Assembly (NCBI GenBank): GCA_013816135.1
Contig: JACDEV010000006.1
Location: 1-42,944, forward strand
Source of the DNA: Patescibacteria group bacterium
GTDB taxonomy: Bacteria > Patescibacteriota > Minisyncoccia > Phycocordibacterales > DATDWN01
Length of the DNA stretch: 42,944 bases
Direction of reading: 5' to 3'
Shown here: positions 1-42,944 of the stretch, one piece after another
Layout of the letters: each line of letters starts with the position of its first letter
Position numbering within the stretch: the first letter of the stretch is position 1
Position numbers and translations under genes: made by a program
The notes under the pieces: model-generated
The model's database searches: none
The model's input: only the letters and a program-made list of their open reading frames with translations
What the model was told of the DNA's origin: nothing

Positions 1-2152
1 TAACACCTCGTTCCTCTAAGATATCTATTAGTCTTGCTGCTCTAGCATAACCAATACCTAGTTTTCGCTGAAGGTATGAAGTAGAAGCTTTGCCTGCTTC
101 CATAACAGTTTGTTTGGCATCCTCATAAAGATCGTCGTCATCTTCCACACTTTGATTTTCGTCTAAAGTAGCTTCAAATAGGTTATTTTTTTGATTTTCT
201 CCTGTTAGGTTTATTTCTGAAGGTACTTCGCTTTCATAGCTTTCCACAAGATACTTTACAATAGCTTTGGTTTCAGTTTCTGTTATAAAAGCTGATTGGA
301 TACGCTGTGGTTGTGACATTTCTCCTGATAGATAAAGCATATCTCCAGCACCAAGTAGTTTTTCTGCTCCACCCATATCTAATATAGTACGAGAATCAAT
401 CTGAGATGATACCTGCAAAGCTATACGTGAAGGGATGTTGGCTTTGATAAGACCAGTAATGACATTAACTGATGGTCTTTGAGTTGAAAGTATAAGGTGA
501 ATTCCAACTGCTCGAGACATTTGAGCTAGTCTCACGATTGCCGCTTCCAACTCACGAGGATAAGCCTGCATAATATCTGCCAACTCGTCGATGACAATGA
601 CAATGTATGGCATCGTCTCGATCGTTTTATCTCCTTCTTCCACCTTTCTATTTTTAGCTTTCTTTAATTCAGGTTCAACTACATTTTTGTGGTATGAAGA
701 GATATTTTGCAGGCCTTCTTTTTGAAGCACATCATATCTTCTATCCATTTCTTTGGCCGCCCATTTCAATGCCAAGATACTTTTCTTTGCATCAGTTATA
801 ACTGGAGTAAGTAGATGAGGTATCTTGTTATACAAAGTAAGTTCCACACGTTTTGGGTCAACCATAATAAACTTCAGATTGTCCGGTGAGTTTCTATATA
901 GAAGGGAAGTTATCACGGCATGGATGGTAACAGATTTACCGGAGCCTGTAGATCCTGCAATAAGCAGGTGGGGAGCTTTAGCTAGGTTAGCAAAATAGGA
1001 CATTCCTGATATTCCTTTTCCAAGAGAAATGAGAAGTGGTTTGTCTGAGTTTTGGAAGTCATTTGAAGCAAGTAGAGTTCCTAGACCCACAGTAGTTTTG
1101 GTACTGTTTGGAATTTCGATTCCTACTAGCGACTTGCCAGGTATCGGAGCTTCAATTCGGATAGGGTGAGCAGCAAGAGCAAGAGAGAGGTCATTTTGCA
1201 GACCGACAATTCTGGAAAGTTTTACTCCTTCAGCCGGCTTCAAGGCGTATCTGGTAATCGATGGCCCGATTGAGATTTCATCCATTTCTACATTGATTCC
1301 AAAATTAACCAAAGTTCTTTTTATTATATTTGAATTGGCTTTGATGTCTCCAACTCCTGGTTTACCTTTATCTTGTTCAAGAAGAGAAATAGGTGGGGGA
1401 GTAAATTCTTTGCCATTTAATTGTAGTGGAATGATACCGAAGTCATCTTTTTTCTCTCCACTCTCTCCTGCGGTTTTTAGCTTTGCAGGTTTCTCAGATG
1501 TTCCGACCTCACCCTTTAGGTTATTCGCTGGAAGAGAAAGTGCTTCACCATTTGTAATTAAAAGTTCAGGTCCTGTATCTTCTGTTCCTGCCAAAATCTC
1601 TTTCTTTTTAAATACTCCAAACAAGGAAGATAATGCAGATAATTTTAGAGGAGCATCAAACATTACTAGTAGGGAAATAAGGAGGAAGGCAAGAAGAATT
1701 ATCATGCTAGCAGTTGTATCAAAGAATTTCACAAATGGCCCAGATATCAATCCTCCAACAAGTCCTCCACGAGCAGAGACTATATTGATTATTCCAAGAC
1801 CAGAAAGAAAGAACAAAACTCCTCCAATAGTATGAGTAAGAGCTAAATGTTTTTTTAACGAGCGAAAGAAAGAAACGCAAAGGATGAGACAAATTAAAGG
1901 TAGTAGATAATATCCGACTCCAAATAATATATTGTGAAATAACTGAAATGATTTCTCTCCCACATAACCTCCCATATTGTGACCTTCTGAATTAGTAAAG
2001 GAAGAAAGGCTAAAAAATATGAATAGTACAAAAAAAGAAATAGCCACGATACCTTGTAAGGTTTCATCCTGTAAATATCTATGATCAACTACTTCACTTG
2101 AGTCTTTTTTTCTCTTTTCTTTTTTCTCCTCCTTCTTATCTTTCTTGGCCAT
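1..2152 (-). CDS. ftsK: DNA translocase FtsK/SpoIIIE (C-terminus cut by window edge)
   Basis: Membrane-anchored ATPase that pumps chromosomal DNA through the division septum. Reading from the ATG at 2152, about 717 codons are visible without a stop and the gene runs off the left edge. In order: a very Lys/Glu-rich cytoplasmic N-terminus (MAKKDKKEEKKEKRKK), about four hydrophobic membrane spans, a linker, the alpha/beta motor, and the start of the DNA-reading gamma winged helix at the edge (YLQRKLGIGYARAARLID). Walker A AGSTGSGKS lies at about 932-958 and the Walker B stretch YIVIVIDELAD at about 577-610. It is divergent from the regulator gene at 2387, separated by 234 bases. The start is supported by the basic leader directly before the first membrane span. 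Confidence 0.94.
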   Translation of the reverse strand, partial: MAKKDKKEEKKEKRKKDSSEVVDHRYLQDETLQGIVAISFFVLFIFFSLSSFTNSEGHNMGGYVGEKSFQLFHNILFGVGYYLLPLICLILCVSFFRSLKKHLALTHTIGGVLFFLSGLGIINIVSARGGLVGGLISGPFVKFFDTTASMIILLAFLLISLLVMFDAPLKLSALSSLFGVFKKKEILAGTEDTGPELLITNGEALSLPANNLKGEVGTSEKPAKLKTAGESGEKKDDFGIIPLQLNGKEFTPPPISLLEQDKGKPGVGDIKANSNIIKRTLVNFGINVEMDEISIGPSITRYALKPAEGVKLSRIVGLQNDLSLALAAHPIRIEAPIPGKSLVGIEIPNSTKTTVGLGTLLASNDFQNSDKPLLISLGKGISGMSYFANLAKAPHLLIAGSTGSGKSVTIHAVITSLLYRNSPDNLKFIMVDPKRVELTLYNKIPHLLTPVITDAKKSILALKWAAKEMDRRYDVLQKEGLQNISSYHKNVVEPELKKAKNRKVEEGDKTIETMPYIVIVIDELADIMQAYPRELEAAIVRLAQMSRAVGIHLILSTQRPSVNVITGLIKANIPSRIALQVSSQIDSRTILDMGGAEKLLGAGDMLYLSGEMSQPQRIQSAFITETETKAIVKYLVESYESEVPSEINLTGENQKNNLFEATLDENQSVEDDDDLYEDAKQTVMEAGKASTSYLQRKLGIGYARAARLIDILEERGV

Positions 2153-2271
2153 AAATGTACATTTATTTTAACAGAGATGTGCCTTTTTAAGAAACTTAAT
2201 AATTGGATGGGGGACTCACTTCCTTAGGAATTTATAAGATACTTGCTCCTTTGTCTTTGAGAATATATAAT

Positions 2272-2360
2272 AAAGACAAGCTTGACTCTTTCAAGGACAG
2301 ATGGTATTATATAAGACATCAAAAAGACAGCTAATATTTACATAAAAGACATAAGGACAT
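2272..2360. promoter_or_regulatory. Array of AA(R)GACA direct repeats over the promoter of the 2387 regulator gene
   Basis: The heptamer-like motif AAGACA/AAGGACA occurs six times on the plus strand, starting near 2273, 2293, 2313, 2324, 2346 and 2354. Spacings are about 20, 20, 11, 22 and 8 bases, so several copies lie on the same helical face. The copies flank and overlap the predicted -35/-10 at 2282-2310. The gene immediately downstream encodes a winged-helix DNA-binding protein, so an autoregulatory operator is a reasonable inference, but nothing in the sequence proves binding. Confidence 0.4.
2282..2310 (+). promoter_or_regulatory. Sigma70-type promoter for the 2387 gene
   Basis: TTGACT at 2282-2287, 17-base spacer, TATTAT at 2305-2310. 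Predicted start near 2317, leaving a leader of about 70 bases before the ATG at 2387. This leader contains three of the AAGACA repeats. Confidence 0.55.
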
Positions 2361-2386
2361 TTCAGATTTAAACCTTTAACAAAGCC

Positions 2387-3154
2387 ATGGATTCAGATAA
2401 AAAAACAAACCTCGAAATAGCCCCAAAAACACTAGACCCTGTTTCATATTTTGAACAAGACGGGGATTTTGTTGTAGCTTTTAAAAAGACAGAAAAGTTG
2501 GCATCAGCGGTTTATATCGTTACTAATCTACTCTCAGATAACGAGCCTATGAAATGGACTCTAAGGAAGAAAGTCTCTGAGTTTTTGTCTTTTAGTTTGA
2601 GTTATAAGGACGTGTCGGATAGTGCCAAAAACAGCTTTGTCTATTCAGCAAAGAGTTTTGTCTTAGAGATTGTATCTCTCTTGGAAGTTTCTATGAGAGG
2701 AGGACTTATTTCTACAATGAACTTTGGGATTTTGAAACAAGAATTTAATAATTTAATTAGCATATATTCCTCTTCTGAATCCCATGATTCTAAAGGTAAT
2801 ATAATCAGTGAAAACTTTTTTGATGTTGTGCGTCCAAATACCCCTTCGGAAAGCAGATATATTGGTTCTACCCCAACATCTTTATCTGTACAAAATCGTG
2901 TTCCAGAATATACCCAAAAAAGTGTTAATAATCCACAAATTAAAGACAAAGAAGATGAGAAGAAATCCCTTCGACAGACTACTATTTTGGCTTTACTAAG
3001 GCGTAAAAAAGAACTTACTATAAAGGACATAGCTAGTGTAATAAAGGATTGTAGTGAAAAAACAGTACAACGAGAATTGAATACTTTCATCGCTAATGGC
3101 GTCTTGAAAAGATCAGGTGTCAGACGTTGGAGTAAATACTCACTAAATAACTAG
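2387..3154 (+). CDS. DeoR-like winged-helix regulator with helical N-terminal domain
   Basis: 255 aa soluble protein. Residues ~20-130 are predicted to be a helical bundle (ASAVYIVTNLLSDNEPMKW and following), residues ~135-190 a polar linker, and residues ~195-250 a winged helix-turn-helix of the DeoR/replication-repressor type (TILALLRRKKELTIKDIASV, then EKTVQRELNTFIANGVLKR and a basic wing). Proteins with this arrangement are common in Parcubacteria; the ligand and targets are unknown to me. It stands alone between ftsK (divergent) and a long non-coding region. The repeated AAGACA motif over its promoter suggests autoregulation. The ATG at 2387 is the first in frame and has no clear Shine-Dalgarno. 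Confidence 0.72.
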   Translation: MDSDKKTNLEIAPKTLDPVSYFEQDGDFVVAFKKTEKLASAVYIVTNLLSDNEPMKWTLRKKVSEFLSFSLSYKDVSDSAKNSFVYSAKSFVLEIVSLLEVSMRGGLISTMNFGILKQEFNNLISIYSSSESHDSKGNIISENFFDVVRPNTPSESRYIGSTPTSLSVQNRVPEYTQKSVNNPQIKDKEDEKKSLRQTTILALLRRKKELTIKDIASVIKDCSEKTVQRELNTFIANGVLKRSGVRRWSKYSLNN

Positions 3155-4041
3155 ATAAAAGAACAGAATTTAAGTAATAAAAAACATTCCTTCCCGTCAT
3201 CTATCAGGTAAGTCAGGCGAAGTCGCTATATAGCATGTTTTGTAAGTGAAAAACTTATGAGATGTTAGATAGGCCTTATGTTGACTTTCTTACCCATTTT
3301 ATGGAATACTGGCTAAGTGGAGCATTCTAAATTTTTCATGAACGCTTTTCGGAGAAATCTTGAAAATCGTCAAAAAAGTTAGAGTTATCCACACAGACAG
3401 ATTTGAAAGTCACAGTAGGAGAATATATAATACGTTTTATGCGCAGTGTTTATTACACTGTGCATAAATACATATATATTCCGCACTGGTCAGACAGGCA
3501 TGAACTTTGAAAAATACATCCGCACACTAACTCTAGCATTGTGTTTTTGTTGCCTTATTGAAGTGAAGTAGAAATATTAAATATCTCTACAACTTAATAA
3601 TGTAATAAAAGTTTATAAAACACGATGCAACGATGCTAGAGTTAGTGTGCGGATAAATATGGATTTTATTGAGAGGCACGATAATTTTCGTGTCTAAAAA
3701 TCTTAGAGCTTTTTTAAAGGCTTTGAGACTTCCGAATATCTGTCATTTCTACCAATCAGCTACACTAGAAATTCAGTCCAACACAACCATCTATTTTTTC
3801 ATCTTGCGTCGAGTTTGTCCGAGTTTCATCGGCTTCACCATCATATGAAGATGTGATGAAATTTTTACAAAATGCTTGAGGTGAAAAAATTAGTATGCAG
3901 ATGTAAGTGTTTAGAAAATAGAAATATTTTTTAAATTCATGCATCAGAATATTATTAAGTTTTAGTTATTAATGTTTCCGAATGGTAACTTCCTATAAAA
4001 TTTTTAATAGTAAATATAGGAAAACCGTTTTATTAAAATAT
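3155..4041. other. Non-coding region upstream of the major surface-protein gene
   Basis: About 890 bases with no convincing gene on either strand. It holds one perfect DnaA-box-like 9-mer (TTATCCACA at 3385-3393), the palindromic element at 3518-3654, and a weak hairpin near 3838-3862. A TATTAT box at 3950-3955 could serve the downstream gene, but I cannot assign a -35. No tRNA, tmRNA, RNase P or SRP RNA signature was recognised. Confidence 0.5.
3518..3654. repeat. 137-bp palindromic element, copy A
   Basis: Begins ATCCGCACACTAACTCTAGC and ends with its reverse complement: the terminal inverted repeats are perfect over 22 bp (3518-3539 with 3633-3654). The interior is AT-rich. A second copy lies at 12587-12725 with about the same length and conserved arms. 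One arm base pair differs between copies on both sides (T-A here, C-G there), so the pairing is preserved. Both copies are preceded by TTTGAAAAATA. It may be a MITE-like element or a transcribed structured RNA; no transposase gene is in the window. Confidence 0.7.
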
Positions 4042-7000
4042 ATGAGTTTAACAAAATCACGACTCGCAAAGGTCTCTGCCGGAGTTGTAGGATTCGCAAT
4101 GGCGCTTTCATTTGTAGTGGCTCCGGTCACAGCAAGTGCAGCGACAGTAGCTGAACTACAGGCACAGATTGCTGCATTGTCTGCACAGCTTGCATCATTG
4201 AGCAGCACAACGACAACAACAACATCAACAGGTTATACATTTAATGTAAACCTTACAGTAGGAAGTACTGGTGCTGATGTTATGAATCTACAAAAGGTTC
4301 TTAACAGAAGTGCTGATACTCGAGTTGCAGTTTCAGGTGTTGGTTCAGCAGGTATGGAATCTTCATACTTTGGTGCACTAACAAAGGCAGCTGTAATGAA
4401 ATTCCAAGCAAAATATGGAATTTCTCCAGTTGCTGGATATGTAGGTCCGATCACTCGAGCGAAACTTAACTCGATGAACGTATCTTCATCATCATCAACT
4501 ACTACAACTACAACAACAACAGGAACTTTCCCAGCAGGATGTTCATCATCAACTGGATACAGTTCAACAACAGGTCAGTCTTGTGCAACTACAACTACTA
4601 CTCCAGTTGGAGGATCGTTGTCAGTTTCAGCAGGAACACAGCCTACAAATTCTCTCGCACCTCAGAACGCAGCTAGAATTCCTTTCACAACAGTTGTCCT
4701 CACAGCAGGAGCAACTGATGTGACAGTGAACTCAGTTACAGTTGAGCGAGTTGGTCTTGCACAGGACGCAGTCTTGTCAGGAGTTGTTCTTCTAAACAGC
4801 GACGGTATGCAGATCGGTATTGCAAAGACACTTAACTCAAACCATCAAGCAGTTGTTGGTGAGCCTTGGGTGATCAAAGCAGGTACTTCTCAGACAGTCA
4901 CTATCGCCGGAAACATGGCAGCTTCCCTTTCAGCTTATGCTGGACAGGTTGTTGGTCTAAATGTTGTCGGAGTTAACACAACAGCTTCAATCAGTGGATC
5001 ATTCCCAATCATGGGTGCACAGCACACAGTGAATGCTTCACTTGCACTTGGTACTGTTACACTTGCAACTTCTTCATTTGATCCTCAGTCAGCTCAGACA
5101 AAGGAAATTGGTACTTCAAACTACAAATTTGCCGGAGTTCGAGTTACAGCAGGTTCAGCTGAACAGGTTAAATTATGGTCAGTTCGATTCAATCAGTCAG
5201 GTTCAGCATCATCTAACGACCTTGCTAACGTAGTGGTCGTTGTTGATGGAGTATCTTATCCAACAGTAGTTTCTGCTGATGGTAAGTATTACTCAGCTGT
5301 ATTCTCAGGTGGTCTACTTATCGACAAAGGTCTTTCAAAGGATGTTTACATCAAGGGAGACATTGTAGGAACAAGTGCTGCAGGACGAACAATTCAGTTT
5401 GACTTGTACAAGAACACAGATCTATATTTGTCAGGTGTGACTTATGGATATGGAATAATCGGTACAAATCCTAACGGAGGATCAGCAGTTGTAGCTACTA
5501 CAGCTTCTGAGTTCGTTGGAACAGCCGCAGCTCCAGGTTCACCATTCTTCAGCGGTTCAGTAGTTACAGTATCTGCAGGTTCAGTTACATCAATTCAGAA
5601 AGCAACTTCTGTTGCTGCTCAGAACATCGCTGTAAACGTTCCTAATCAGGTTCTCGGAGGATTCGTTACAGATATCAAGGGTGAACCTATCACAGTACAG
5701 TCAATGGCATTTACTATCGCTACGACTGGAACAGTAGGTCCTATCACTAGTATCACAATTGTCGATCAGAACGGTGCAGTAGTTGCAGGTCCAGTGGACG
5801 AAGCATCTACATGTACAACTGGTTGTACAGTTACTTTCACTGATTCAGTTACATTCCCAGTAGGACAGAGAACTTACACCATAAAAGGTAAGATCCCATC
5901 TGGAGCTTCTAATGGAGCAACAGTTATCGTTTCAGCTAACCCTTCAACAGGTTGGACAAACGTAACTGGTCAGACAACTGGAAACTCTATCAGCTTGGCA
6001 GGTAGCGGTTCATTCGCAATGAACACAATGACAGTTAAGGCAGCTTCTCTAGCAGTTAGCGTTTCAGCTACACCTTCAGCTCAGTCAATCGTGGCTGGTG
6101 CACAGGCTGTTCTACTCGCAAACTACCAGTTCGATGCTTCACAGTCAGGTGAGGATGTAAGATTCTCATCACTTCAAGTAACAAACACTGGTTCAAACTC
6201 AACAGGTTTGACATCATGTCAGTTGTTCGATGGTGCAACAGCTTTGAACACAGGTTCAAACGTTGTTACAACTCTTGCAGGATCTGCAACATTTACTTTT
6301 GATCAGCAGCTTGTTGTTCCAAAGGGAACAGTAAAGACTCTTGCTCTAAAGTGTAATGTTTCTTCTTCAGCAACTGGTACATTTATCTTAGGTATCACTG
6401 GAACTCAGGTCACAGCTATGACAGTAACAGGTGTATCTTCATCTGGAACTGTAGTAGCAACTGGTGCAACAGCAACTGGTCAGACAATGACAGTTGGAAC
6501 TGGAGCTCTAGTAGTATCTACAGATTCATCTAGCCCTTCATACACTGTTGTGGCAGGTGGTTCTACAGGTAACGTAGCAGGAGCTTACAAGTTCCGAGCT
6601 TCAAACGAAGCAGTTAACCTAAACCGAGTTTCTTTGAAACTTACTTCAGGTGCAGCATCAGATGTTGTTCAGGTTACTATTTGGGATGGTGGTACACAGG
6701 TTGGTACAGCAGTATTTACTGGTAACAGTCTATACGCTACATCAACATTCTCATCTTCAGTAGTTCTTCCAAAGGATACAGACAAGGTATTGACAGTTAA
6801 GGTCGACTTAGCTGCTATAGGTACTTCACAGCCAGGAACAGAGGGATCACTTGTAAAGGTTGATTTCAATGGTTCTGACTCAACAGGTACTCAGGGAACA
6901 GGTGCTGGTTCTGGAAACACAATCAACGCAACAGGTTCTACAGCAGTAGCTGGTGTAAGAATGTTTAAATCATTCCCTACACTTGCTCTTGATACTCTAG

Positions 7001-7545
7001 GTTCAACAGGACTTGCAGATGGTAAACTTATGAGATTTAAGGTTACAGCAAATGCAAACGGTTCAGTTGGAGTTTCACAGTTCAAGTTTACAGTTTCTAC
7101 AACTACAGCAGTTGTAACAAACATCGGTCTTTACGCTTATACTGACGCTGCCTACGCTAGTGCAATATCTGGCCAGGGTACAAGCGGACAAATCGGTTCA
7201 AACGTAACGACTGCAACTAACGGAACAGCATTCGCTATCTCACCATCAACTAACCCAGTACAGGTTTCTGCTGGACAAACACTATACTTCGAGCTACGAG
7301 CTTCAGTATCTGGTGTTACAACAGGAGCATCTGTGGTTACAACACTCTTGGGTGACTCAGCTTATTTGACAAACTTGACAGCAGGTTACAATGTCGCAAC
7401 TTCATCAGCTGCTACATCAACAAGTAACTTCGTATGGTCAGGAAACGCGACATCTACAGCTGGTCTGTTCGATGTTGATTGGTCAAACGGTTACGGTCTA
7501 CCAGGTCTATCAGCTTCTGGTCTTATCCAGACTCGATCTAACTAA
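4042..7545 (+). CDS. Large secreted surface protein with peptidoglycan-binding domain (S-layer-like)
   Basis: 1167 aa from the ATG at 4042. That start places a clean signal peptide at residues 1-33 (cleavage after ASA); an upstream in-frame ATG at 3982 would add 20 residues before it. After a short coiled coil (36-53) and Thr-rich linker, residues ~70-146 form a PG_binding_1-type domain (VGSTGADVMNLQKVLN ... YFGALTKAAVMKFQAKYGI ... GYVGPITRAKLNSM). A second Thr/Ser linker follows, then about 1000 residues of low-Cys, Val/Thr/Ser/Gly-rich beta repeats. No C-terminal anchor is obvious. Arginine is written mostly as CGA, and the gene ends at a very strong terminator; both fit a highly expressed structural protein. 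The peptidoglycan domain probably ties it to the wall and the beta modules form the surface coat. This role is inferred by analogy with other Parcubacteria surface proteins. Confidence 0.8.
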   Translation: MSLTKSRLAKVSAGVVGFAMALSFVVAPVTASAATVAELQAQIAALSAQLASLSSTTTTTTSTGYTFNVNLTVGSTGADVMNLQKVLNRSADTRVAVSGVGSAGMESSYFGALTKAAVMKFQAKYGISPVAGYVGPITRAKLNSMNVSSSSSTTTTTTTTGTFPAGCSSSTGYSSTTGQSCATTTTTPVGGSLSVSAGTQPTNSLAPQNAARIPFTTVVLTAGATDVTVNSVTVERVGLAQDAVLSGVVLLNSDGMQIGIAKTLNSNHQAVVGEPWVIKAGTSQTVTIAGNMAASLSAYAGQVVGLNVVGVNTTASISGSFPIMGAQHTVNASLALGTVTLATSSFDPQSAQTKEIGTSNYKFAGVRVTAGSAEQVKLWSVRFNQSGSASSNDLANVVVVVDGVSYPTVVSADGKYYSAVFSGGLLIDKGLSKDVYIKGDIVGTSAAGRTIQFDLYKNTDLYLSGVTYGYGIIGTNPNGGSAVVATTASEFVGTAAAPGSPFFSGSVVTVSAGSVTSIQKATSVAAQNIAVNVPNQVLGGFVTDIKGEPITVQSMAFTIATTGTVGPITSITIVDQNGAVVAGPVDEASTCTTGCTVTFTDSVTFPVGQRTYTIKGKIPSGASNGATVIVSANPSTGWTNVTGQTTGNSISLAGSGSFAMNTMTVKAASLAVSVSATPSAQSIVAGAQAVLLANYQFDASQSGEDVRFSSLQVTNTGSNSTGLTSCQLFDGATALNTGSNVVTTLAGSATFTFDQQLVVPKGTVKTLALKCNVSSSATGTFILGITGTQVTAMTVTGVSSSGTVVATGATATGQTMTVGTGALVVSTDSSSPSYTVVAGGSTGNVAGAYKFRASNEAVNLNRVSLKLTSGAASDVVQVTIWDGGTQVGTAVFTGNSLYATSTFSSSVVLPKDTDKVLTVKVDLAAIGTSQPGTEGSLVKVDFNGSDSTGTQGTGAGSGNTINATGSTAVAGVRMFKSFPTLALDTLGSTGLADGKLMRFKVTANANGSVGVSQFKFTVSTTTAVVTNIGLYAYTDAAYASAISGQGTSGQIGSNVTTATNGTAFAISPSTNPVQVSAGQTLYFELRASVSGVTTGASVVTTLLGDSAYLTNLTAGYNVATSSAATSTSNFVWSGNATSTAGLFDVDWSNGYGLPGLSASGLIQTRSN

Positions 7546-7584
7546 TACTTAGTTCAAGTTCTAGATAAAGCTTAGGCTTTTAAC

Positions 7585-7622
7585 AAAAAACCACCATTCC
7601 TTAAGGGAATGAGTGGTTTTTT
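7585..7622 (+). terminator. Strong Rho-independent terminator after the surface-protein gene
   Basis: A 16-bp stem (AAAAAACCAC plus CATTCC, pairing with GGAATG and GTGGTTTTTT) around the loop TTAA, with one bulge, ending in a T run. Confidence 0.9.
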
Positions 7623-7660
7623 GTTGCATGAAATTAGAGTTTTGAGGAGTGGGGGGTTTG

Positions 7661-7669
7661 TGTTAAAAT
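7661..7669 (+). promoter_or_regulatory. Extended -10 promoter, leaderless start
   Basis: TGTTAAAAT (TG plus TAAAAT at 7664-7669) ends seven bases before the ATG at 7677, so transcription should begin at or beside the start codon. Confidence 0.45.
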
Positions 7670-7676
7670 GTGTTTT

Positions 7677-8408
7677 ATGCCAATTTCAAAAACAAACAAG
7701 ATAATAATGAGTGTAGTTGCTATTTTGGTTTTACTTGCAATATATATTGTAATAGACAGAAGAAATAAATCTGAAGTACCAACAGATATTTCCCCAACTG
7801 CGACAACTACTGGAACAAATTCAGTAACCTCTACAACCACGACTTCTTCTGGACAGAAAATTGTTACAACAAGTAACGGAACTTACACCATAAAAGAAGT
7901 ATCACTTAATGAAGGAAAGACTTTTCCTCAACCAATTCCAGACTTGAACCGTCCTGTGAAAGTTTCTACTTCTGTTGCAGTTTCACCTGAAGCCTTTGCA
8001 GTTGCTTCCAAAAAAATTCCTGAAATACAAGCACTGTTAAAAACAAATCTAGGTGATTGGAAAAATTGGATTGAGTTAGGACTCTATCAGAAGATGGCAG
8101 GAGACTATCTCGGAGCTGTTATCTCTTGGAAGTATGCTTTGAGATTAGCACCAACTGATTTCGTTGCTCCTGGGGATTTGGCAGACTTATATGCTTATTA
8201 CCTAAAAGATAATGTTCAAGCCGAATATTATTACAAAATCGCAATTGCAAATGGTACCTCTAAAACAGCATATTTATATATCCAATATGCAACCTACTAT
8301 AGAGATATTATAAAAGACATTGCAAAAGCAAGAGCAATAATTGATCAAGGACTAATAAAAATTCCAAATAATCCCGCTCTTCTAGAATTCAAAGCAAGTT
8401 TGCAATAA
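7677..8408 (+). CDS. Membrane-anchored TPR protein
   Basis: 243 aa from ATG 7677 (an in-frame ATG at 7668 would add three residues, but lies at the -10 box). One membrane segment near the N-terminus (IIMSVVAILVLLAIYIVI) is followed by a Thr/Ser-rich extracytoplasmic linker. The C-terminal half has two to three tetratricopeptide-like helical hairpins (NWIELGLYQKMAGDYLGAVI, then ALRLAPTDFVAPGDLADLYA, and ARAIIDQGLIKIPNNPALLE). TPR domains bind other proteins, so a scaffold or assembly role at the cell surface is likely, with partner unknown. It stands between two terminators and is probably monocistronic. Confidence 0.75.
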   Translation: MPISKTNKIIMSVVAILVLLAIYIVIDRRNKSEVPTDISPTATTTGTNSVTSTTTTSSGQKIVTTSNGTYTIKEVSLNEGKTFPQPIPDLNRPVKVSTSVAVSPEAFAVASKKIPEIQALLKTNLGDWKNWIELGLYQKMAGDYLGAVISWKYALRLAPTDFVAPGDLADLYAYYLKDNVQAEYYYKIAIANGTSKTAYLYIQYATYYRDIIKDIAKARAIIDQGLIKIPNNPALLEFKASLQ

Positions 8409-8420
8409 GGACAAATAAAA

Positions 8421-8449
8421 AATAACCGACACGATGTCGGTTATTTTTT
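8421..8449 (+). terminator. Rho-independent terminator
   Basis: Stem AATAACCGAC / GTCGGTTATT with a short loop, followed by a T run. Directly after it lies TTATCCACA at 8456-8464, a DnaA-box-like 9-mer. Confidence 0.88.
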
Positions 8450-8493
8450 ATTGAGTTATCCACAGCTAATAATGACTTAAATTTGTAGGTACT

Positions 8494-8499
8494 TATACT
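8494..8499 (+). promoter_or_regulatory. -10 box, leaderless start of the 8508 gene
   Basis: TATACT ends eight bases before the ATG at 8508. No Shine-Dalgarno precedes the start codon. Confidence 0.45.
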
Positions 8500-8507
8500 T
8501 AATATAC

Positions 8508-9107
8508 ATGAGCTTTAAAAAAATATTAAAAAGTGTTTTGCTAGTTGTCGTAGTTTTGTATGTCGGAGTGGTTATTTATAGAATGTTTTATTTCCACAAT
8601 TTAAAAAGTACTCAAGCGGTGGTAGAGAATATTCATTCAACTCATATAACATTAGATGATGTAATGGGGAAGAATTTACCACCTGAACCTGGAATTGAAG
8701 CAGATAAAACTATTGTAGGAATAGATGCAAATCACAATGGGATACGTGATGATGTTGAGCTAGCAATATTTAAGGAGTATCCTACATCTGCAAAAAAACG
8801 AGCAGTTTCTCTACAATATGCCCAAGCTCTACAGATGGAATTTACCCAGTCTTATACAAATACAGATATCGTTATTGCTGTAGCTCAGGAAGGAGACAGG
8901 GCTTCGTTGTGTACTACGGAAGTATTTTCAAGAAGTGATCAAGAAAAATTCTTCAAAGAAAATGATGAATTAGTTGCCTTTGTGGAAAAACAACATATCA
9001 ATACCACAAATAGAAAGTCTTCACAACAAGAGTTTTATAAAAAAATTGGTAGTTATAATTCACTAGAAAGACACTGTGATATTGATTATTCAAAGTTGCC
9101 TAACTAA
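8508..9107 (+). CDS. Membrane-anchored protein with a DxNxNGxxDD calcium-binding-like loop
   Basis: 199 aa. One N-terminal membrane span (about residues 9-28), then an extracytoplasmic domain. The segment DANHNGIRDDVE (about residues 73-84) has the D-x-N-x-N-G-x-x-D-D-x-E pattern of dockerin, thrombospondin type 3 and EF-hand loops, so calcium binding is plausible. Two cysteines (about 128 and 190) could form a disulfide. The stop codon abuts the ATG of the next gene with no spacing, so the two are almost certainly cotranscribed and may act together. I do not recognise the rest of the protein. Confidence 0.72.
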   Translation: MSFKKILKSVLLVVVVLYVGVVIYRMFYFHNLKSTQAVVENIHSTHITLDDVMGKNLPPEPGIEADKTIVGIDANHNGIRDDVELAIFKEYPTSAKKRAVSLQYAQALQMEFTQSYTNTDIVIAVAQEGDRASLCTTEVFSRSDQEKFFKENDELVAFVEKQHINTTNRKSSQQEFYKKIGSYNSLERHCDIDYSKLPN

Positions 9108-12100
9108 ATGAAAAATCATGGTTTCAGAGAATTCAAAGTTTTATCACTAATAATATTTTTATTATTTCCCTTTTTTACAAGTGCTACGACTAAATGTTTT
9201 TCAGATGGTTACACAGTTTTGACTTTAAACGGAGTGTTTACAAATGAAGAACAAGCAAAAGAAAACAAAAGAACGTTAGAAAGAAAATTATTACCTACTT
9301 TTGAGGGGCAACTTGTGACTGTGGATTTTCTTCACAACCCCTCTCACCTTGCAGGTTTGTCAGATATTGCTGTCGCAGCTTATCAAGGAATATTTGATAA
9401 CGAAACAGTTCAGGATTATGACCTGACTCAAATCCTTTCTGATGCAAGTCAGAAGATAACAACTCAAAAAGTTCTCATTGTCGCCCATTCACAGGGCAAT
9501 TTTTATGCCAATAGTTTTTATGATGTTGTAGCTGGTAATTCAGGTGGAATACCAAAGGAGTCTTTGGGAGTTTATGCAGTCGCTACTCCTTCAGGAAGAA
9601 CACCTGGAAACGGATTATGGTTAACATCAACATCAGACAAAATAATTGCAGGCTTAGTTGGTGGAACTTTATCACGAAAGATAATGACTCCAAACGTCAC
9701 AATACCATTAACACAAGATGACGATGAGAACGGGCATAATTTTTCTTCAGTTTATTTAAAGTATCAGTCAGTGCGGATTATTTCTGATATTGATAAATCA
9801 TTGGAACTTTTGAAAAATAATTCGATACAAAGTGAAAATAAACCATGTATGAATCCACCAAAGATTACTTTTGTTCATAAAACTGTTGGTGTTGTTTATG
9901 CTGTGGCAGACCCAGCAGCAAATATAAGTAATACCGCGTTATCGACAGTATATGAGGTAAGTAATATAGCATTAACTTCTGGAGCAAAAGCGTTGGCAGT
10001 AGGTATTCAAACTAGTTATGAAGGACTTTCATATTTTGTAAAAACTATAGAAAATACTGGTAAGTTGGCATTTCACTCTGGAAAAAACCTTGCAAGTATA
10101 GAAAGTATTGATTCTGATACAGAACCAGAAAAGGACACTAATATAATTAAAGTTGCTGATGCACAAGAACATGCTGTCAACGATCAAGGTAAAAAATCTG
10201 TAATAATAAAAAAACAAAAAGATTTACCTATTAAAGAAGAGAGTAAAGAGCAGGTAAGTGAGCAATCAAAAAAAGAAGAAAAAAATGATGTACTAATTGA
10301 AGAAGTAAAAGAAAAATTAGTATTAGAAGTTGAAGCAGATTCTAAGTTAGAAGAATCAAAAATAAATAATGGACGGGAATACTCTCCAGGGTTCGGTGGT
10401 GGAAATCCTACTACTGTAACTCCTGTTGTCGTTCCCGACACCACCGCTCCGACTATTTCTATCACTGGTTCAAACCCAAAATATATATTGATTAACTCTG
10501 CTTATACTGATTCAGGAGCCACAGCTTCTGATAACATCGATGGAACAGTTTCTGTAACTTCCACAAGCACAGTAAATACTTCTATTTTGGGAAATTATTC
10601 AGTTACATATAGTGCAAAAGATGTAGCAGGGAACACATCTACTTCTTCAAGAGCAGTAAATGTTGTTTCCAATATTTATATCCCTGAGAAAAAGTTTGGT
10701 TTGGATAGTCTTAATCAGGATTGGCAGGTGTGGGTATTCAATGGATCAAATGTCTATGACTGGTCAGATACATACGTGAATAATTTTTTAAGAGAACAGT
10801 ACAAAATTCAAGCTTTATCTGGTGCATTTTGCTCACAATGTTTACAACGAGGAATATTTCTTCGTGACCCACAGACAGGTTTTGAGACCACTGATCTTTC
10901 AAAATCTAGTTTAGAATCTAATCCTCAAAACAGCATGAACAACACTATTTATAATGTTGTTTTGCAGTGGGATGCCTTGGGTTATACATACACTATCTCA
11001 CATGGAACAACTACAGATTCTACTGGACATACAAACATTTCAAATGTTGGAGAAAACATGTGGGTAGGTTGGGATGGTTCATACAACAACTTCCAAACTT
11101 TCCCATCTGGAGATTGGCAAGGAACTGTCAGCTCATCTCCTCTTTCTCGAACTGGAGGAGGAAGCATGATTACCCAACCTTATTCTGTAAAAAAAGTTAC
11201 AACTGAACCTACAACCTCTTCACTTACACTCCCAACTACAGGGGAACTTGCCGAGACAGGAATAAGCCCAAGGCGTGGTAGAGAAAATCTAACTGCATTT
11301 GAATTCAATATTACTTACAAAAATCCATCCAATCTCACTCCTCAGAATGTGACTTTGCATGTAAAGAACTCGTTAAATCTAGAGTCTACAATTCTAATGC
11401 AAAAGGCAACAAACAACGGAAATACTCTTAGCGACGATAGTTTTGTGAACGGCGAAACTTATCTTGCAACAAGCACTTATTCTTCTGGAGATTATACTTA
11501 TTATTTTACTTCTAAAGATTCTGACGGTAACACCATCCGAACTCCATCCACTGGTTCTTTGAGGTTTACAGTTATTGCTTCTACATACACCTATAGTTCA
11601 AAATATACATTTGGTACAGACAATGGGGATGGTAATGACTGGCAAGCTTGGTCATTTAATGGGTCATATATTTACAACTGGTCTGACACCTATGTTTCAG
11701 GATATTTATTAGAACAATTTAAAATTCGATCCTTTGCAGGTTCTTCTTGTTCGTCATGTTTGCAAAGAGGAATTTTCAATCATGATCCTAAAAAAGGATT
11801 TGAAACAAGTGATAGGAGTGTGTCTGTTTTGGAAGGCAATCCGCAAAATAGTTCAACTAATACTATATATGACGTAAGTATTCAATGGGATTCAACGGGC
11901 TATACTTATACTGTTTCTCATGGAGCCACCACTGACTCCACAGGACATACAAATATAGCAAATGTTGGAAGTGACTTGTGGGTAGGTTGGGACGCATCAT
12001 TTAATAACTTCCAAACTTTCCCATCTGGAGATTCATATGGAACAGTGCCCGGTTCTACATCATTAACAGGTGGAAGTAATATGATGATAAAACCATATGC

Positions 12101-12113
12101 TGTTTTTAACTGA
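9108..12113 (+). CDS. Secreted alpha/beta-hydrolase (lipase-like) with Ig-like domain and duplicated C-terminal domain
   Basis: 1001 aa. Signal peptide at about 1-27. Residues ~30-240 resemble an alpha/beta-hydrolase: the nucleophile elbow VAHSQGNFYAN carries Ser128 (H-S-Q-G), and Asp177 and His210 (DDDENGHNFSS) are candidates for the other catalytic residues. A Glu/Lys-rich linker (~355-430) precedes an Ig-like domain of DUF5011 type (~445-522: PTISITGSNPKYILINSAYT, GNYSVTYSAKDVAGN). Then come two copies of a ~170-residue domain, at about 525-695 and 825-1001, each with a CxxC pair (CSQC, CSSC), LQRGIF, NFQTFPSGD and TTDSTGHTNI. The copies are clearly homologous and flank a beta-rich segment; they could be carbohydrate- or surface-binding modules, though I do not know the family. 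Coupled to the gene at 8508. Likely a secreted enzyme acting on lipids or esters of neighbouring or host cells. Confidence 0.75.
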   Translation: MKNHGFREFKVLSLIIFLLFPFFTSATTKCFSDGYTVLTLNGVFTNEEQAKENKRTLERKLLPTFEGQLVTVDFLHNPSHLAGLSDIAVAAYQGIFDNETVQDYDLTQILSDASQKITTQKVLIVAHSQGNFYANSFYDVVAGNSGGIPKESLGVYAVATPSGRTPGNGLWLTSTSDKIIAGLVGGTLSRKIMTPNVTIPLTQDDDENGHNFSSVYLKYQSVRIISDIDKSLELLKNNSIQSENKPCMNPPKITFVHKTVGVVYAVADPAANISNTALSTVYEVSNIALTSGAKALAVGIQTSYEGLSYFVKTIENTGKLAFHSGKNLASIESIDSDTEPEKDTNIIKVADAQEHAVNDQGKKSVIIKKQKDLPIKEESKEQVSEQSKKEEKNDVLIEEVKEKLVLEVEADSKLEESKINNGREYSPGFGGGNPTTVTPVVVPDTTAPTISITGSNPKYILINSAYTDSGATASDNIDGTVSVTSTSTVNTSILGNYSVTYSAKDVAGNTSTSSRAVNVVSNIYIPEKKFGLDSLNQDWQVWVFNGSNVYDWSDTYVNNFLREQYKIQALSGAFCSQCLQRGIFLRDPQTGFETTDLSKSSLESNPQNSMNNTIYNVVLQWDALGYTYTISHGTTTDSTGHTNISNVGENMWVGWDGSYNNFQTFPSGDWQGTVSSSPLSRTGGGSMITQPYSVKKVTTEPTTSSLTLPTTGELAETGISPRRGRENLTAFEFNITYKNPSNLTPQNVTLHVKNSLNLESTILMQKATNNGNTLSDDSFVNGETYLATSTYSSGDYTYYFTSKDSDGNTIRTPSTGSLRFTVIASTYTYSSKYTFGTDNGDGNDWQAWSFNGSYIYNWSDTYVSGYLLEQFKIRSFAGSSCSSCLQRGIFNHDPKKGFETSDRSVSVLEGNPQNSSTNTIYDVSIQWDSTGYTYTVSHGATTDSTGHTNIANVGSDLWVGWDASFNNFQTFPSGDSYGTVPGSTSLTGGSNMMIKPYAVFN

Positions 12114-12141
12114 AATCAGCCAACATTATCTTTTCGCTAGA

Positions 12142-12342
12142 GTAAAATCATGGGTTTTTAAGACTTGCGCAGGGAATTAGAAAACAACGACGCAGATGAA
12201 GTAAGTCCGGAGCACTGTTTGAGCACAGGTATTCCTGGCGAGTTTGCGGAGGACACGAATCAAGGAGATTATTTTCTTGATTTGCGAGCACAGCAAAAGC
12301 CTACCAGGGCTTTATGCGTGTCTTAAAAACCCATTATTTTAC
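12142..12342. repeat. 201-bp element bounded by 23-bp inverted repeats
   Basis: 12142-12164 and 12320-12342 are reverse complements over 23 bases with one mismatch. The stem can extend inward with wobbles (TTGCG against TGCGT). The interior holds a second hairpin (AATCAAG / CTTGATT near 12261-12284) and is moderately GC-rich, with no open reading frame. It directly follows the lipase-like gene. It could be a structured RNA or a MITE-like element; I see only one copy in this window. Confidence 0.6.
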
Positions 12343-12379
12343 AGCCTTTTATCCCCAGTTTTCCCACAGTCCTTTTTAT

Positions 12380-12407
12380 TTGACAAAGAAGCCTATTAAT
12401 ATATACT
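12380..12407 (+). promoter_or_regulatory. Strong sigma70-type promoter upstream of the 23S region
   Basis: TTGACA at 12380-12385, 16-base spacer, TATACT at 12402-12407. It is the best promoter between the lipase-like gene and 23S rRNA. A terminator 77 bases downstream means it either makes a short RNA or that the terminator is bypassed. Confidence 0.6.
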
Positions 12408-12413
12408 GGTCTC

Positions 12414-12511
12414 TATTGCAGAATATGTTAAAAATTCACTTAAATTCTAAGCGGTAATGAGAACGCGTTATTACGCGTTTGATAAAAAACCGCTCCAGCT
12501 GGCGGTTTTTT
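12414..12511 (+). ncRNA. Candidate ~98-nt small RNA
   Basis: Bounded by a strong promoter (12380-12407) and a Rho-independent terminator (12484-12511), with no start codon that opens a useful frame. It contains an internal palindrome AACGCGTTATTACGCGTT. It could be an independent small RNA or an attenuated leader of the 23S transcript. I recognise no known RNA family. Confidence 0.42.
12484..12511 (+). terminator. Rho-independent terminator upstream of 23S
   Basis: AAAAAACCGC, loop TCCAGCT, GGCGGTTTTTT. The A/T flanks make it partly bidirectional. Confidence 0.8.
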
Positions 12512-12586
12512 AAATAAACAGCCGTGCTGCGTCCAAAGGACGGGAATTGATTGGATTCACTGACCGGCTAGTAATTTGAAAAATAA

Positions 12587-12725
12587 ATCCGCACACCAAC
12601 CCTAGCATTGTGTTTTTGTTGCGCTATTCAAATAAAATGGAAGTATAAAATATTTCTACGAGTTCGATTGGCGTAATGAAAGTTTATAAAACACGATGCA
12701 ACGATGCTAGAGTTGGTGTGCGGAT
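12587..12725. repeat. 139-bp palindromic element, copy B
   Basis: Second copy of the element at 3518-3654. Arms ATCCGCACACCAAC... and ...GTTGGTGTGCGGAT pair over 22 positions with one mismatch. The T-A to C-G change relative to copy A is compensated in both arms. The inner right part (GTTTATAAAACACGATGCAA) is identical in the two copies. It sits 150 bases before the 23S processing stem. Confidence 0.7.
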
Positions 12726-12874
12726 AAATCCCACCGCGACTTTTCTTCTGAGTCATATTGCTTTTGCAGTATGGCCGAGCGACTGTTTGTAGAGGTACAA
12801 ACGGACGTTAGAGGGTCTTTAGTTGCAGGTGGATGTAAAAAGTAAGTTAAGCAAACTGTTATATGAATTAATGT

Positions 12875-12893
12875 CATGTAACAGGATAAAGTA
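12875..12893 (+). other. 5' arm of the pre-23S processing stem
   Basis: 19 bases perfectly complementary to 17282-17300, beyond the other end of 23S. An inner complementarity (12942-12951 with 17264-17273) forms the terminal helix. This is the expected RNase III-type stalk for excising 23S and shows that both ends lie on one transcript. Confidence 0.8.
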
Positions 12894-13497
12894 AAAAGAT
12901 TTGAGGATATCAGTGGTGATGTTCTCAGATCTGTGGTTTTTAAATTTCCTAATGGGAAATTTAAGAGCGTATGGTGGATGCCTAGACTCAAAATGGCGAT
13001 GAAAGACGTAGCATGGCTGCGATAAGTTTCGGGGAGGTGCCTAGCAACCTTTGATCCGAAAATTTCTGAATGGGGAAACCTAATGACTATATGTCATTTC
13101 TTGGGAGTTTATCCCAAGAGCACACCCGGGGAAGTAAAACATTTCAGTACCTGGAGGAAAATAAAACAATGTTCGTAAGAACGATATTTCCTTAGTAGCG
13201 GCGAGCGAAAAGGAAAGAGCCCAAACCGAGTACCTTACTGAGGGAGGTTACAGGAAACTGTAACTAACTTCTGTTAGTTATTCGGGGTTGTAAGGCAGAA
13301 ACGTCGTAATTTATTATGAGAGAAGTTAAAAAATATTATGTTAGTTGAATGCTCTGGAAAGAGCGACCCTAGAGGGTAATAGTCCCGTAAGCGAAAATAT
13401 AATATCTTCTTTGTTTCTGTTCTTGAGTACCTCGAGACATGAATAGCTCGGGGGAATCTACCGGTACTAACCGGCAAGGCTAAATACATTTTGAGAT

Positions 13498-13534
<37 letters not shown>

Positions 13535-13591
13535 AAGTCCGATAAGGACAGTGAAATAGATCTGAAACCATATGCTTACAAGGAGTCGGAG

Positions 13592-13696
13592 CGGGTCGCA
13601 CATTGTGCGTATCTTTTGTCGTTTTTATGCTAGATATGATTCGCAAGACTTATATCTAGCATTGAGATTGCAAAAAATATGCATAGCGTGCGGTCC
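13592..13696 (+). other. Expanded helix 25 of 23S (IVS-like insertion)
   Basis: Where E. coli has a short hairpin loop, this rRNA has about 85 extra bases forming a long AT-rich hairpin: ATGCTAGATAT pairs with ATATCTAGCAT (11 bp), and an outer stem joins TGCGTATCTTTTG to CAAAAAATATGCA. Helix 25 is a known site of RNase III-removed intervening sequences in other bacteria. Whether this one is removed cannot be read from the DNA. Confidence 0.6.
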
Positions 13697-15057
13697 GTCA
13701 CGGCGTGCCTATTGAAGAATGAGCCAACGAGTTAATGTATGCGGTTCGACTAAGTCCTTTACCGGATGGAGTCATAGGGAAACCGAGTGTGAATAGCGCG
13801 ACTATATCGCATGCATTAGACCCGAAGCCAGAGCGAGCTTGCCATGAGCAGGTTGAACTTCTGAGAAATCAGAAGGGAGGACCGAACCGGTTGCCCGTGC
13901 GATTGCATCGGATGACTTGTGGTAAGAAGTGAAAAGCTAATCGAGCCTGGTAATAGCTGGTTCTCTCCGAAATAGCTTTTGGGCTAGCGTCGTATGTTTC
14001 TATGAGGGGTAGAGCACTGGAAGGTCTCGACAGGGAGCAATCTCGCGAGACCTATCAAACTCCGAATACTCATATTTAAAAGTACGGCAGTTAGACGGTG
14101 GGGGCTAAGCTCCATACGTCAAAAAGGAAACAGCCTAGATCTCTATTTAAGGTCCCTAAATCTACGTTAAGTGCGCTTAAGGTGGTGGAATTTCTCAGAC
14201 ACTGAGGAGGTTGGCTTAGAAGCAGCCATCCTTTAAAGATAGCGTAACAGCTCACTCAGTAAGAGATTCCGCGCCGCAAATAATCGGGGCTAAACGTAGT
14301 ACCGAAACTGAGGATTTAATTTTGCTTCGGCAAAATTGAGTGGTAGGAGAGTATTCGCATCTGCTGTGAAGGCGAAGGGGTGACCCACGCTGGAGCGTTG
14401 CGAAGTAAGAATGTTGGCACAAGTAACCACAATGCGGGTGAGATCCCCGCACGCCGAAAGACTAAGGTTTCCTGTTCAATGTCAATCAGAGCAGGGTTAG
14501 TCGGGCCTAAGGCAATGGAGAGATCCGCAGCCGATGGACACATGGTTAATATTCCATGACTTTTGCGTGATGCGATGGAAGGACGGAGTGTAGTATGTAT
14601 TGCTCATTATTGGATTTGAGTAAGGGCTATCAGGATATCTTCTAGGTAAATCCGGAAGAAATCACTTTAATGTGAACTATCCAAGTAGTTTTTAAACTTG
14701 GCGATTCGTCAAAGGGAATAATACAAAGCACGCTTCCAAGAAAATTTTCTAAGCATAATCACGTGAGATCCGTACCGTAAACCGACACAGGTAGTCAGCT
14801 CGAGAAGAGTAAGGCGAACGAGTGAGAGATCCCCAAGGAACTCGGCAAAAAAGCAGCCGTAACTTCGGAATAAGGCTTGCCCCAAACCCGCAAGGGTGAG
14901 GGGCCGCAGCTAAAGTATCTCTGGCAACTGTTTATCAAAAACACAGCTCCCTGCGAACTCGCAAGAGGATGTATAGGGGGTGATGCCTGACCAATGCCAG
15001 AAGGTCAAATATGGGAGCCGAGCGTCGCAAGATGTAAGGTTGATTATATAAGCCCTG

Positions 15058-15446
<389 letters not shown>

Positions 15447-15744
15447 GTGCACGAATGGTATAATGACTGGAGAACTGTCTCGGGGATTTGCTCGGTGAAA
15501 ATACAATACCGGTGAAGATGCCGGTTACCTGCAGTTAGACGAAAAGACCCCAGGAGCTTTACTGCAACTTGATATTGAGGGTATGTTTTGCATGCGTAGC
15601 ATAGTGGTGAGACTTTGAAGGACACTTTCGGGTAGTCTGGAGTCGTCAGTGAAATAGCCATCTTGTTTGATATACTTTCTAACCTGCTCGGCAAAAACGA
15701 GCAGAGACAGTTTCTGGTGGGCAGTTTTAGTGGGGCGCTATCCT

Positions 15745-16012
15745 CGAGGATGCAATTTTATTATTGTTTCCTCGATCCGTGGCGCCTCCTAGGTGGTTCA
15801 CACCAAAAAAAATAAATAAGGGGGACCATATTGTGAAAGCAGTATGAGAAAAGTTGGAAAATATCGGTGAAAATCTTAATTTTTAAAGATGACACCGAGG
15901 GAAGCTTGTGAATTTCACATACACCCGTAGAGACTACAAACCAACCATCTTAATTATTAGTTGAGATGAATGTATAGTCCGTCCTGCATAGTGATATGCA
16001 GTTAACATAGAG
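15745..16012 (+). ncRNA. Group I intron at 23S position 2262
   Basis: Removing 15745-16012 restores GGGGCGCTATCCTCCTAAAA, which matches the E. coli P-loop region base for base in length. The 5' exon then ends in U and the intron ends in G, as group I requires. Core: ATATCGGTGAA ... ACACCGAGGGAAG, CCGTAGAGACTA pairing with TGTATAGTCC (P7), and the terminal hairpin CTGCAT/ATGCAG (P9). No open reading frame. The internal guide is unclear: GGCGCC at 15781 could instead pair with GGGGCGCU at 15732-15739, which would move the 5' site to after 15739. Confidence 0.8.
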
Positions 16013-16346
16013 CCTAAAAAGTAACGGAGGAGTTTATTAAGGTCAGCTAGGCGCGAATGGAAACCGTGCCGATAGTGTAATGGCATAAGCTGGCTTAACT
16101 GTAAGACGTACTTGTCGAACAGATGCGAAAGCAGAACATAGTGAACCGACGGTCCGTTTTAGAGGCGGCCGGAGATTATCGGATAAAAGCTACCCTGGGG
16201 ATAACAGGCTGGTTGTGCCTAAGCGTCCATAGCGACGGCACAGTTCGGCACCTCGATGTCGGCTCAACTTATCCTGGGGGTGAAGAAGCTCCCAAGGGTA
16301 TGGCTGTTCGCCATTTAAAAAGTTACGCGAGCTGGGTTCAGACCGT

Positions 16347-16975
16347 GGAGAAGTTCAATTCCTTTTAGCTTGCTAAGAGTTTTGGACTGATCCACAATCT
16401 GAATCCTCAGAGGAATTTCGTTTTATGAATTAAATAAGAGATTAAGGAACCAATCAAATCACGGCGGTCTGACAATATTAAAATATTGCCAGATTAAAGT
16501 TGATTTATATCGGTGAAGCCCAAATGGTTGGGTAATACCGAGGGAAGTTTTTTGTTCAAATTGGAGGTTAGATATGAGAGTGGCACTAATAGTGGACTTG
16601 AATGAAAACAGAGGCAGTGGATATTTCAAATCCCTTGCTCGCGAGTTCGTAAATAGCAACACTTTAATTATAGACAAAGCAGAGATACGCGAGATTGCAG
16701 ATCAAGGAGATCTCGCTCGTGGGGATCGTACTGTCATGCTGCGTTTTAGCTCTAAGGCAACGCAGATTCTCTAAAATCCTAGGTGACGCGAATATACGCG
16801 CGTCACCACTTCCAATTTGAACGGAAAACGCCCGTAGAGACTAAACATCGACTATTGAATAGATACAAGAAACAAGATTAAAGATTCAAGAATTATTCCT
16901 GAATCTTGTGTCATGAATCCTGGATCAACTCAAAAAAGTTATAGTCCAATGCACAAAGTAATTTGTGGAAACATG
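16347..16975 (+). ncRNA. Group I intron at 23S position 2593, carrying a small ORF
   Basis: Precisely placed: 5' exon ...CAGACCGU, intron 16347-16975 ending in G, 3' exon CGTGAGACAGG. The guide GCGGTCTG at 16464-16471 pairs with the last eight exon bases, including the diagnostic terminal U-G wobble. The core (ATATCGGTGAAG, ATACCGAGGGAAG, CCCGTAGAGACTA, TTATAGTCC) resembles the position-2262 intron. A 12-bp stem (GTTCAAATTGGA / TCCAATTTGAAC) closes a large P6 loop holding the ORF at 16574-16774. Confidence 0.92.
16574..16774 (+). CDS. 66-aa protein encoded inside the 23S position-2593 intron
   Basis: Short ORF (MRVALIVDLNENRGSGYFKS...) with a strong Shine-Dalgarno (GGAGG seven bases upstream) and a normal stop. 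It lies entirely inside the loop of an extended P6 stem, the usual place for homing endonuclease genes. The protein is too short for LAGLIDADG, HNH or GIY-YIG enzymes and shows none of their motifs. Its predicted fold starts with a beta strand (VALIVDL) and has a long helical middle (AEIREIADQGDLARGDRTVM). It may be a remnant or a new type of intron passenger. That it is translated is inferred from the RBS and composition only. Confidence 0.5.
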   Translation: MRVALIVDLNENRGSGYFKSLAREFVNSNTLIIDKAEIREIADQGDLARGDRTVMLRFSSKATQIL

Positions 16976-17357
16976 CGTGAGACAGGTTGGTCTCCTATCT
17001 ACTGTAGGCGTTGATTCTTGAGAAGATTTGCCCCTAGTACGAGAGGACCGGGGTGAACTGACCTCTGGTGTGTCTGCTGTCCTGCCAAGGGCATCGCAGA
17101 GTAGCTAAGTCGGGAAGGGATAAACTCTGAAAGCATCTAAGAGTGAAACCCACTTCAAGATTAGGAATCGTTTGAGACCCGTGAGAGATGATCACGTGAT
17201 AGGCACTAGGTGTAAGCACAGCAATGTGTTCAGCCGAGGTGTACTAATTAGTCGATTTCTATTAGGAAATTTGATTGCCACTACTTTATCCTGTTACATG
17301 GAATGAATTCCATGAGTTTGCAGATTACTTTTTACAATTGAATAATATTGAAAGTTT

Positions 17358-17468
17358 AGTTTTGGTGCTTTATCGCAGAGGTCACACCCGTTCTCATTCC
17401 GAACACGGAAGTTAAGCTCTGTTGAGGCGATGGTACTTGAAAAGGGAGAGTAGCTAAGCGCCAGAACT
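17358..17468 (+). rRNA. rrf: 5S ribosomal RNA
   Basis: The terminal helix AGTTTTGGTGC pairs with GCGCCAGAACT over 11 bp. The conserved loop segments CACACCCGTTCTCATTCCGAAC and GAAGTTAAGC are present in the right order. About 111 bases, 85 bases after 23S. Confidence 0.95.
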
Positions 17469-17480
17469 AAGTTTTCAATA

Positions 17481-17509
17481 AAAAATCACTCGTTATGCGA
17501 GTGATTTTT
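17481..17509 (+). terminator. rRNA operon terminator
   Basis: AAAAATCACTCG, loop TTATG, CGAGTGATTTTT. Perfect 12-bp stem ending in T. Confidence 0.92.
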
Positions 17510-17595
17510 GTTAAAATAAAGTTAAAACACAGATTTTCTTTTTTGGAAGTTGAAAGTAAAATTGGGTTTGATAGAGTAATCTCCGGAGGTCATTT

Positions 17596-17760
17596 ATGGC
17601 AGTGCGTGATGAAGGTGAACTGAAACAGGCAGAGGCGGATCTGAAAACCCAGGAAGCGGCCCTCGCTACCGATGCAGCTGATACCGCTGCATCCAAGGCA
17701 GAAGAAGCACAGGGGGAAGCCACCAAAGCTCAAGGTGAGGCAGACGCCGCCAAAAGCTGA
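17596..17760 (+). CDS. 54-aa Ala/Glu-rich coiled-coil protein
   Basis: ATG at 17596 follows GGAGGT by six bases and ends at TGA 17758-17760, then a terminator. The protein (MAVRDEGELKQAEADLKTQE...AAKS) has no Cys, Trp or Tyr and is almost wholly Ala, Glu, Lys, Asp, Thr and Gln in a heptad-like order, so a long amphipathic helix or coiled coil is expected. It is soluble with no signal peptide. DNA here is much richer in G/C than its AT-rich surroundings (36 of 60 bases at 17641-17700). A possible promoter is TTGAAA-N16-TAGAGT at 17550-17577. Function unknown; it belongs with the other GC-rich single-gene units in this window. Confidence 0.6.
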   Translation: MAVRDEGELKQAEADLKTQEAALATDAADTAASKAEEAQGEATKAQGEADAAKS

Positions 17761-17776
17761 AGATGTTAGTCACGGG

Positions 17777-17810
17777 CGCGATTCCAATCTTGGAGTCGCG
17801 TCTATTTATT
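17777..17810 (+). terminator. Terminator after the 54-aa gene
   Basis: CGCGATTCCA, loop ATCT, TGGAGTCGCG (10 bp with one wobble), then TCTATTTATTT. Confidence 0.7.
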
Positions 17811-17814
17811 TATA

Positions 17815-17849
17815 TAAAGTAAAAGAGTGCGGCACCTTGCCACACTCTT
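17815..17849 (-). terminator. Terminator of the minus-strand gene at 17859
   Basis: AAGAGTG and GGCA pair with TGCC and CACTCTT. On the minus strand the stem is followed by TTTTACTTTATA. Confidence 0.65.
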
Positions 17850-17858
17850 GTCGTCTTT

Positions 17859-18050
17859 CTAGTATTTGAAGCTTAATTCAACCTCAGCAGTACCTTTGTT
17901 GTCGCTGTATCCTTTTCTTTCCTCGTACTGCACTGAGAGGATTGTGAACATTCCGGCAGTGGTCCGAATCGTGGAATTCGGTCTGAGTTGAAAAGCCGTA
18001 TTCGAAACCGCCACTTCCTGACCATTCTGATAAAGCCACGTATATACCAT
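17859..18050 (-). CDS. Small hypothetical protein, 63 aa
   Basis: Starts at the ATG at 18050, which has GGAGG (in GGAGGACAG) directly upstream on the minus strand. It ends just before its own terminator. Protein MVYTWLYQNGQEVAVSNTAF... is beta-rich with no Cys, no signal peptide and no membrane span; alternating hydrophobic residues suggest a small beta sheet. An overlapping frame (17884-18075) is rejected because it lacks an RBS and reads as non-protein-like. G/C content is higher than in neighbouring native genes, and together with the strong RBS and private terminator this places it in the GC-rich unit class. Function not recognised. Confidence 0.5.
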   Translation of the reverse strand: MVYTWLYQNGQEVAVSNTAFQLRPNSTIRTTAGMFTILSVQYEERKGYSDNKGTAEVELSFKY

Positions 18051-18112
18051 CTGTCCTCCGAGCTATTTCTATCACGTAGACTATATTAAATCAAACTAAT
18101 TTGGGATTATGA

Positions 18113-18118
18113 TATAAT
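18113..18118 (+). promoter_or_regulatory. -10 box, leaderless start of the 18126 gene
   Basis: A perfect TATAAT ends seven bases before the ATG at 18126, so the transcript should start at the start codon. Confidence 0.55.
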
Positions 18119-18125
18119 TTCTGAC

Positions 18126-18878
18126 ATGCTATCTTGGGCTACCAAAAGAAGACTAATCTATGGAGGAAGTGTTGTTGTCGTTCTTGCACTTATTTTTGGT
18201 GGAATTTTTTGGAAAATATTTTACCAAGCCCCGACTTGTAACGACGGTAGACAAAATGGTGACGAGAAGGGAGTTGACTGCGGAGGAAGCTGTAGAAATC
18301 TTTGTACTTCTGACGCTTTGACTCCGGTAGTTCTGTGGTCAAAAGTTTTTAACGTTTCTGGAGATGTCTATAGTGCAGTGGCATATATAGAAAATCCAAA
18401 TGTAAATTCAAGAAACAACAGAGCAACATATCAATTTCAAATCTATGATAAGAACAATAAACTTATTACAGTAAAGGAGGGAGAAACAAGTATTCCAAAG
18501 GGAAAGAAATTCGCGGTTTTTGAAACCAGCTTATTAATAAGCAACAGCAAACCCAAGTCCGCTGACTTCAAATTCTTATCATTTTCACCATGGGAAAAAG
18601 ACATAGCCAAAGAACCTGAGATTACTTTGAAATACGGCACGATTGTAGGTAGTACAACACCTTCAATTACTGGGAGTATAACTAGTCAGTCTATCGGTAC
18701 TATTCCTGAAATCGAGCTAGTGGTTTTCGTTCTAGATAGAAATGAAAATGCTATTGGAGCTTCCAGAACTTTCATAGATAACTTATCAAAAAATGCTCCG
18801 CAGGATTTCGTATTCTCTTGGCAGAAACCTTTTGAAGGTGATTCCAGTGTTATAAGTGTGATATATCGTTCTATATAA
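18126..18878 (+). CDS. Membrane-anchored protein with Cys-rich Asp/Gly motif (Parcubacteria type)
   Basis: 250 aa. One N-terminal membrane span (about 11-31), followed at once by CNDGRQNGDEKGVDCGGSC, a four-cysteine Asp/Asn/Gly-rich loop that may bind calcium or be held by disulfides, then a beta-rich extracytoplasmic domain. Proteins with this short motif after one membrane span are frequent in Parcubacteria, often next to cell-wall genes. It is 16 bases upstream of rodA on the same strand and so probably cotranscribed; a role in envelope growth is a guess from that position. Apparently leaderless. Confidence 0.75.
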   Translation: MLSWATKRRLIYGGSVVVVLALIFGGIFWKIFYQAPTCNDGRQNGDEKGVDCGGSCRNLCTSDALTPVVLWSKVFNVSGDVYSAVAYIENPNVNSRNNRATYQFQIYDKNNKLITVKEGETSIPKGKKFAVFETSLLISNSKPKSADFKFLSFSPWEKDIAKEPEITLKYGTIVGSTTPSITGSITSQSIGTIPEIELVVFVLDRNENAIGASRTFIDNLSKNAPQDFVFSWQKPFEGDSSVISVIYRSI

Positions 18879-18894
18879 GTATTAAAGATATTTG

Positions 18895-20040
18895 ATGGAA
18901 AACTCTTTTGTAAAAAAAGCTGTATCAGCGTTAACAAAAAATGTAGATTGGTTGCTTTTTAGCAGTGTAATTTTACTTACATTAGCAGGATTGGTTACTA
19001 TGAACTCTTTTGTAGGTACAAGTAGGTTTGCTGGCAGACAGTCAATATGGCTTATTGTTTGTACAATCGTCTTTTTCATAGCTAGTAGTATTGACTGGAG
19101 TTTTTTACGAAATACTAGAATAATTGTAACTTTGTTTGTTCTATCCGTGGGACTACTCTCACTTTTGTTTGTTTTAGGTAGTGTGTTTAAAGGAGCGCAA
19201 AGCTGGTTTTCAGTTGGTGCATTTTCTCTTCAACCAGCTGATCCAATAAAGCTTGTGGTTATATTGATATTATCAAAATATTTTTCCCGTCGGCATATTG
19301 AGATAGCAAATATAAGACATATCTTGGTTTCAGGATTTTATGTTTTTGTTATTTTTTTCTTAGTTTTTCTACAACCGGATTTCGGTTCAGCCATCATAAT
19401 TTTCTTTGTTTGGCTTGGAATGGTTCTTGTTTCTGGAATATCCAAGAAGCATCTTCTCGCTGTATTTTTCATTGGTTTAGTTGCTTTTGGGGGTTTGTGG
19501 TTTTTTGTTTTTCGACCATATCAGAAAGACAGAATAAAAAATTTCGTTCACCCACTAACTGACATTCGGGGAAGCGGTTACAATGCTTATCAATCAACGG
19601 TGGCTGTAGGTTCAGGACAGCTATACGGAAAGGGTATTGGTTACGGAACTCAATCCAAACTTCAATTCCTTCCTGAATATGAAACAGATTTTATTTTCGC
19701 AGCTTTTGCAGAAGAGTGGGGGTTTATTGGTGTCACTCTTCTTTTTATATTGTACGGAATAGTTTTTTGGCGAATGCTCCTAATTTCTTTTCGAGGAGGA
19801 GGAAATTTTGAAATTCTTTTTGGAACAGGGCTCACTATTTTATTTGTTATCCATTCAGTAATCCACATCGGAATGAATATTGGAGTATTGCCGGTAACAG
19901 GAAATACTTTGCCTTTTATGAGCTATGGTGGAAGTCATTTGTTAACAGAATTTTTTGGACTAGGAGTGCTAATGGGAATGAGGAAGAATAGTAGGGCGGT
20001 GCATAAAGATGTTACTCGCAACGAAATGGTCGGAGTATAA
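18895..20040 (+). CDS. rodA: SEDS-family peptidoglycan glycosyltransferase RodA
   Basis: 381 aa polytopic membrane protein with about ten hydrophobic spans. It polymerises lipid II into glycan strands during elongation, normally with a class B PBP. Family hallmarks: GAQSWFSVGAFSLQPADPIK (the SEDS loop), LQPDFGSA, GSGYNAYQSTVAVGSGQLYG with GKGIGYGTQ, the periplasmic LPEYETDFIFAAFAEEWGFIG carrying the catalytic-site Asp, and GNTLPFMSYGGSHL near the C-terminus. ATG 18895 is preferred over the in-frame TTG just before it. RodA rather than FtsW is chosen from overall similarity of these loops; the window has no adjacent PBP gene to settle it. Confidence 0.9.
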   Translation: MENSFVKKAVSALTKNVDWLLFSSVILLTLAGLVTMNSFVGTSRFAGRQSIWLIVCTIVFFIASSIDWSFLRNTRIIVTLFVLSVGLLSLLFVLGSVFKGAQSWFSVGAFSLQPADPIKLVVILILSKYFSRRHIEIANIRHILVSGFYVFVIFFLVFLQPDFGSAIIIFFVWLGMVLVSGISKKHLLAVFFIGLVAFGGLWFFVFRPYQKDRIKNFVHPLTDIRGSGYNAYQSTVAVGSGQLYGKGIGYGTQSKLQFLPEYETDFIFAAFAEEWGFIGVTLLFILYGIVFWRMLLISFRGGGNFEILFGTGLTILFVIHSVIHIGMNIGVLPVTGNTLPFMSYGGSHLLTEFFGLGVLMGMRKNSRAVHKDVTRNEMVGV

Positions 20041-20252
20041 CTTTCAAATCTGGCGAACTCCTTTGTTGGACTCGAAAAATTATCGTCACCTTAGCGCTAA
20101 CTAAGGCTCCTCCAATTTTCCCTCGTCCGCCTCGGATTTCATCCAGATTTGGGAGTTCTAGATATAAAAAAGCGTCGAGATAATCTCGACGCAGGATATA
20201 CTCTCGCACATCCTGCGTCGGATGGCCGGTAAGATGTTCACGGTATTTTTGA
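20041..20252. other. Convergent intergenic region with overlapping hairpins
   Basis: No gene seen. It holds CAAATCTGG (20045-20053) pairing with CCAGATTTG (20143-20151), a small hairpin CCTTAG/CTAAGG near 20090-20107, and two hairpins that share sequence at 20187-20192 (see the terminator entry). It separates rodA from the convergent minus-strand gene at 20253. Confidence 0.45.
20165..20192 (-). terminator. Minus-strand terminator with competing upstream hairpin
   Basis: On the minus strand: GCGTCGAGA, loop TTA, TCTCGACGC, then TTTTTT. Immediately upstream on the same strand CGACGCAGGAT (20220-20210) can pair with ATCCTGCGTCG (20197-20187), which uses part of the terminator's first arm, so the two hairpins exclude each other. 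Confidence 0.75.
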
Positions 20253-20438
20253 CTAAAGCTCCAGATCGATAGCTGTCACCCGATGATCCTTCACAATCTG
20301 GATTTCGTACCCATCACTTCTTTTTTGGAGCAAGAAATCAAGTATAGAAATTGCACGCTCCATAGCCTCTTCGTCGGAAGTTGTTGAGCCTATCCTTTCT
20401 TTGATTCTTTCAACAGCGTCCCGTGTTTTTTGTCTCAT
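20253..20438 (-). CDS. Small DNA-binding-like protein, 61 aa
   Basis: Start at ATG 20438, preceded by GGAG (AACGGAGTAAAAGC); an in-frame GTG at 20465 would add nine residues but has no RBS. Protein MRQKTRDAVERIKERIGSTT... is basic at the N-terminus, with a central helix pair (SDEEAMERAISILDFLLQKR) and a C-terminal beta hairpin (YEIQIVKDHRVTAIDLEL). This layout recalls short ribbon-helix-helix or antitoxin-like proteins, but no toxin partner is adjacent, so that is only a suggestion. It is one of the more G/C-rich, RBS-led small genes in the window. Confidence 0.55.
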   Translation of the reverse strand: MRQKTRDAVERIKERIGSTTSDEEAMERAISILDFLLQKRSDGYEIQIVKDHRVTAIDLEL

Positions 20439-20490
20439 GCTTTTACTCCGTTTCAAAATTACCACATTTATTTTTATTAGTAAATAGCGA

Positions 20491-21651
20491 CTATATTTTA
20501 TAAAATTTTATGGTTTCTTGGAGCATTTTTTCAATTGAGAAATCCTTTTCAATTTTTTCTTTTAGTTTTGTTCCATATTCATTTCGTGTTTCAGGGTTTT
20601 GGATCAAAAAATCCAAAGCATCAGAAATTTCTTTTACATTAGCTTTTTCAACTAGCATGCCATTTATTTTGTCGTCAATAATATCTGGAATTCCTCCTAC
20701 AGAACTAGCTATGACTGGTAGCCCAGCCTGGCCAGCTTCTAGAAGGGTATAAGGGAGACCTTCTTTGGTGGATGTGAGAGTGAAAATATCAAAGGCTTTT
20801 AGATAATTTTCTGCGCTTTGAATAAAACCTAATAGGAAAACTTTATCTGTCAGATTGTTTTCTTTTATCAACTTTTCTAAATTATTTCTTACTTCACCTC
20901 TTCCAATGATGAAGTAAGCAAAATCAGACTTTATTTTGGCTAAAGCCGAGATGGTGTATTCCAAACCTTTGTTTTTATGGAGTTCCGAGATTGTTCCAAT
21001 CCATGGGGTGGAAGGTAGAAGGTGGAAGGTAGAAGGCGGAAGTAGATTTTGCAAAGCAATACGAGCGGAATCTTTTTCCAAATAATTTATTTGACCAATT
21101 CCATTTCTTACCAAAACAATTTTATCTATATTGATAAATGGCATTTTCAAAGCCTGCTGTCTTTCTTTTTCAGCAATGACAATTACTTTATGACAAAGAA
21201 GTACTGTAAGACATGAGAAAAAGTAAGTGAGTGATTTGAAAAGTTCTCCTCGGTCTTCATTAAATGACCAACCATGCGCAGTCATTATTATTTTTTTTGT
21301 ACCAGAAAGTCTTCCAGCAACTCCACCAAAGCCTGCTGCTTTAGGGCTGTTCAAATGTAAAACATCTGGTTTTTCTTGGAGAATAGTTTTCCAAATCTGT
21401 AAGGAGCTTTTGAATTCTGATATAAAAGATAAATCTCGTCTCAAACTGCTTATCTCTATTACTCTCACGCCTTTCAATTGAAGTTTATCCTTCAGTATCT
21501 TACCTTCACCGCAAATAACCACTACTTCAAATTGCTCTTGAGGAAGATTTGTAGCTAGGTCATAAACATATTTTTGGGCGCCTCCCCAGACGCCTTTGGT
21601 GATGACATAGCAAATTTTGGTCCTCTTTCCAATAGATGATTTCTGTTGCAT
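20491..21651 (-). CDS. Glycosyltransferase family 4
   Basis: 386 aa, retaining GT-B glycosyltransferase that transfers a sugar from a nucleotide-sugar donor, probably onto a lipid-linked surface glycan. The N-terminal motif TKGVWGGAQKYVYDLATNLP is the acceptor-domain glycine-rich loop. The C-terminal donor domain has SELHKNKGLEYTISALAKI, FIIGRGEVRNNLEKLI and the E-x7-E motif in STKEGLPYTLLEAGQAGLPV, followed by SSVGGIPDII. Start chosen at ATG 21651 (MQQKSSIGKRTKICYVI): upstream in-frame codons would overlap the divergent gene, and TAAAAT lies eight bases before this ATG. It is divergent from the polyprenyl-phosphate sugar transferase at 21689, with 37 bases between, so both probably build the same glycan. 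Confidence 0.88.
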   Translation of the reverse strand: MQQKSSIGKRTKICYVITKGVWGGAQKYVYDLATNLPQEQFEVVVICGEGKILKDKLQLKGVRVIEISSLRRDLSFISEFKSSLQIWKTILQEKPDVLHLNSPKAAGFGGVAGRLSGTKKIIMTAHGWSFNEDRGELFKSLTYFFSCLTVLLCHKVIVIAEKERQQALKMPFINIDKIVLVRNGIGQINYLEKDSARIALQNLLPPSTFHLLPSTPWIGTISELHKNKGLEYTISALAKIKSDFAYFIIGRGEVRNNLEKLIKENNLTDKVFLLGFIQSAENYLKAFDIFTLTSTKEGLPYTLLEAGQAGLPVIASSVGGIPDIIDDKINGMLVEKANVKEISDALDFLIQNPETRNEYGTKLKEKIEKDFSIEKMLQETIKFYKI

Positions 21652-21688
21652 ATTATGGCATTTTAGCATATTATGTGGTTTATTACAT

Positions 21689-23038
21689 ATGAGAAATCTA
21701 ACCAATAAAGAAGCTATCATCCTCTTTTTCGGAGATATTTTTTTCTTCATTTTCTCTCTTTGGCTCTCACTTTATTTGAGATTTAGAGAATTACCAACAC
21801 TCCTTAGATTCAAGACTCACTTGATACCATTTTCGATATTATTTGTAATCTGGATTTTGGTTTACTTCATTGCGGGTTTATATGAAAAGCATACTTTAAT
21901 ATTAAAAAGCAGATTACCAAGTATTATTTTCAATGTTCAGATTGTAAATAGTATTTTTGCCATAATCTTTTTCTATACATTTCCAATATTCGGTATCACT
22001 CCAAAGACTATCCTTTTTATCTATCTTTTAGTTTCTTTTATGTTTGCTTTAGGGTGGAGAATCTATGGAATATCTTTTCTAGGCAGCCCAACAAGAGAGC
22101 CAGCACTTTTAGTTGGATCAGGAAATGAAATGAGAGAACTTATGGATGAGGTAAACAATAACAGCCGATACAATCTACATTTCGTTTCTTCCATAGATGT
22201 TCAAGATGTTTCATCAATTGATATCCAAGAAGATATAGTAACTCCCGTATATTCAAATGAAATAAAGATAATAGCTATAGATTTTTCCCACGAGAATGTC
22301 GGTCCACTCCTTCCTCATCTTTACAATCTGATTTTTTCAAAGATTAGATTTATTGATTCTCATAGAATTTATGAAGATATCTTTGATCGAATACCATTAT
22401 CTATCGTTTCATACAGCTGGTTTTTAGAAAATATTTCTGTTTCTCCAAAATTTACCTATGATTTTTTAAAGAGACTCATGGATATTTTACTTTCATCAAT
22501 CTTATCTTTAATATCGCTTGTTTTTTATCCATTTGTTTACTTGGCAATTAAATTAGACGATGCAAAAAATATATTTATATTTCAAGAACGTATCGGTCAA
22601 AATAATCAAATAATAAAAATAATAAAGTTTAGAACAATGTCCCTTAACGATGGAGGTGAAGGTAATAATGATAGAGAACAAAAGATAACCAGAGTTGGAA
22701 AGGTCTTGAGAGCTACTCGAATAGATGAGCTACCTCAGCTTTGGAATGTTTTGAAAGGTGATATGTCACTGATCGGCCCAAGACCTGAACTACCTAATTT
22801 GGTTAAACTCTATGAAAAAGAGATATCTTTCTACAATGTTAGACATTTGATAAAGCCGGGTCTTTCAGGCTGGGCTCAAATCTATCAGAACTCACCTCCA
22901 AAGTTTTCCACTGATTATAATCAGACAAAAATAAAACTTTCTTATGATTTGTTCTACATAAAGAATCGTTCGTTCTTATTAGATATAAAAATCGCTCTTA
23001 GGACTATCAAGTCACTTCTTTCTAGAACTGGAGTATAA
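21689..23038 (+). CDS. Polyprenyl-phosphate sugar-phosphate transferase (initiating glycosyltransferase)
   Basis: 449 aa. Four to five N-terminal membrane spans (residues ~10-135), a short cytoplasmic domain, one further span at ~265-285, and the C-terminal bacterial sugar transferase domain (PF02397 type). Its signatures include LKRLMDILLSS, IIKFRTMSLNDGG, RATRIDELPQLWNVLKGDMS, LIGPRPELP and IKPGLSGWAQI. This WbaP/EpsL-type enzyme puts the first sugar-phosphate on undecaprenyl phosphate to start a surface polysaccharide or glycoprotein glycan. The last base of its stop codon is the first base of the next gene's ATG (TAATG), so it is translationally coupled to the first Cys/His-family gene. 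Glycosylation and the novel proteins may therefore be linked. Confidence 0.9.
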   Translation: MRNLTNKEAIILFFGDIFFFIFSLWLSLYLRFRELPTLLRFKTHLIPFSILFVIWILVYFIAGLYEKHTLILKSRLPSIIFNVQIVNSIFAIIFFYTFPIFGITPKTILFIYLLVSFMFALGWRIYGISFLGSPTREPALLVGSGNEMRELMDEVNNNSRYNLHFVSSIDVQDVSSIDIQEDIVTPVYSNEIKIIAIDFSHENVGPLLPHLYNLIFSKIRFIDSHRIYEDIFDRIPLSIVSYSWFLENISVSPKFTYDFLKRLMDILLSSILSLISLVFYPFVYLAIKLDDAKNIFIFQERIGQNNQIIKIIKFRTMSLNDGGEGNNDREQKITRVGKVLRATRIDELPQLWNVLKGDMSLIGPRPELPNLVKLYEKEISFYNVRHLIKPGLSGWAQIYQNSPPKFSTDYNQTKIKLSYDLFYIKNRSFLLDIKIALRTIKSLLSRTGV

Positions 23039-24411
23039 TGTCCTTAATGTATACTCGAAATATTTTGCTATTAGCAACTACACTGATTTTGCTTGTGTTT
23101 TTTACTTTCAAAAATATTAGCAGTATAGGTTTAAGTACCTCGCATGTTCAGATGGTTACAATTGATGATAATGGTTTTTTACCTGAAACTCTTACTATAA
23201 AAGAAGGCACAAAAGTAATTTGGAAGGCTTCTGGAAAACACTTGCACTGGCCGGCTTCAAATCCTCATCCTGTGCATACAGATTATCCAGAATCTGGAGG
23301 TTGCATAAGTAGTGCTTTAGATTCCTGTTATGGTTTGAAATCTGGAGAGGAATTCTCATTTGTTTTTAACAAGCTTGGTGATTGGGGAATTCACGATCAT
23401 CTTTTTCCTGGAAGCGTAATGAGTGTGAAGGTGGTAAGTAGGACAGCTTCCACAACTACTTTAGTTTTTTCCAAAGATTTAGTTTCGCCTTCGGAATTCA
23501 AATCATTGGATTATAGTAGGCAATTAGAAACTATAAAAAAACTTTCTGCTCTGGACCCTGCAAAAGCTTGGGATTATATAAAAAAAAGTTTCATTATAAA
23601 TGGACAGGTTGTAGGAAATGCTCATGAAATGGCACACATTGTTGGTCACAATGCTTATGCAAAATTTGGTCTGGATGGAGTTAAAATTTGTGATGATTCT
23701 TTTGCTTTCGGATGTTTTCATGGAGTGACGGAGGCAATGCTTTTGAAAGAGGGTGTGAAAAGTATAAGTAGAATCGAACAAGGTTGTTTGGATCGTTTTC
23801 CTCCCAAGTCTTCAAGTGACTATACAGGTTGTATTCATGGAACAGGTCATGGAGTCTATAGTTTGGAGGGGGCAGATATATCGAAAGCCTTGGAAGATTG
23901 TGACATCATAACTGAGCCATACAGGCAGTATTGTTATGACGGAGTTTTTATGGAAAATTCAAGTTCTCCATCCAGTAGGGTTTTTGATCCAAAGGATCCT
24001 TGGAAGTTCTGTACTGATCTGGATGTCAGATATCATAGAAATTGTGCAAGGTATCAAAGCCAAATCTTTTTAGGAAAGATGGGACATTCTAATCCCCTTG
24101 ATGAAGTCGGGGGGCTGTGTACCAAAGGTCCATCTATTCTTCTTCGACAAACTTGTTATCAGAGTTTAGGATTTTATGTCACACAAGGTGCTTTAGGTGC
24201 AAAGAATAAAATTTTACAAAACTGTGCTCAGATGCCCACTCTAGAGGGCAAAGAGATTTGTTCCACAGGTGCAGCCATTGAAAGTGTCTTCCAAAAGTAT
24301 GAAGGTTATGTGGAAACTTCACATGCAATCTGTAATACTTTGACTATGCTAAAGAAAACTGAATGTCTAGCTAATATTGAAAGAATGATAAATCCAAATG
24401 TCCAAAATTAA
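23038..24411 (+). CDS. Cupredoxin domain fused to novel Cys/His-rich family (paralog 1)
   Basis: 457 aa. Membrane span at 8-27, with the rest outside the membrane. Residues ~38-135 form a cupredoxin-like beta barrel with His68, His70, WPASNPHPVH (His77, His80) and WGIHDH (His119, His121); the Cys expected of blue-copper sites is replaced by His. Residues ~155-450 are the novel domain: H196-x3-H200-x3-H204, C226-F-H228-G, C265-I-H267-G-T-G-H271-G, and C299-Y-D-G-V-F-M-E-N. Regularly spaced cysteine pairs follow (C-x8-15-C), suggesting helical hairpins pinned by disulfides. First gene of the cluster, coupled to the sugar transferase, and overlapping the next gene by 14 bases. Function unknown; metal (copper) binding is inferred from the His/Cys pattern and the fusion. 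Confidence 0.8.
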   Translation: MSLMYTRNILLLATTLILLVFFTFKNISSIGLSTSHVQMVTIDDNGFLPETLTIKEGTKVIWKASGKHLHWPASNPHPVHTDYPESGGCISSALDSCYGLKSGEEFSFVFNKLGDWGIHDHLFPGSVMSVKVVSRTASTTTLVFSKDLVSPSEFKSLDYSRQLETIKKLSALDPAKAWDYIKKSFIINGQVVGNAHEMAHIVGHNAYAKFGLDGVKICDDSFAFGCFHGVTEAMLLKEGVKSISRIEQGCLDRFPPKSSSDYTGCIHGTGHGVYSLEGADISKALEDCDIITEPYRQYCYDGVFMENSSSPSSRVFDPKDPWKFCTDLDVRYHRNCARYQSQIFLGKMGHSNPLDEVGGLCTKGPSILLRQTCYQSLGFYVTQGALGAKNKILQNCAQMPTLEGKEICSTGAAIESVFQKYEGYVETSHAICNTLTMLKKTECLANIERMINPNVQN

Positions 24412-25645
24412 AACACAACATATAATCCAAATATCCCTTCTCTTTTCGGCAATAGCTATTGTAGTGTTTGGTAAAAATTTTATTCCAAAAACAATTTCAA
24501 GTGATACAGCGGTTTTGTCTTCAAATATTCAAGCTCAAAATATAGAAACTGACTGTCAAAGAAATAGCTCTTCATTTGGTAATAAAGAAACATGTTATTC
24601 TCATGCTTTCAATTTGCTTGCTGAAAAATCTGGACCCACCGTTTCCTTTCAAGTACTAAAAAATCTTCAAAAAATAGATCCTGATGCTATAGGATGTCAT
24701 CTTATTTCTCATGGTATCGGTATTGGTTCATACAAAAGAGACCCTGGGTCATGGCAAGAACTTATTCAAACAATGAGTCCAAGTTGTAATTATGGTGCTA
24801 TTCATGGAGTTTTGGAAGCCTATGTGGAAAGCTTGCCAGACAGGAAATTAACCTCAGAAATAATCCCAAAGATATGTGGAGTAAATCCAAGAGCAGATTG
24901 CAATCATATAGTCGGACACCTTATCCTTGTATTTACAAATGCAGATATGAAAAAAGGTTTGGACTCATGTGATGTATTTATGGACTATCGTCAGAGAGAC
25001 TTTTGTCAGACTGGGGTGTTTATGGAAGAACAAACTGCCTTAAATCTTATCGATCATGGTCTAGCTCCTAAATCCTGGTTGAATTGGCAATTACGTTTGC
25101 CTGACCTTGAGAAAATTTGCCGCTCTTATGGTGGTGATAAACTTTCTGATGACAAAGCTTCAGCTTGTTGGCAAGAGATTGTGCACGTAGCTTTGGTGGC
25201 TTTCCATAATGACGCAGAAAAGACGTTTCAATTTTGCGACACTGCGCAAGTCTTGGATGGAGCAAAAAGATGCAAACGTCATGCTCTGGGGATAATAGGT
25301 GCCACAAAGAATTTTGATCTCTCCAAATTAAAGTATATCTGCCAGATTCCACAAAAAAATGATCCAGACTTTGAAGGTGAGTGTTATCCTAATTTAGTTT
25401 CCAGTTCTTTATCTACTATTCCAGATGCTATAGACCCAGCTATAAATTTCTGCAGTAGCATAGAAGATAAATTTAAAGGTCCTTGTTTTTCTATGATAGG
25501 TGCTGTATCTTCTCACGGACCCGTAAGTAAGGACAGCTTACGTTTGGCATGTGAAAAAGCTCCGAAAGAATTCCAAGATTTTTGTTTTGGAAGTTATCAA
25601 GGAGGAAATGTCGGTGAAAATAAATACGGTAAAACAAATGATTAA
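24398..25645 (+). CDS. Novel Cys/His-rich family protein (paralog 2, divergent type)
   Basis: 415 aa with one N-terminal membrane span (~9-24) and an extracytoplasmic body. Family motifs are present in a variant form: C100-H101-x3-H105-G, C130-N-Y-G-A-I-H136-G, C158-N-H160-I-V-G-H164, and FCQTGVFMEE. The second motif has Cys and His five residues apart instead of two, a feature shared with the genes at 34007 and 29570. An extra Cys pair (C53, C66) lies before the domain. C-terminal paired cysteines continue (CRSYGGDKLSDDKASACWQE and further). The start overlaps the preceding gene, and the end overlaps the next by 38 bases, so all three are one translational unit. Confidence 0.78.
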   Translation: MSKIKTQHIIQISLLFSAIAIVVFGKNFIPKTISSDTAVLSSNIQAQNIETDCQRNSSSFGNKETCYSHAFNLLAEKSGPTVSFQVLKNLQKIDPDAIGCHLISHGIGIGSYKRDPGSWQELIQTMSPSCNYGAIHGVLEAYVESLPDRKLTSEIIPKICGVNPRADCNHIVGHLILVFTNADMKKGLDSCDVFMDYRQRDFCQTGVFMEEQTALNLIDHGLAPKSWLNWQLRLPDLEKICRSYGGDKLSDDKASACWQEIVHVALVAFHNDAEKTFQFCDTAQVLDGAKRCKRHALGIIGATKNFDLSKLKYICQIPQKNDPDFEGECYPNLVSSSLSTIPDAIDPAINFCSSIEDKFKGPCFSMIGAVSSHGPVSKDSLRLACEKAPKEFQDFCFGSYQGGNVGENKYGKTND

Positions 25646-26807
25646 TCTGAATTATTTTAAAGTTTCAAAAAATCAACGAGAGAGTTTCTTCCAGATATTT
25701 TTAATTGTTTTTGTATTTACTTTAGTTATTATTTTCTCTTTTTATTTTGGAAGCTTTTCCAAGCAGTCTTTATCTACGAGTAATAAAATTTCATCTGAAA
25801 TTACTGAAATAAAAACTACAACTAATCCATCCGTCCAAGCAAAACTATATAGACAACTCATAGAGAGAGTAGGTCCAGCAGAAGCCCAAGACGATCTTCT
25901 CAATTCTGGCCTGCCATTTACTGGACAAACACATCTTTTGAATCATGTAGTGGGGGATTTTTTATATGAAAAATTTGGAACAAAAGGTCTGGCCCAATGT
26001 AAAGACTATTTTCTTTCATCCTGTTACCACGGTTTCATACTTCATGTTATTGCAGACAAAGGTATAGAAGGTGTTAAGGAGACTTTCAATGAATGTTTGA
26101 AATTTGGACCAACAGTCTACTCACAATGTGCTCATGGTATTGGCCATGGATTTCTTGCAAGCGTTGGTTACAAGAATCTGACTTTAGCGTTAGATACCTG
26201 TGATAAAGTCGGCAAAGCCATTAAAGAATTTCCTTTGTTTAATTGTTATGATGGTGTATTTATGGAAAATATCTGGGCAGTTCACGAAGGCGTACCCTCA
26301 CCAGATAGATGGGTTAAGCCAGGAGATATTCTGTATCCATGCAATGACCCTAGAATAAATAGTAAATACATAACAGCCTGCTGGTCAAATCAACCTTCAC
26401 TAATCTACCAGTTTTATAAAGGAGATGTGAAAAAAGTAGGTCAAAACTTATGTCTTCCACTAACAAATCCAGAATATCAAAGAATGTGTTTTGACGGACT
26501 TTCAAGACAGATCCATCCGCTTACACAAGGTAGTAGTACGAAAACCTTAAGTCTTTGTGGATTGATGCCAAATTCTAAATGGAAGAATTTTTGTGTGGGG
26601 GTAAACGCTAGCGCAAGTTATGCAGTAGGGGACCACAATGTTCCGTTTAAGATTTGTGCTGAAGTTTCTGAAGATGGAAAAGGTGAATGCTATGAACGTA
26701 TATTTGGTATTGCAAAGGCTTATTCAAAAACTTCTACCGACTTTAAACTTGAGTGTAACAAAGTGACAGAACAGAGTTGGAAAGAACAGTGTCTCAGTAT
26801 GCAATAA
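25608..26807 (+). CDS. Novel Cys/His-rich family protein (paralog 3)
   Basis: 399 aa from ATG 25608; GTG 25614 (eight bases after AAGGAGG, better spacing) and ATG 25638 are alternatives that do not change the domains. Membrane span at ~28-47. Motifs: H109-x3-H113-V-V-G, C131...C139-Y-H141-G, C162...C174-A-H176-G-I-G-H180-G, then NCYDGVFMEN. C-terminal Cys pairs follow (LCLPLTNPEYQRMC, LCGLMPNSKWKNFC, ICAEVSEDGKGEC). Here the first His motif is TH-LLNH-VVGDFLYEKFG, nearly the same as in the 31676 protein, so these two are of the canonical subtype. Last gene of the three-gene unit, followed by a terminator. Confidence 0.78.
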   Translation: MSVKINTVKQMINLNYFKVSKNQRESFFQIFLIVFVFTLVIIFSFYFGSFSKQSLSTSNKISSEITEIKTTTNPSVQAKLYRQLIERVGPAEAQDDLLNSGLPFTGQTHLLNHVVGDFLYEKFGTKGLAQCKDYFLSSCYHGFILHVIADKGIEGVKETFNECLKFGPTVYSQCAHGIGHGFLASVGYKNLTLALDTCDKVGKAIKEFPLFNCYDGVFMENIWAVHEGVPSPDRWVKPGDILYPCNDPRINSKYITACWSNQPSLIYQFYKGDVKKVGQNLCLPLTNPEYQRMCFDGLSRQIHPLTQGSSTKTLSLCGLMPNSKWKNFCVGVNASASYAVGDHNVPFKICAEVSEDGKGECYERIFGIAKAYSKTSTDFKLECNKVTEQSWKEQCLSMQ

Positions 26808-26811
26808 ATAT

Positions 26812-26835
26812 AAAAACCGCCAATGGCGGTTTTTA
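26812..26835. terminator. Bidirectional terminator
   Basis: AAAAACCGCC, loop AAT, GGCGGTTTTT, between the convergent genes ending at 26807 and 26858. Confidence 0.85.
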
Positions 26836-26857
26836 TATTTTAGTGATTTAACTAGAA

Positions 26858-27367
26858 CTATTTCGTTATTCCTACCACACTCCACTTTCCAGCATTTAAT
26901 CCGTTTCCATTAGTATCACCTGGAGCTTTGTCTCCTACATAGAAATAAACGGGCTTCTCTCCATAAGCATACTGATATGTTCCATCTGGTCGCTTTATAA
27001 CATTCATTCTTTTTGAAAGCATATCTGTAGAAGAAGCTATATTCTTATTATCATATGCATAAGGAATCCAAGTTTTCGCACAGTCACCAGTACAGCTACT
27101 TGCTAGTCTTTTGTCATCTGCAGAAACATAGAGAGTCATTCCTCTACCATCCGTCAGATATTCTCCCAACGCTGTAGTTCTTCTACTTGATGAAATAAGT
27201 AAAGACGAATTATCTATTGGTGCTGTAACTGTATTGTCTACAGGACTAGTTGTTGTGTCTGGGACCACTTCAACCGGTATATTTTGAGGAACAGCTTTTA
27301 GGAAATAAACTCCAATTCCTAATAAGATTACTATCACTACCAATCCACCAATTATTTTTTCTTTCAT
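26858..27367 (-). CDS. Membrane-anchored PF03640-type secreted repeat protein
   Basis: 169 aa. One N-terminal membrane span (~5-23), Pro/Thr-rich linker, then a domain matching the 'secreted repeat of unknown function' / COG4315 lipoprotein family: GRGMTLYVSADD, the paired-Cys segment SSCTGDCAKTWIPY, and RPDGTYQYAYGEKPVYFYVG. Here it is membrane-anchored rather than lipidated. In other bacteria this family is often near cupredoxin and redox proteins, in line with its place among the cupredoxin genes here; its biochemical role is not established. On the minus strand TATTAT (27380-27375) ends seven bases before the ATG, suggesting a leaderless transcript. Confidence 0.8.
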   Translation of the reverse strand: MKEKIIGGLVVIVILLGIGVYFLKAVPQNIPVEVVPDTTTSPVDNTVTAPIDNSSLLISSSRRTTALGEYLTDGRGMTLYVSADDKRLASSCTGDCAKTWIPYAYDNKNIASSTDMLSKRMNVIKRPDGTYQYAYGEKPVYFYVGDKAPGDTNGNGLNAGKWSVVGITK

Positions 27368-27411
27368 AGGATATATAATAGTACAATTCTGTAGTCGTAC
27401 GTAGTTTTTTG

Positions 27412-27420
27412 TGTGGATAA
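27412..27420 (-). promoter_or_regulatory. DnaA-box-like 9-mer
   Basis: TGTGGATAA, i.e. TTATCCACA on the minus strand; the third perfect copy in the window, all in gene-free DNA (others at 3385-3393 and 8456-8464). Confidence 0.35.
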
Positions 27421-27448
27421 GTTTTTAAAAGTTGTCCCAAATTGAGGG

Positions 27449-27477
27449 TTGACAAATCAAATATAATGGGGTAATTT
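27449..27477 (+). promoter_or_regulatory. Promoter of the 27519 lipoprotein gene
   Basis: TTGACA at 27449-27454, 17-base spacer, TAATTT at 27472-27477. Confidence 0.5.
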
Positions 27478-27518
27478 TATGTTAGAAACGCTCTATCCAA
27501 TGCCTTGAAGGAGGCTCC

Positions 27519-27962
27519 ATGAAGAACTTCAGTTTCGTCGCAATTCTGGCGGCTGTGCTTTGCATGGCTTCCTGCGGTGGAAATTCTTCCCCCGCTGCTC
27601 CCAGCACGCCGACGCCGACCCCAACTCCCGTTTCCACCATCAAGGTGGATGGTCTGGGAGTGACGCCGAGCGTCGCTCACGCTGGAGACACCATTACGGT
27701 CTACTTCAATACGTTTCTCTGCCCCACGGGTTTCAGGTGGGGAGTTCTCTACACTCGAGACGATGGAGTGACTCGTCCCCCAAATGGAGCTTCATGTGTC
27801 ATAGGAGGCTCAAGTTCCGGTGCTATGAGCACGATCTTGAACGAACAAAATGACATGCTGTCGTTTTCTCGAGGTCACACACTAAAAGCGGAACTGGTAG
27901 TCATGGAAGTCTATCCAGTTCCAATCTGGCGATCGCTCGCCGGGTCAGTGTCCGTCCAGTAA
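27519..27962 (+). CDS. GC-rich small lipoprotein (cassette 1)
   Basis: 147 aa. Signal peptide with lipobox-like end (VLCMASC, Cys at ~19), a Thr/Pro linker and a beta-rich domain (IKVDGLGVTPSVAHAGDTIT, later FLCPTGFRWGVLYTRDDG). The start is fixed by AAGGAGG seven bases upstream. DNA is strikingly GC-rich for this window (39 of 60 bases at 27601-27660), with its own promoter and a strong terminator. The leader CCTTGAAGGAGGC and the codons for VAILAA are shared with the lipoprotein at 42292, so both derive from one ancestral cassette. Probably displayed on the outer face of the membrane. Function unknown; the composition suggests acquisition from another bacterium. Confidence 0.78.
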   Translation: MKNFSFVAILAAVLCMASCGGNSSPAAPSTPTPTPTPVSTIKVDGLGVTPSVAHAGDTITVYFNTFLCPTGFRWGVLYTRDDGVTRPPNGASCVIGGSSSGAMSTILNEQNDMLSFSRGHTLKAELVVMEVYPVPIWRSLAGSVSVQ

Positions 27963-27976
27963 CATTCGAGAAATTG

Positions 27977-28012
27977 TCCGGTTGGTTGTTTCTACAACCA
28001 ACCGGATTTTAT
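27977..28012 (+). terminator. Strong terminator after lipoprotein cassette 1
   Basis: TCCGGTTGGTTG / CAACCAACCGGA, perfect 12-bp stem, then TTTTAT. Confidence 0.92.
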
Positions 28013-28035
28013 GTTATAATTTTTATATTGATTTT

Positions 28036-28962
28036 ATGAAAAAATATTTACTTATTTCAGTTTTGTTTTTTATTATTTTCTCGATATTACCCAAATATGT
28101 TGATGCTTTTGTCGCAATTCGATGTGGCACAATTGGTGGAACCATAGATAACTCAGGTCAAGGTTTTTTTTCTACAAGCAATAATACATCTAATGGTCCA
28201 TATAATTACAGTTGGAATTTTGGTGATGGTGAGAGTTATACTGACAGTGCTCCATTTGGACAAAATCATTCTATAAGTCATCCTTATTCATTGTCTGGAA
28301 CATATACTGTAACTTTTTCTGCTGAATATACAGATGGACAAGATAGTTGTAGTAGTTCAAACAGTTTTAATTACATACCAGGTTACTCCTACCCGTATCC
28401 ATATCCATACCAATACCAATACCAATACGAATACCAGTATCCTTACCAATACCAATACCAATACCAATACCAATACCAATACCAGTATCAGTATCAGTAT
28501 CAATACCAATATCAGTATCAATATCAATACCAATACGAATATCCGTCTCCACCCATTGGAAGTGGCTATGTAACACCACCAGTTTACCCCTATCCCTCAC
28601 CACCTATTTATACCTATCAGTACCAGTACGAGTATCAGTACCAATATCAGTATCCGACACCTCCCGCAGTCTATATCTATCCGACACCTCCTATTGTATA
28701 CAATGTCATAACTACCAAAACCACAGGTGGTTCGATAAAGAGTGTTGATACCAAAATAGATTGCGGAGCGACATGTTCAGCAAGCTATGTACAAAGTACA
28801 AGTGTTACTCTCAAAGCTATACCAGCCTCATCTTATTGGAAGTTCTCAGGTTGGTCAGGGGATTGTTCAGGAACATCAATAACTTGTGTATTCAATGTGA
28901 ATTCACCGAAAACAGTCAATGCTTCTTTTGAAAAACGCTTCTTCAATTACAAGGAGTTTTAA
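28036..28962 (+). CDS. Secreted PKD-type protein with Tyr-Gln tandem repeats and C-terminal RFFNYKEF tail
   Basis: 308 aa from ATG 28036 (TATAAT at 28015-28020 lies 15 bases upstream). Signal peptide ~1-23, a PKD-like beta domain (SWNFGDGESYTD ... YSLSGTYTVTFSAEY), then a ~100-residue low-complexity tract of alternating Tyr-Gln with Tyr-Pro and Tyr-Glu. A Pro/Tyr linker leads to an InlB B-repeat-like domain (KTTGGSIKSVDTKIDCGATC, YWKFSGWSGDCSGTSITC). The end is RFFNYKEF, shared with the proteins at 37604 and 41316. Tyr/Gln repeats of this kind resemble prion-like or adhesive sequences. It probably forms a surface fibre or sticky spacer. No membrane anchor at the C-terminus, so the tail may be a sorting signal. 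Confidence 0.78.
   Translation: MKKYLLISVLFFIIFSILPKYVDAFVAIRCGTIGGTIDNSGQGFFSTSNNTSNGPYNYSWNFGDGESYTDSAPFGQNHSISHPYSLSGTYTVTFSAEYTDGQDSCSSSNSFNYIPGYSYPYPYPYQYQYQYEYQYPYQYQYQYQYQYQYQYQYQYQYQYQYQYQYQYEYPSPPIGSGYVTPPVYPYPSPPIYTYQYQYEYQYQYQYPTPPAVYIYPTPPIVYNVITTKTTGGSIKSVDTKIDCGATCSASYVQSTSVTLKAIPASSYWKFSGWSGDCSGTSITCVFNVNSPKTVNASFEKRFFNYKEF
28387..28700 (+). repeat. In-frame TAYCAR hexanucleotide array (Tyr-Gln repeats)
   Basis: Main block 28387-28545, second shorter block from about 28611 to 28660. Repeats keep frame because the unit is six bases, so copy-number change would lengthen or shorten the protein without breaking it. Synonymous variants (TAC/TAT, CAA/CAG) are mixed. Confidence 0.9.
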
Positions 28963-28995
28963 TATATAATGTTATAAGCCATTAATTTATAAAAT

Positions 28996-29553
28996 ATGCC
29001 ATCAAGTAAAATTATATTTTCTTCAATTATAGTTGTGGTTTTGCTGGGACTAGGATTGGGTTTTGTATTAAATCACAAATCTGCAAAAACAGATGTTGAA
29101 GTTCTACCCACTACAACTACTGAACCTGTAGTTACCGCAAAAGCAACAACAACCCCAACAAAAAACAGTGGGACAGTATCTTCCTTAGATAAGGCCTTGT
29201 CCGCCGATGAAAAAACAGTTTTGTATGCACCTGGCAGTACAGCATCTGCAGAAGCAACTCAAGCTCATTTTGATTTAGCCAATAAAATTGCTGTTAGTAC
29301 CGATAAAATAGTTATCAATGATTGTTTAGCTACTCCAGTAGTATTGAAAACTAAACTTGGCAGCACTATCACCATTTCAAATCAAGGCACAAAGGATTTT
29401 GAGTTCAGAGTTGATACTAGCAGTATTTCTATACCAGTAGGAAAAAGTGTTAGCTATAAAATTGAATTCAAGACAGGACAAGGTCTATATGGATATGGTT
29501 GTGACGAAGAAGGTTTGAATAGAGCAATAGGGCTTATACTAGTCACTCAATAA
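28996..29553 (+). CDS. Small anchored cupredoxin-like protein with two conserved Cys (copy 1)
   Basis: 185 aa. Membrane span at ~7-24, Thr-rich linker, then a helical segment and a beta-barrel domain of about 80 residues: IVINDCLATPVVLKT (Cys110), GSTITISNQGTKDFEFRVD, and GQGLYGYGCDE (Cys169) at the position of the copper Cys loop in cupredoxins. The canonical first His ligand is not evident, so copper binding is uncertain and a disulfide Cys110-Cys169 is an alternative. Paralog of the protein at 31077. Each copy stands directly before a Cys/His-family gene, forming a repeated two-gene module. Confidence 0.7.
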   Translation: MPSSKIIFSSIIVVVLLGLGLGFVLNHKSAKTDVEVLPTTTTEPVVTAKATTTPTKNSGTVSSLDKALSADEKTVLYAPGSTASAEATQAHFDLANKIAVSTDKIVINDCLATPVVLKTKLGSTITISNQGTKDFEFRVDTSSISIPVGKSVSYKIEFKTGQGLYGYGCDEEGLNRAIGLILVTQ

Positions 29554-29569
29554 TTTCGTAAGTTGTGAT

Positions 29570-31042
29570 AAAAAAAAAAGAGCGTGGGTAAAAGTTTTAC
29601 TTTTTAATCTTATCTTCGTAGCGATTGTTGCACTTATATATTTTCAGCAAGTTCACAAAATATTTTTTTCTAGGATTAATAGAAATACTATTGTACTGCA
29701 GGAAAGTGGATTTTCCCCGACTGAATTGACAATAAATATAGGTGATACCGTTACGTTTAGCACAAATCGTGACGTTTCTTTTTGGCCAGCTTCTGATCCT
29801 CATCCGTCACATTCTATATACTCAGAATTTGATTCAAAAGAGCCGATTTCCCCTAAAAATACGTGGAGCTTTACCTTTGAAAAGTCAGGAATTTGGCATT
29901 TTCATGACCATACAAATCCCTACTTTAATGGCACAATAAATGTGTTGGATAAAAATGGAGTCGTTCAATATAAATGTGATACTAATAACAAAGAGAAATG
30001 TTGGGATGACTACCTGTCATTAGCTGTAAATACCGGAGGTCCCAAAGGGGGGTTAGACGCCCTTTCTTACTTGATGAAAAATGATCCAAGTTTTGTTGAT
30101 CAGGGATGCCATGCTTATGCTCATCGTGTTGGTGAAAAATCATTAGAATATTATTTATCAAGTAAAAAAGATATAAGTCAGTGGGATTTTCCTATTGAGT
30201 CAACATATTGTGGCTACGGATTTCTGCATGGAGTATTCGAACATTACTTTCGCATCAAACCTTCTTTTGTTTCTGAAATTTGCTCTGAACTAGATAAGAA
30301 ATTTTCCTCTGAGATTCCCAGAATTCGGCTAAATTGTTTCCATGGAGCAGGTCACGGCTTCATTCAAGATCCTCCAGAGGAAAGTTTATGGGGCAATGTC
30401 CAAGGAATAATTTCACCCGCTTTAGAAAAATGCTCCAAAGTATCACCGGGAAACAATAATGATGAAATTACTGAATGCAATGAAGGAGTTTTTAATATTA
30501 TAGCAGGGTGGATGATGTCGGGTTCTTACAGTATTTCTAAGTTCGATGAGAACGACCCTTTTGAGTTGTGTCGGAACCAGACATCGTGGCCATATCAAAA
30601 AGCTTGTTATTACGAGCTTTCTCTTAAGGTTAATTTTTTTGGACACGACAATATACCAGAGCTGGCTAAGAGATATGCAAATAAAATTGCAGATAATGAA
30701 ATTGCAGGGATGGTCCTTCATTCTATTGTTGCTTCTGTTGTTCAAGATACAGTAGATAAAAATGATTTTACAGACTATCTTCTTCAGTGTAGAGAATTGC
30801 AAGAGCGACTTCATAAGGATTGCTTGGCTGCTATAGTTGGAGGACTCATGGCACATGGTGTGCCACAGCAGGAATATGTAAAACCTTTAAAATTATGTAG
30901 CTCAGAAAAAATGAATATGACAGAAAAAGAATATTGCTTCTCACAATTAGGAGCGGTTATAAAGAAGACTTATGATAAGGGAAAAGTAAGTGAAATTTGT
31001 CTTTTGTATCCGGATTCGTATAAAAAATACTGCCAACTATGA
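29570..31042 (+). CDS. Cupredoxin-Cys/His family fusion (paralog 4); start interrupted by an A10 tract
   Basis: About 490 codons are open from 29543 to the stop at 31042. They encode a membrane span (VLLFNLIFVAIVALIYF), a His-only cupredoxin domain (FWPASDPHPSH, WHFHDH) and the Cys/His domain (CHAYAHRVGEK, YCGYGFLHGVFEHYF, NCFHGAGHGF, CNEGVFNII). No ATG, GTG or TTG lies in this frame before 29726, which is past the membrane span. GTG at 29565-29567 is well placed but is one base out of frame across a run of ten A (29570-29579); eleven A would join them. So either the assembly lost one A, or expression depends on slippage or phase variation. Its Cys/His domain is of the divergent subtype, like 24398 and 34007. 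Confidence 0.72.
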   Translation, partial: KKKRAWVKVLLFNLIFVAIVALIYFQQVHKIFFSRINRNTIVLQESGFSPTELTINIGDTVTFSTNRDVSFWPASDPHPSHSIYSEFDSKEPISPKNTWSFTFEKSGIWHFHDHTNPYFNGTINVLDKNGVVQYKCDTNNKEKCWDDYLSLAVNTGGPKGGLDALSYLMKNDPSFVDQGCHAYAHRVGEKSLEYYLSSKKDISQWDFPIESTYCGYGFLHGVFEHYFRIKPSFVSEICSELDKKFSSEIPRIRLNCFHGAGHGFIQDPPEESLWGNVQGIISPALEKCSKVSPGNNNDEITECNEGVFNIIAGWMMSGSYSISKFDENDPFELCRNQTSWPYQKACYYELSLKVNFFGHDNIPELAKRYANKIADNEIAGMVLHSIVASVVQDTVDKNDFTDYLLQCRELQERLHKDCLAAIVGGLMAHGVPQQEYVKPLKLCSSEKMNMTEKEYCFSQLGAVIKKTYDKGKVSEICLLYPDSYKKYCQL

Positions 31043-31076
31043 TACATAGACTTATAATTTAAAAAAATGATAAACT

Positions 31077-31631
31077 ATGATTATGAATAAAGAACATCTT
31101 AAAAAAGCGGCACTAAATAATAAATTAATAGTTTCTCTTGTGGGTGTGGCGTTGATATTAGGAGTTGCAATTTACTTCAAGAATCATCCGAATACTAGTT
31201 CTCTTTCATCTTTGAAGCACGAAACATCTTCACTCTCCAACACTCCATTGGCAAAAATTCCACTTGATTCAACTCTTACTGTAGAAGAAAAGGGATTGTT
31301 TTATACTCCACAAAAAGATGCTACAAAGGCAGAGCTAGAAACATATTCAACATTAGTGGCAAAAAATGCAACCGAAGGAAATGAAATTGTTATCAATGAT
31401 TGTAAATCTAAACCTGTAGTCTTGAAGACTACATACGGCAGTATTTTCAACGTAAAAAATACAGGAAAAACAGACATTCATTTCGGTTTCGGTTCAGAAC
31501 GTACATTGATCAAAGCTGGTAGCAATGAAAAAATAAAAGCTAACTATTCTACAGGTCCAGGAATATATGGTTATGGCTGCGACGACCCTTCTTTGTCTAG
31601 ATCTATAGGCTTACTCCTCCTAGTTCAATAA
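31077..31631 (+). CDS. Small anchored cupredoxin-like protein with two conserved Cys (copy 2)
   Basis: 184 aa, clear paralog of the protein at 28996: membrane span at ~18-33, EIVINDCKSKPVVLKT (Cys109), then TDIHFGFGSERTLIKAG and GPGIYGYGCDD (Cys168). In this copy a His follows the strand (DIHFGF) where the first copper ligand of cupredoxins would be, so it may bind copper even if the other copy does not. ATG 31077 and the in-frame ATG 31083 are both possible. 44 bases upstream of the next Cys/His-family gene. Confidence 0.7.
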   Translation: MIMNKEHLKKAALNNKLIVSLVGVALILGVAIYFKNHPNTSSLSSLKHETSSLSNTPLAKIPLDSTLTVEEKGLFYTPQKDATKAELETYSTLVAKNATEGNEIVINDCKSKPVVLKTTYGSIFNVKNTGKTDIHFGFGSERTLIKAGSNEKIKANYSTGPGIYGYGCDDPSLSRSIGLLLLVQ

Positions 31632-31675
31632 TTTCTTTGTTTCAGTAGATTTGCTATATTTAGCTCATTAGAGTT

Positions 31676-32944
31676 ATGAAATTTCTTAAAGGCAAATCTT
31701 TTCTGGTTTTATTGTTAATTTTAATCAATGCAGTTTTATTGGTGGTTTTTTTTAAACCCAGTCATCAGACTATTTCTTCTTCTACTACTACTACTACTAA
31801 TAATAATTGGCAAAATGTAGATTATCCAGAAATAAGTAGTATTGGGAAAGATTGGGATTTTCAAAAATATACAAAATACTTTCAAAATCTGGCGGAACAG
31901 AAGGGAGGGGAATATGCCTATCATGCTTTAGCTACTGCCGCCAATAAAGGCTACATAGCTGGAAATGTTGATACTCATCTATTAGGACACACCGTCGGTG
32001 ATGTACTTTATAAGCAGAAAGGTATTGAGGGTATAAAAGTCTGTACAGATGATATTCGTAACGCTTGCTCACATTCTATTGTTGTAGGGTATCTTTTGGA
32101 AAACGGAGCATCCAGTTTGGGCAAAGCAGTGGAAGCTTGTCATGATGCGCCGGGTGGATCTGGAGCGTATACAATGTGTGTTCATGGCTTAGGTCATGGG
32201 GTGTTAGCTTATGAGGAATATGATATGAAAAAGGCAGTAAATTTATGTAATAAAATCGGTACTCTTAAATCTGCAAACATAGAAATAGGGCAATGTATTG
32301 GGGGAGTGACAATGGAAATGATGGCTGGGGTCCATGATCATGAGGCATGGATTAAACAAGTTCCAAATTATTTCAAAGAAAATGATCCTTTAGCCCCATG
32401 TGATTCGGGGTTTATATCCAAAGAATATACAAATTTTTGTTATGTATATTTAACTCCCCATTTATTCAAATCCGCAGGCGTAGAGCTATCTTTTCCTGAC
32501 CCAAAGCTTTTTAATAAAGCAATGAAATACTGCGAAGGCATTCCCTTTGAAGACAGAAATAGAAGTACGTGTTTTGGAAGTTTTGGAAAGGAATATGTTG
32601 TACTATCCAACGCAAGAAATGTCCAGAATGTAAGTTCTATGAAAGACGCACAATTATTACAAGTCTATAATTGGTGCAAGCTTGGACCTGTAGAAGGAGT
32701 TTCTCCTTGTATTGAGTCAGCACTACAGTCGATTTATTGGGGTGGAGAAAATGATTCAAAAGTTTCAGTTAGATTTTGCAACATCATACCAGATCAAAAA
32801 TATTCAAATGAGTGCATGGAAAATCTTATAGGTTCTGTTTCATACTATGTTAAAGATGCTAAATATAGAGAGTTATTTTGTAGTGAGGTTACTGAAAAAT
32901 TTAAAGAAGATTGTCGCGCAAGGCTATTAAATCCAATAAGATGA
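31676..32944 (+). CDS. Novel Cys/His-rich family protein (paralog 5)
   Basis: 422 aa. Membrane span at ~8-26, Thr/Asn linker, then the family domain: H101-x3-H105-T-V-G-D-V-L-Y, C123...C131-S-H133-S, C155...C168-V-H170-G-L-G-H174-G, and QCIGGVTMEM in place of the usual C-Y-D-G-V-F-M-E. C-terminal paired cysteines continue to the end (WCKLGPVEGVSPC, FCNIIPDQKYSNEC, FCSEVTEKFKEDC), about one pair per 35-45 residues. This periodicity resembles disulfide-pinned Sel1-like helical repeats such as Helicobacter Hcp proteins, although I see no Sel1 consensus. The stop overlaps the start of the next gene (ATGA). Confidence 0.78.
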   Translation: MKFLKGKSFLVLLLILINAVLLVVFFKPSHQTISSSTTTTTNNNWQNVDYPEISSIGKDWDFQKYTKYFQNLAEQKGGEYAYHALATAANKGYIAGNVDTHLLGHTVGDVLYKQKGIEGIKVCTDDIRNACSHSIVVGYLLENGASSLGKAVEACHDAPGGSGAYTMCVHGLGHGVLAYEEYDMKKAVNLCNKIGTLKSANIEIGQCIGGVTMEMMAGVHDHEAWIKQVPNYFKENDPLAPCDSGFISKEYTNFCYVYLTPHLFKSAGVELSFPDPKLFNKAMKYCEGIPFEDRNRSTCFGSFGKEYVVLSNARNVQNVSSMKDAQLLQVYNWCKLGPVEGVSPCIESALQSIYWGGENDSKVSVRFCNIIPDQKYSNECMENLIGSVSYYVKDAKYRELFCSEVTEKFKEDCRARLLNPIR

Positions 32945-34005
32945 AAAAAAGATTTTTAATTTTATTGCTAATTTTGGTTATTGTAGTTGAAGGTGTACTT
33001 TTGATAAAGCCTACTGGGTTTATAAAAAGTATTTTCGAAATGAAACCTAAACTTATAAGTCAGAATGTAGGTCCTGAATATCTTTCTGACCATGAGATGA
33101 TAAATGAAAAAAATAGATGGTCAAAAATAATGGATGAGATTGGTCCAGAGAAGGCATATGCAAAATTTAAAGATGAATACAGTACAAAAAATTTTGGAAC
33201 ACAGCATGTGGCAGCCCACATTATTGGAGCCCTTCTATACCAGAAAGCTGGTTTGAATGGACAAGCTATTTGCGATAGCACTTTTTCTTTCGGTTGTTAT
33301 CATAGTTTTTTCTCACAAGCTTTAACAGATAAAGGTCCTTCAATTATTTCAAGTTTAAACCAAGTATGTCTCGATAAATTTGGCCCTTTGGGTTCGGGCT
33401 GTCAGCATGGAATTGGACATGGAGTGATGGATTATTTTGGCCAAAAACATTTACTTGATGCATTGAAGGCTTGCAAACCGACAACATCTTTCAGTGCAAT
33501 CTCCGGTTGTACTTCAGGAGTATTTATGGAATACAATGTCCCAATTATAGTTACGGAAACAGATGCAAACGCCATTTCTAGACCATTGGATACAAAAAAT
33601 CCATATGCACCTTGCCCGGCTTTGCCAAAAAGCTTTCAGGAGTCTTGTTACTATTCCATAGGCCAATGGTGGGATCAAACACGTGTTTATAAAGGAGATT
33701 GGAAATCCCAAGGTTTGCTCTGCAAAAATATTCCGGATGTGGCATTTATGGAAACTTGTTATCTTGGAATAGGAAATGTAACTGCGCCAGATAATAATTA
33801 CGATCCAAAGAAAACTATTGAAAGTTGTCAGAAAATGCCTAATCAAAAGGCGATTGTAACTTGTCAGGCCGGTGCTTCGTGGAGTTTTGCAGCAAATCCC
33901 GATTTTAAGCCTTTGGCAATAAAAATATGTGATGAACTTAATGATAAAGATAAGAATGAATGTTTGCGAATAGGTAATCTGCTCAATCCAAATAACAATA
34001 GGTAA
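32941..34005 (+). CDS. Novel Cys/His-rich family protein (paralog 6)
   Basis: 354 aa from ATG 32941, which overlaps the previous stop in ATGA. One N-terminal membrane span (~5-22). Motifs: H89-x3-H93-I-I-G-A-L-L-Y, C111...C119-Y-H121-S, C143...C154-Q-H156-G-I-G-H160-G, then GCTSGVFMEY. Later Cys pairs: CPALPKSFQESC, LCKNIPDVAFMETC, SCQKMPNQKAIVTC, ICDELNDKDKNEC. It is the shortest and clearest member and would make a good query for defining the family. Translational coupling to both neighbours indicates equal production of paralogs 5, 6 and 7. Confidence 0.78.
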   Translation: MKKRFLILLLILVIVVEGVLLIKPTGFIKSIFEMKPKLISQNVGPEYLSDHEMINEKNRWSKIMDEIGPEKAYAKFKDEYSTKNFGTQHVAAHIIGALLYQKAGLNGQAICDSTFSFGCYHSFFSQALTDKGPSIISSLNQVCLDKFGPLGSGCQHGIGHGVMDYFGQKHLLDALKACKPTTSFSAISGCTSGVFMEYNVPIIVTETDANAISRPLDTKNPYAPCPALPKSFQESCYYSIGQWWDQTRVYKGDWKSQGLLCKNIPDVAFMETCYLGIGNVTAPDNNYDPKKTIESCQKMPNQKAIVTCQAGASWSFAANPDFKPLAIKICDELNDKDKNECLRIGNLLNPNNNR

Positions 34006-34006
34006 T

Positions 34007-35215
34007 ATGAATTTAAAAAAATTAAAAAATTTATTTAAATATAAGCATGTGGCTGTTGTTGTACTGCTTGTTGTTATTTTTATTGAATTGATTAGTTACT
34101 TTCATTTAAATAGTGTCACTACTCAAGCTGATATAGAGAATTATGCAAATAAAGTTTTAACACTATGTAAAGATACTAAATATCATCCAGCTTGTTACGA
34201 CAAAGCCATTCCTCAGTTAATGGACTATATCTCTATGGAGGATGCATTTAAAGTTACATCAATTGTTCAAGATAAAGATCGTAGCTATTTATATTGTCAT
34301 GTATTAGCTCATGCATTAAGCGCCCGGGAAGTAGATAAAAATCCATCGGCATGGAAAGATGTTGTTTCTCGCGTACCTTCAGGAATGTGCTCTAATGGCG
34401 GAATACATGGAGCCTTCCAAGAAAGATTTAGAGGAGAAACATTTACCGAAGAGCAACTCCAAACAATAAAACCAGAATTAAATGACCTGTGTGAAGAGCG
34501 TGATAGCTGGCATCCGACAGGTTTAGAGCAGGCTTCTTGTTATCACGCCCTTGGACACTTAACTATGTATCTCACATCGGCAGATATACCTAGATCTCTT
34601 AGCTTATGTGATGAAATATCACTTAAGCCAGGAGGTAGGGATTATAGGCATCTATGTTACGACGGAGCATTTATGCAAATCTTCCAGCCTTTGGAGGCAG
34701 AGGATTTTTCACTTATCATCGGAAAAGAAGTTACCAAAGAACAGCTTCCAGATTTTTGTAATAAATTTACTGGAGAAGTTAAAGGTTCGTGTTGGTCGGA
34801 AGGTTGGCCATTGTATAGGTCTGAATTAGAAAAACCTGAAGGTTTGAATAGTTATTGTTCAAAAGCATCATTATCTGAACGTGATCGTTGCTTTTCTTCT
34901 ATTATTTATGTGATGACAGCTATGTTTAATTTAGATAGTAATAAAATCATTTCCTATTGTCCAAAGGTTGTAAAAAACCAAGTAGGGGGATGCTTTGCTA
35001 GCGGAGCCTCTAGGATGATAGAAGTAGATTATCGAAATATTGATAAAGCAGCAGAGTTATGTACTGAAGCAGAAAAATTCGATCCAAAACATACATGCTT
35101 CAAAACACTTTTGCAGTACTCAACCTACAATTTCAAGAAAGACTCTCCAGAGTTCTATAAGGTTTGTAATAGTATGCCAACTGAATGGAAAGAACTTTGC
35201 CTTAAAAAACAGTAA
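34007..35215 (+). CDS. Novel Cys/His-rich family protein (paralog 7, divergent type)
   Basis: 402 aa. Membrane span at ~14-33. The divergent motif set is C97-H98-x3-H102, C128-S-N-G-G-I-H134-G, C178-Y-H180-A-L-G-H184, then LCYDGAFMQI. An extra Cys pair (C54, C63) precedes the domain, as in the 24398 protein. C-terminal pairs include FCNKFTGEVKGSC, YCSKASLSERDRC and LCTEAEKFDPKHTC. It starts two bases after the previous stop and ends immediately before the free-standing cupredoxin gene. Confidence 0.78.
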   Translation: MNLKKLKNLFKYKHVAVVVLLVVIFIELISYFHLNSVTTQADIENYANKVLTLCKDTKYHPACYDKAIPQLMDYISMEDAFKVTSIVQDKDRSYLYCHVLAHALSAREVDKNPSAWKDVVSRVPSGMCSNGGIHGAFQERFRGETFTEEQLQTIKPELNDLCEERDSWHPTGLEQASCYHALGHLTMYLTSADIPRSLSLCDEISLKPGGRDYRHLCYDGAFMQIFQPLEAEDFSLIIGKEVTKEQLPDFCNKFTGEVKGSCWSEGWPLYRSELEKPEGLNSYCSKASLSERDRCFSSIIYVMTAMFNLDSNKIISYCPKVVKNQVGGCFASGASRMIEVDYRNIDKAAELCTEAEKFDPKHTCFKTLLQYSTYNFKKDSPEFYKVCNSMPTEWKELCLKKQ

Positions 35216-35629
35216 ATGAAAAAAGCAGTAATCTTTACTTTGTTGGTAGTGGTTTTTTCAGGAGTTTGGTTTTTTTATAACCGAATTTATTCTATAAAAT
35301 TAAACTATGTCGAACCTAAAACTACTTTCAATGATAAAAGTAGTATAAATGAAAGTGATATCGTAGTGAAAATTACTGCTCAAGGATTTGTTCCATCATC
35401 AATCAATATAAAGAAAGGTAAGAAAGTATTTTGGCTTAACGAAAGTGGTACTTTAGCCTGGCCAGCCTCCAATCCTCATCCTACACATTCTGATTATCCA
35501 GGATTTGACCCAGAACTTCCTATGCCTGTAAATCAGAGTTGGTCGTTTGTATTTAATAGGGTTGGAAGATGGGGGTACCATAATCATCTCAATTCAGCCT
35601 TTAGAGGAGTTGTAAATGTTTCTGAATAA
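35216..35629 (+). CDS. Free-standing membrane-anchored His-rich cupredoxin
   Basis: 137 aa. One membrane span (~5-21), a short linker, then a single cupredoxin-like domain (~48-137) homologous to the N-terminal domains of the 23038 and 29570 proteins: VKITAQGFVPSSINIKKGKK, WPASNPHPTH (His88, His91), RWGYHNHL (His122, His124), GVVNV. There is no cysteine at all, so this cannot be a classical type 1 (blue) copper site; an all-His copper site is possible. The ATG directly abuts the stop of paralog 7, so the two are translationally coupled. Possibly a copper donor or electron carrier for the Cys/His proteins (inference from context). Confidence 0.78.
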   Translation: MKKAVIFTLLVVVFSGVWFFYNRIYSIKLNYVEPKTTFNDKSSINESDIVVKITAQGFVPSSINIKKGKKVFWLNESGTLAWPASNPHPTHSDYPGFDPELPMPVNQSWSFVFNRVGRWGYHNHLNSAFRGVVNVSE

Positions 35630-35668
35630 TCAAGTTGTTAAGATGTTTTTATATGGTAAGCTTAAAAA

Positions 35669-36388
35669 ATGATACACAAAATTTACCATATGCTGAAATT
35701 AGATCGAATACAAAAGAGAGATCTTTTGTTAATAGTAGTACTCCTTGTGAGTTTGGGGACTTTGGGACTAACGGTTTATAACAACTATACTTTAAATAAA
35801 AAAATCTCATTACTTACAGTTGCACCTGGCGGAACACCAGTTTCTGTAAAAGGTTTGATAAAAAAAATTGATCCTCTTTCTCCGCGAATTGGTAATCCAA
35901 ATGCAAAAGTCGTAATAGTAGAGTTTGAGGATTTTCAATGTCCTTTTTGTAAGAAATTTGATATCGAAACCTTTCCAGAAATAAAAAAGGAATTTATCGA
36001 CACAAATAAGATTCTTTATATTCATGTAGATTTGGCTATATTGGGATTAGAGTCAAATGCCGCTGCAGAAGCTTCTCACTGTGCAGCAGACCAAAATAAA
36101 TTCTGGGAATTCAGAGAATATTTATACACACATCAAGCCCCAGAAAATTCAGGAGCCTTAAATGCTATCAGCTTAAAAAAAATGGCAAAGACATTAGGAC
36201 TCGATACATCATTATTTAATACTTGTTTTGATAGCGGTAAATACAAGAGCTTGGTAGTTGAGAATACAAACTTTGCAAAGAGTTATGGATTTACCGGAAC
36301 TCCATCTTTTGTGATAAACGAACAGACATTTAAGGGAGCGCGCCCTCTTTCAACATTTATTGATGCGATCAATCAGGCTCTTAAATAA
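35669..36388 (+). CDS. Membrane-anchored DsbA-like thiol-disulfide oxidoreductase (copy 1)
   Basis: 239 aa. One membrane span (~18-35) and a thioredoxin-fold DsbA/thioredoxin_4 domain: GNPNAKVVIVEFEDFQCPFC with the active site C91-P-F-C94, a helical insert, two further Cys (EASHCAADQ, NTCFDSG) and the cis-proline loop FTGTPSFVI. It oxidises or isomerises disulfides in exported proteins. It lies 39 bases after the cupredoxin gene, at the end of a run of paralogs with a dozen or more cysteines each, which are its obvious likely substrates. A paralog is at 39262. The stop codon lies at the first bases of the 153-bp repeat. Confidence 0.88.
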   Translation: MIHKIYHMLKLDRIQKRDLLLIVVLLVSLGTLGLTVYNNYTLNKKISLLTVAPGGTPVSVKGLIKKIDPLSPRIGNPNAKVVIVEFEDFQCPFCKKFDIETFPEIKKEFIDTNKILYIHVDLAILGLESNAAAEASHCAADQNKFWEFREYLYTHQAPENSGALNAISLKKMAKTLGLDTSLFNTCFDSGKYKSLVVENTNFAKSYGFTGTPSFVINEQTFKGARPLSTFIDAINQALK

Positions 36389-36538
36389 GCTATTGCTAAA
36401 GTCAAATATATATAGTATTGTATAAACAGAAAAGTTGAGTCGTAAATTCTTGACTGCAAAGTCAATGGAGGTAGATATGCTTCGTCATTTTATGATGATT
36501 GCAGCCTTTGGTGTTCTGCTGATGTCATTGGGTTGCGA
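36386..36538 (+). repeat. 153-bp duplicated promoter/leader/signal-peptide segment, copy 1
   Basis: Aligned without gaps with 38577-38729. It contains a promoter (TTGCTA at 36393, 17-base spacer, TATTGT at 36416), a hairpin TTGACT-GCAA-AGTCAA just before the Shine-Dalgarno GGAGG, and the codons for the lipoprotein signal peptide. Similarity stops shortly after the lipobox Cys codon. Confidence 0.9.
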
Positions 36539-36950
36539 TCACTCTACTCCAAGCTCTATCACATCTCCATCTCCTCCACCGATTACTCCTGTTCTAGTGG
36601 TGGATCAGTTCATCTCAATTGGAGGAGCGGATCCAGCCCCTTTGCCAAAAGGAAGTCCCCAGGGATTTTGCGGATTACCAGTTTCCGTGCCTGGGACCAT
36701 CAAGGTTACACTTACTTCCGTGCCTGGGGTCAATTCTGTTCAGGTGTATCTGATCAGTAAGTCCGATCTGGCAACTCTTGGATGTGGTCCAGGAACAGCA
36801 GTTTGTCCGGGAGCAATTGATCCGATGATTTTTACTTCAGGTGCTACGAAGACCTGGAGTGTTAATCCCGGATCTTACTGTATTGCCTTGCGTAATCTTA
36901 CAGAAGCAAAAGAGGTTTTGAATCTATCTTCTACTTTTGAACACTTTTGA
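36477..36950 (+). CDS. Small lipoprotein (cassette 2)
   Basis: 157 aa from ATG 36477, with GGAGG eight bases upstream. Signal peptide MLRHFMMIAAFGVLLMSLGC, where the last Cys is the lipidation site, followed by a Ser/Pro linker and a beta-rich domain with ADPAPLPKG, GFCGLPVSVPG, GCGPGTAVCPGAIDPM, SYCIALRN and a FEHF end. Homologous over its length to the lipoprotein at 40148 (GPEMATCPGAIGTM, SYCIVVRN, FEHY), while its leader and signal peptide are shared with the lipoprotein at 38668, whose mature part is unrelated. So promoter/signal and mature domain have been shuffled. Moderately GC-rich, own terminator. Role unknown. Confidence 0.78.
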   Translation: MLRHFMMIAAFGVLLMSLGCDHSTPSSITSPSPPPITPVLVVDQFISIGGADPAPLPKGSPQGFCGLPVSVPGTIKVTLTSVPGVNSVQVYLISKSDLATLGCGPGTAVCPGAIDPMIFTSGATKTWSVNPGSYCIALRNLTEAKEVLNLSSTFEHF

Positions 36951-36964
36951 GGATTGTATCTATT

Positions 36965-36992
36965 GCGCTCTTCTTCGGAAGGGCGCTTTTTT
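36965..36992 (+). terminator. Terminator of lipoprotein cassette 2
   Basis: GCGCTCTT, loop CTTCGG, AAGGGCGC, then TTTTTT. The same arm sequence recurs at 40674 after cassette 4. Confidence 0.9.
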
Positions 36993-37055
36993 ATGTGTGT
37001 ACATTGATTCTTCCGTTTTCCATGTAAAAAATATATAATTTACTTAATTGTTTAT

Positions 37056-37607
37056 ATGGAAAATACTGAAACTAACTCAAATTCAAAGATAATACTGATT
37101 AGCATAGTGATTGTTACGTTTCTATTTACTTCGATAATTTATTTTTTTTATTTTTCCAAAAAACCATCACCTATACCTATAGTGACAAGAGAAATTCCGT
37201 TGGACGAGAAGAAACCTGAAGTGCAACTTGACGCCTTAAGGTTTCATGGAAAGATTGTGGTTCCAGATATTCAAGCTAGTTCTAGTATAGATATAAAATC
37301 TTTACCTTTAAATATTCTTAATTTGTTTGGTAAAAATTTAAATGATCTTAAATTATCTTCTTTGGTTTTTACTAACGGTCAAAATGGTTTTTTGGCTGAA
37401 TTTTCTACATCAACTATAGATACTAAAAGTATAATAGATAATTTGGCTACTAAAAGTACTACTTATTCTTGGAACTTAACTTATGGAATTTATTCGTTAA
37501 ATGCCGCATTGGCTAATTTAGAAAATAATGAATATAAAGCTTCTATCGAAGCCACTTTATATTCAGACCATGTTACTTTCATTCATATTATTATAATTAA
37601 AAAATGA
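37056..37607 (+). CDS. Small anchored protein coupled to a Tyr-repeat protein (copy 1)
   Basis: 183 aa. N-terminal membrane span (~10-29), then REIPLDEKKPEVQLDALR, a linker, and a compact alpha/beta domain ending in HIIIIKK. Paralog of the protein at 40777 (same SFPLDEKSPEDQLNIL segment, same LKT/LKLSSL strands, same VHIILIKK end). Both overlap the start of a Tyr-repeat protein gene by four bases (ATGA), so the pair is a duplicated two-gene module. A dedicated chaperone or membrane partner for the repeat protein is a reasonable guess. TATAAT lies at 37034-37039. Family not recognised. Confidence 0.72.
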   Translation: MENTETNSNSKIILISIVIVTFLFTSIIYFFYFSKKPSPIPIVTREIPLDEKKPEVQLDALRFHGKIVVPDIQASSSIDIKSLPLNILNLFGKNLNDLKLSSLVFTNGQNGFLAEFSTSTIDTKSIIDNLATKSTTYSWNLTYGIYSLNAALANLENNEYKASIEATLYSDHVTFIHIIIIKK

Positions 37608-38533
37608 AATATAAAAAAATAAGCAGCTTTATTATTTTTGGATTTGTTTTTTCATTTTTTTTATTCTTAAATATTCAAAAAGTTAGCGCAGTTAATTGCC
37701 CTAATAACGGTTATGCTTATTGTAGTTCTGGTGGAGGTGAAGGATTTGCAACGTGTGGAGGATATACGTATGTTGATTGTCCAAATGGTTGCGAAATGAT
37801 AGGTGCCGATTCTGTTTCATGTGATGGCGGTCCGTTTTTAGGCCAAAACAGTACCAGTTGTGTTAATTATCAATGCGTGGCAGTTGCGGCATATTCTTAT
37901 GGTGAAGGTTATTACTATGCTCAAGGCTACTACCAAGGCTACTACCAAGGTTATTACCAAGGTTATTATCAAGGATACTACTACTCCTATTCCCAAGGTT
38001 ACTACTACTCCTATGCCGAAGGTTACTACTATTCATACGCTCAAAGTTACTACTATTCCTACGCTCAAGGATATTACCAGGGCTACTACCAAGGATATTA
38101 TCAAGGCTACTATCAGGGATATTACCAGGGTTACTATCAGTCAGGATATTATTCCTATGCTCAAAGCTATTACCAAGGCTACTACCAGGGTTATTACCAA
38201 GGCTACTATCAAGGCTACTACCAAGCAACATATTATCCATACCCAACCCCTGTTGTTCAATATTCAGTAACAGTAACAAAAACAAATGGAAGTGGTGGAA
38301 CAGTTACAAGTGTTGGTAATACTATAAATTGTGGAAGTACATGTACAGGCAACTTTAATACAGGCTCCACAGTTACTCTTACAGCCACACCTACTTCCTC
38401 CTACTGGAAGTTTACTGGCTGGTCAGGTGCTTGTAGTGGAACATCATCTACCTGTGTAATTACAAATATCACTTCACCAAAAGCAGTAGGTGCTACTTTC
38501 ACAGCCAGGTTCTTTATCTATAAGGAATTCTAA
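37604..38533 (+). CDS. Secreted protein with Gly-Tyr-Tyr-Gln repeats and C-terminal RFFIYKEF tail
   Basis: 309 aa. Signal peptide ~1-29 (VSA cleavage), a short Cys-rich N-terminal domain with about eight Cys (CPNNGYAYCSSGGGEGFATC...), then about 110 residues of GYYQ and GYYYSYA repeats, and an InlB B-repeat-like domain (KTNGSGGTVTSVGNTINCGS, YWKFTGWSGACSGTSSTC). It ends RFFIYKEF. The repeat is close in style to yeast prion and FUS-type Tyr/Gly/Gln domains that self-assemble. The N- and C-terminal domains match the protein at 41316, but the repeat type differs (GYYQ here, YQ there), so the middle has been replaced or has evolved fast. The Cys-rich part could be a DsbA substrate. Confidence 0.8.
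   Translation: MKYKKISSFIIFGFVFSFFLFLNIQKVSAVNCPNNGYAYCSSGGGEGFATCGGYTYVDCPNGCEMIGADSVSCDGGPFLGQNSTSCVNYQCVAVAAYSYGEGYYYAQGYYQGYYQGYYQGYYQGYYYSYSQGYYYSYAEGYYYSYAQSYYYSYAQGYYQGYYQGYYQGYYQGYYQGYYQSGYYSYAQSYYQGYYQGYYQGYYQGYYQATYYPYPTPVVQYSVTVTKTNGSGGTVTSVGNTINCGSTCTGNFNTGSTVTLTATPTSSYWKFTGWSGACSGTSSTCVITNITSPKAVGATFTARFFIYKEF
37908..38228 (+). repeat. In-frame 12-base array encoding GYYQ units
   Basis: Repeats of the type GGYTAYTAYCAR, interrupted by TAYTCYTAYGCY blocks. The unit length is a multiple of three, so length changes keep the frame. Confidence 0.9.
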
Positions 38534-38576
38534 ATGGCCGATTGCTTTTTTGGGTGCAACAGAAATTTTAGAGCAT

Positions 38577-38729
38577 TAAGCTATTGCTAAAGTCAAATAT
38601 ATATAGTATTGTATAAACAGAAAAGTTGAGTCGTAAATTCTTGACTACTAAGTCAAAGGAGGTAGATATGTTTCGTCATTTTACGACGATTGTAGTCTTG
38701 GGTGTTCTGCTGATGTCATTGGGTTGCGG
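38577..38729 (+). repeat. 153-bp duplicated promoter/leader/signal-peptide segment, copy 2
   Basis: Gap-free alignment with 36386-36538. The promoter part (38577-38640) is identical; differences cluster in the hairpin loop (ACTA for GCAA) and the signal-peptide codons. The hairpin stem TTGACT/AGTCAA before the Shine-Dalgarno is kept. Confidence 0.9.
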
Positions 38730-39150
38730 AAGCAATTCCACTTCACCAAGTACTACTCCACCGATCGTCACACCGCCGGTACCGACGGGACCCGTTACGG
38801 TTCAGATTGCATCCTTTCCTATACGTGAAGTTGGACCATTCAACCCTGCAAGTCCGATTGGGGGGTGGGGAGGACCAATTCCTGCACAGTCGGTAAACGG
38901 AGTTCTGAGTGTGGAAGTGGTTGTAGACCATGAGGCCGATATTTCGATCTACATCATGAAGAATCCTGGTAACAATCGTCTTGTTCCATCTGACATCTCA
39001 CCGATTTTTGTACATGTTTCCGGTAAGGTGAGAGTATCAGCACCCCCTTCCGTACCAGCAAACACCAAAGACCTGTTTCTTTTGGTGGGAAGTATGGGGT
39101 CTTATGTTGTCGCCGTTACACCTACTGTCTTATTCACTCCAGATAAGTAG
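38668..39150 (+). CDS. Small lipoprotein (cassette 3)
   Basis: 160 aa from ATG 38668 after AAAGGAGG. Signal peptide MFRHFTTIVVLGVLLMSLGC is almost the same as in cassette 2, then a Thr/Pro linker and a domain unlike the other lipoproteins: TVQIASFPIREVGPFNPASP, GGWGGPIPAQSVNGVLSVEV, DISIYIMKNPGNNRLVPSDI. It has no Cys beyond the lipobox, and beta strands dominate. Own promoter (in the 153-bp repeat) and terminator. More GC-rich than the Tyr-repeat genes on either side. Function unknown; surface display via the lipid anchor is expected. Confidence 0.75.
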   Translation: MFRHFTTIVVLGVLLMSLGCGSNSTSPSTTPPIVTPPVPTGPVTVQIASFPIREVGPFNPASPIGGWGGPIPAQSVNGVLSVEVVVDHEADISIYIMKNPGNNRLVPSDISPIFVHVSGKVRVSAPPSVPANTKDLFLLVGSMGSYVVAVTPTVLFTPDK

Positions 39151-39171
39151 GATTGGAAATGACAGTTTCTG

Positions 39172-39200
39172 AAAGGCAGGATATCGATCCTGCCTTTTTT
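39172..39200 (+). terminator. Terminator of lipoprotein cassette 3
   Basis: AAAGGCAGGAT, loop ATCG, ATCCTGCCTTT plus a T run. Confidence 0.92.
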
Positions 39201-39250
39201 CTTGCCTTAATATTTATGGACTTTTACACGTTACAAGACTACAATTAGAC

Positions 39251-39256
39251 TATAAT
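39251..39256 (+). promoter_or_regulatory. -10 box, leaderless start of the second DsbA-like gene
   Basis: TATAAT ends five bases before the ATG at 39262. Confidence 0.5.
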
Positions 39257-39261
39257 TTTTT

Positions 39262-40008
39262 ATGTACAAAATAAAAAAAATCTTTAAAGCTATTGAAAGA
39301 TTTCTTGTTAGAGCTGGAAAGCTAATAGATTCAAATTCAAAGACAATCTCACTTTTTTTATCAATAGTTGCCATTGCAGTTACTCTTTTCAATGTCCAAC
39401 AAATAAAAAAACAAGCAAATTTGATCTCAGGTTTAACAACACCAGAAGGGAAGGTTGTTGCGGACTCAGAAAGTATAAAAGACAAAATACCTTCAAACAC
39501 TCCTTTTCTTGGTAATCCAAAGGCCAAACTTATAATAGTAGAATTCGGTGATTATCAGTGCCCGTATTGCGGTAAATTTCATTCAGAATATCTTCCAAAA
39601 CTAAAACGTGATTATCTGGATAACAACAAAGCCAAATTTGTTTTTTTGAATGTGGCCTTTCTCGGACAAGAATCAAAAGATGCTGCAGAGGCTTCATATT
39701 GTGCTCGCGATCAAGGTAAATTTTGGGAATATCACGATGTGTTGTTCAGTAATCAAAAAGCCGAAAACTCAGGTGCATTCAGTGGAGCTAATTTGAAAAA
39801 GTTCGCAACAAGTATCGGTTTGGATATAAACGCGTTCCAAACTTGCACTGCTTCCGGAAAATATACAAAACTGATTGCCGATAATCTTGCCTTAGCCAGC
39901 AAATATGGAATTAACGCTACTCCAGGCTTTATCATAGGTAATCAAAGCATAAAAGGAGCCCTGCCTTTTGCTAATTTTAAGCAGGCGATAGATAGCCAGT
40001 TCAAATAG
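39262..40008 (+). CDS. Membrane-anchored DsbA-like thiol-disulfide oxidoreductase (copy 2)
   Basis: 248 aa. A basic amphipathic N-terminus, one membrane span (~30-46), a coil, and the DsbA-like domain: GNPKAKLIIVEFGDYQCPYC with active site C100-P-Y-C103, EASYCARDQGKFWEYHDVLF, a second Cys pair (EASYC, QTCTASG) and the cis-Pro loop NATPGFIIG. The dipeptide between the active Cys is Pro-Tyr, against Pro-Phe in the 35669 copy, so redox potential and substrates may differ. It stands alone between two lipoprotein cassettes and close to the Cys-containing Tyr-repeat proteins. No DsbB-like or VKOR-like partner was found in the window. Confidence 0.88.
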   Translation: MYKIKKIFKAIERFLVRAGKLIDSNSKTISLFLSIVAIAVTLFNVQQIKKQANLISGLTTPEGKVVADSESIKDKIPSNTPFLGNPKAKLIIVEFGDYQCPYCGKFHSEYLPKLKRDYLDNNKAKFVFLNVAFLGQESKDAAEASYCARDQGKFWEYHDVLFSNQKAENSGAFSGANLKKFATSIGLDINAFQTCTASGKYTKLIADNLALASKYGINATPGFIIGNQSIKGALPFANFKQAIDSQFK

Positions 40009-40050
40009 TTGATTGTTAACAGTTTTTCCCTAGTCTCTATAAAGAACGTA

Positions 40051-40079
40051 TTGACAAATAAGTAATTCTGAAATACTAT
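40051..40079 (+). promoter_or_regulatory. Promoter of lipoprotein cassette 4
   Basis: TTGACA at 40051-40056, 17-base spacer, TACTAT at 40074-40079. About 39 bases from here align with the promoter at 42210. Confidence 0.7.
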
Positions 40080-40147
40080 TGACATTAGATAGTTCTATGG
40101 CATCAAATTCCTTGAGGCCAGACCTCTAGCCTCGAAAGGAGGCAATC

Positions 40148-40627
40148 ATGCGAAAGAGTTTGCTCGCGATCGTCGGTCTCCTTTTTGTCGCAATCGTCGT
40201 CAGTGCTTGTGGCTCTTCGAGCCCAACCACTCCGTCGATTTCTCCTCTGACCCCACCTGTTCCTTCTATTAAGGTGGAGTCCTACATCGGGATGAGTCAA
40301 GCTGATCCTTCCCCGCTTCCTTCGGGGCGTCCTCAGTTTTTCTGCGGATTCCCAGTAGCTGTTAGTGGTATCATGAGGGCAAGTGTTCAGGCTTTGCCTG
40401 GTGGAACGCTTATGCAGATGTACCTCATCAAGAAGTATGATGGGGAAACATTGTACTGTGGACCCGAGATGGCAACATGTCCAGGGGCAATCGGTACGAT
40501 GGACTTCATGGATTCCGCAACTAACAAGTGGGGTGTCGTTGATCCAGTCAGTTACTGCATCGTGGTACGTAACAGGACAGAGGTAAAACAAGTGGTGAAT
40601 GGAGGTCTCGTGTTCGAGCACTACTAG
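40148..40627 (+). CDS. GC-rich small lipoprotein (cassette 4)
   Basis: 159 aa from ATG 40148 after AAAGGAGG. Signal peptide with lipobox ending VVSAC (Cys at ~21), Pro/Ser linker, and a domain homologous to cassette 2: QADPSPLPSG, FFCGFPVAVSG, MYLIKKYDG, YCGPEMATCPGAIGTM, SYCIVVRNRTEV, FEHY. The shared spacing of Cys residues suggests two conserved disulfides in the mature domain. The leader has a hairpin GAGGC/GCCTC just before the Shine-Dalgarno. The promoter is homologous to that of cassette 5, and the terminator arm resembles that of cassette 2. Confidence 0.78.
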   Translation: MRKSLLAIVGLLFVAIVVSACGSSSPTTPSISPLTPPVPSIKVESYIGMSQADPSPLPSGRPQFFCGFPVAVSGIMRASVQALPGGTLMQMYLIKKYDGETLYCGPEMATCPGAIGTMDFMDSATNKWGVVDPVSYCIVVRNRTEVKQVVNGGLVFEHY

Positions 40628-40673
40628 CATAGTAAGTTCTAGAACGGAGATTCTGAGATTAGTATCGATGTTC

Positions 40674-40702
40674 GCGCCCTTCTTCGGAGGGGCGCTTTTT
40701 TT
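40674..40702 (+). terminator. Terminator of lipoprotein cassette 4
   Basis: GCGCCCT, loop TCTTCGG, AGGGGCGC, then seven T. Near-identical arms to the terminator at 36965. Confidence 0.9.
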
Positions 40703-40776
40703 GTGCACAACTTTTATTTTATTTTGGAGTTGCAGTGGTATAATATTTTTTGAAGCCAAAAAATACTTAGATAAAA

Positions 40777-41319
40777 ATGATTAAAGAATCTTCTTATAAA
40801 ATTATATACTCAATTTTTATTGTACTCATTGTTGTTTTTATTGGTGTATATTATAAAAAAACAAAAACTCCGTTGTCTCATGCGGTGATAGAGGAACTCT
40901 CATCATCTTTTCCTTTGGATGAAAAAAGTCCTGAAGATCAACTTAATATATTAATCACAAGAGAGACAGTTATGACTCCTTTAGTTAAAAGTATTTCTCC
41001 AAATCAAGAGAATCAATTTCCTAAAGAATCGTTATGGTTTTTTGATAATAATATAATAGGTCTAAAAACTAGCACTGTAAATTTCGAGGAGGAAAAAAGT
41101 GGTTTAACTGCTGATTTTAGTGTTTCAAAAAATACTCGAGCTGTACTGGAATCTATTGTGAGTAAAAGTACCTCTAATTCATGGAAAGTACTTGGAGCTA
41201 CTTTTTCTAAAAATGCAGCATTAATCGAGCTTGAGAATGAAACTTATCAAGCGTCGGTTCAAGTTACTTCTGATAGTGAAGCAACTTCATCTGTTCATAT
41301 CATCTTAATTAAAAAATGA
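40777..41319 (+). CDS. Small anchored protein coupled to a Tyr-repeat protein (copy 2)
   Basis: 180 aa, paralog of the 37056 protein. Membrane span ~8-26, SSFPLDEKSPEDQLNIL, then the alpha/beta domain and the same VHIILIKK end. TATAAT at 40739-40744. The stop overlaps the ATG of the 41316 gene (ATGA). Conservation of both proteins and of the overlap in the two modules argues that they work as a pair. Confidence 0.72.
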   Translation: MIKESSYKIIYSIFIVLIVVFIGVYYKKTKTPLSHAVIEELSSSFPLDEKSPEDQLNILITRETVMTPLVKSISPNQENQFPKESLWFFDNNIIGLKTSTVNFEEEKSGLTADFSVSKNTRAVLESIVSKSTSNSWKVLGATFSKNAALIELENETYQASVQVTSDSEATSSVHIILIKK

Positions 41320-42206
41320 AATCAGAAACAAAAAATAAAAGAATAAACAATTTTATCTTTTCTGGGCTCATTTTATGTCTATTTTTTATTTTAAATATTC
41401 AAAAAATTAGTGCAGTTACTTGCCCTACTTCACAAACGGCTTATTGTGATGGACCCGAAGATGCTAGAGGCAACTCAACTAGTTATTGTGGTGGTGAAGT
41501 AGATATAAACTGTGCAGATGGATGTTCTCTTTCTAGCATAAGTAGCAATAGTTGTCCTACTGGAGATATTAGTTGTTATAATTATGAATGTTATGTAGTA
41601 GCTCCTCCAATTTATACATATCAATACCCATACCCATATCAATACGAATATCAGTATCAGTATCAGTACCAGTACCAATATCAGTATCAATATCCATACC
41701 CTTATCAATACGAATATCAGTACCAATATCAATATCAATACCAATACCAATACCAGTATCAATATCAGTATCCAACTCCATACGGTACGCCATATGGAAC
41801 ACCATATGGCACCCCCTACGGAACGCCGTATGCTTATCAATACCAATACCAATACCAATACCAGTACCAATATCAATATCAGTATCCGACTCCATATGGA
41901 ACTCCCTATGCCTATCCCACACCTGTCGTTCAATACTCTGTAACTGTTACAAAAACAAATAGTGCTGGAGGTACTGTAAATAGCTCAAACAACGCAATTG
42001 TTTGCGGAAGCACATGCACAGGTAATTTCGATACTGGTTCCACTGTCGTACTTAAAGCCACTCCTGCCTCTACATATTGGAAATTCACTGGATGGACTGG
42101 AAATTGTACCGGTACGTCAGCAACCTGTACTCTTGTGAATGTCACTTCTCCTAAAACAACCAATGCTACCTTCGCTCTTAGGTTCTTTAACTACAAGGAG
42201 TTTTAA
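41316..42206 (+). CDS. Secreted protein with Tyr-Gln repeats and C-terminal RFFNYKEF tail
   Basis: 296 aa. Signal peptide to about residue 31 (ISA), a Cys-rich N-terminal domain with eight Cys (CPTSQTAYC, SYCGGEVDINCADGC, CPTGDISCYNYEC), then ~105 residues of Tyr-Gln and Tyr-Pro repeats containing a YGTP tetrapeptide array (PTPYGTPYGTPYGTPYGTPY), and the InlB B-repeat-like domain (NSAGGTVNSSNNAIVCGSTC, YWKFTGWTGNCTGTSATC). Ends RFFNYKEF. Flanking domains match 37604; the repeat block matches the 28036 protein, so the modules recombine or converge. Probably surface-exposed, with flexible, sticky repeats. Confidence 0.8.
   Translation: MKSETKNKRINNFIFSGLILCLFFILNIQKISAVTCPTSQTAYCDGPEDARGNSTSYCGGEVDINCADGCSLSSISSNSCPTGDISCYNYECYVVAPPIYTYQYPYPYQYEYQYQYQYQYQYQYQYPYPYQYEYQYQYQYQYQYQYQYQYQYPTPYGTPYGTPYGTPYGTPYAYQYQYQYQYQYQYQYQYPTPYGTPYAYPTPVVQYSVTVTKTNSAGGTVNSSNNAIVCGSTCTGNFDTGSTVVLKATPASTYWKFTGWTGNCTGTSATCTLVNVTSPKTTNATFALRFFNYKEF
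41611..41925 (+). repeat. In-frame TAYCAR array with YGTP sub-array
   Basis: Hexanucleotide Tyr-Gln units at 41611-41770 and 41832-41885, separated by a 12-base YGTP array at about 41776-41830. Both unit lengths preserve the frame. Confidence 0.9.
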
Positions 42207-42209
42207 ATA

Positions 42210-42238
42210 TTGACAAACTAGTTATTCTGCTTTATTAT
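42210..42238 (+). promoter_or_regulatory. Promoter of lipoprotein cassette 5
   Basis: TTGACA at 42210-42215, 17-base spacer, TATTAT at 42233-42238, only four bases after the previous stop codon. Confidence 0.7.
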
Positions 42239-42291
42239 TGACACTAGAACAATATTGTTCTCTGTCTTTGCAAGCCTTGAAGGAGGCCGTC

Positions 42292-42944
42292 ATGAAGCGT
42301 TTGATTTTGGTCGCAATTCTGGCGGCGCTCTGCACCGCATGCGGAAGCAAGATGGTTGGTGGTCCCACTGCACCGACTTCTGTCGCGAATACCTTTACTG
42401 GCTCTGCCACGTTTCCTTCTCTCACGACGCAGCTCGCGTCCGTGGTCAAGGCCGAGGTGGCCTGTTCGGGTAATATACCGTCGAGTCTGGTTTCCAGAGT
42501 TGACGACAGCACCGTCACACTGACATGGAATCCTCCGGCCGCAGCCTGCGGGGCTACCTCGTACTTCATCGAGGCCGGATCCGCATCGGGGTTGGCGAAC
42601 CTCGCCAACTTCCCGTCTGGTGTCGTGCCGACCTATACCGCGCGTGATGTCGGCAACGGCACCTACTTCGTCCGCGTTCGAGCCGGTCAAGGACCGCCGT
42701 CGAACGAGGTCGTCGTCGTCGTTGGAGTGTTTGTCGGGTTGAACGGGACGTGGAAGGGTCAATGGCTCTACCAAGGTTCGCTGGACGGGGTAATTCGGCC
42801 CACCCAATTGACCCTGGCCATGAGCCAGAATGGGAGGGTCCTGTCAGGCTCATGGTCCAAGCATGGGGGTGCGTTCATCGATATGGCTGGCCAGATCAGC
42901 GGGACAGTCGATGGATCGAACGTGGCGATCACGTTGGGCCAGAC
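42292..42944 (+). CDS. GC-rich lipoprotein with fibronectin type III-like domain (cassette 5, cut by window end)
   Basis: At least 217 codons open to the right edge. Start fixed by AAGGAGG before ATG 42292. Signal peptide MKRLILVAILAALCTAC (Cys17 lipidated), a short linker, a fibronectin type III-like domain (~60-143: VTLTWNPPAAACGATSYFIE, NGTYFVRVRAGQGPPSNEVV) and then a beta domain opening with LNGTWKGQWLYQGSLDG. This architecture is typical of lipoproteins from high-GC soil bacteria such as Acidobacteria, rather than of Patescibacteria. DNA is abruptly GC-rich: 39 of 60 bases at 42601-42660, against 16 of 60 at 42181-42240. Leader and signal-peptide codons resemble cassette 1. Recent horizontal acquisition is likely; a chimeric assembly is less likely because the promoter matches cassette 4. 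Confidence 0.8.
   Translation, partial: MKRLILVAILAALCTACGSKMVGGPTAPTSVANTFTGSATFPSLTTQLASVVKAEVACSGNIPSSLVSRVDDSTVTLTWNPPAAACGATSYFIEAGSASGLANLANFPSGVVPTYTARDVGNGTYFVRVRAGQGPPSNEVVVVVGVFVGLNGTWKGQWLYQGSLDGVIRPTQLTLAMSQNGRVLSGSWSKHGGAFIDMAGQISGTVDGSNVAITLGQ

Follow-up and report, generated by a model that had tools for sequence, protein, structure and literature searches.

The window analysed here, a stretch of 42,944 nucleotides from a Patescibacteria genome of 789 kb (98.4% complete; G000 in what follows), contains two similar palindromic elements, and the question that they raise is what these elements are and by what means they could have reached their present sites. We consider it likely that they are MITE-like, non-autonomous elements bounded by terminal inverted repeats (TIRs), and that a minimal transposable element encoding a GIY-YIG nuclease mobilises them in trans.

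Copy A is a non-autonomous palindromic element of 137 bp (3518-3654) and copy B is one of 139 bp (12587-12725), neither with an assigned strand, and the bounds and lengths that a preliminary description of the window had given for both were exact. The 22-bp inverted repeats claimed at the same time are perfect in copy A (22/22), where the left TIR ATCCGCACACTAACTCTAGCAT (3518-3539, plus strand) faces the right TIR at 3633-3654 (minus strand), and are matched at 21/22 positions in copy B, where the left TIR is ATCCGCACACCAACCCTAGCAT (12587-12608, plus strand) and the right TIR lies at 12704-12725 (minus strand). An inverted repeat of this kind, a perfect 22 bp spanning 137 bp and encountered twice, is not chance. 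Compared over their full length the two copies are 85% identical. The compensated pair that had been pointed out is real, as position 11 of the TIR is T/A in copy A and C/G in copy B, and there is also an uncompensated change at position 15 of copy B (C in the left arm, T as read from the right arm), which had been missed. When folded with DNA parameters, the interior of copy A (3540-3632) is predicted to form an inner stem, GTGTTTT/AAAACAC, with a one-sided 7-nt bulge in the right arm and an AT-rich variable loop, and the interior of copy B (12609-12703) is predicted to form a bulge and an inner stem like those of copy A. In the register derived from 65 elements (see below), copy B is bordered by a 4-bp target-site duplication (TSD), TAAA, at 12584-12587 (plus strand) with a perfect right copy, TAAA, at 12725-12728, and copy A by a putative left TSD, TACA, at 3515-3518 (plus strand), whose right copy, TAAA at 3654-3657, matches at 3/4 positions.

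Both copies lie in DNA that is free of ORFs, at 3155-3981 for copy A and 12114-12950 for copy B, in agreement with the non-coding location assigned to them before, and the stretch around copy B precedes the 23S rRNA gene. The sequence TTTGAAAAATA, noted earlier as common to the DNA just upstream of both copies, is indeed present at each, and it is not simply element sequence, as it is kept at the copy A site of the congener G002 beside a different element of 71 bp. Large ORFs for surface proteins (3982-7545 and 9108-12113; peptidoglycan-binding, Ig-like) occupy the DNA between the two copies. On the plus strand at 12147-12344 there is a repeat of about 180-200 nt with a conserved core and a long, copy-specific, self-complementary closing stem (GGGTTTTTAAGAC...GTCTTAAAAACCC); it has 12 matches in G000 and many in the genus, corresponds to no Rfam family and resembles either a structured RNA present in many copies or an RNA-like mobile element. 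The 23S rRNA gene itself (12951-16424) contains two group I introns (15206-15418 and 15789-16001, plus strand), the 5S gene is found at 17361-17466, and the rRNA operon looks split because the 16S gene is absent from the window.

Whether copies exist beyond these two was a question raised in the preliminary description, and the genome has a further six elements with this TIR, which makes eight in G000 with copies A and B included. Of these six, four have no ORF (one is a mere 68 bp in length), and the remaining two, at C10:53890-54191 and C25:94761-95061, are 302 bp each and enclose between their TIRs a single complete ORF of 87-88 aa that encodes a GIY-YIG nuclease. Such full-length, nuclease-encoding members had no place in the earlier account. 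Both GIY-YIG elements in G000 share the sequence ATCCGCACACTAACTY with the window elements in their TIRs, and the 33 elements collected from G000, the genus and relatives fall into sharp size classes of 67-73 bp (11 elements), 133-141 bp (20) and 302 bp (2). All the paired TIRs detected in G000 have between them either nothing or GIY-YIG, and the genome yielded no larger unit bounded by TIRs. A single match at C16:42514 of G000 has no partner arm and therefore is not an element. The Y1_Tnp profile (PF01797) found no match in G000 and was positive in control genomes, in a search confined to the Y1 class of transposase.

The ORFs of the 302-bp elements match PF01541 with E values of about 3e-15 to 5e-15, and their predicted fold (AF2, mean pLDDT 92.5) is nearest to UPF0213, Slx1 and I-TevI. 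The nearest solved structures by both sequence and fold are UPF0213 (BH0048, EF2693) and Slx1, neither of which is known to be mobile. Full-length members are about 290-320 bp and their sole content is a stand-alone GIY-YIG endonuclease of 80-95 aa, with the start codon just inside the left TIR and the stop codon in or adjoining the right TIR. A scan of GTDB gave 80 named loci, mostly from Patescibacteria, and one viral contig brings the total to 81; in this panel, whose GTDB loci were selected by similarity to TIR-bearing queries and in which neighbouring elements are phylogenetically non-independent, TIRs scoring at least 12 surround 54/81 GIY-YIG ORFs versus 0.4% of random windows with the same geometry. 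Most of the TIR-flanked spans in the GTDB panel measure 276-325 bp, and the outer motif seen most often, CC[C/G]CACACYAA, is that of the window elements. In the panel of relatives about half of the GIY-YIG loci are bracketed by TIRs, one just ahead of the ATG and one at the stop codon, within one clade and with several TIR types. A detectable TIR is absent in 38 of 111 related GIY-YIG ORFs, and the most distant GIY-YIG clade of the panel has no TIRs.

The association between nuclease and ends is also visible in their histories, as TIR type tracks the nuclease tree with 26 changes versus 56.6 when shuffled (0/200 shuffles were as low), in a tree with many unresolved forks. The GIY-YIG ORFs are under purifying selection, with dN/dS of about 0.02-0.2 between TIR-flanked ORFs for pairs with measurable dS (for example 0.03/0.93, 0.08/0.54 and 0.16/1.47, the last of these being the two G000 copies), and the positions of the catalytic Tyr, Arg and Glu are invariant or nearly so. 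A viral origin was considered and rejected: the viral contig is distant and without a TIR, the one phage and three plasmid records are all distant, and there is no PHROG.

The compensated pair in the two window copies proves to be one case of a general pattern, in which the arms of 33 elements are kept complementary by compensatory change. Positions 7-10, 12 and 13 of the TIR are invariant among these elements, and positions 14-20 vary from element to element and mostly agree inside each one. Over positions 11-20 the two arms agree in 305/330 cases, versus 218 +/- 6.7 (maximum 248 in 10,000) in a permutation that deals right arms to other elements with relatedness uncorrected. Most of the 137-bp class have a recurrent fold, consisting of a 20-22-bp outer stem, a 5-9-nt one-sided bulge, a 7-8-bp inner stem and an AT-rich loop. 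It is the complementarity of the ends that is conserved rather than their sequence, and the data are compatible with both selection for the fold-back and correction between the arms. Since the fold-back is conserved through compensatory change in as many as 33 elements, the structure matters, yet its carrier is a mobile DNA element.

The ends also carry a signature of insertion. Direct repeats of 4 bp are perfect at 19/65 elements versus 6.1 expected (z = 6.8), a signal that is sharpest at length 4 and could be partly composition because its consensus, TNNA, partly lengthens the palindrome (TTTA...TAAA), and the permutation behind it controls pairing rather than composition, which it addresses only on average. 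The repeats are variable between loci. Anchoring at CC alone gave mixed registers, and anchoring TCC-type ends at the T gave one sharp 4-bp register. Individual TSDs are often imperfect, and individual cases are ambiguous given that TNNA lengthens the palindrome, so the support is statistical over the 65 elements.

Insertion targets include genes for structured RNAs. The GCCCCTCAC subtype of TIR corresponds to a nuclease clade and is located in tRNA genes at the boundary between acceptor and D-stem, where GGGCCGTTA adjoins GCCCCTCAC at one junction and GTGAGGGGC adjoins CGTTAGCTCA at the other, and the right TIR of this subtype restores the tRNA 5' end. Overall, 17/54 elements are in contact with an end of a tRNA gene, in almost every case the 5' end, versus 4.7% of random positions. 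Members of the family are found in 16S rRNA genes (L133, L149, L051 and the ORF-less L244) and at or in RNase P RNA (L156 and L245, Rfam matches below the gathering score), and no Rfam intron matched the window elements or the copies inserted in rRNA. A single conserved recognition site is seen in part in the tRNA subtype, and the dispersed intergenic copies with a TSD differ. In Zambryskibacteria RIFOXYD1_FULL_40_13 a tRNA-type element (L136, 2440-2960) lies inside a fragment of a broken tRNA, and about 110 nt downstream of it there is an intact tRNA gene.

Comparison of orthologous sites, in genomes that are MAG assemblies, adds a view of presence, absence and replacement. The interval between a terminator and the -10 region of secA, which has an element in G000, is empty in G003, G006, G007, G008 and G009, and in G002 it holds a palindrome of the CCCxGTAGT type, which is the TIR type of the GIY-YIG elements L053, L057 and L060. 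A GIY-YIG element of G000, located between the genes for a glycine-rich protein and a NUDIX protein, is absent in G006 and G007. The 71-bp element at the copy A site of G002 is of the same TIR family with another interior and has the same flanks (ACTTTGAAAA-TA / AAATATGGATT), and the copy B site upstream of the 23S gene is occupied in G002 by a ATCCCGTTAGA palindrome, the TIR type of the GIY-YIG element L062. As these G002 palindromes match the TIRs of GIY-YIG elements, three TIR types each pair a nuclease-bearing with a short form. Judged from these sequence comparisons the elements are mobile, orthologous sites being either empty or occupied by another element. The MITE-like reading offered in the preliminary description is upheld on several counts, namely multiple copies, TIRs, a significant 4-bp TSD, orthologous presence and absence, and, within the same genome, a relative that carries an ORF.

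We propose that the nuclease would be supplied by a full-length copy, such as the 302-bp element on C10 or that on C25 of G000, and that it would recognise the TIR core CC[C/G]CACACYAA, probably with both ends folded as a stem. GIY-YIG catalysis would cut the ends of the element and free or copy it, a 4-nt staggered cut would be made at a TNNA target, and filling of the gap by host repair would yield the 4-bp duplication, with ORF-less copies riding on the nuclease in trans. A folded TIR would be an apt substrate in this respect, given that Slx1 works on branched DNA, and a similar preference in the present nuclease would, by analogy, be in keeping with paired TIRs. We know of no strand-transfer activity in a stand-alone GIY-YIG nuclease, and host recombination or an unseen partner must therefore be invoked.

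More broadly, we lean toward regarding these as a new class of transposable element, comprising TIR elements of about 300 bp whose only transposase would be a GIY-YIG nuclease of 80-95 aa that works on the folded-back ends and gives a 4-bp TNNA duplication, with several co-existing TIR subfamilies that have their own MITEs, one of them specialised for tRNA genes and re-creating the tRNA 5' end. With such a class, the insertions in CPR rRNA genes that have lacked an explanation, both the GIY-YIG ones and the short ORF-less ones, would be accounted for. The known insertion sequences of bacteria use DDE, HUH, tyrosine or serine enzymes. To our knowledge GIY-YIG is not a recognised driver of bacterial transposons, and about 300 bp is smaller than any autonomous bacterial insertion sequence that we know of. 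If true, the proposal would bring in a catalytic type not known before, along with an autonomous mobile element of very small size.

Three other explanations bear on the same observations. The elements might be mobilised by another transposase in trans, of the IS200/REP-type Y1 or DDE kind, with the GIY-YIG gene as cargo or as a domesticated repair gene, and MITEs are commonly mobilised by an unlinked transposase; the hairpin ends are reminiscent of REP/IS200 systems. Yet a cargo gene would neither be the sole ORF in dozens of elements from many lineages nor track the TIR type, and neither a Y1_Tnp nor a larger TIR-bounded unit was found in the nearly complete G000 genome, which together make this explanation quite improbable. 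For IS200/REP systems in particular, which leave no TSD, the identity was rejected, given the missing Y1 transposase and the 4-bp TSD. Integron attC sites were also considered, and the arms, compared by eye with the motif RYYYAAC/GTTRRRY, are not a clean fit.

Target-driven homing without an intron is an alternative in which the GIY-YIG nuclease cuts conserved tRNA, rRNA or intergenic targets, homologous repair by the host copies the element in, and the palindrome comes along as a passenger and renders insertions into RNA genes harmless. The relation of the fold to I-TevI and Slx1 is in line with it, as are the identical position of tRNA-type elements within tRNA genes, with the 5' end restored, and the different elements held by the copy A site in two species, as expected for site reuse or replacement. 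We nevertheless think it unlikely, given that locus-variable 4-bp direct repeats are not a homing product, that the dispersed intergenic copies are non-allelic and have unrelated flanks, that TIR cores are invariant even in ORF-less copies, and that GIY-YIG insertions have been placed outside a homing context (Tsurumaki et al., 2024, PMC11270868). The structured RNA that the preliminary description had offered beside the MITE-like reading would be a multi-copy, immobile family of non-coding RNAs or regulatory hairpins (terminator, processing or attenuation), for which the strong conserved fold, the co-variation of the arms within elements and the intergenic positions near promoters could all be cited. 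As the primary identity of the elements it has very little to recommend it, as orthologous sites are polymorphic for presence and differ in interior even where occupied, insertions occur in 16S rRNA and RNase P RNA genes, the same ends enclose a nuclease ORF, and there is no Rfam family, the window elements giving no match above the gathering score and only sub-threshold scores to miRNA hairpins.

The preferred reading, MITE-like elements mobilised by a GIY-YIG nuclease, can be set against several known systems. Prokaryotic MITEs (REPIN/REP-RAYT and those of Coxiella and Acinetobacter) are likewise short, ORF-less, multi-copy intergenic TIR palindromes and non-autonomous kin of a coding element, but that coding element has a DDE or Y1 transposase whereas here it has a GIY-YIG nuclease. 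The Seg proteins of phage T4 and I-TevI have the nuclease fold in common with the present protein, their genes are not always intronic and they are inserted in conserved genes, but the 80-95-aa protein here has no separate DNA-binding domain. We know of no TIR/TSD architecture or MITE derivatives for T4 Seg or I-TevI. Group I introns with homing endonucleases likewise invade the rRNA of the same CPR organisms, but they are self-splicing RNAs without TIRs.

Insertions in CPR rRNA genes that have GIY-YIG ORFs and belong to neither the group I nor the group II introns have been described, together with many ORF-less insertions of <200 bp (Tsurumaki et al., 2024, PMC11270868), and neither inverted repeats nor tRNA came up when the text of that paper was searched. 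Those GIY-YIG insertions are very probably the same elements as ours, which probably explain a part of both the GIY-YIG and the short ORF-less insertions in rRNA; what distinguishes our account from that study is their assignment to a TIR family with ORF-less derivatives whose targets also include tRNA, RNase P RNA and intergenic sites. A concrete explanation is thus offered for insertions that fit neither introns nor homing. No prior description of GIY-YIG with TIRs, palindromes, REP or MITEs was found in the open-access literature searched, subscription papers and preprints aside. The streamlined genomes of Patescibacteria harbour MITE populations at promoters and in tRNA, rRNA and RNase P RNA genes.

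Some further loci among the relatives have related arrangements. L234, L236 and L237 (G061, G190) are perfect palindromes of 27-37 bp that consist of the TIR alone (CCCCACACCAA-N-TTGGTGTGGGG), resembling REP-like solo ends of the family. At L238 (G190:C2:1400-1750) a 117-bp CCCCACACCAA...TTGGTGTGGGG element at positions 111-228 surrounds a complete minus-strand tRNA gene, a possible case of tRNA capture by the element family. L075 (G015:C34) belongs to another GIY-YIG clade and has inverted copies of TCTGTCATTCCCGCGAAAGCGGGAATCCAG, a repeat that translates as SVIPAKAGIQ, on either side, which is possibly an analogous partnership between a GIY-YIG nuclease and a repeat.

Follow-up and report, generated by a model that had tools for sequence, protein, structure and literature searches.

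Where does translation begin in a gene whose reading frame, as assembled, encodes a membrane anchor and the first strand of a cupredoxin domain and holds no ATG, GTG or TTG ahead of them? The gene lies in a window of 42,944 nucleotides, which is the whole stretch of DNA that we analysed and the entire contig C24 of an uncultured Patescibacteria-like genome (789,385 bases assembled in 27 contigs, 98.4% complete). Its product is a fusion that comprises, in this order, a basic N-terminus, a membrane helix, a cupredoxin domain and a Cys/His-rich helical domain. The features of the locus on which our analysis rests are compiled in Table 1.

The frame of the fusion opens after the TAG at 29540 and continues uninterrupted through 31042. 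The initial annotation had reported that this frame contains no ATG, GTG or TTG before 29726, and our codon check agrees with it in every coordinate: no such codon occurs upstream of the TTG at 29726, and the earliest translation table 11 start of any kind is the ATC at 29612, which is already inside the membrane span. Of the start codons in the other frames, the TTG at 29563 is closed directly by the TGA at 29566, before the run of ten A (A10) is reached, while the GTG at 29565 is followed by the run within four codons. It had also been proposed that this GTG would be in frame if the run had eleven A. Frame arithmetic confirms the proposal and adds that the two frames are joined as well if the run is two bases shorter. 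The sole A10 of the genome falls exactly where the gene lost contact with its start. If the loss of the start had another cause, the chance that the only A10 would hit the approximately 70 bases between the opening of the frame and the membrane span can be calculated as about 1 in 10,000.

Table 1. Position of the features around the frame break, measured from the first nucleotide of the window.
Feature	Position	Strand	Remarks
Upstream gene	28996..29553	+	Membrane span and weak cupredoxin-like domain
Cupredoxin-fusion open frame	29543..31042	+	499 codons, stop to stop
GTG	29565..29567	+	Sole upstream start whose frame is still open at the A run; offset from the fusion frame by one base
8-codon reading from GTG 29565, as assembled	29565..29591	+	Stop codon TAA at 29589
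Run of ten A	29570..29579	+	No other A10/T10 in the 789 kb assembly; codes for the lysines in the basic N-terminus
Membrane-span segment	29600..29683	+	Approximate limits; hydrophobic portion of the long model helix (residues 10-47)
Residues 49-61: first strand of the cupredoxin domain and the conserved G-F-x-P segment	29687..29725	+	From alignment and model
TTG, first canonical in-frame start	29726..29728	+	Its use would lose the membrane helix and the first strand

The missing N-terminus is real coding sequence, because the homologues have starts before the span, because residues G56, F57 and P59 are conserved and because the first strand is confidently modelled. A start before the hydrophobic segment is present in 88 of 90 homologous frames (83 ATG, 3 GTG and 2 TTG), while the two exceptions are L102, which runs off its contig, and L109, which has none of the three codons there. 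These 90 frames cover the beginning of the cupredoxin domain and come from 72 loci in contigs of one genome per species (the best 80 of 181 matches); some of them are cupredoxin-only proteins, and several of the loci belong to records that were also used in our separate comparison of related genomes. Across 39 aligned sequences, P59 is found in all and G56 and F57 in at least 90%, and all three residues are upstream of codon 62, which is the TTG at 29726. Twenty-eight columns of this alignment are invariant in all 39 sequences, including the query; it contains 38 homologues, i.e. 37 of the 41 listed plus the paralogue from the same genome, with L122, L127, L128 and L138 left out. A smaller alignment was made with 14 homologues hand-picked from the listed loci plus L007, and all 14 picks start with ATG. 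The AlphaFold2 model of the entire frame has a mean pLDDT of 90.9, with the helix at residues 10-47 and the first strand at residues 49-53, and no second lesion was found across the 499 codons of the fusion. Homologues, alignment and model together bear out that the frame encodes a membrane span and a cupredoxin strand, as had been annotated, and rule out that the frame before 29726 is non-coding. With the codon bookkeeping, the homologues and the model also support the central claim, namely that the start and the rest of the gene, on either side of the A10, are out of phase by one base. The locus is best explained by a gene in which nothing is damaged but the length of one A run in its first codons.

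Three of the homologous loci merit a separate mention. L100 is the closest homologue among the matches listed, and we considered whether it shares the sequence that precedes the start; the DNA there is unlike by eye, although the tblastn match, which begins at residue 4 of the query, extends upstream of the ATG of L100. L109 (2132-3610, in a record named Daviesbacteria) has neither an ATG, GTG or TTG nor an A run before its membrane span and may possess a non-AUG start, the only candidate codons in this region being ATT, CTG and ATA. In L126 (2501-4141, in a record named Kaiserbacteria), the match spans the family and the open frame has only 138 codons, i.e. the gene is interrupted.

The assignment of the first globular domain to the cupredoxin fold is based on profile matches to amicyanin and to copper nitrite reductases and on the best Foldseek match of the fusion, the purple cupredoxin 5fc9 (TM score of 0.80, normalized to the target). 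The single-sequence Pfam match to Cupredoxin_1 gave 21.6 bits, which is below the cut-off of 27 bits. A blue (type 1) copper protein is defined by a Cys copper ligand in its cupredoxin domain. Residues 48-136 of the query are devoid of Cys, and none is found among the conserved columns of this region in the 39 aligned sequences, so the fusion fails as a protein of this type. The domain (29687-29950) has conserved histidines at H87, H90, H121 and H123, and this pattern in the aligned sequences would suggest a metal site unlike that of blue copper proteins. From about residue 145, the C-terminal helical domain contains many conserved Cys and His residues, in motifs such as CHxxAH, YGFYHG and CYHGIGHG. 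Pfam yielded no family above its threshold for this domain, and none of the solved structures is a convincing match. Among the matches listed, it is joined to a cupredoxin in many Patescibacteria and in some other metagenome-assembled genomes; the named homologues of the fusion in that list are mostly Patescibacteria genomes of this kind (e.g. Kaiserbacteria, Taylorbacteria and Nomurabacteria), and the weaker ones include some Chloroflexota and other phyla. Together with the genome size and the kinship to related genomes, these homologues point to Patescibacteria as the source of the window.

The length of the run is unusual for this genome. Exact A runs, counted on both strands, comprise 193 A8, 18 A9 (20 overlapping matches minus the 2 that derive from the A10) and 1 A10, with none longer. 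Markov chains of first to third order fitted to the window predict, depending on the order of the chain, 126-200 A8, 44-77 A9 and 23-48 runs of ten or more. A8 is not avoided, A9 is somewhat avoided and A10 is avoided almost completely, which one would expect if A runs of such length are slippery in this organism; the counts therefore indicate that the genome avoids the lengths at which RNA polymerase slips. Baranov et al. (2005, PMC1088944) place the threshold of avoidance at nine in many genomes, and take the avoidance of runs from about nine upward in many bacteria as selection against RNA polymerase slippage. The counts in the present genome point to selection against slippery runs from nine A upward. 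In the family to which it belongs, 14 of 17 genomes lack any run of ten or more, and in the order a run of exactly ten is present in 37 of 118 genomes, the present one included. One of the three family genomes with runs of at least ten, which belongs to the same genus (G010), has many very long runs (15-18 A; loci L072, L080, L088 and L094), several of them inside apparent genes. One contig of that genome begins with A, and by eye the flanks of its runs look like sequence in which some bases were exchanged for A; these very long runs are therefore probably an assembly artefact.

We tentatively read the locus as a gene whose frame is broken at a slippage-prone A run and partly rescued, either by RNA polymerase or by -1 ribosomal slippage, with the GTG at 29565 as the native start, i.e. 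as a “pseudo-pseudogene”, and we assign to this reading a probability of about 0.4. Translation would start at this GTG, which is separated by 11 bases from the stop of the preceding gene, and the A run would code for lysines ahead of the membrane anchor. The DNA as assembled would be one A short, such that plain decoding would yield a peptide of 8 residues, and RNA polymerase stuttering on the run would add one A in a fraction of the mRNAs, from which the full-length protein would be made. Alternatively, the same fusion protein may come from ribosomes that move back by one base while they read the run. We infer all three of its elements, which are the use of the GTG as start, the true presence of ten A in the DNA and the rescue of expression by slippage.

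Several observations are consistent with this reading. The term pseudo pseudogenes was given by Baranov et al. (2005, PMC1088944) to disrupted genes rescued by slippage that carry slippage-prone runs of 9A/9T. In our case, the homologous products come from one uninterrupted ORF that has its own start, the run at the break has at least nine A, and the frames are joined by a change of one in its length. In the frame of the GTG, AAA AAA would occupy the P and A sites and permit a -1 slip into the frame of the fusion, as any long A run would do. Programmed ribosomal frameshifting gains nothing from the region past the run (29580-29680), which folds no better than its shuffled versions (z of +0.79) and shows no sign of a stimulatory RNA structure; on this basis, we reject a stimulatory hairpin as the driver of such frameshifting. 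As for the start itself, the lack of a Shine-Dalgarno-like motif before the GTG is ordinary, because 20 of the 22 window genes examined lack one and 2 have it. A/T-rich sequence precedes many starts among these 22 genes. Against the GTG, this codon is the start of none of the 22 genes, a set chosen mainly from ORFs that begin with ATG, and of 3 of the 90 homologous frames.

A slippage site that has been maintained for a purpose is a different matter. In none of the 90 homologous frames does the segment from the start to the membrane span contain nine or more consecutive A, and the longest run there is 8, in 3 of them; conserved programmed slippage at the run is thus not supported by the sequences compared. 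According to Baranov et al. (PMC1088944), conserved runs are a criterion for purposeful slippage, and under this criterion the lack of conservation in the 90 frames argues against a purposeful site and in favour of a chance frameshift that slippage makes leaky. We regard as improbable a deliberate expression valve, in which the A10 would be retained at the start of a surface copper-type protein and would control, through polymerase slippage or switching of the run length, the amount of anchored protein.

An assembly or consensus error, in which the true length of the run keeps the gene in frame from the GTG at 29565 and one base was lost, is nearly as likely as the slippage reading. It predicts identical DNA, which we counted against slippage. 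Consensus errors fall at long homopolymers, and all the other parts of the gene are intact. In the other genomes of the order, moreover, 15 of 29 loci have their tract of exactly A10 in an intact ORF of at least 150 amino acids on the same strand, with 7 of these 15 tracts no more than some 50 bases from the start, and a run close to a start is thus normally in frame there; the comparison is based on 30 tracts, at most one per genome, from the 37 genomes with a match, the thirtieth being that of the window itself. On the other hand, open ORFs of at least 140 amino acids, on either strand, contain 14 of the 18 A9 runs of the genome. Long A runs therefore do not as a rule break genes in this assembly, and we reject a breakage of the whole assembly at homopolymers. 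A longer true run would also be even rarer than an A10, given the 14 of 17 family genomes that lack runs of at least ten. If, instead, the run is correct and the frameshift is recent and has silenced the gene, we would be looking at an early pseudogene that is tolerated as paralogues remain. A full-length paralogue of the fusion does exist in the genome (contig C14, 34% identity), and the gene cluster around the fusion includes additional partial relatives. This alternative is quite improbable, since the 499 codons have no second lesion and since a run of ten A is expected to be leaky from what Baranov et al. describe (PMC1088944).

Phase variation, the third cause that had been offered besides slippage and a lost base, would require that cells differ in the length of the run and that this turns the membrane protein on or off, with the assembly representing the off state. 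Longer runs mutate more often, which is in its favour. The position of the poly(A) right after the start and the product of 8 residues also recall inlA of Listeria (PMC2831843). Nevertheless, a second allele was not found in the collections searched: neither the protein of the window nor the smaller alignment retrieved one from the genome contigs (one genome per species), the matches listed for the alignment being distant relatives (best identity of about 40%); the viral contigs gave one short match to the protein profile and none to the exact 30-base pattern; and distant blastn found no second record of the locus in plasmids. Moreover, 0 of the 90 related frames have a run of at least nine A at the site. 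Phase-variable genomes have many tracts, whereas this one has no other A10. We consider this explanation unlikely; it has no support beyond the tract itself, while slippage and a lost base both remain. The A run would be irrelevant if translation started at a non-canonical or internal in-frame codon (ATC 29612, ATT 29624 or TTG 29726), for which L109 speaks as a homologue without ATG, GTG or TTG before its span. We regard such a start as very improbable: the window has no table 11 start before the span, the ATC at 29612 being inside it; a start at the TTG at 29726 would leave out both the anchor and the first strand; and the presence of the only A10 of the genome at the site would be a coincidence. 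A leaky site or an error is the most likely outcome, and slippage sites and one-base assembly errors are both of kinds already known.

The slippage reading has parallels in known systems. As in the pseudo pseudogenes described by Baranov et al. (PMC1088944), the frame is disrupted, the homologues have one ORF, a slippage-prone A run lies at the break and a fraction of the mRNA would regain the frame through slippage; the present case differs in that the run is within four codons of the start and the genome belongs to an uncultured Patescibacteria-like organism. In Listeria monocytogenes, the A6 allele of inlA stops after amino acid 8 and reversion from A6 to A7 has been measured (Orsi et al. 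2010, PMC2831843). The 5’ poly(A) tract of inlA resembles ours in its position just after the start, in the stop after amino acid 8 and in the restoration of the frame by one added A. However, both inlA alleles occur in strains and their reversion is documented in that report, whereas here there is one allele, and the proteins are unrelated. The run of 11 A in tssM1 of Citrobacter rodentium is a proven transcriptional slippage site (PMC4256274), where a poly(A) shortly before a premature stop, as in our locus, allows an added A to join the frames. According to the same source, tssM1 needs both protein lengths and both were demonstrated, while the short product of the present gene would have 8 residues and is unlikely to act. 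Genes frameshifted in poly(A/T) tracts are also found in Blochmannia and Buchnera (PMC3017870), which share with our case a small genome, a single homopolymer indel in an otherwise intact gene and a proposed rescue by slippage. The difference is that B. vafer is reported there to have eight such genes, while in the present genome only one run reaches A10 and longer runs are avoided.

If the ten A are real, the gene is a single natural reporter for the slippage of RNA polymerase or of the ribosome in its lineage; a search of the open-licence PMC literature found no report on transcriptional slippage in the Candidate Phyla Radiation, and the matches listed from the same literature include none that ties Patescibacteria to phase variation or to homopolymers. 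It would also be a warning that gene callers would shorten such proteins, in this case to the TTG at 29726, with the loss of the anchor. If the assembly is in error, the lesson is one of annotation only, and if the A10 were an expression valve, it would document a use of slippage in this radiation. The locus would be of more than modest interest only if reads and RNA confirmed the ten A and a use for them.

The surroundings of the gene consist of related sequences. The region from 23038 to 35629 is a cluster of related membrane proteins, in which each small cupredoxin-like copy (28996-29553 and 31077-31631) is followed by a gene with a Cys/His domain. These two small genes are 34% identical to each other, and pieces related to the fusion are present inside 23038-24411, 24398-25645 and 35216-35629. 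By eye, the gene at 31676-32944 carries Cys/His motifs that resemble those of the fusion. Further upstream, the gene at 27982-28962 contains PKD and InlB-type repeats together with a long repeat tract rich in Tyr and Gln (YQYQ...).
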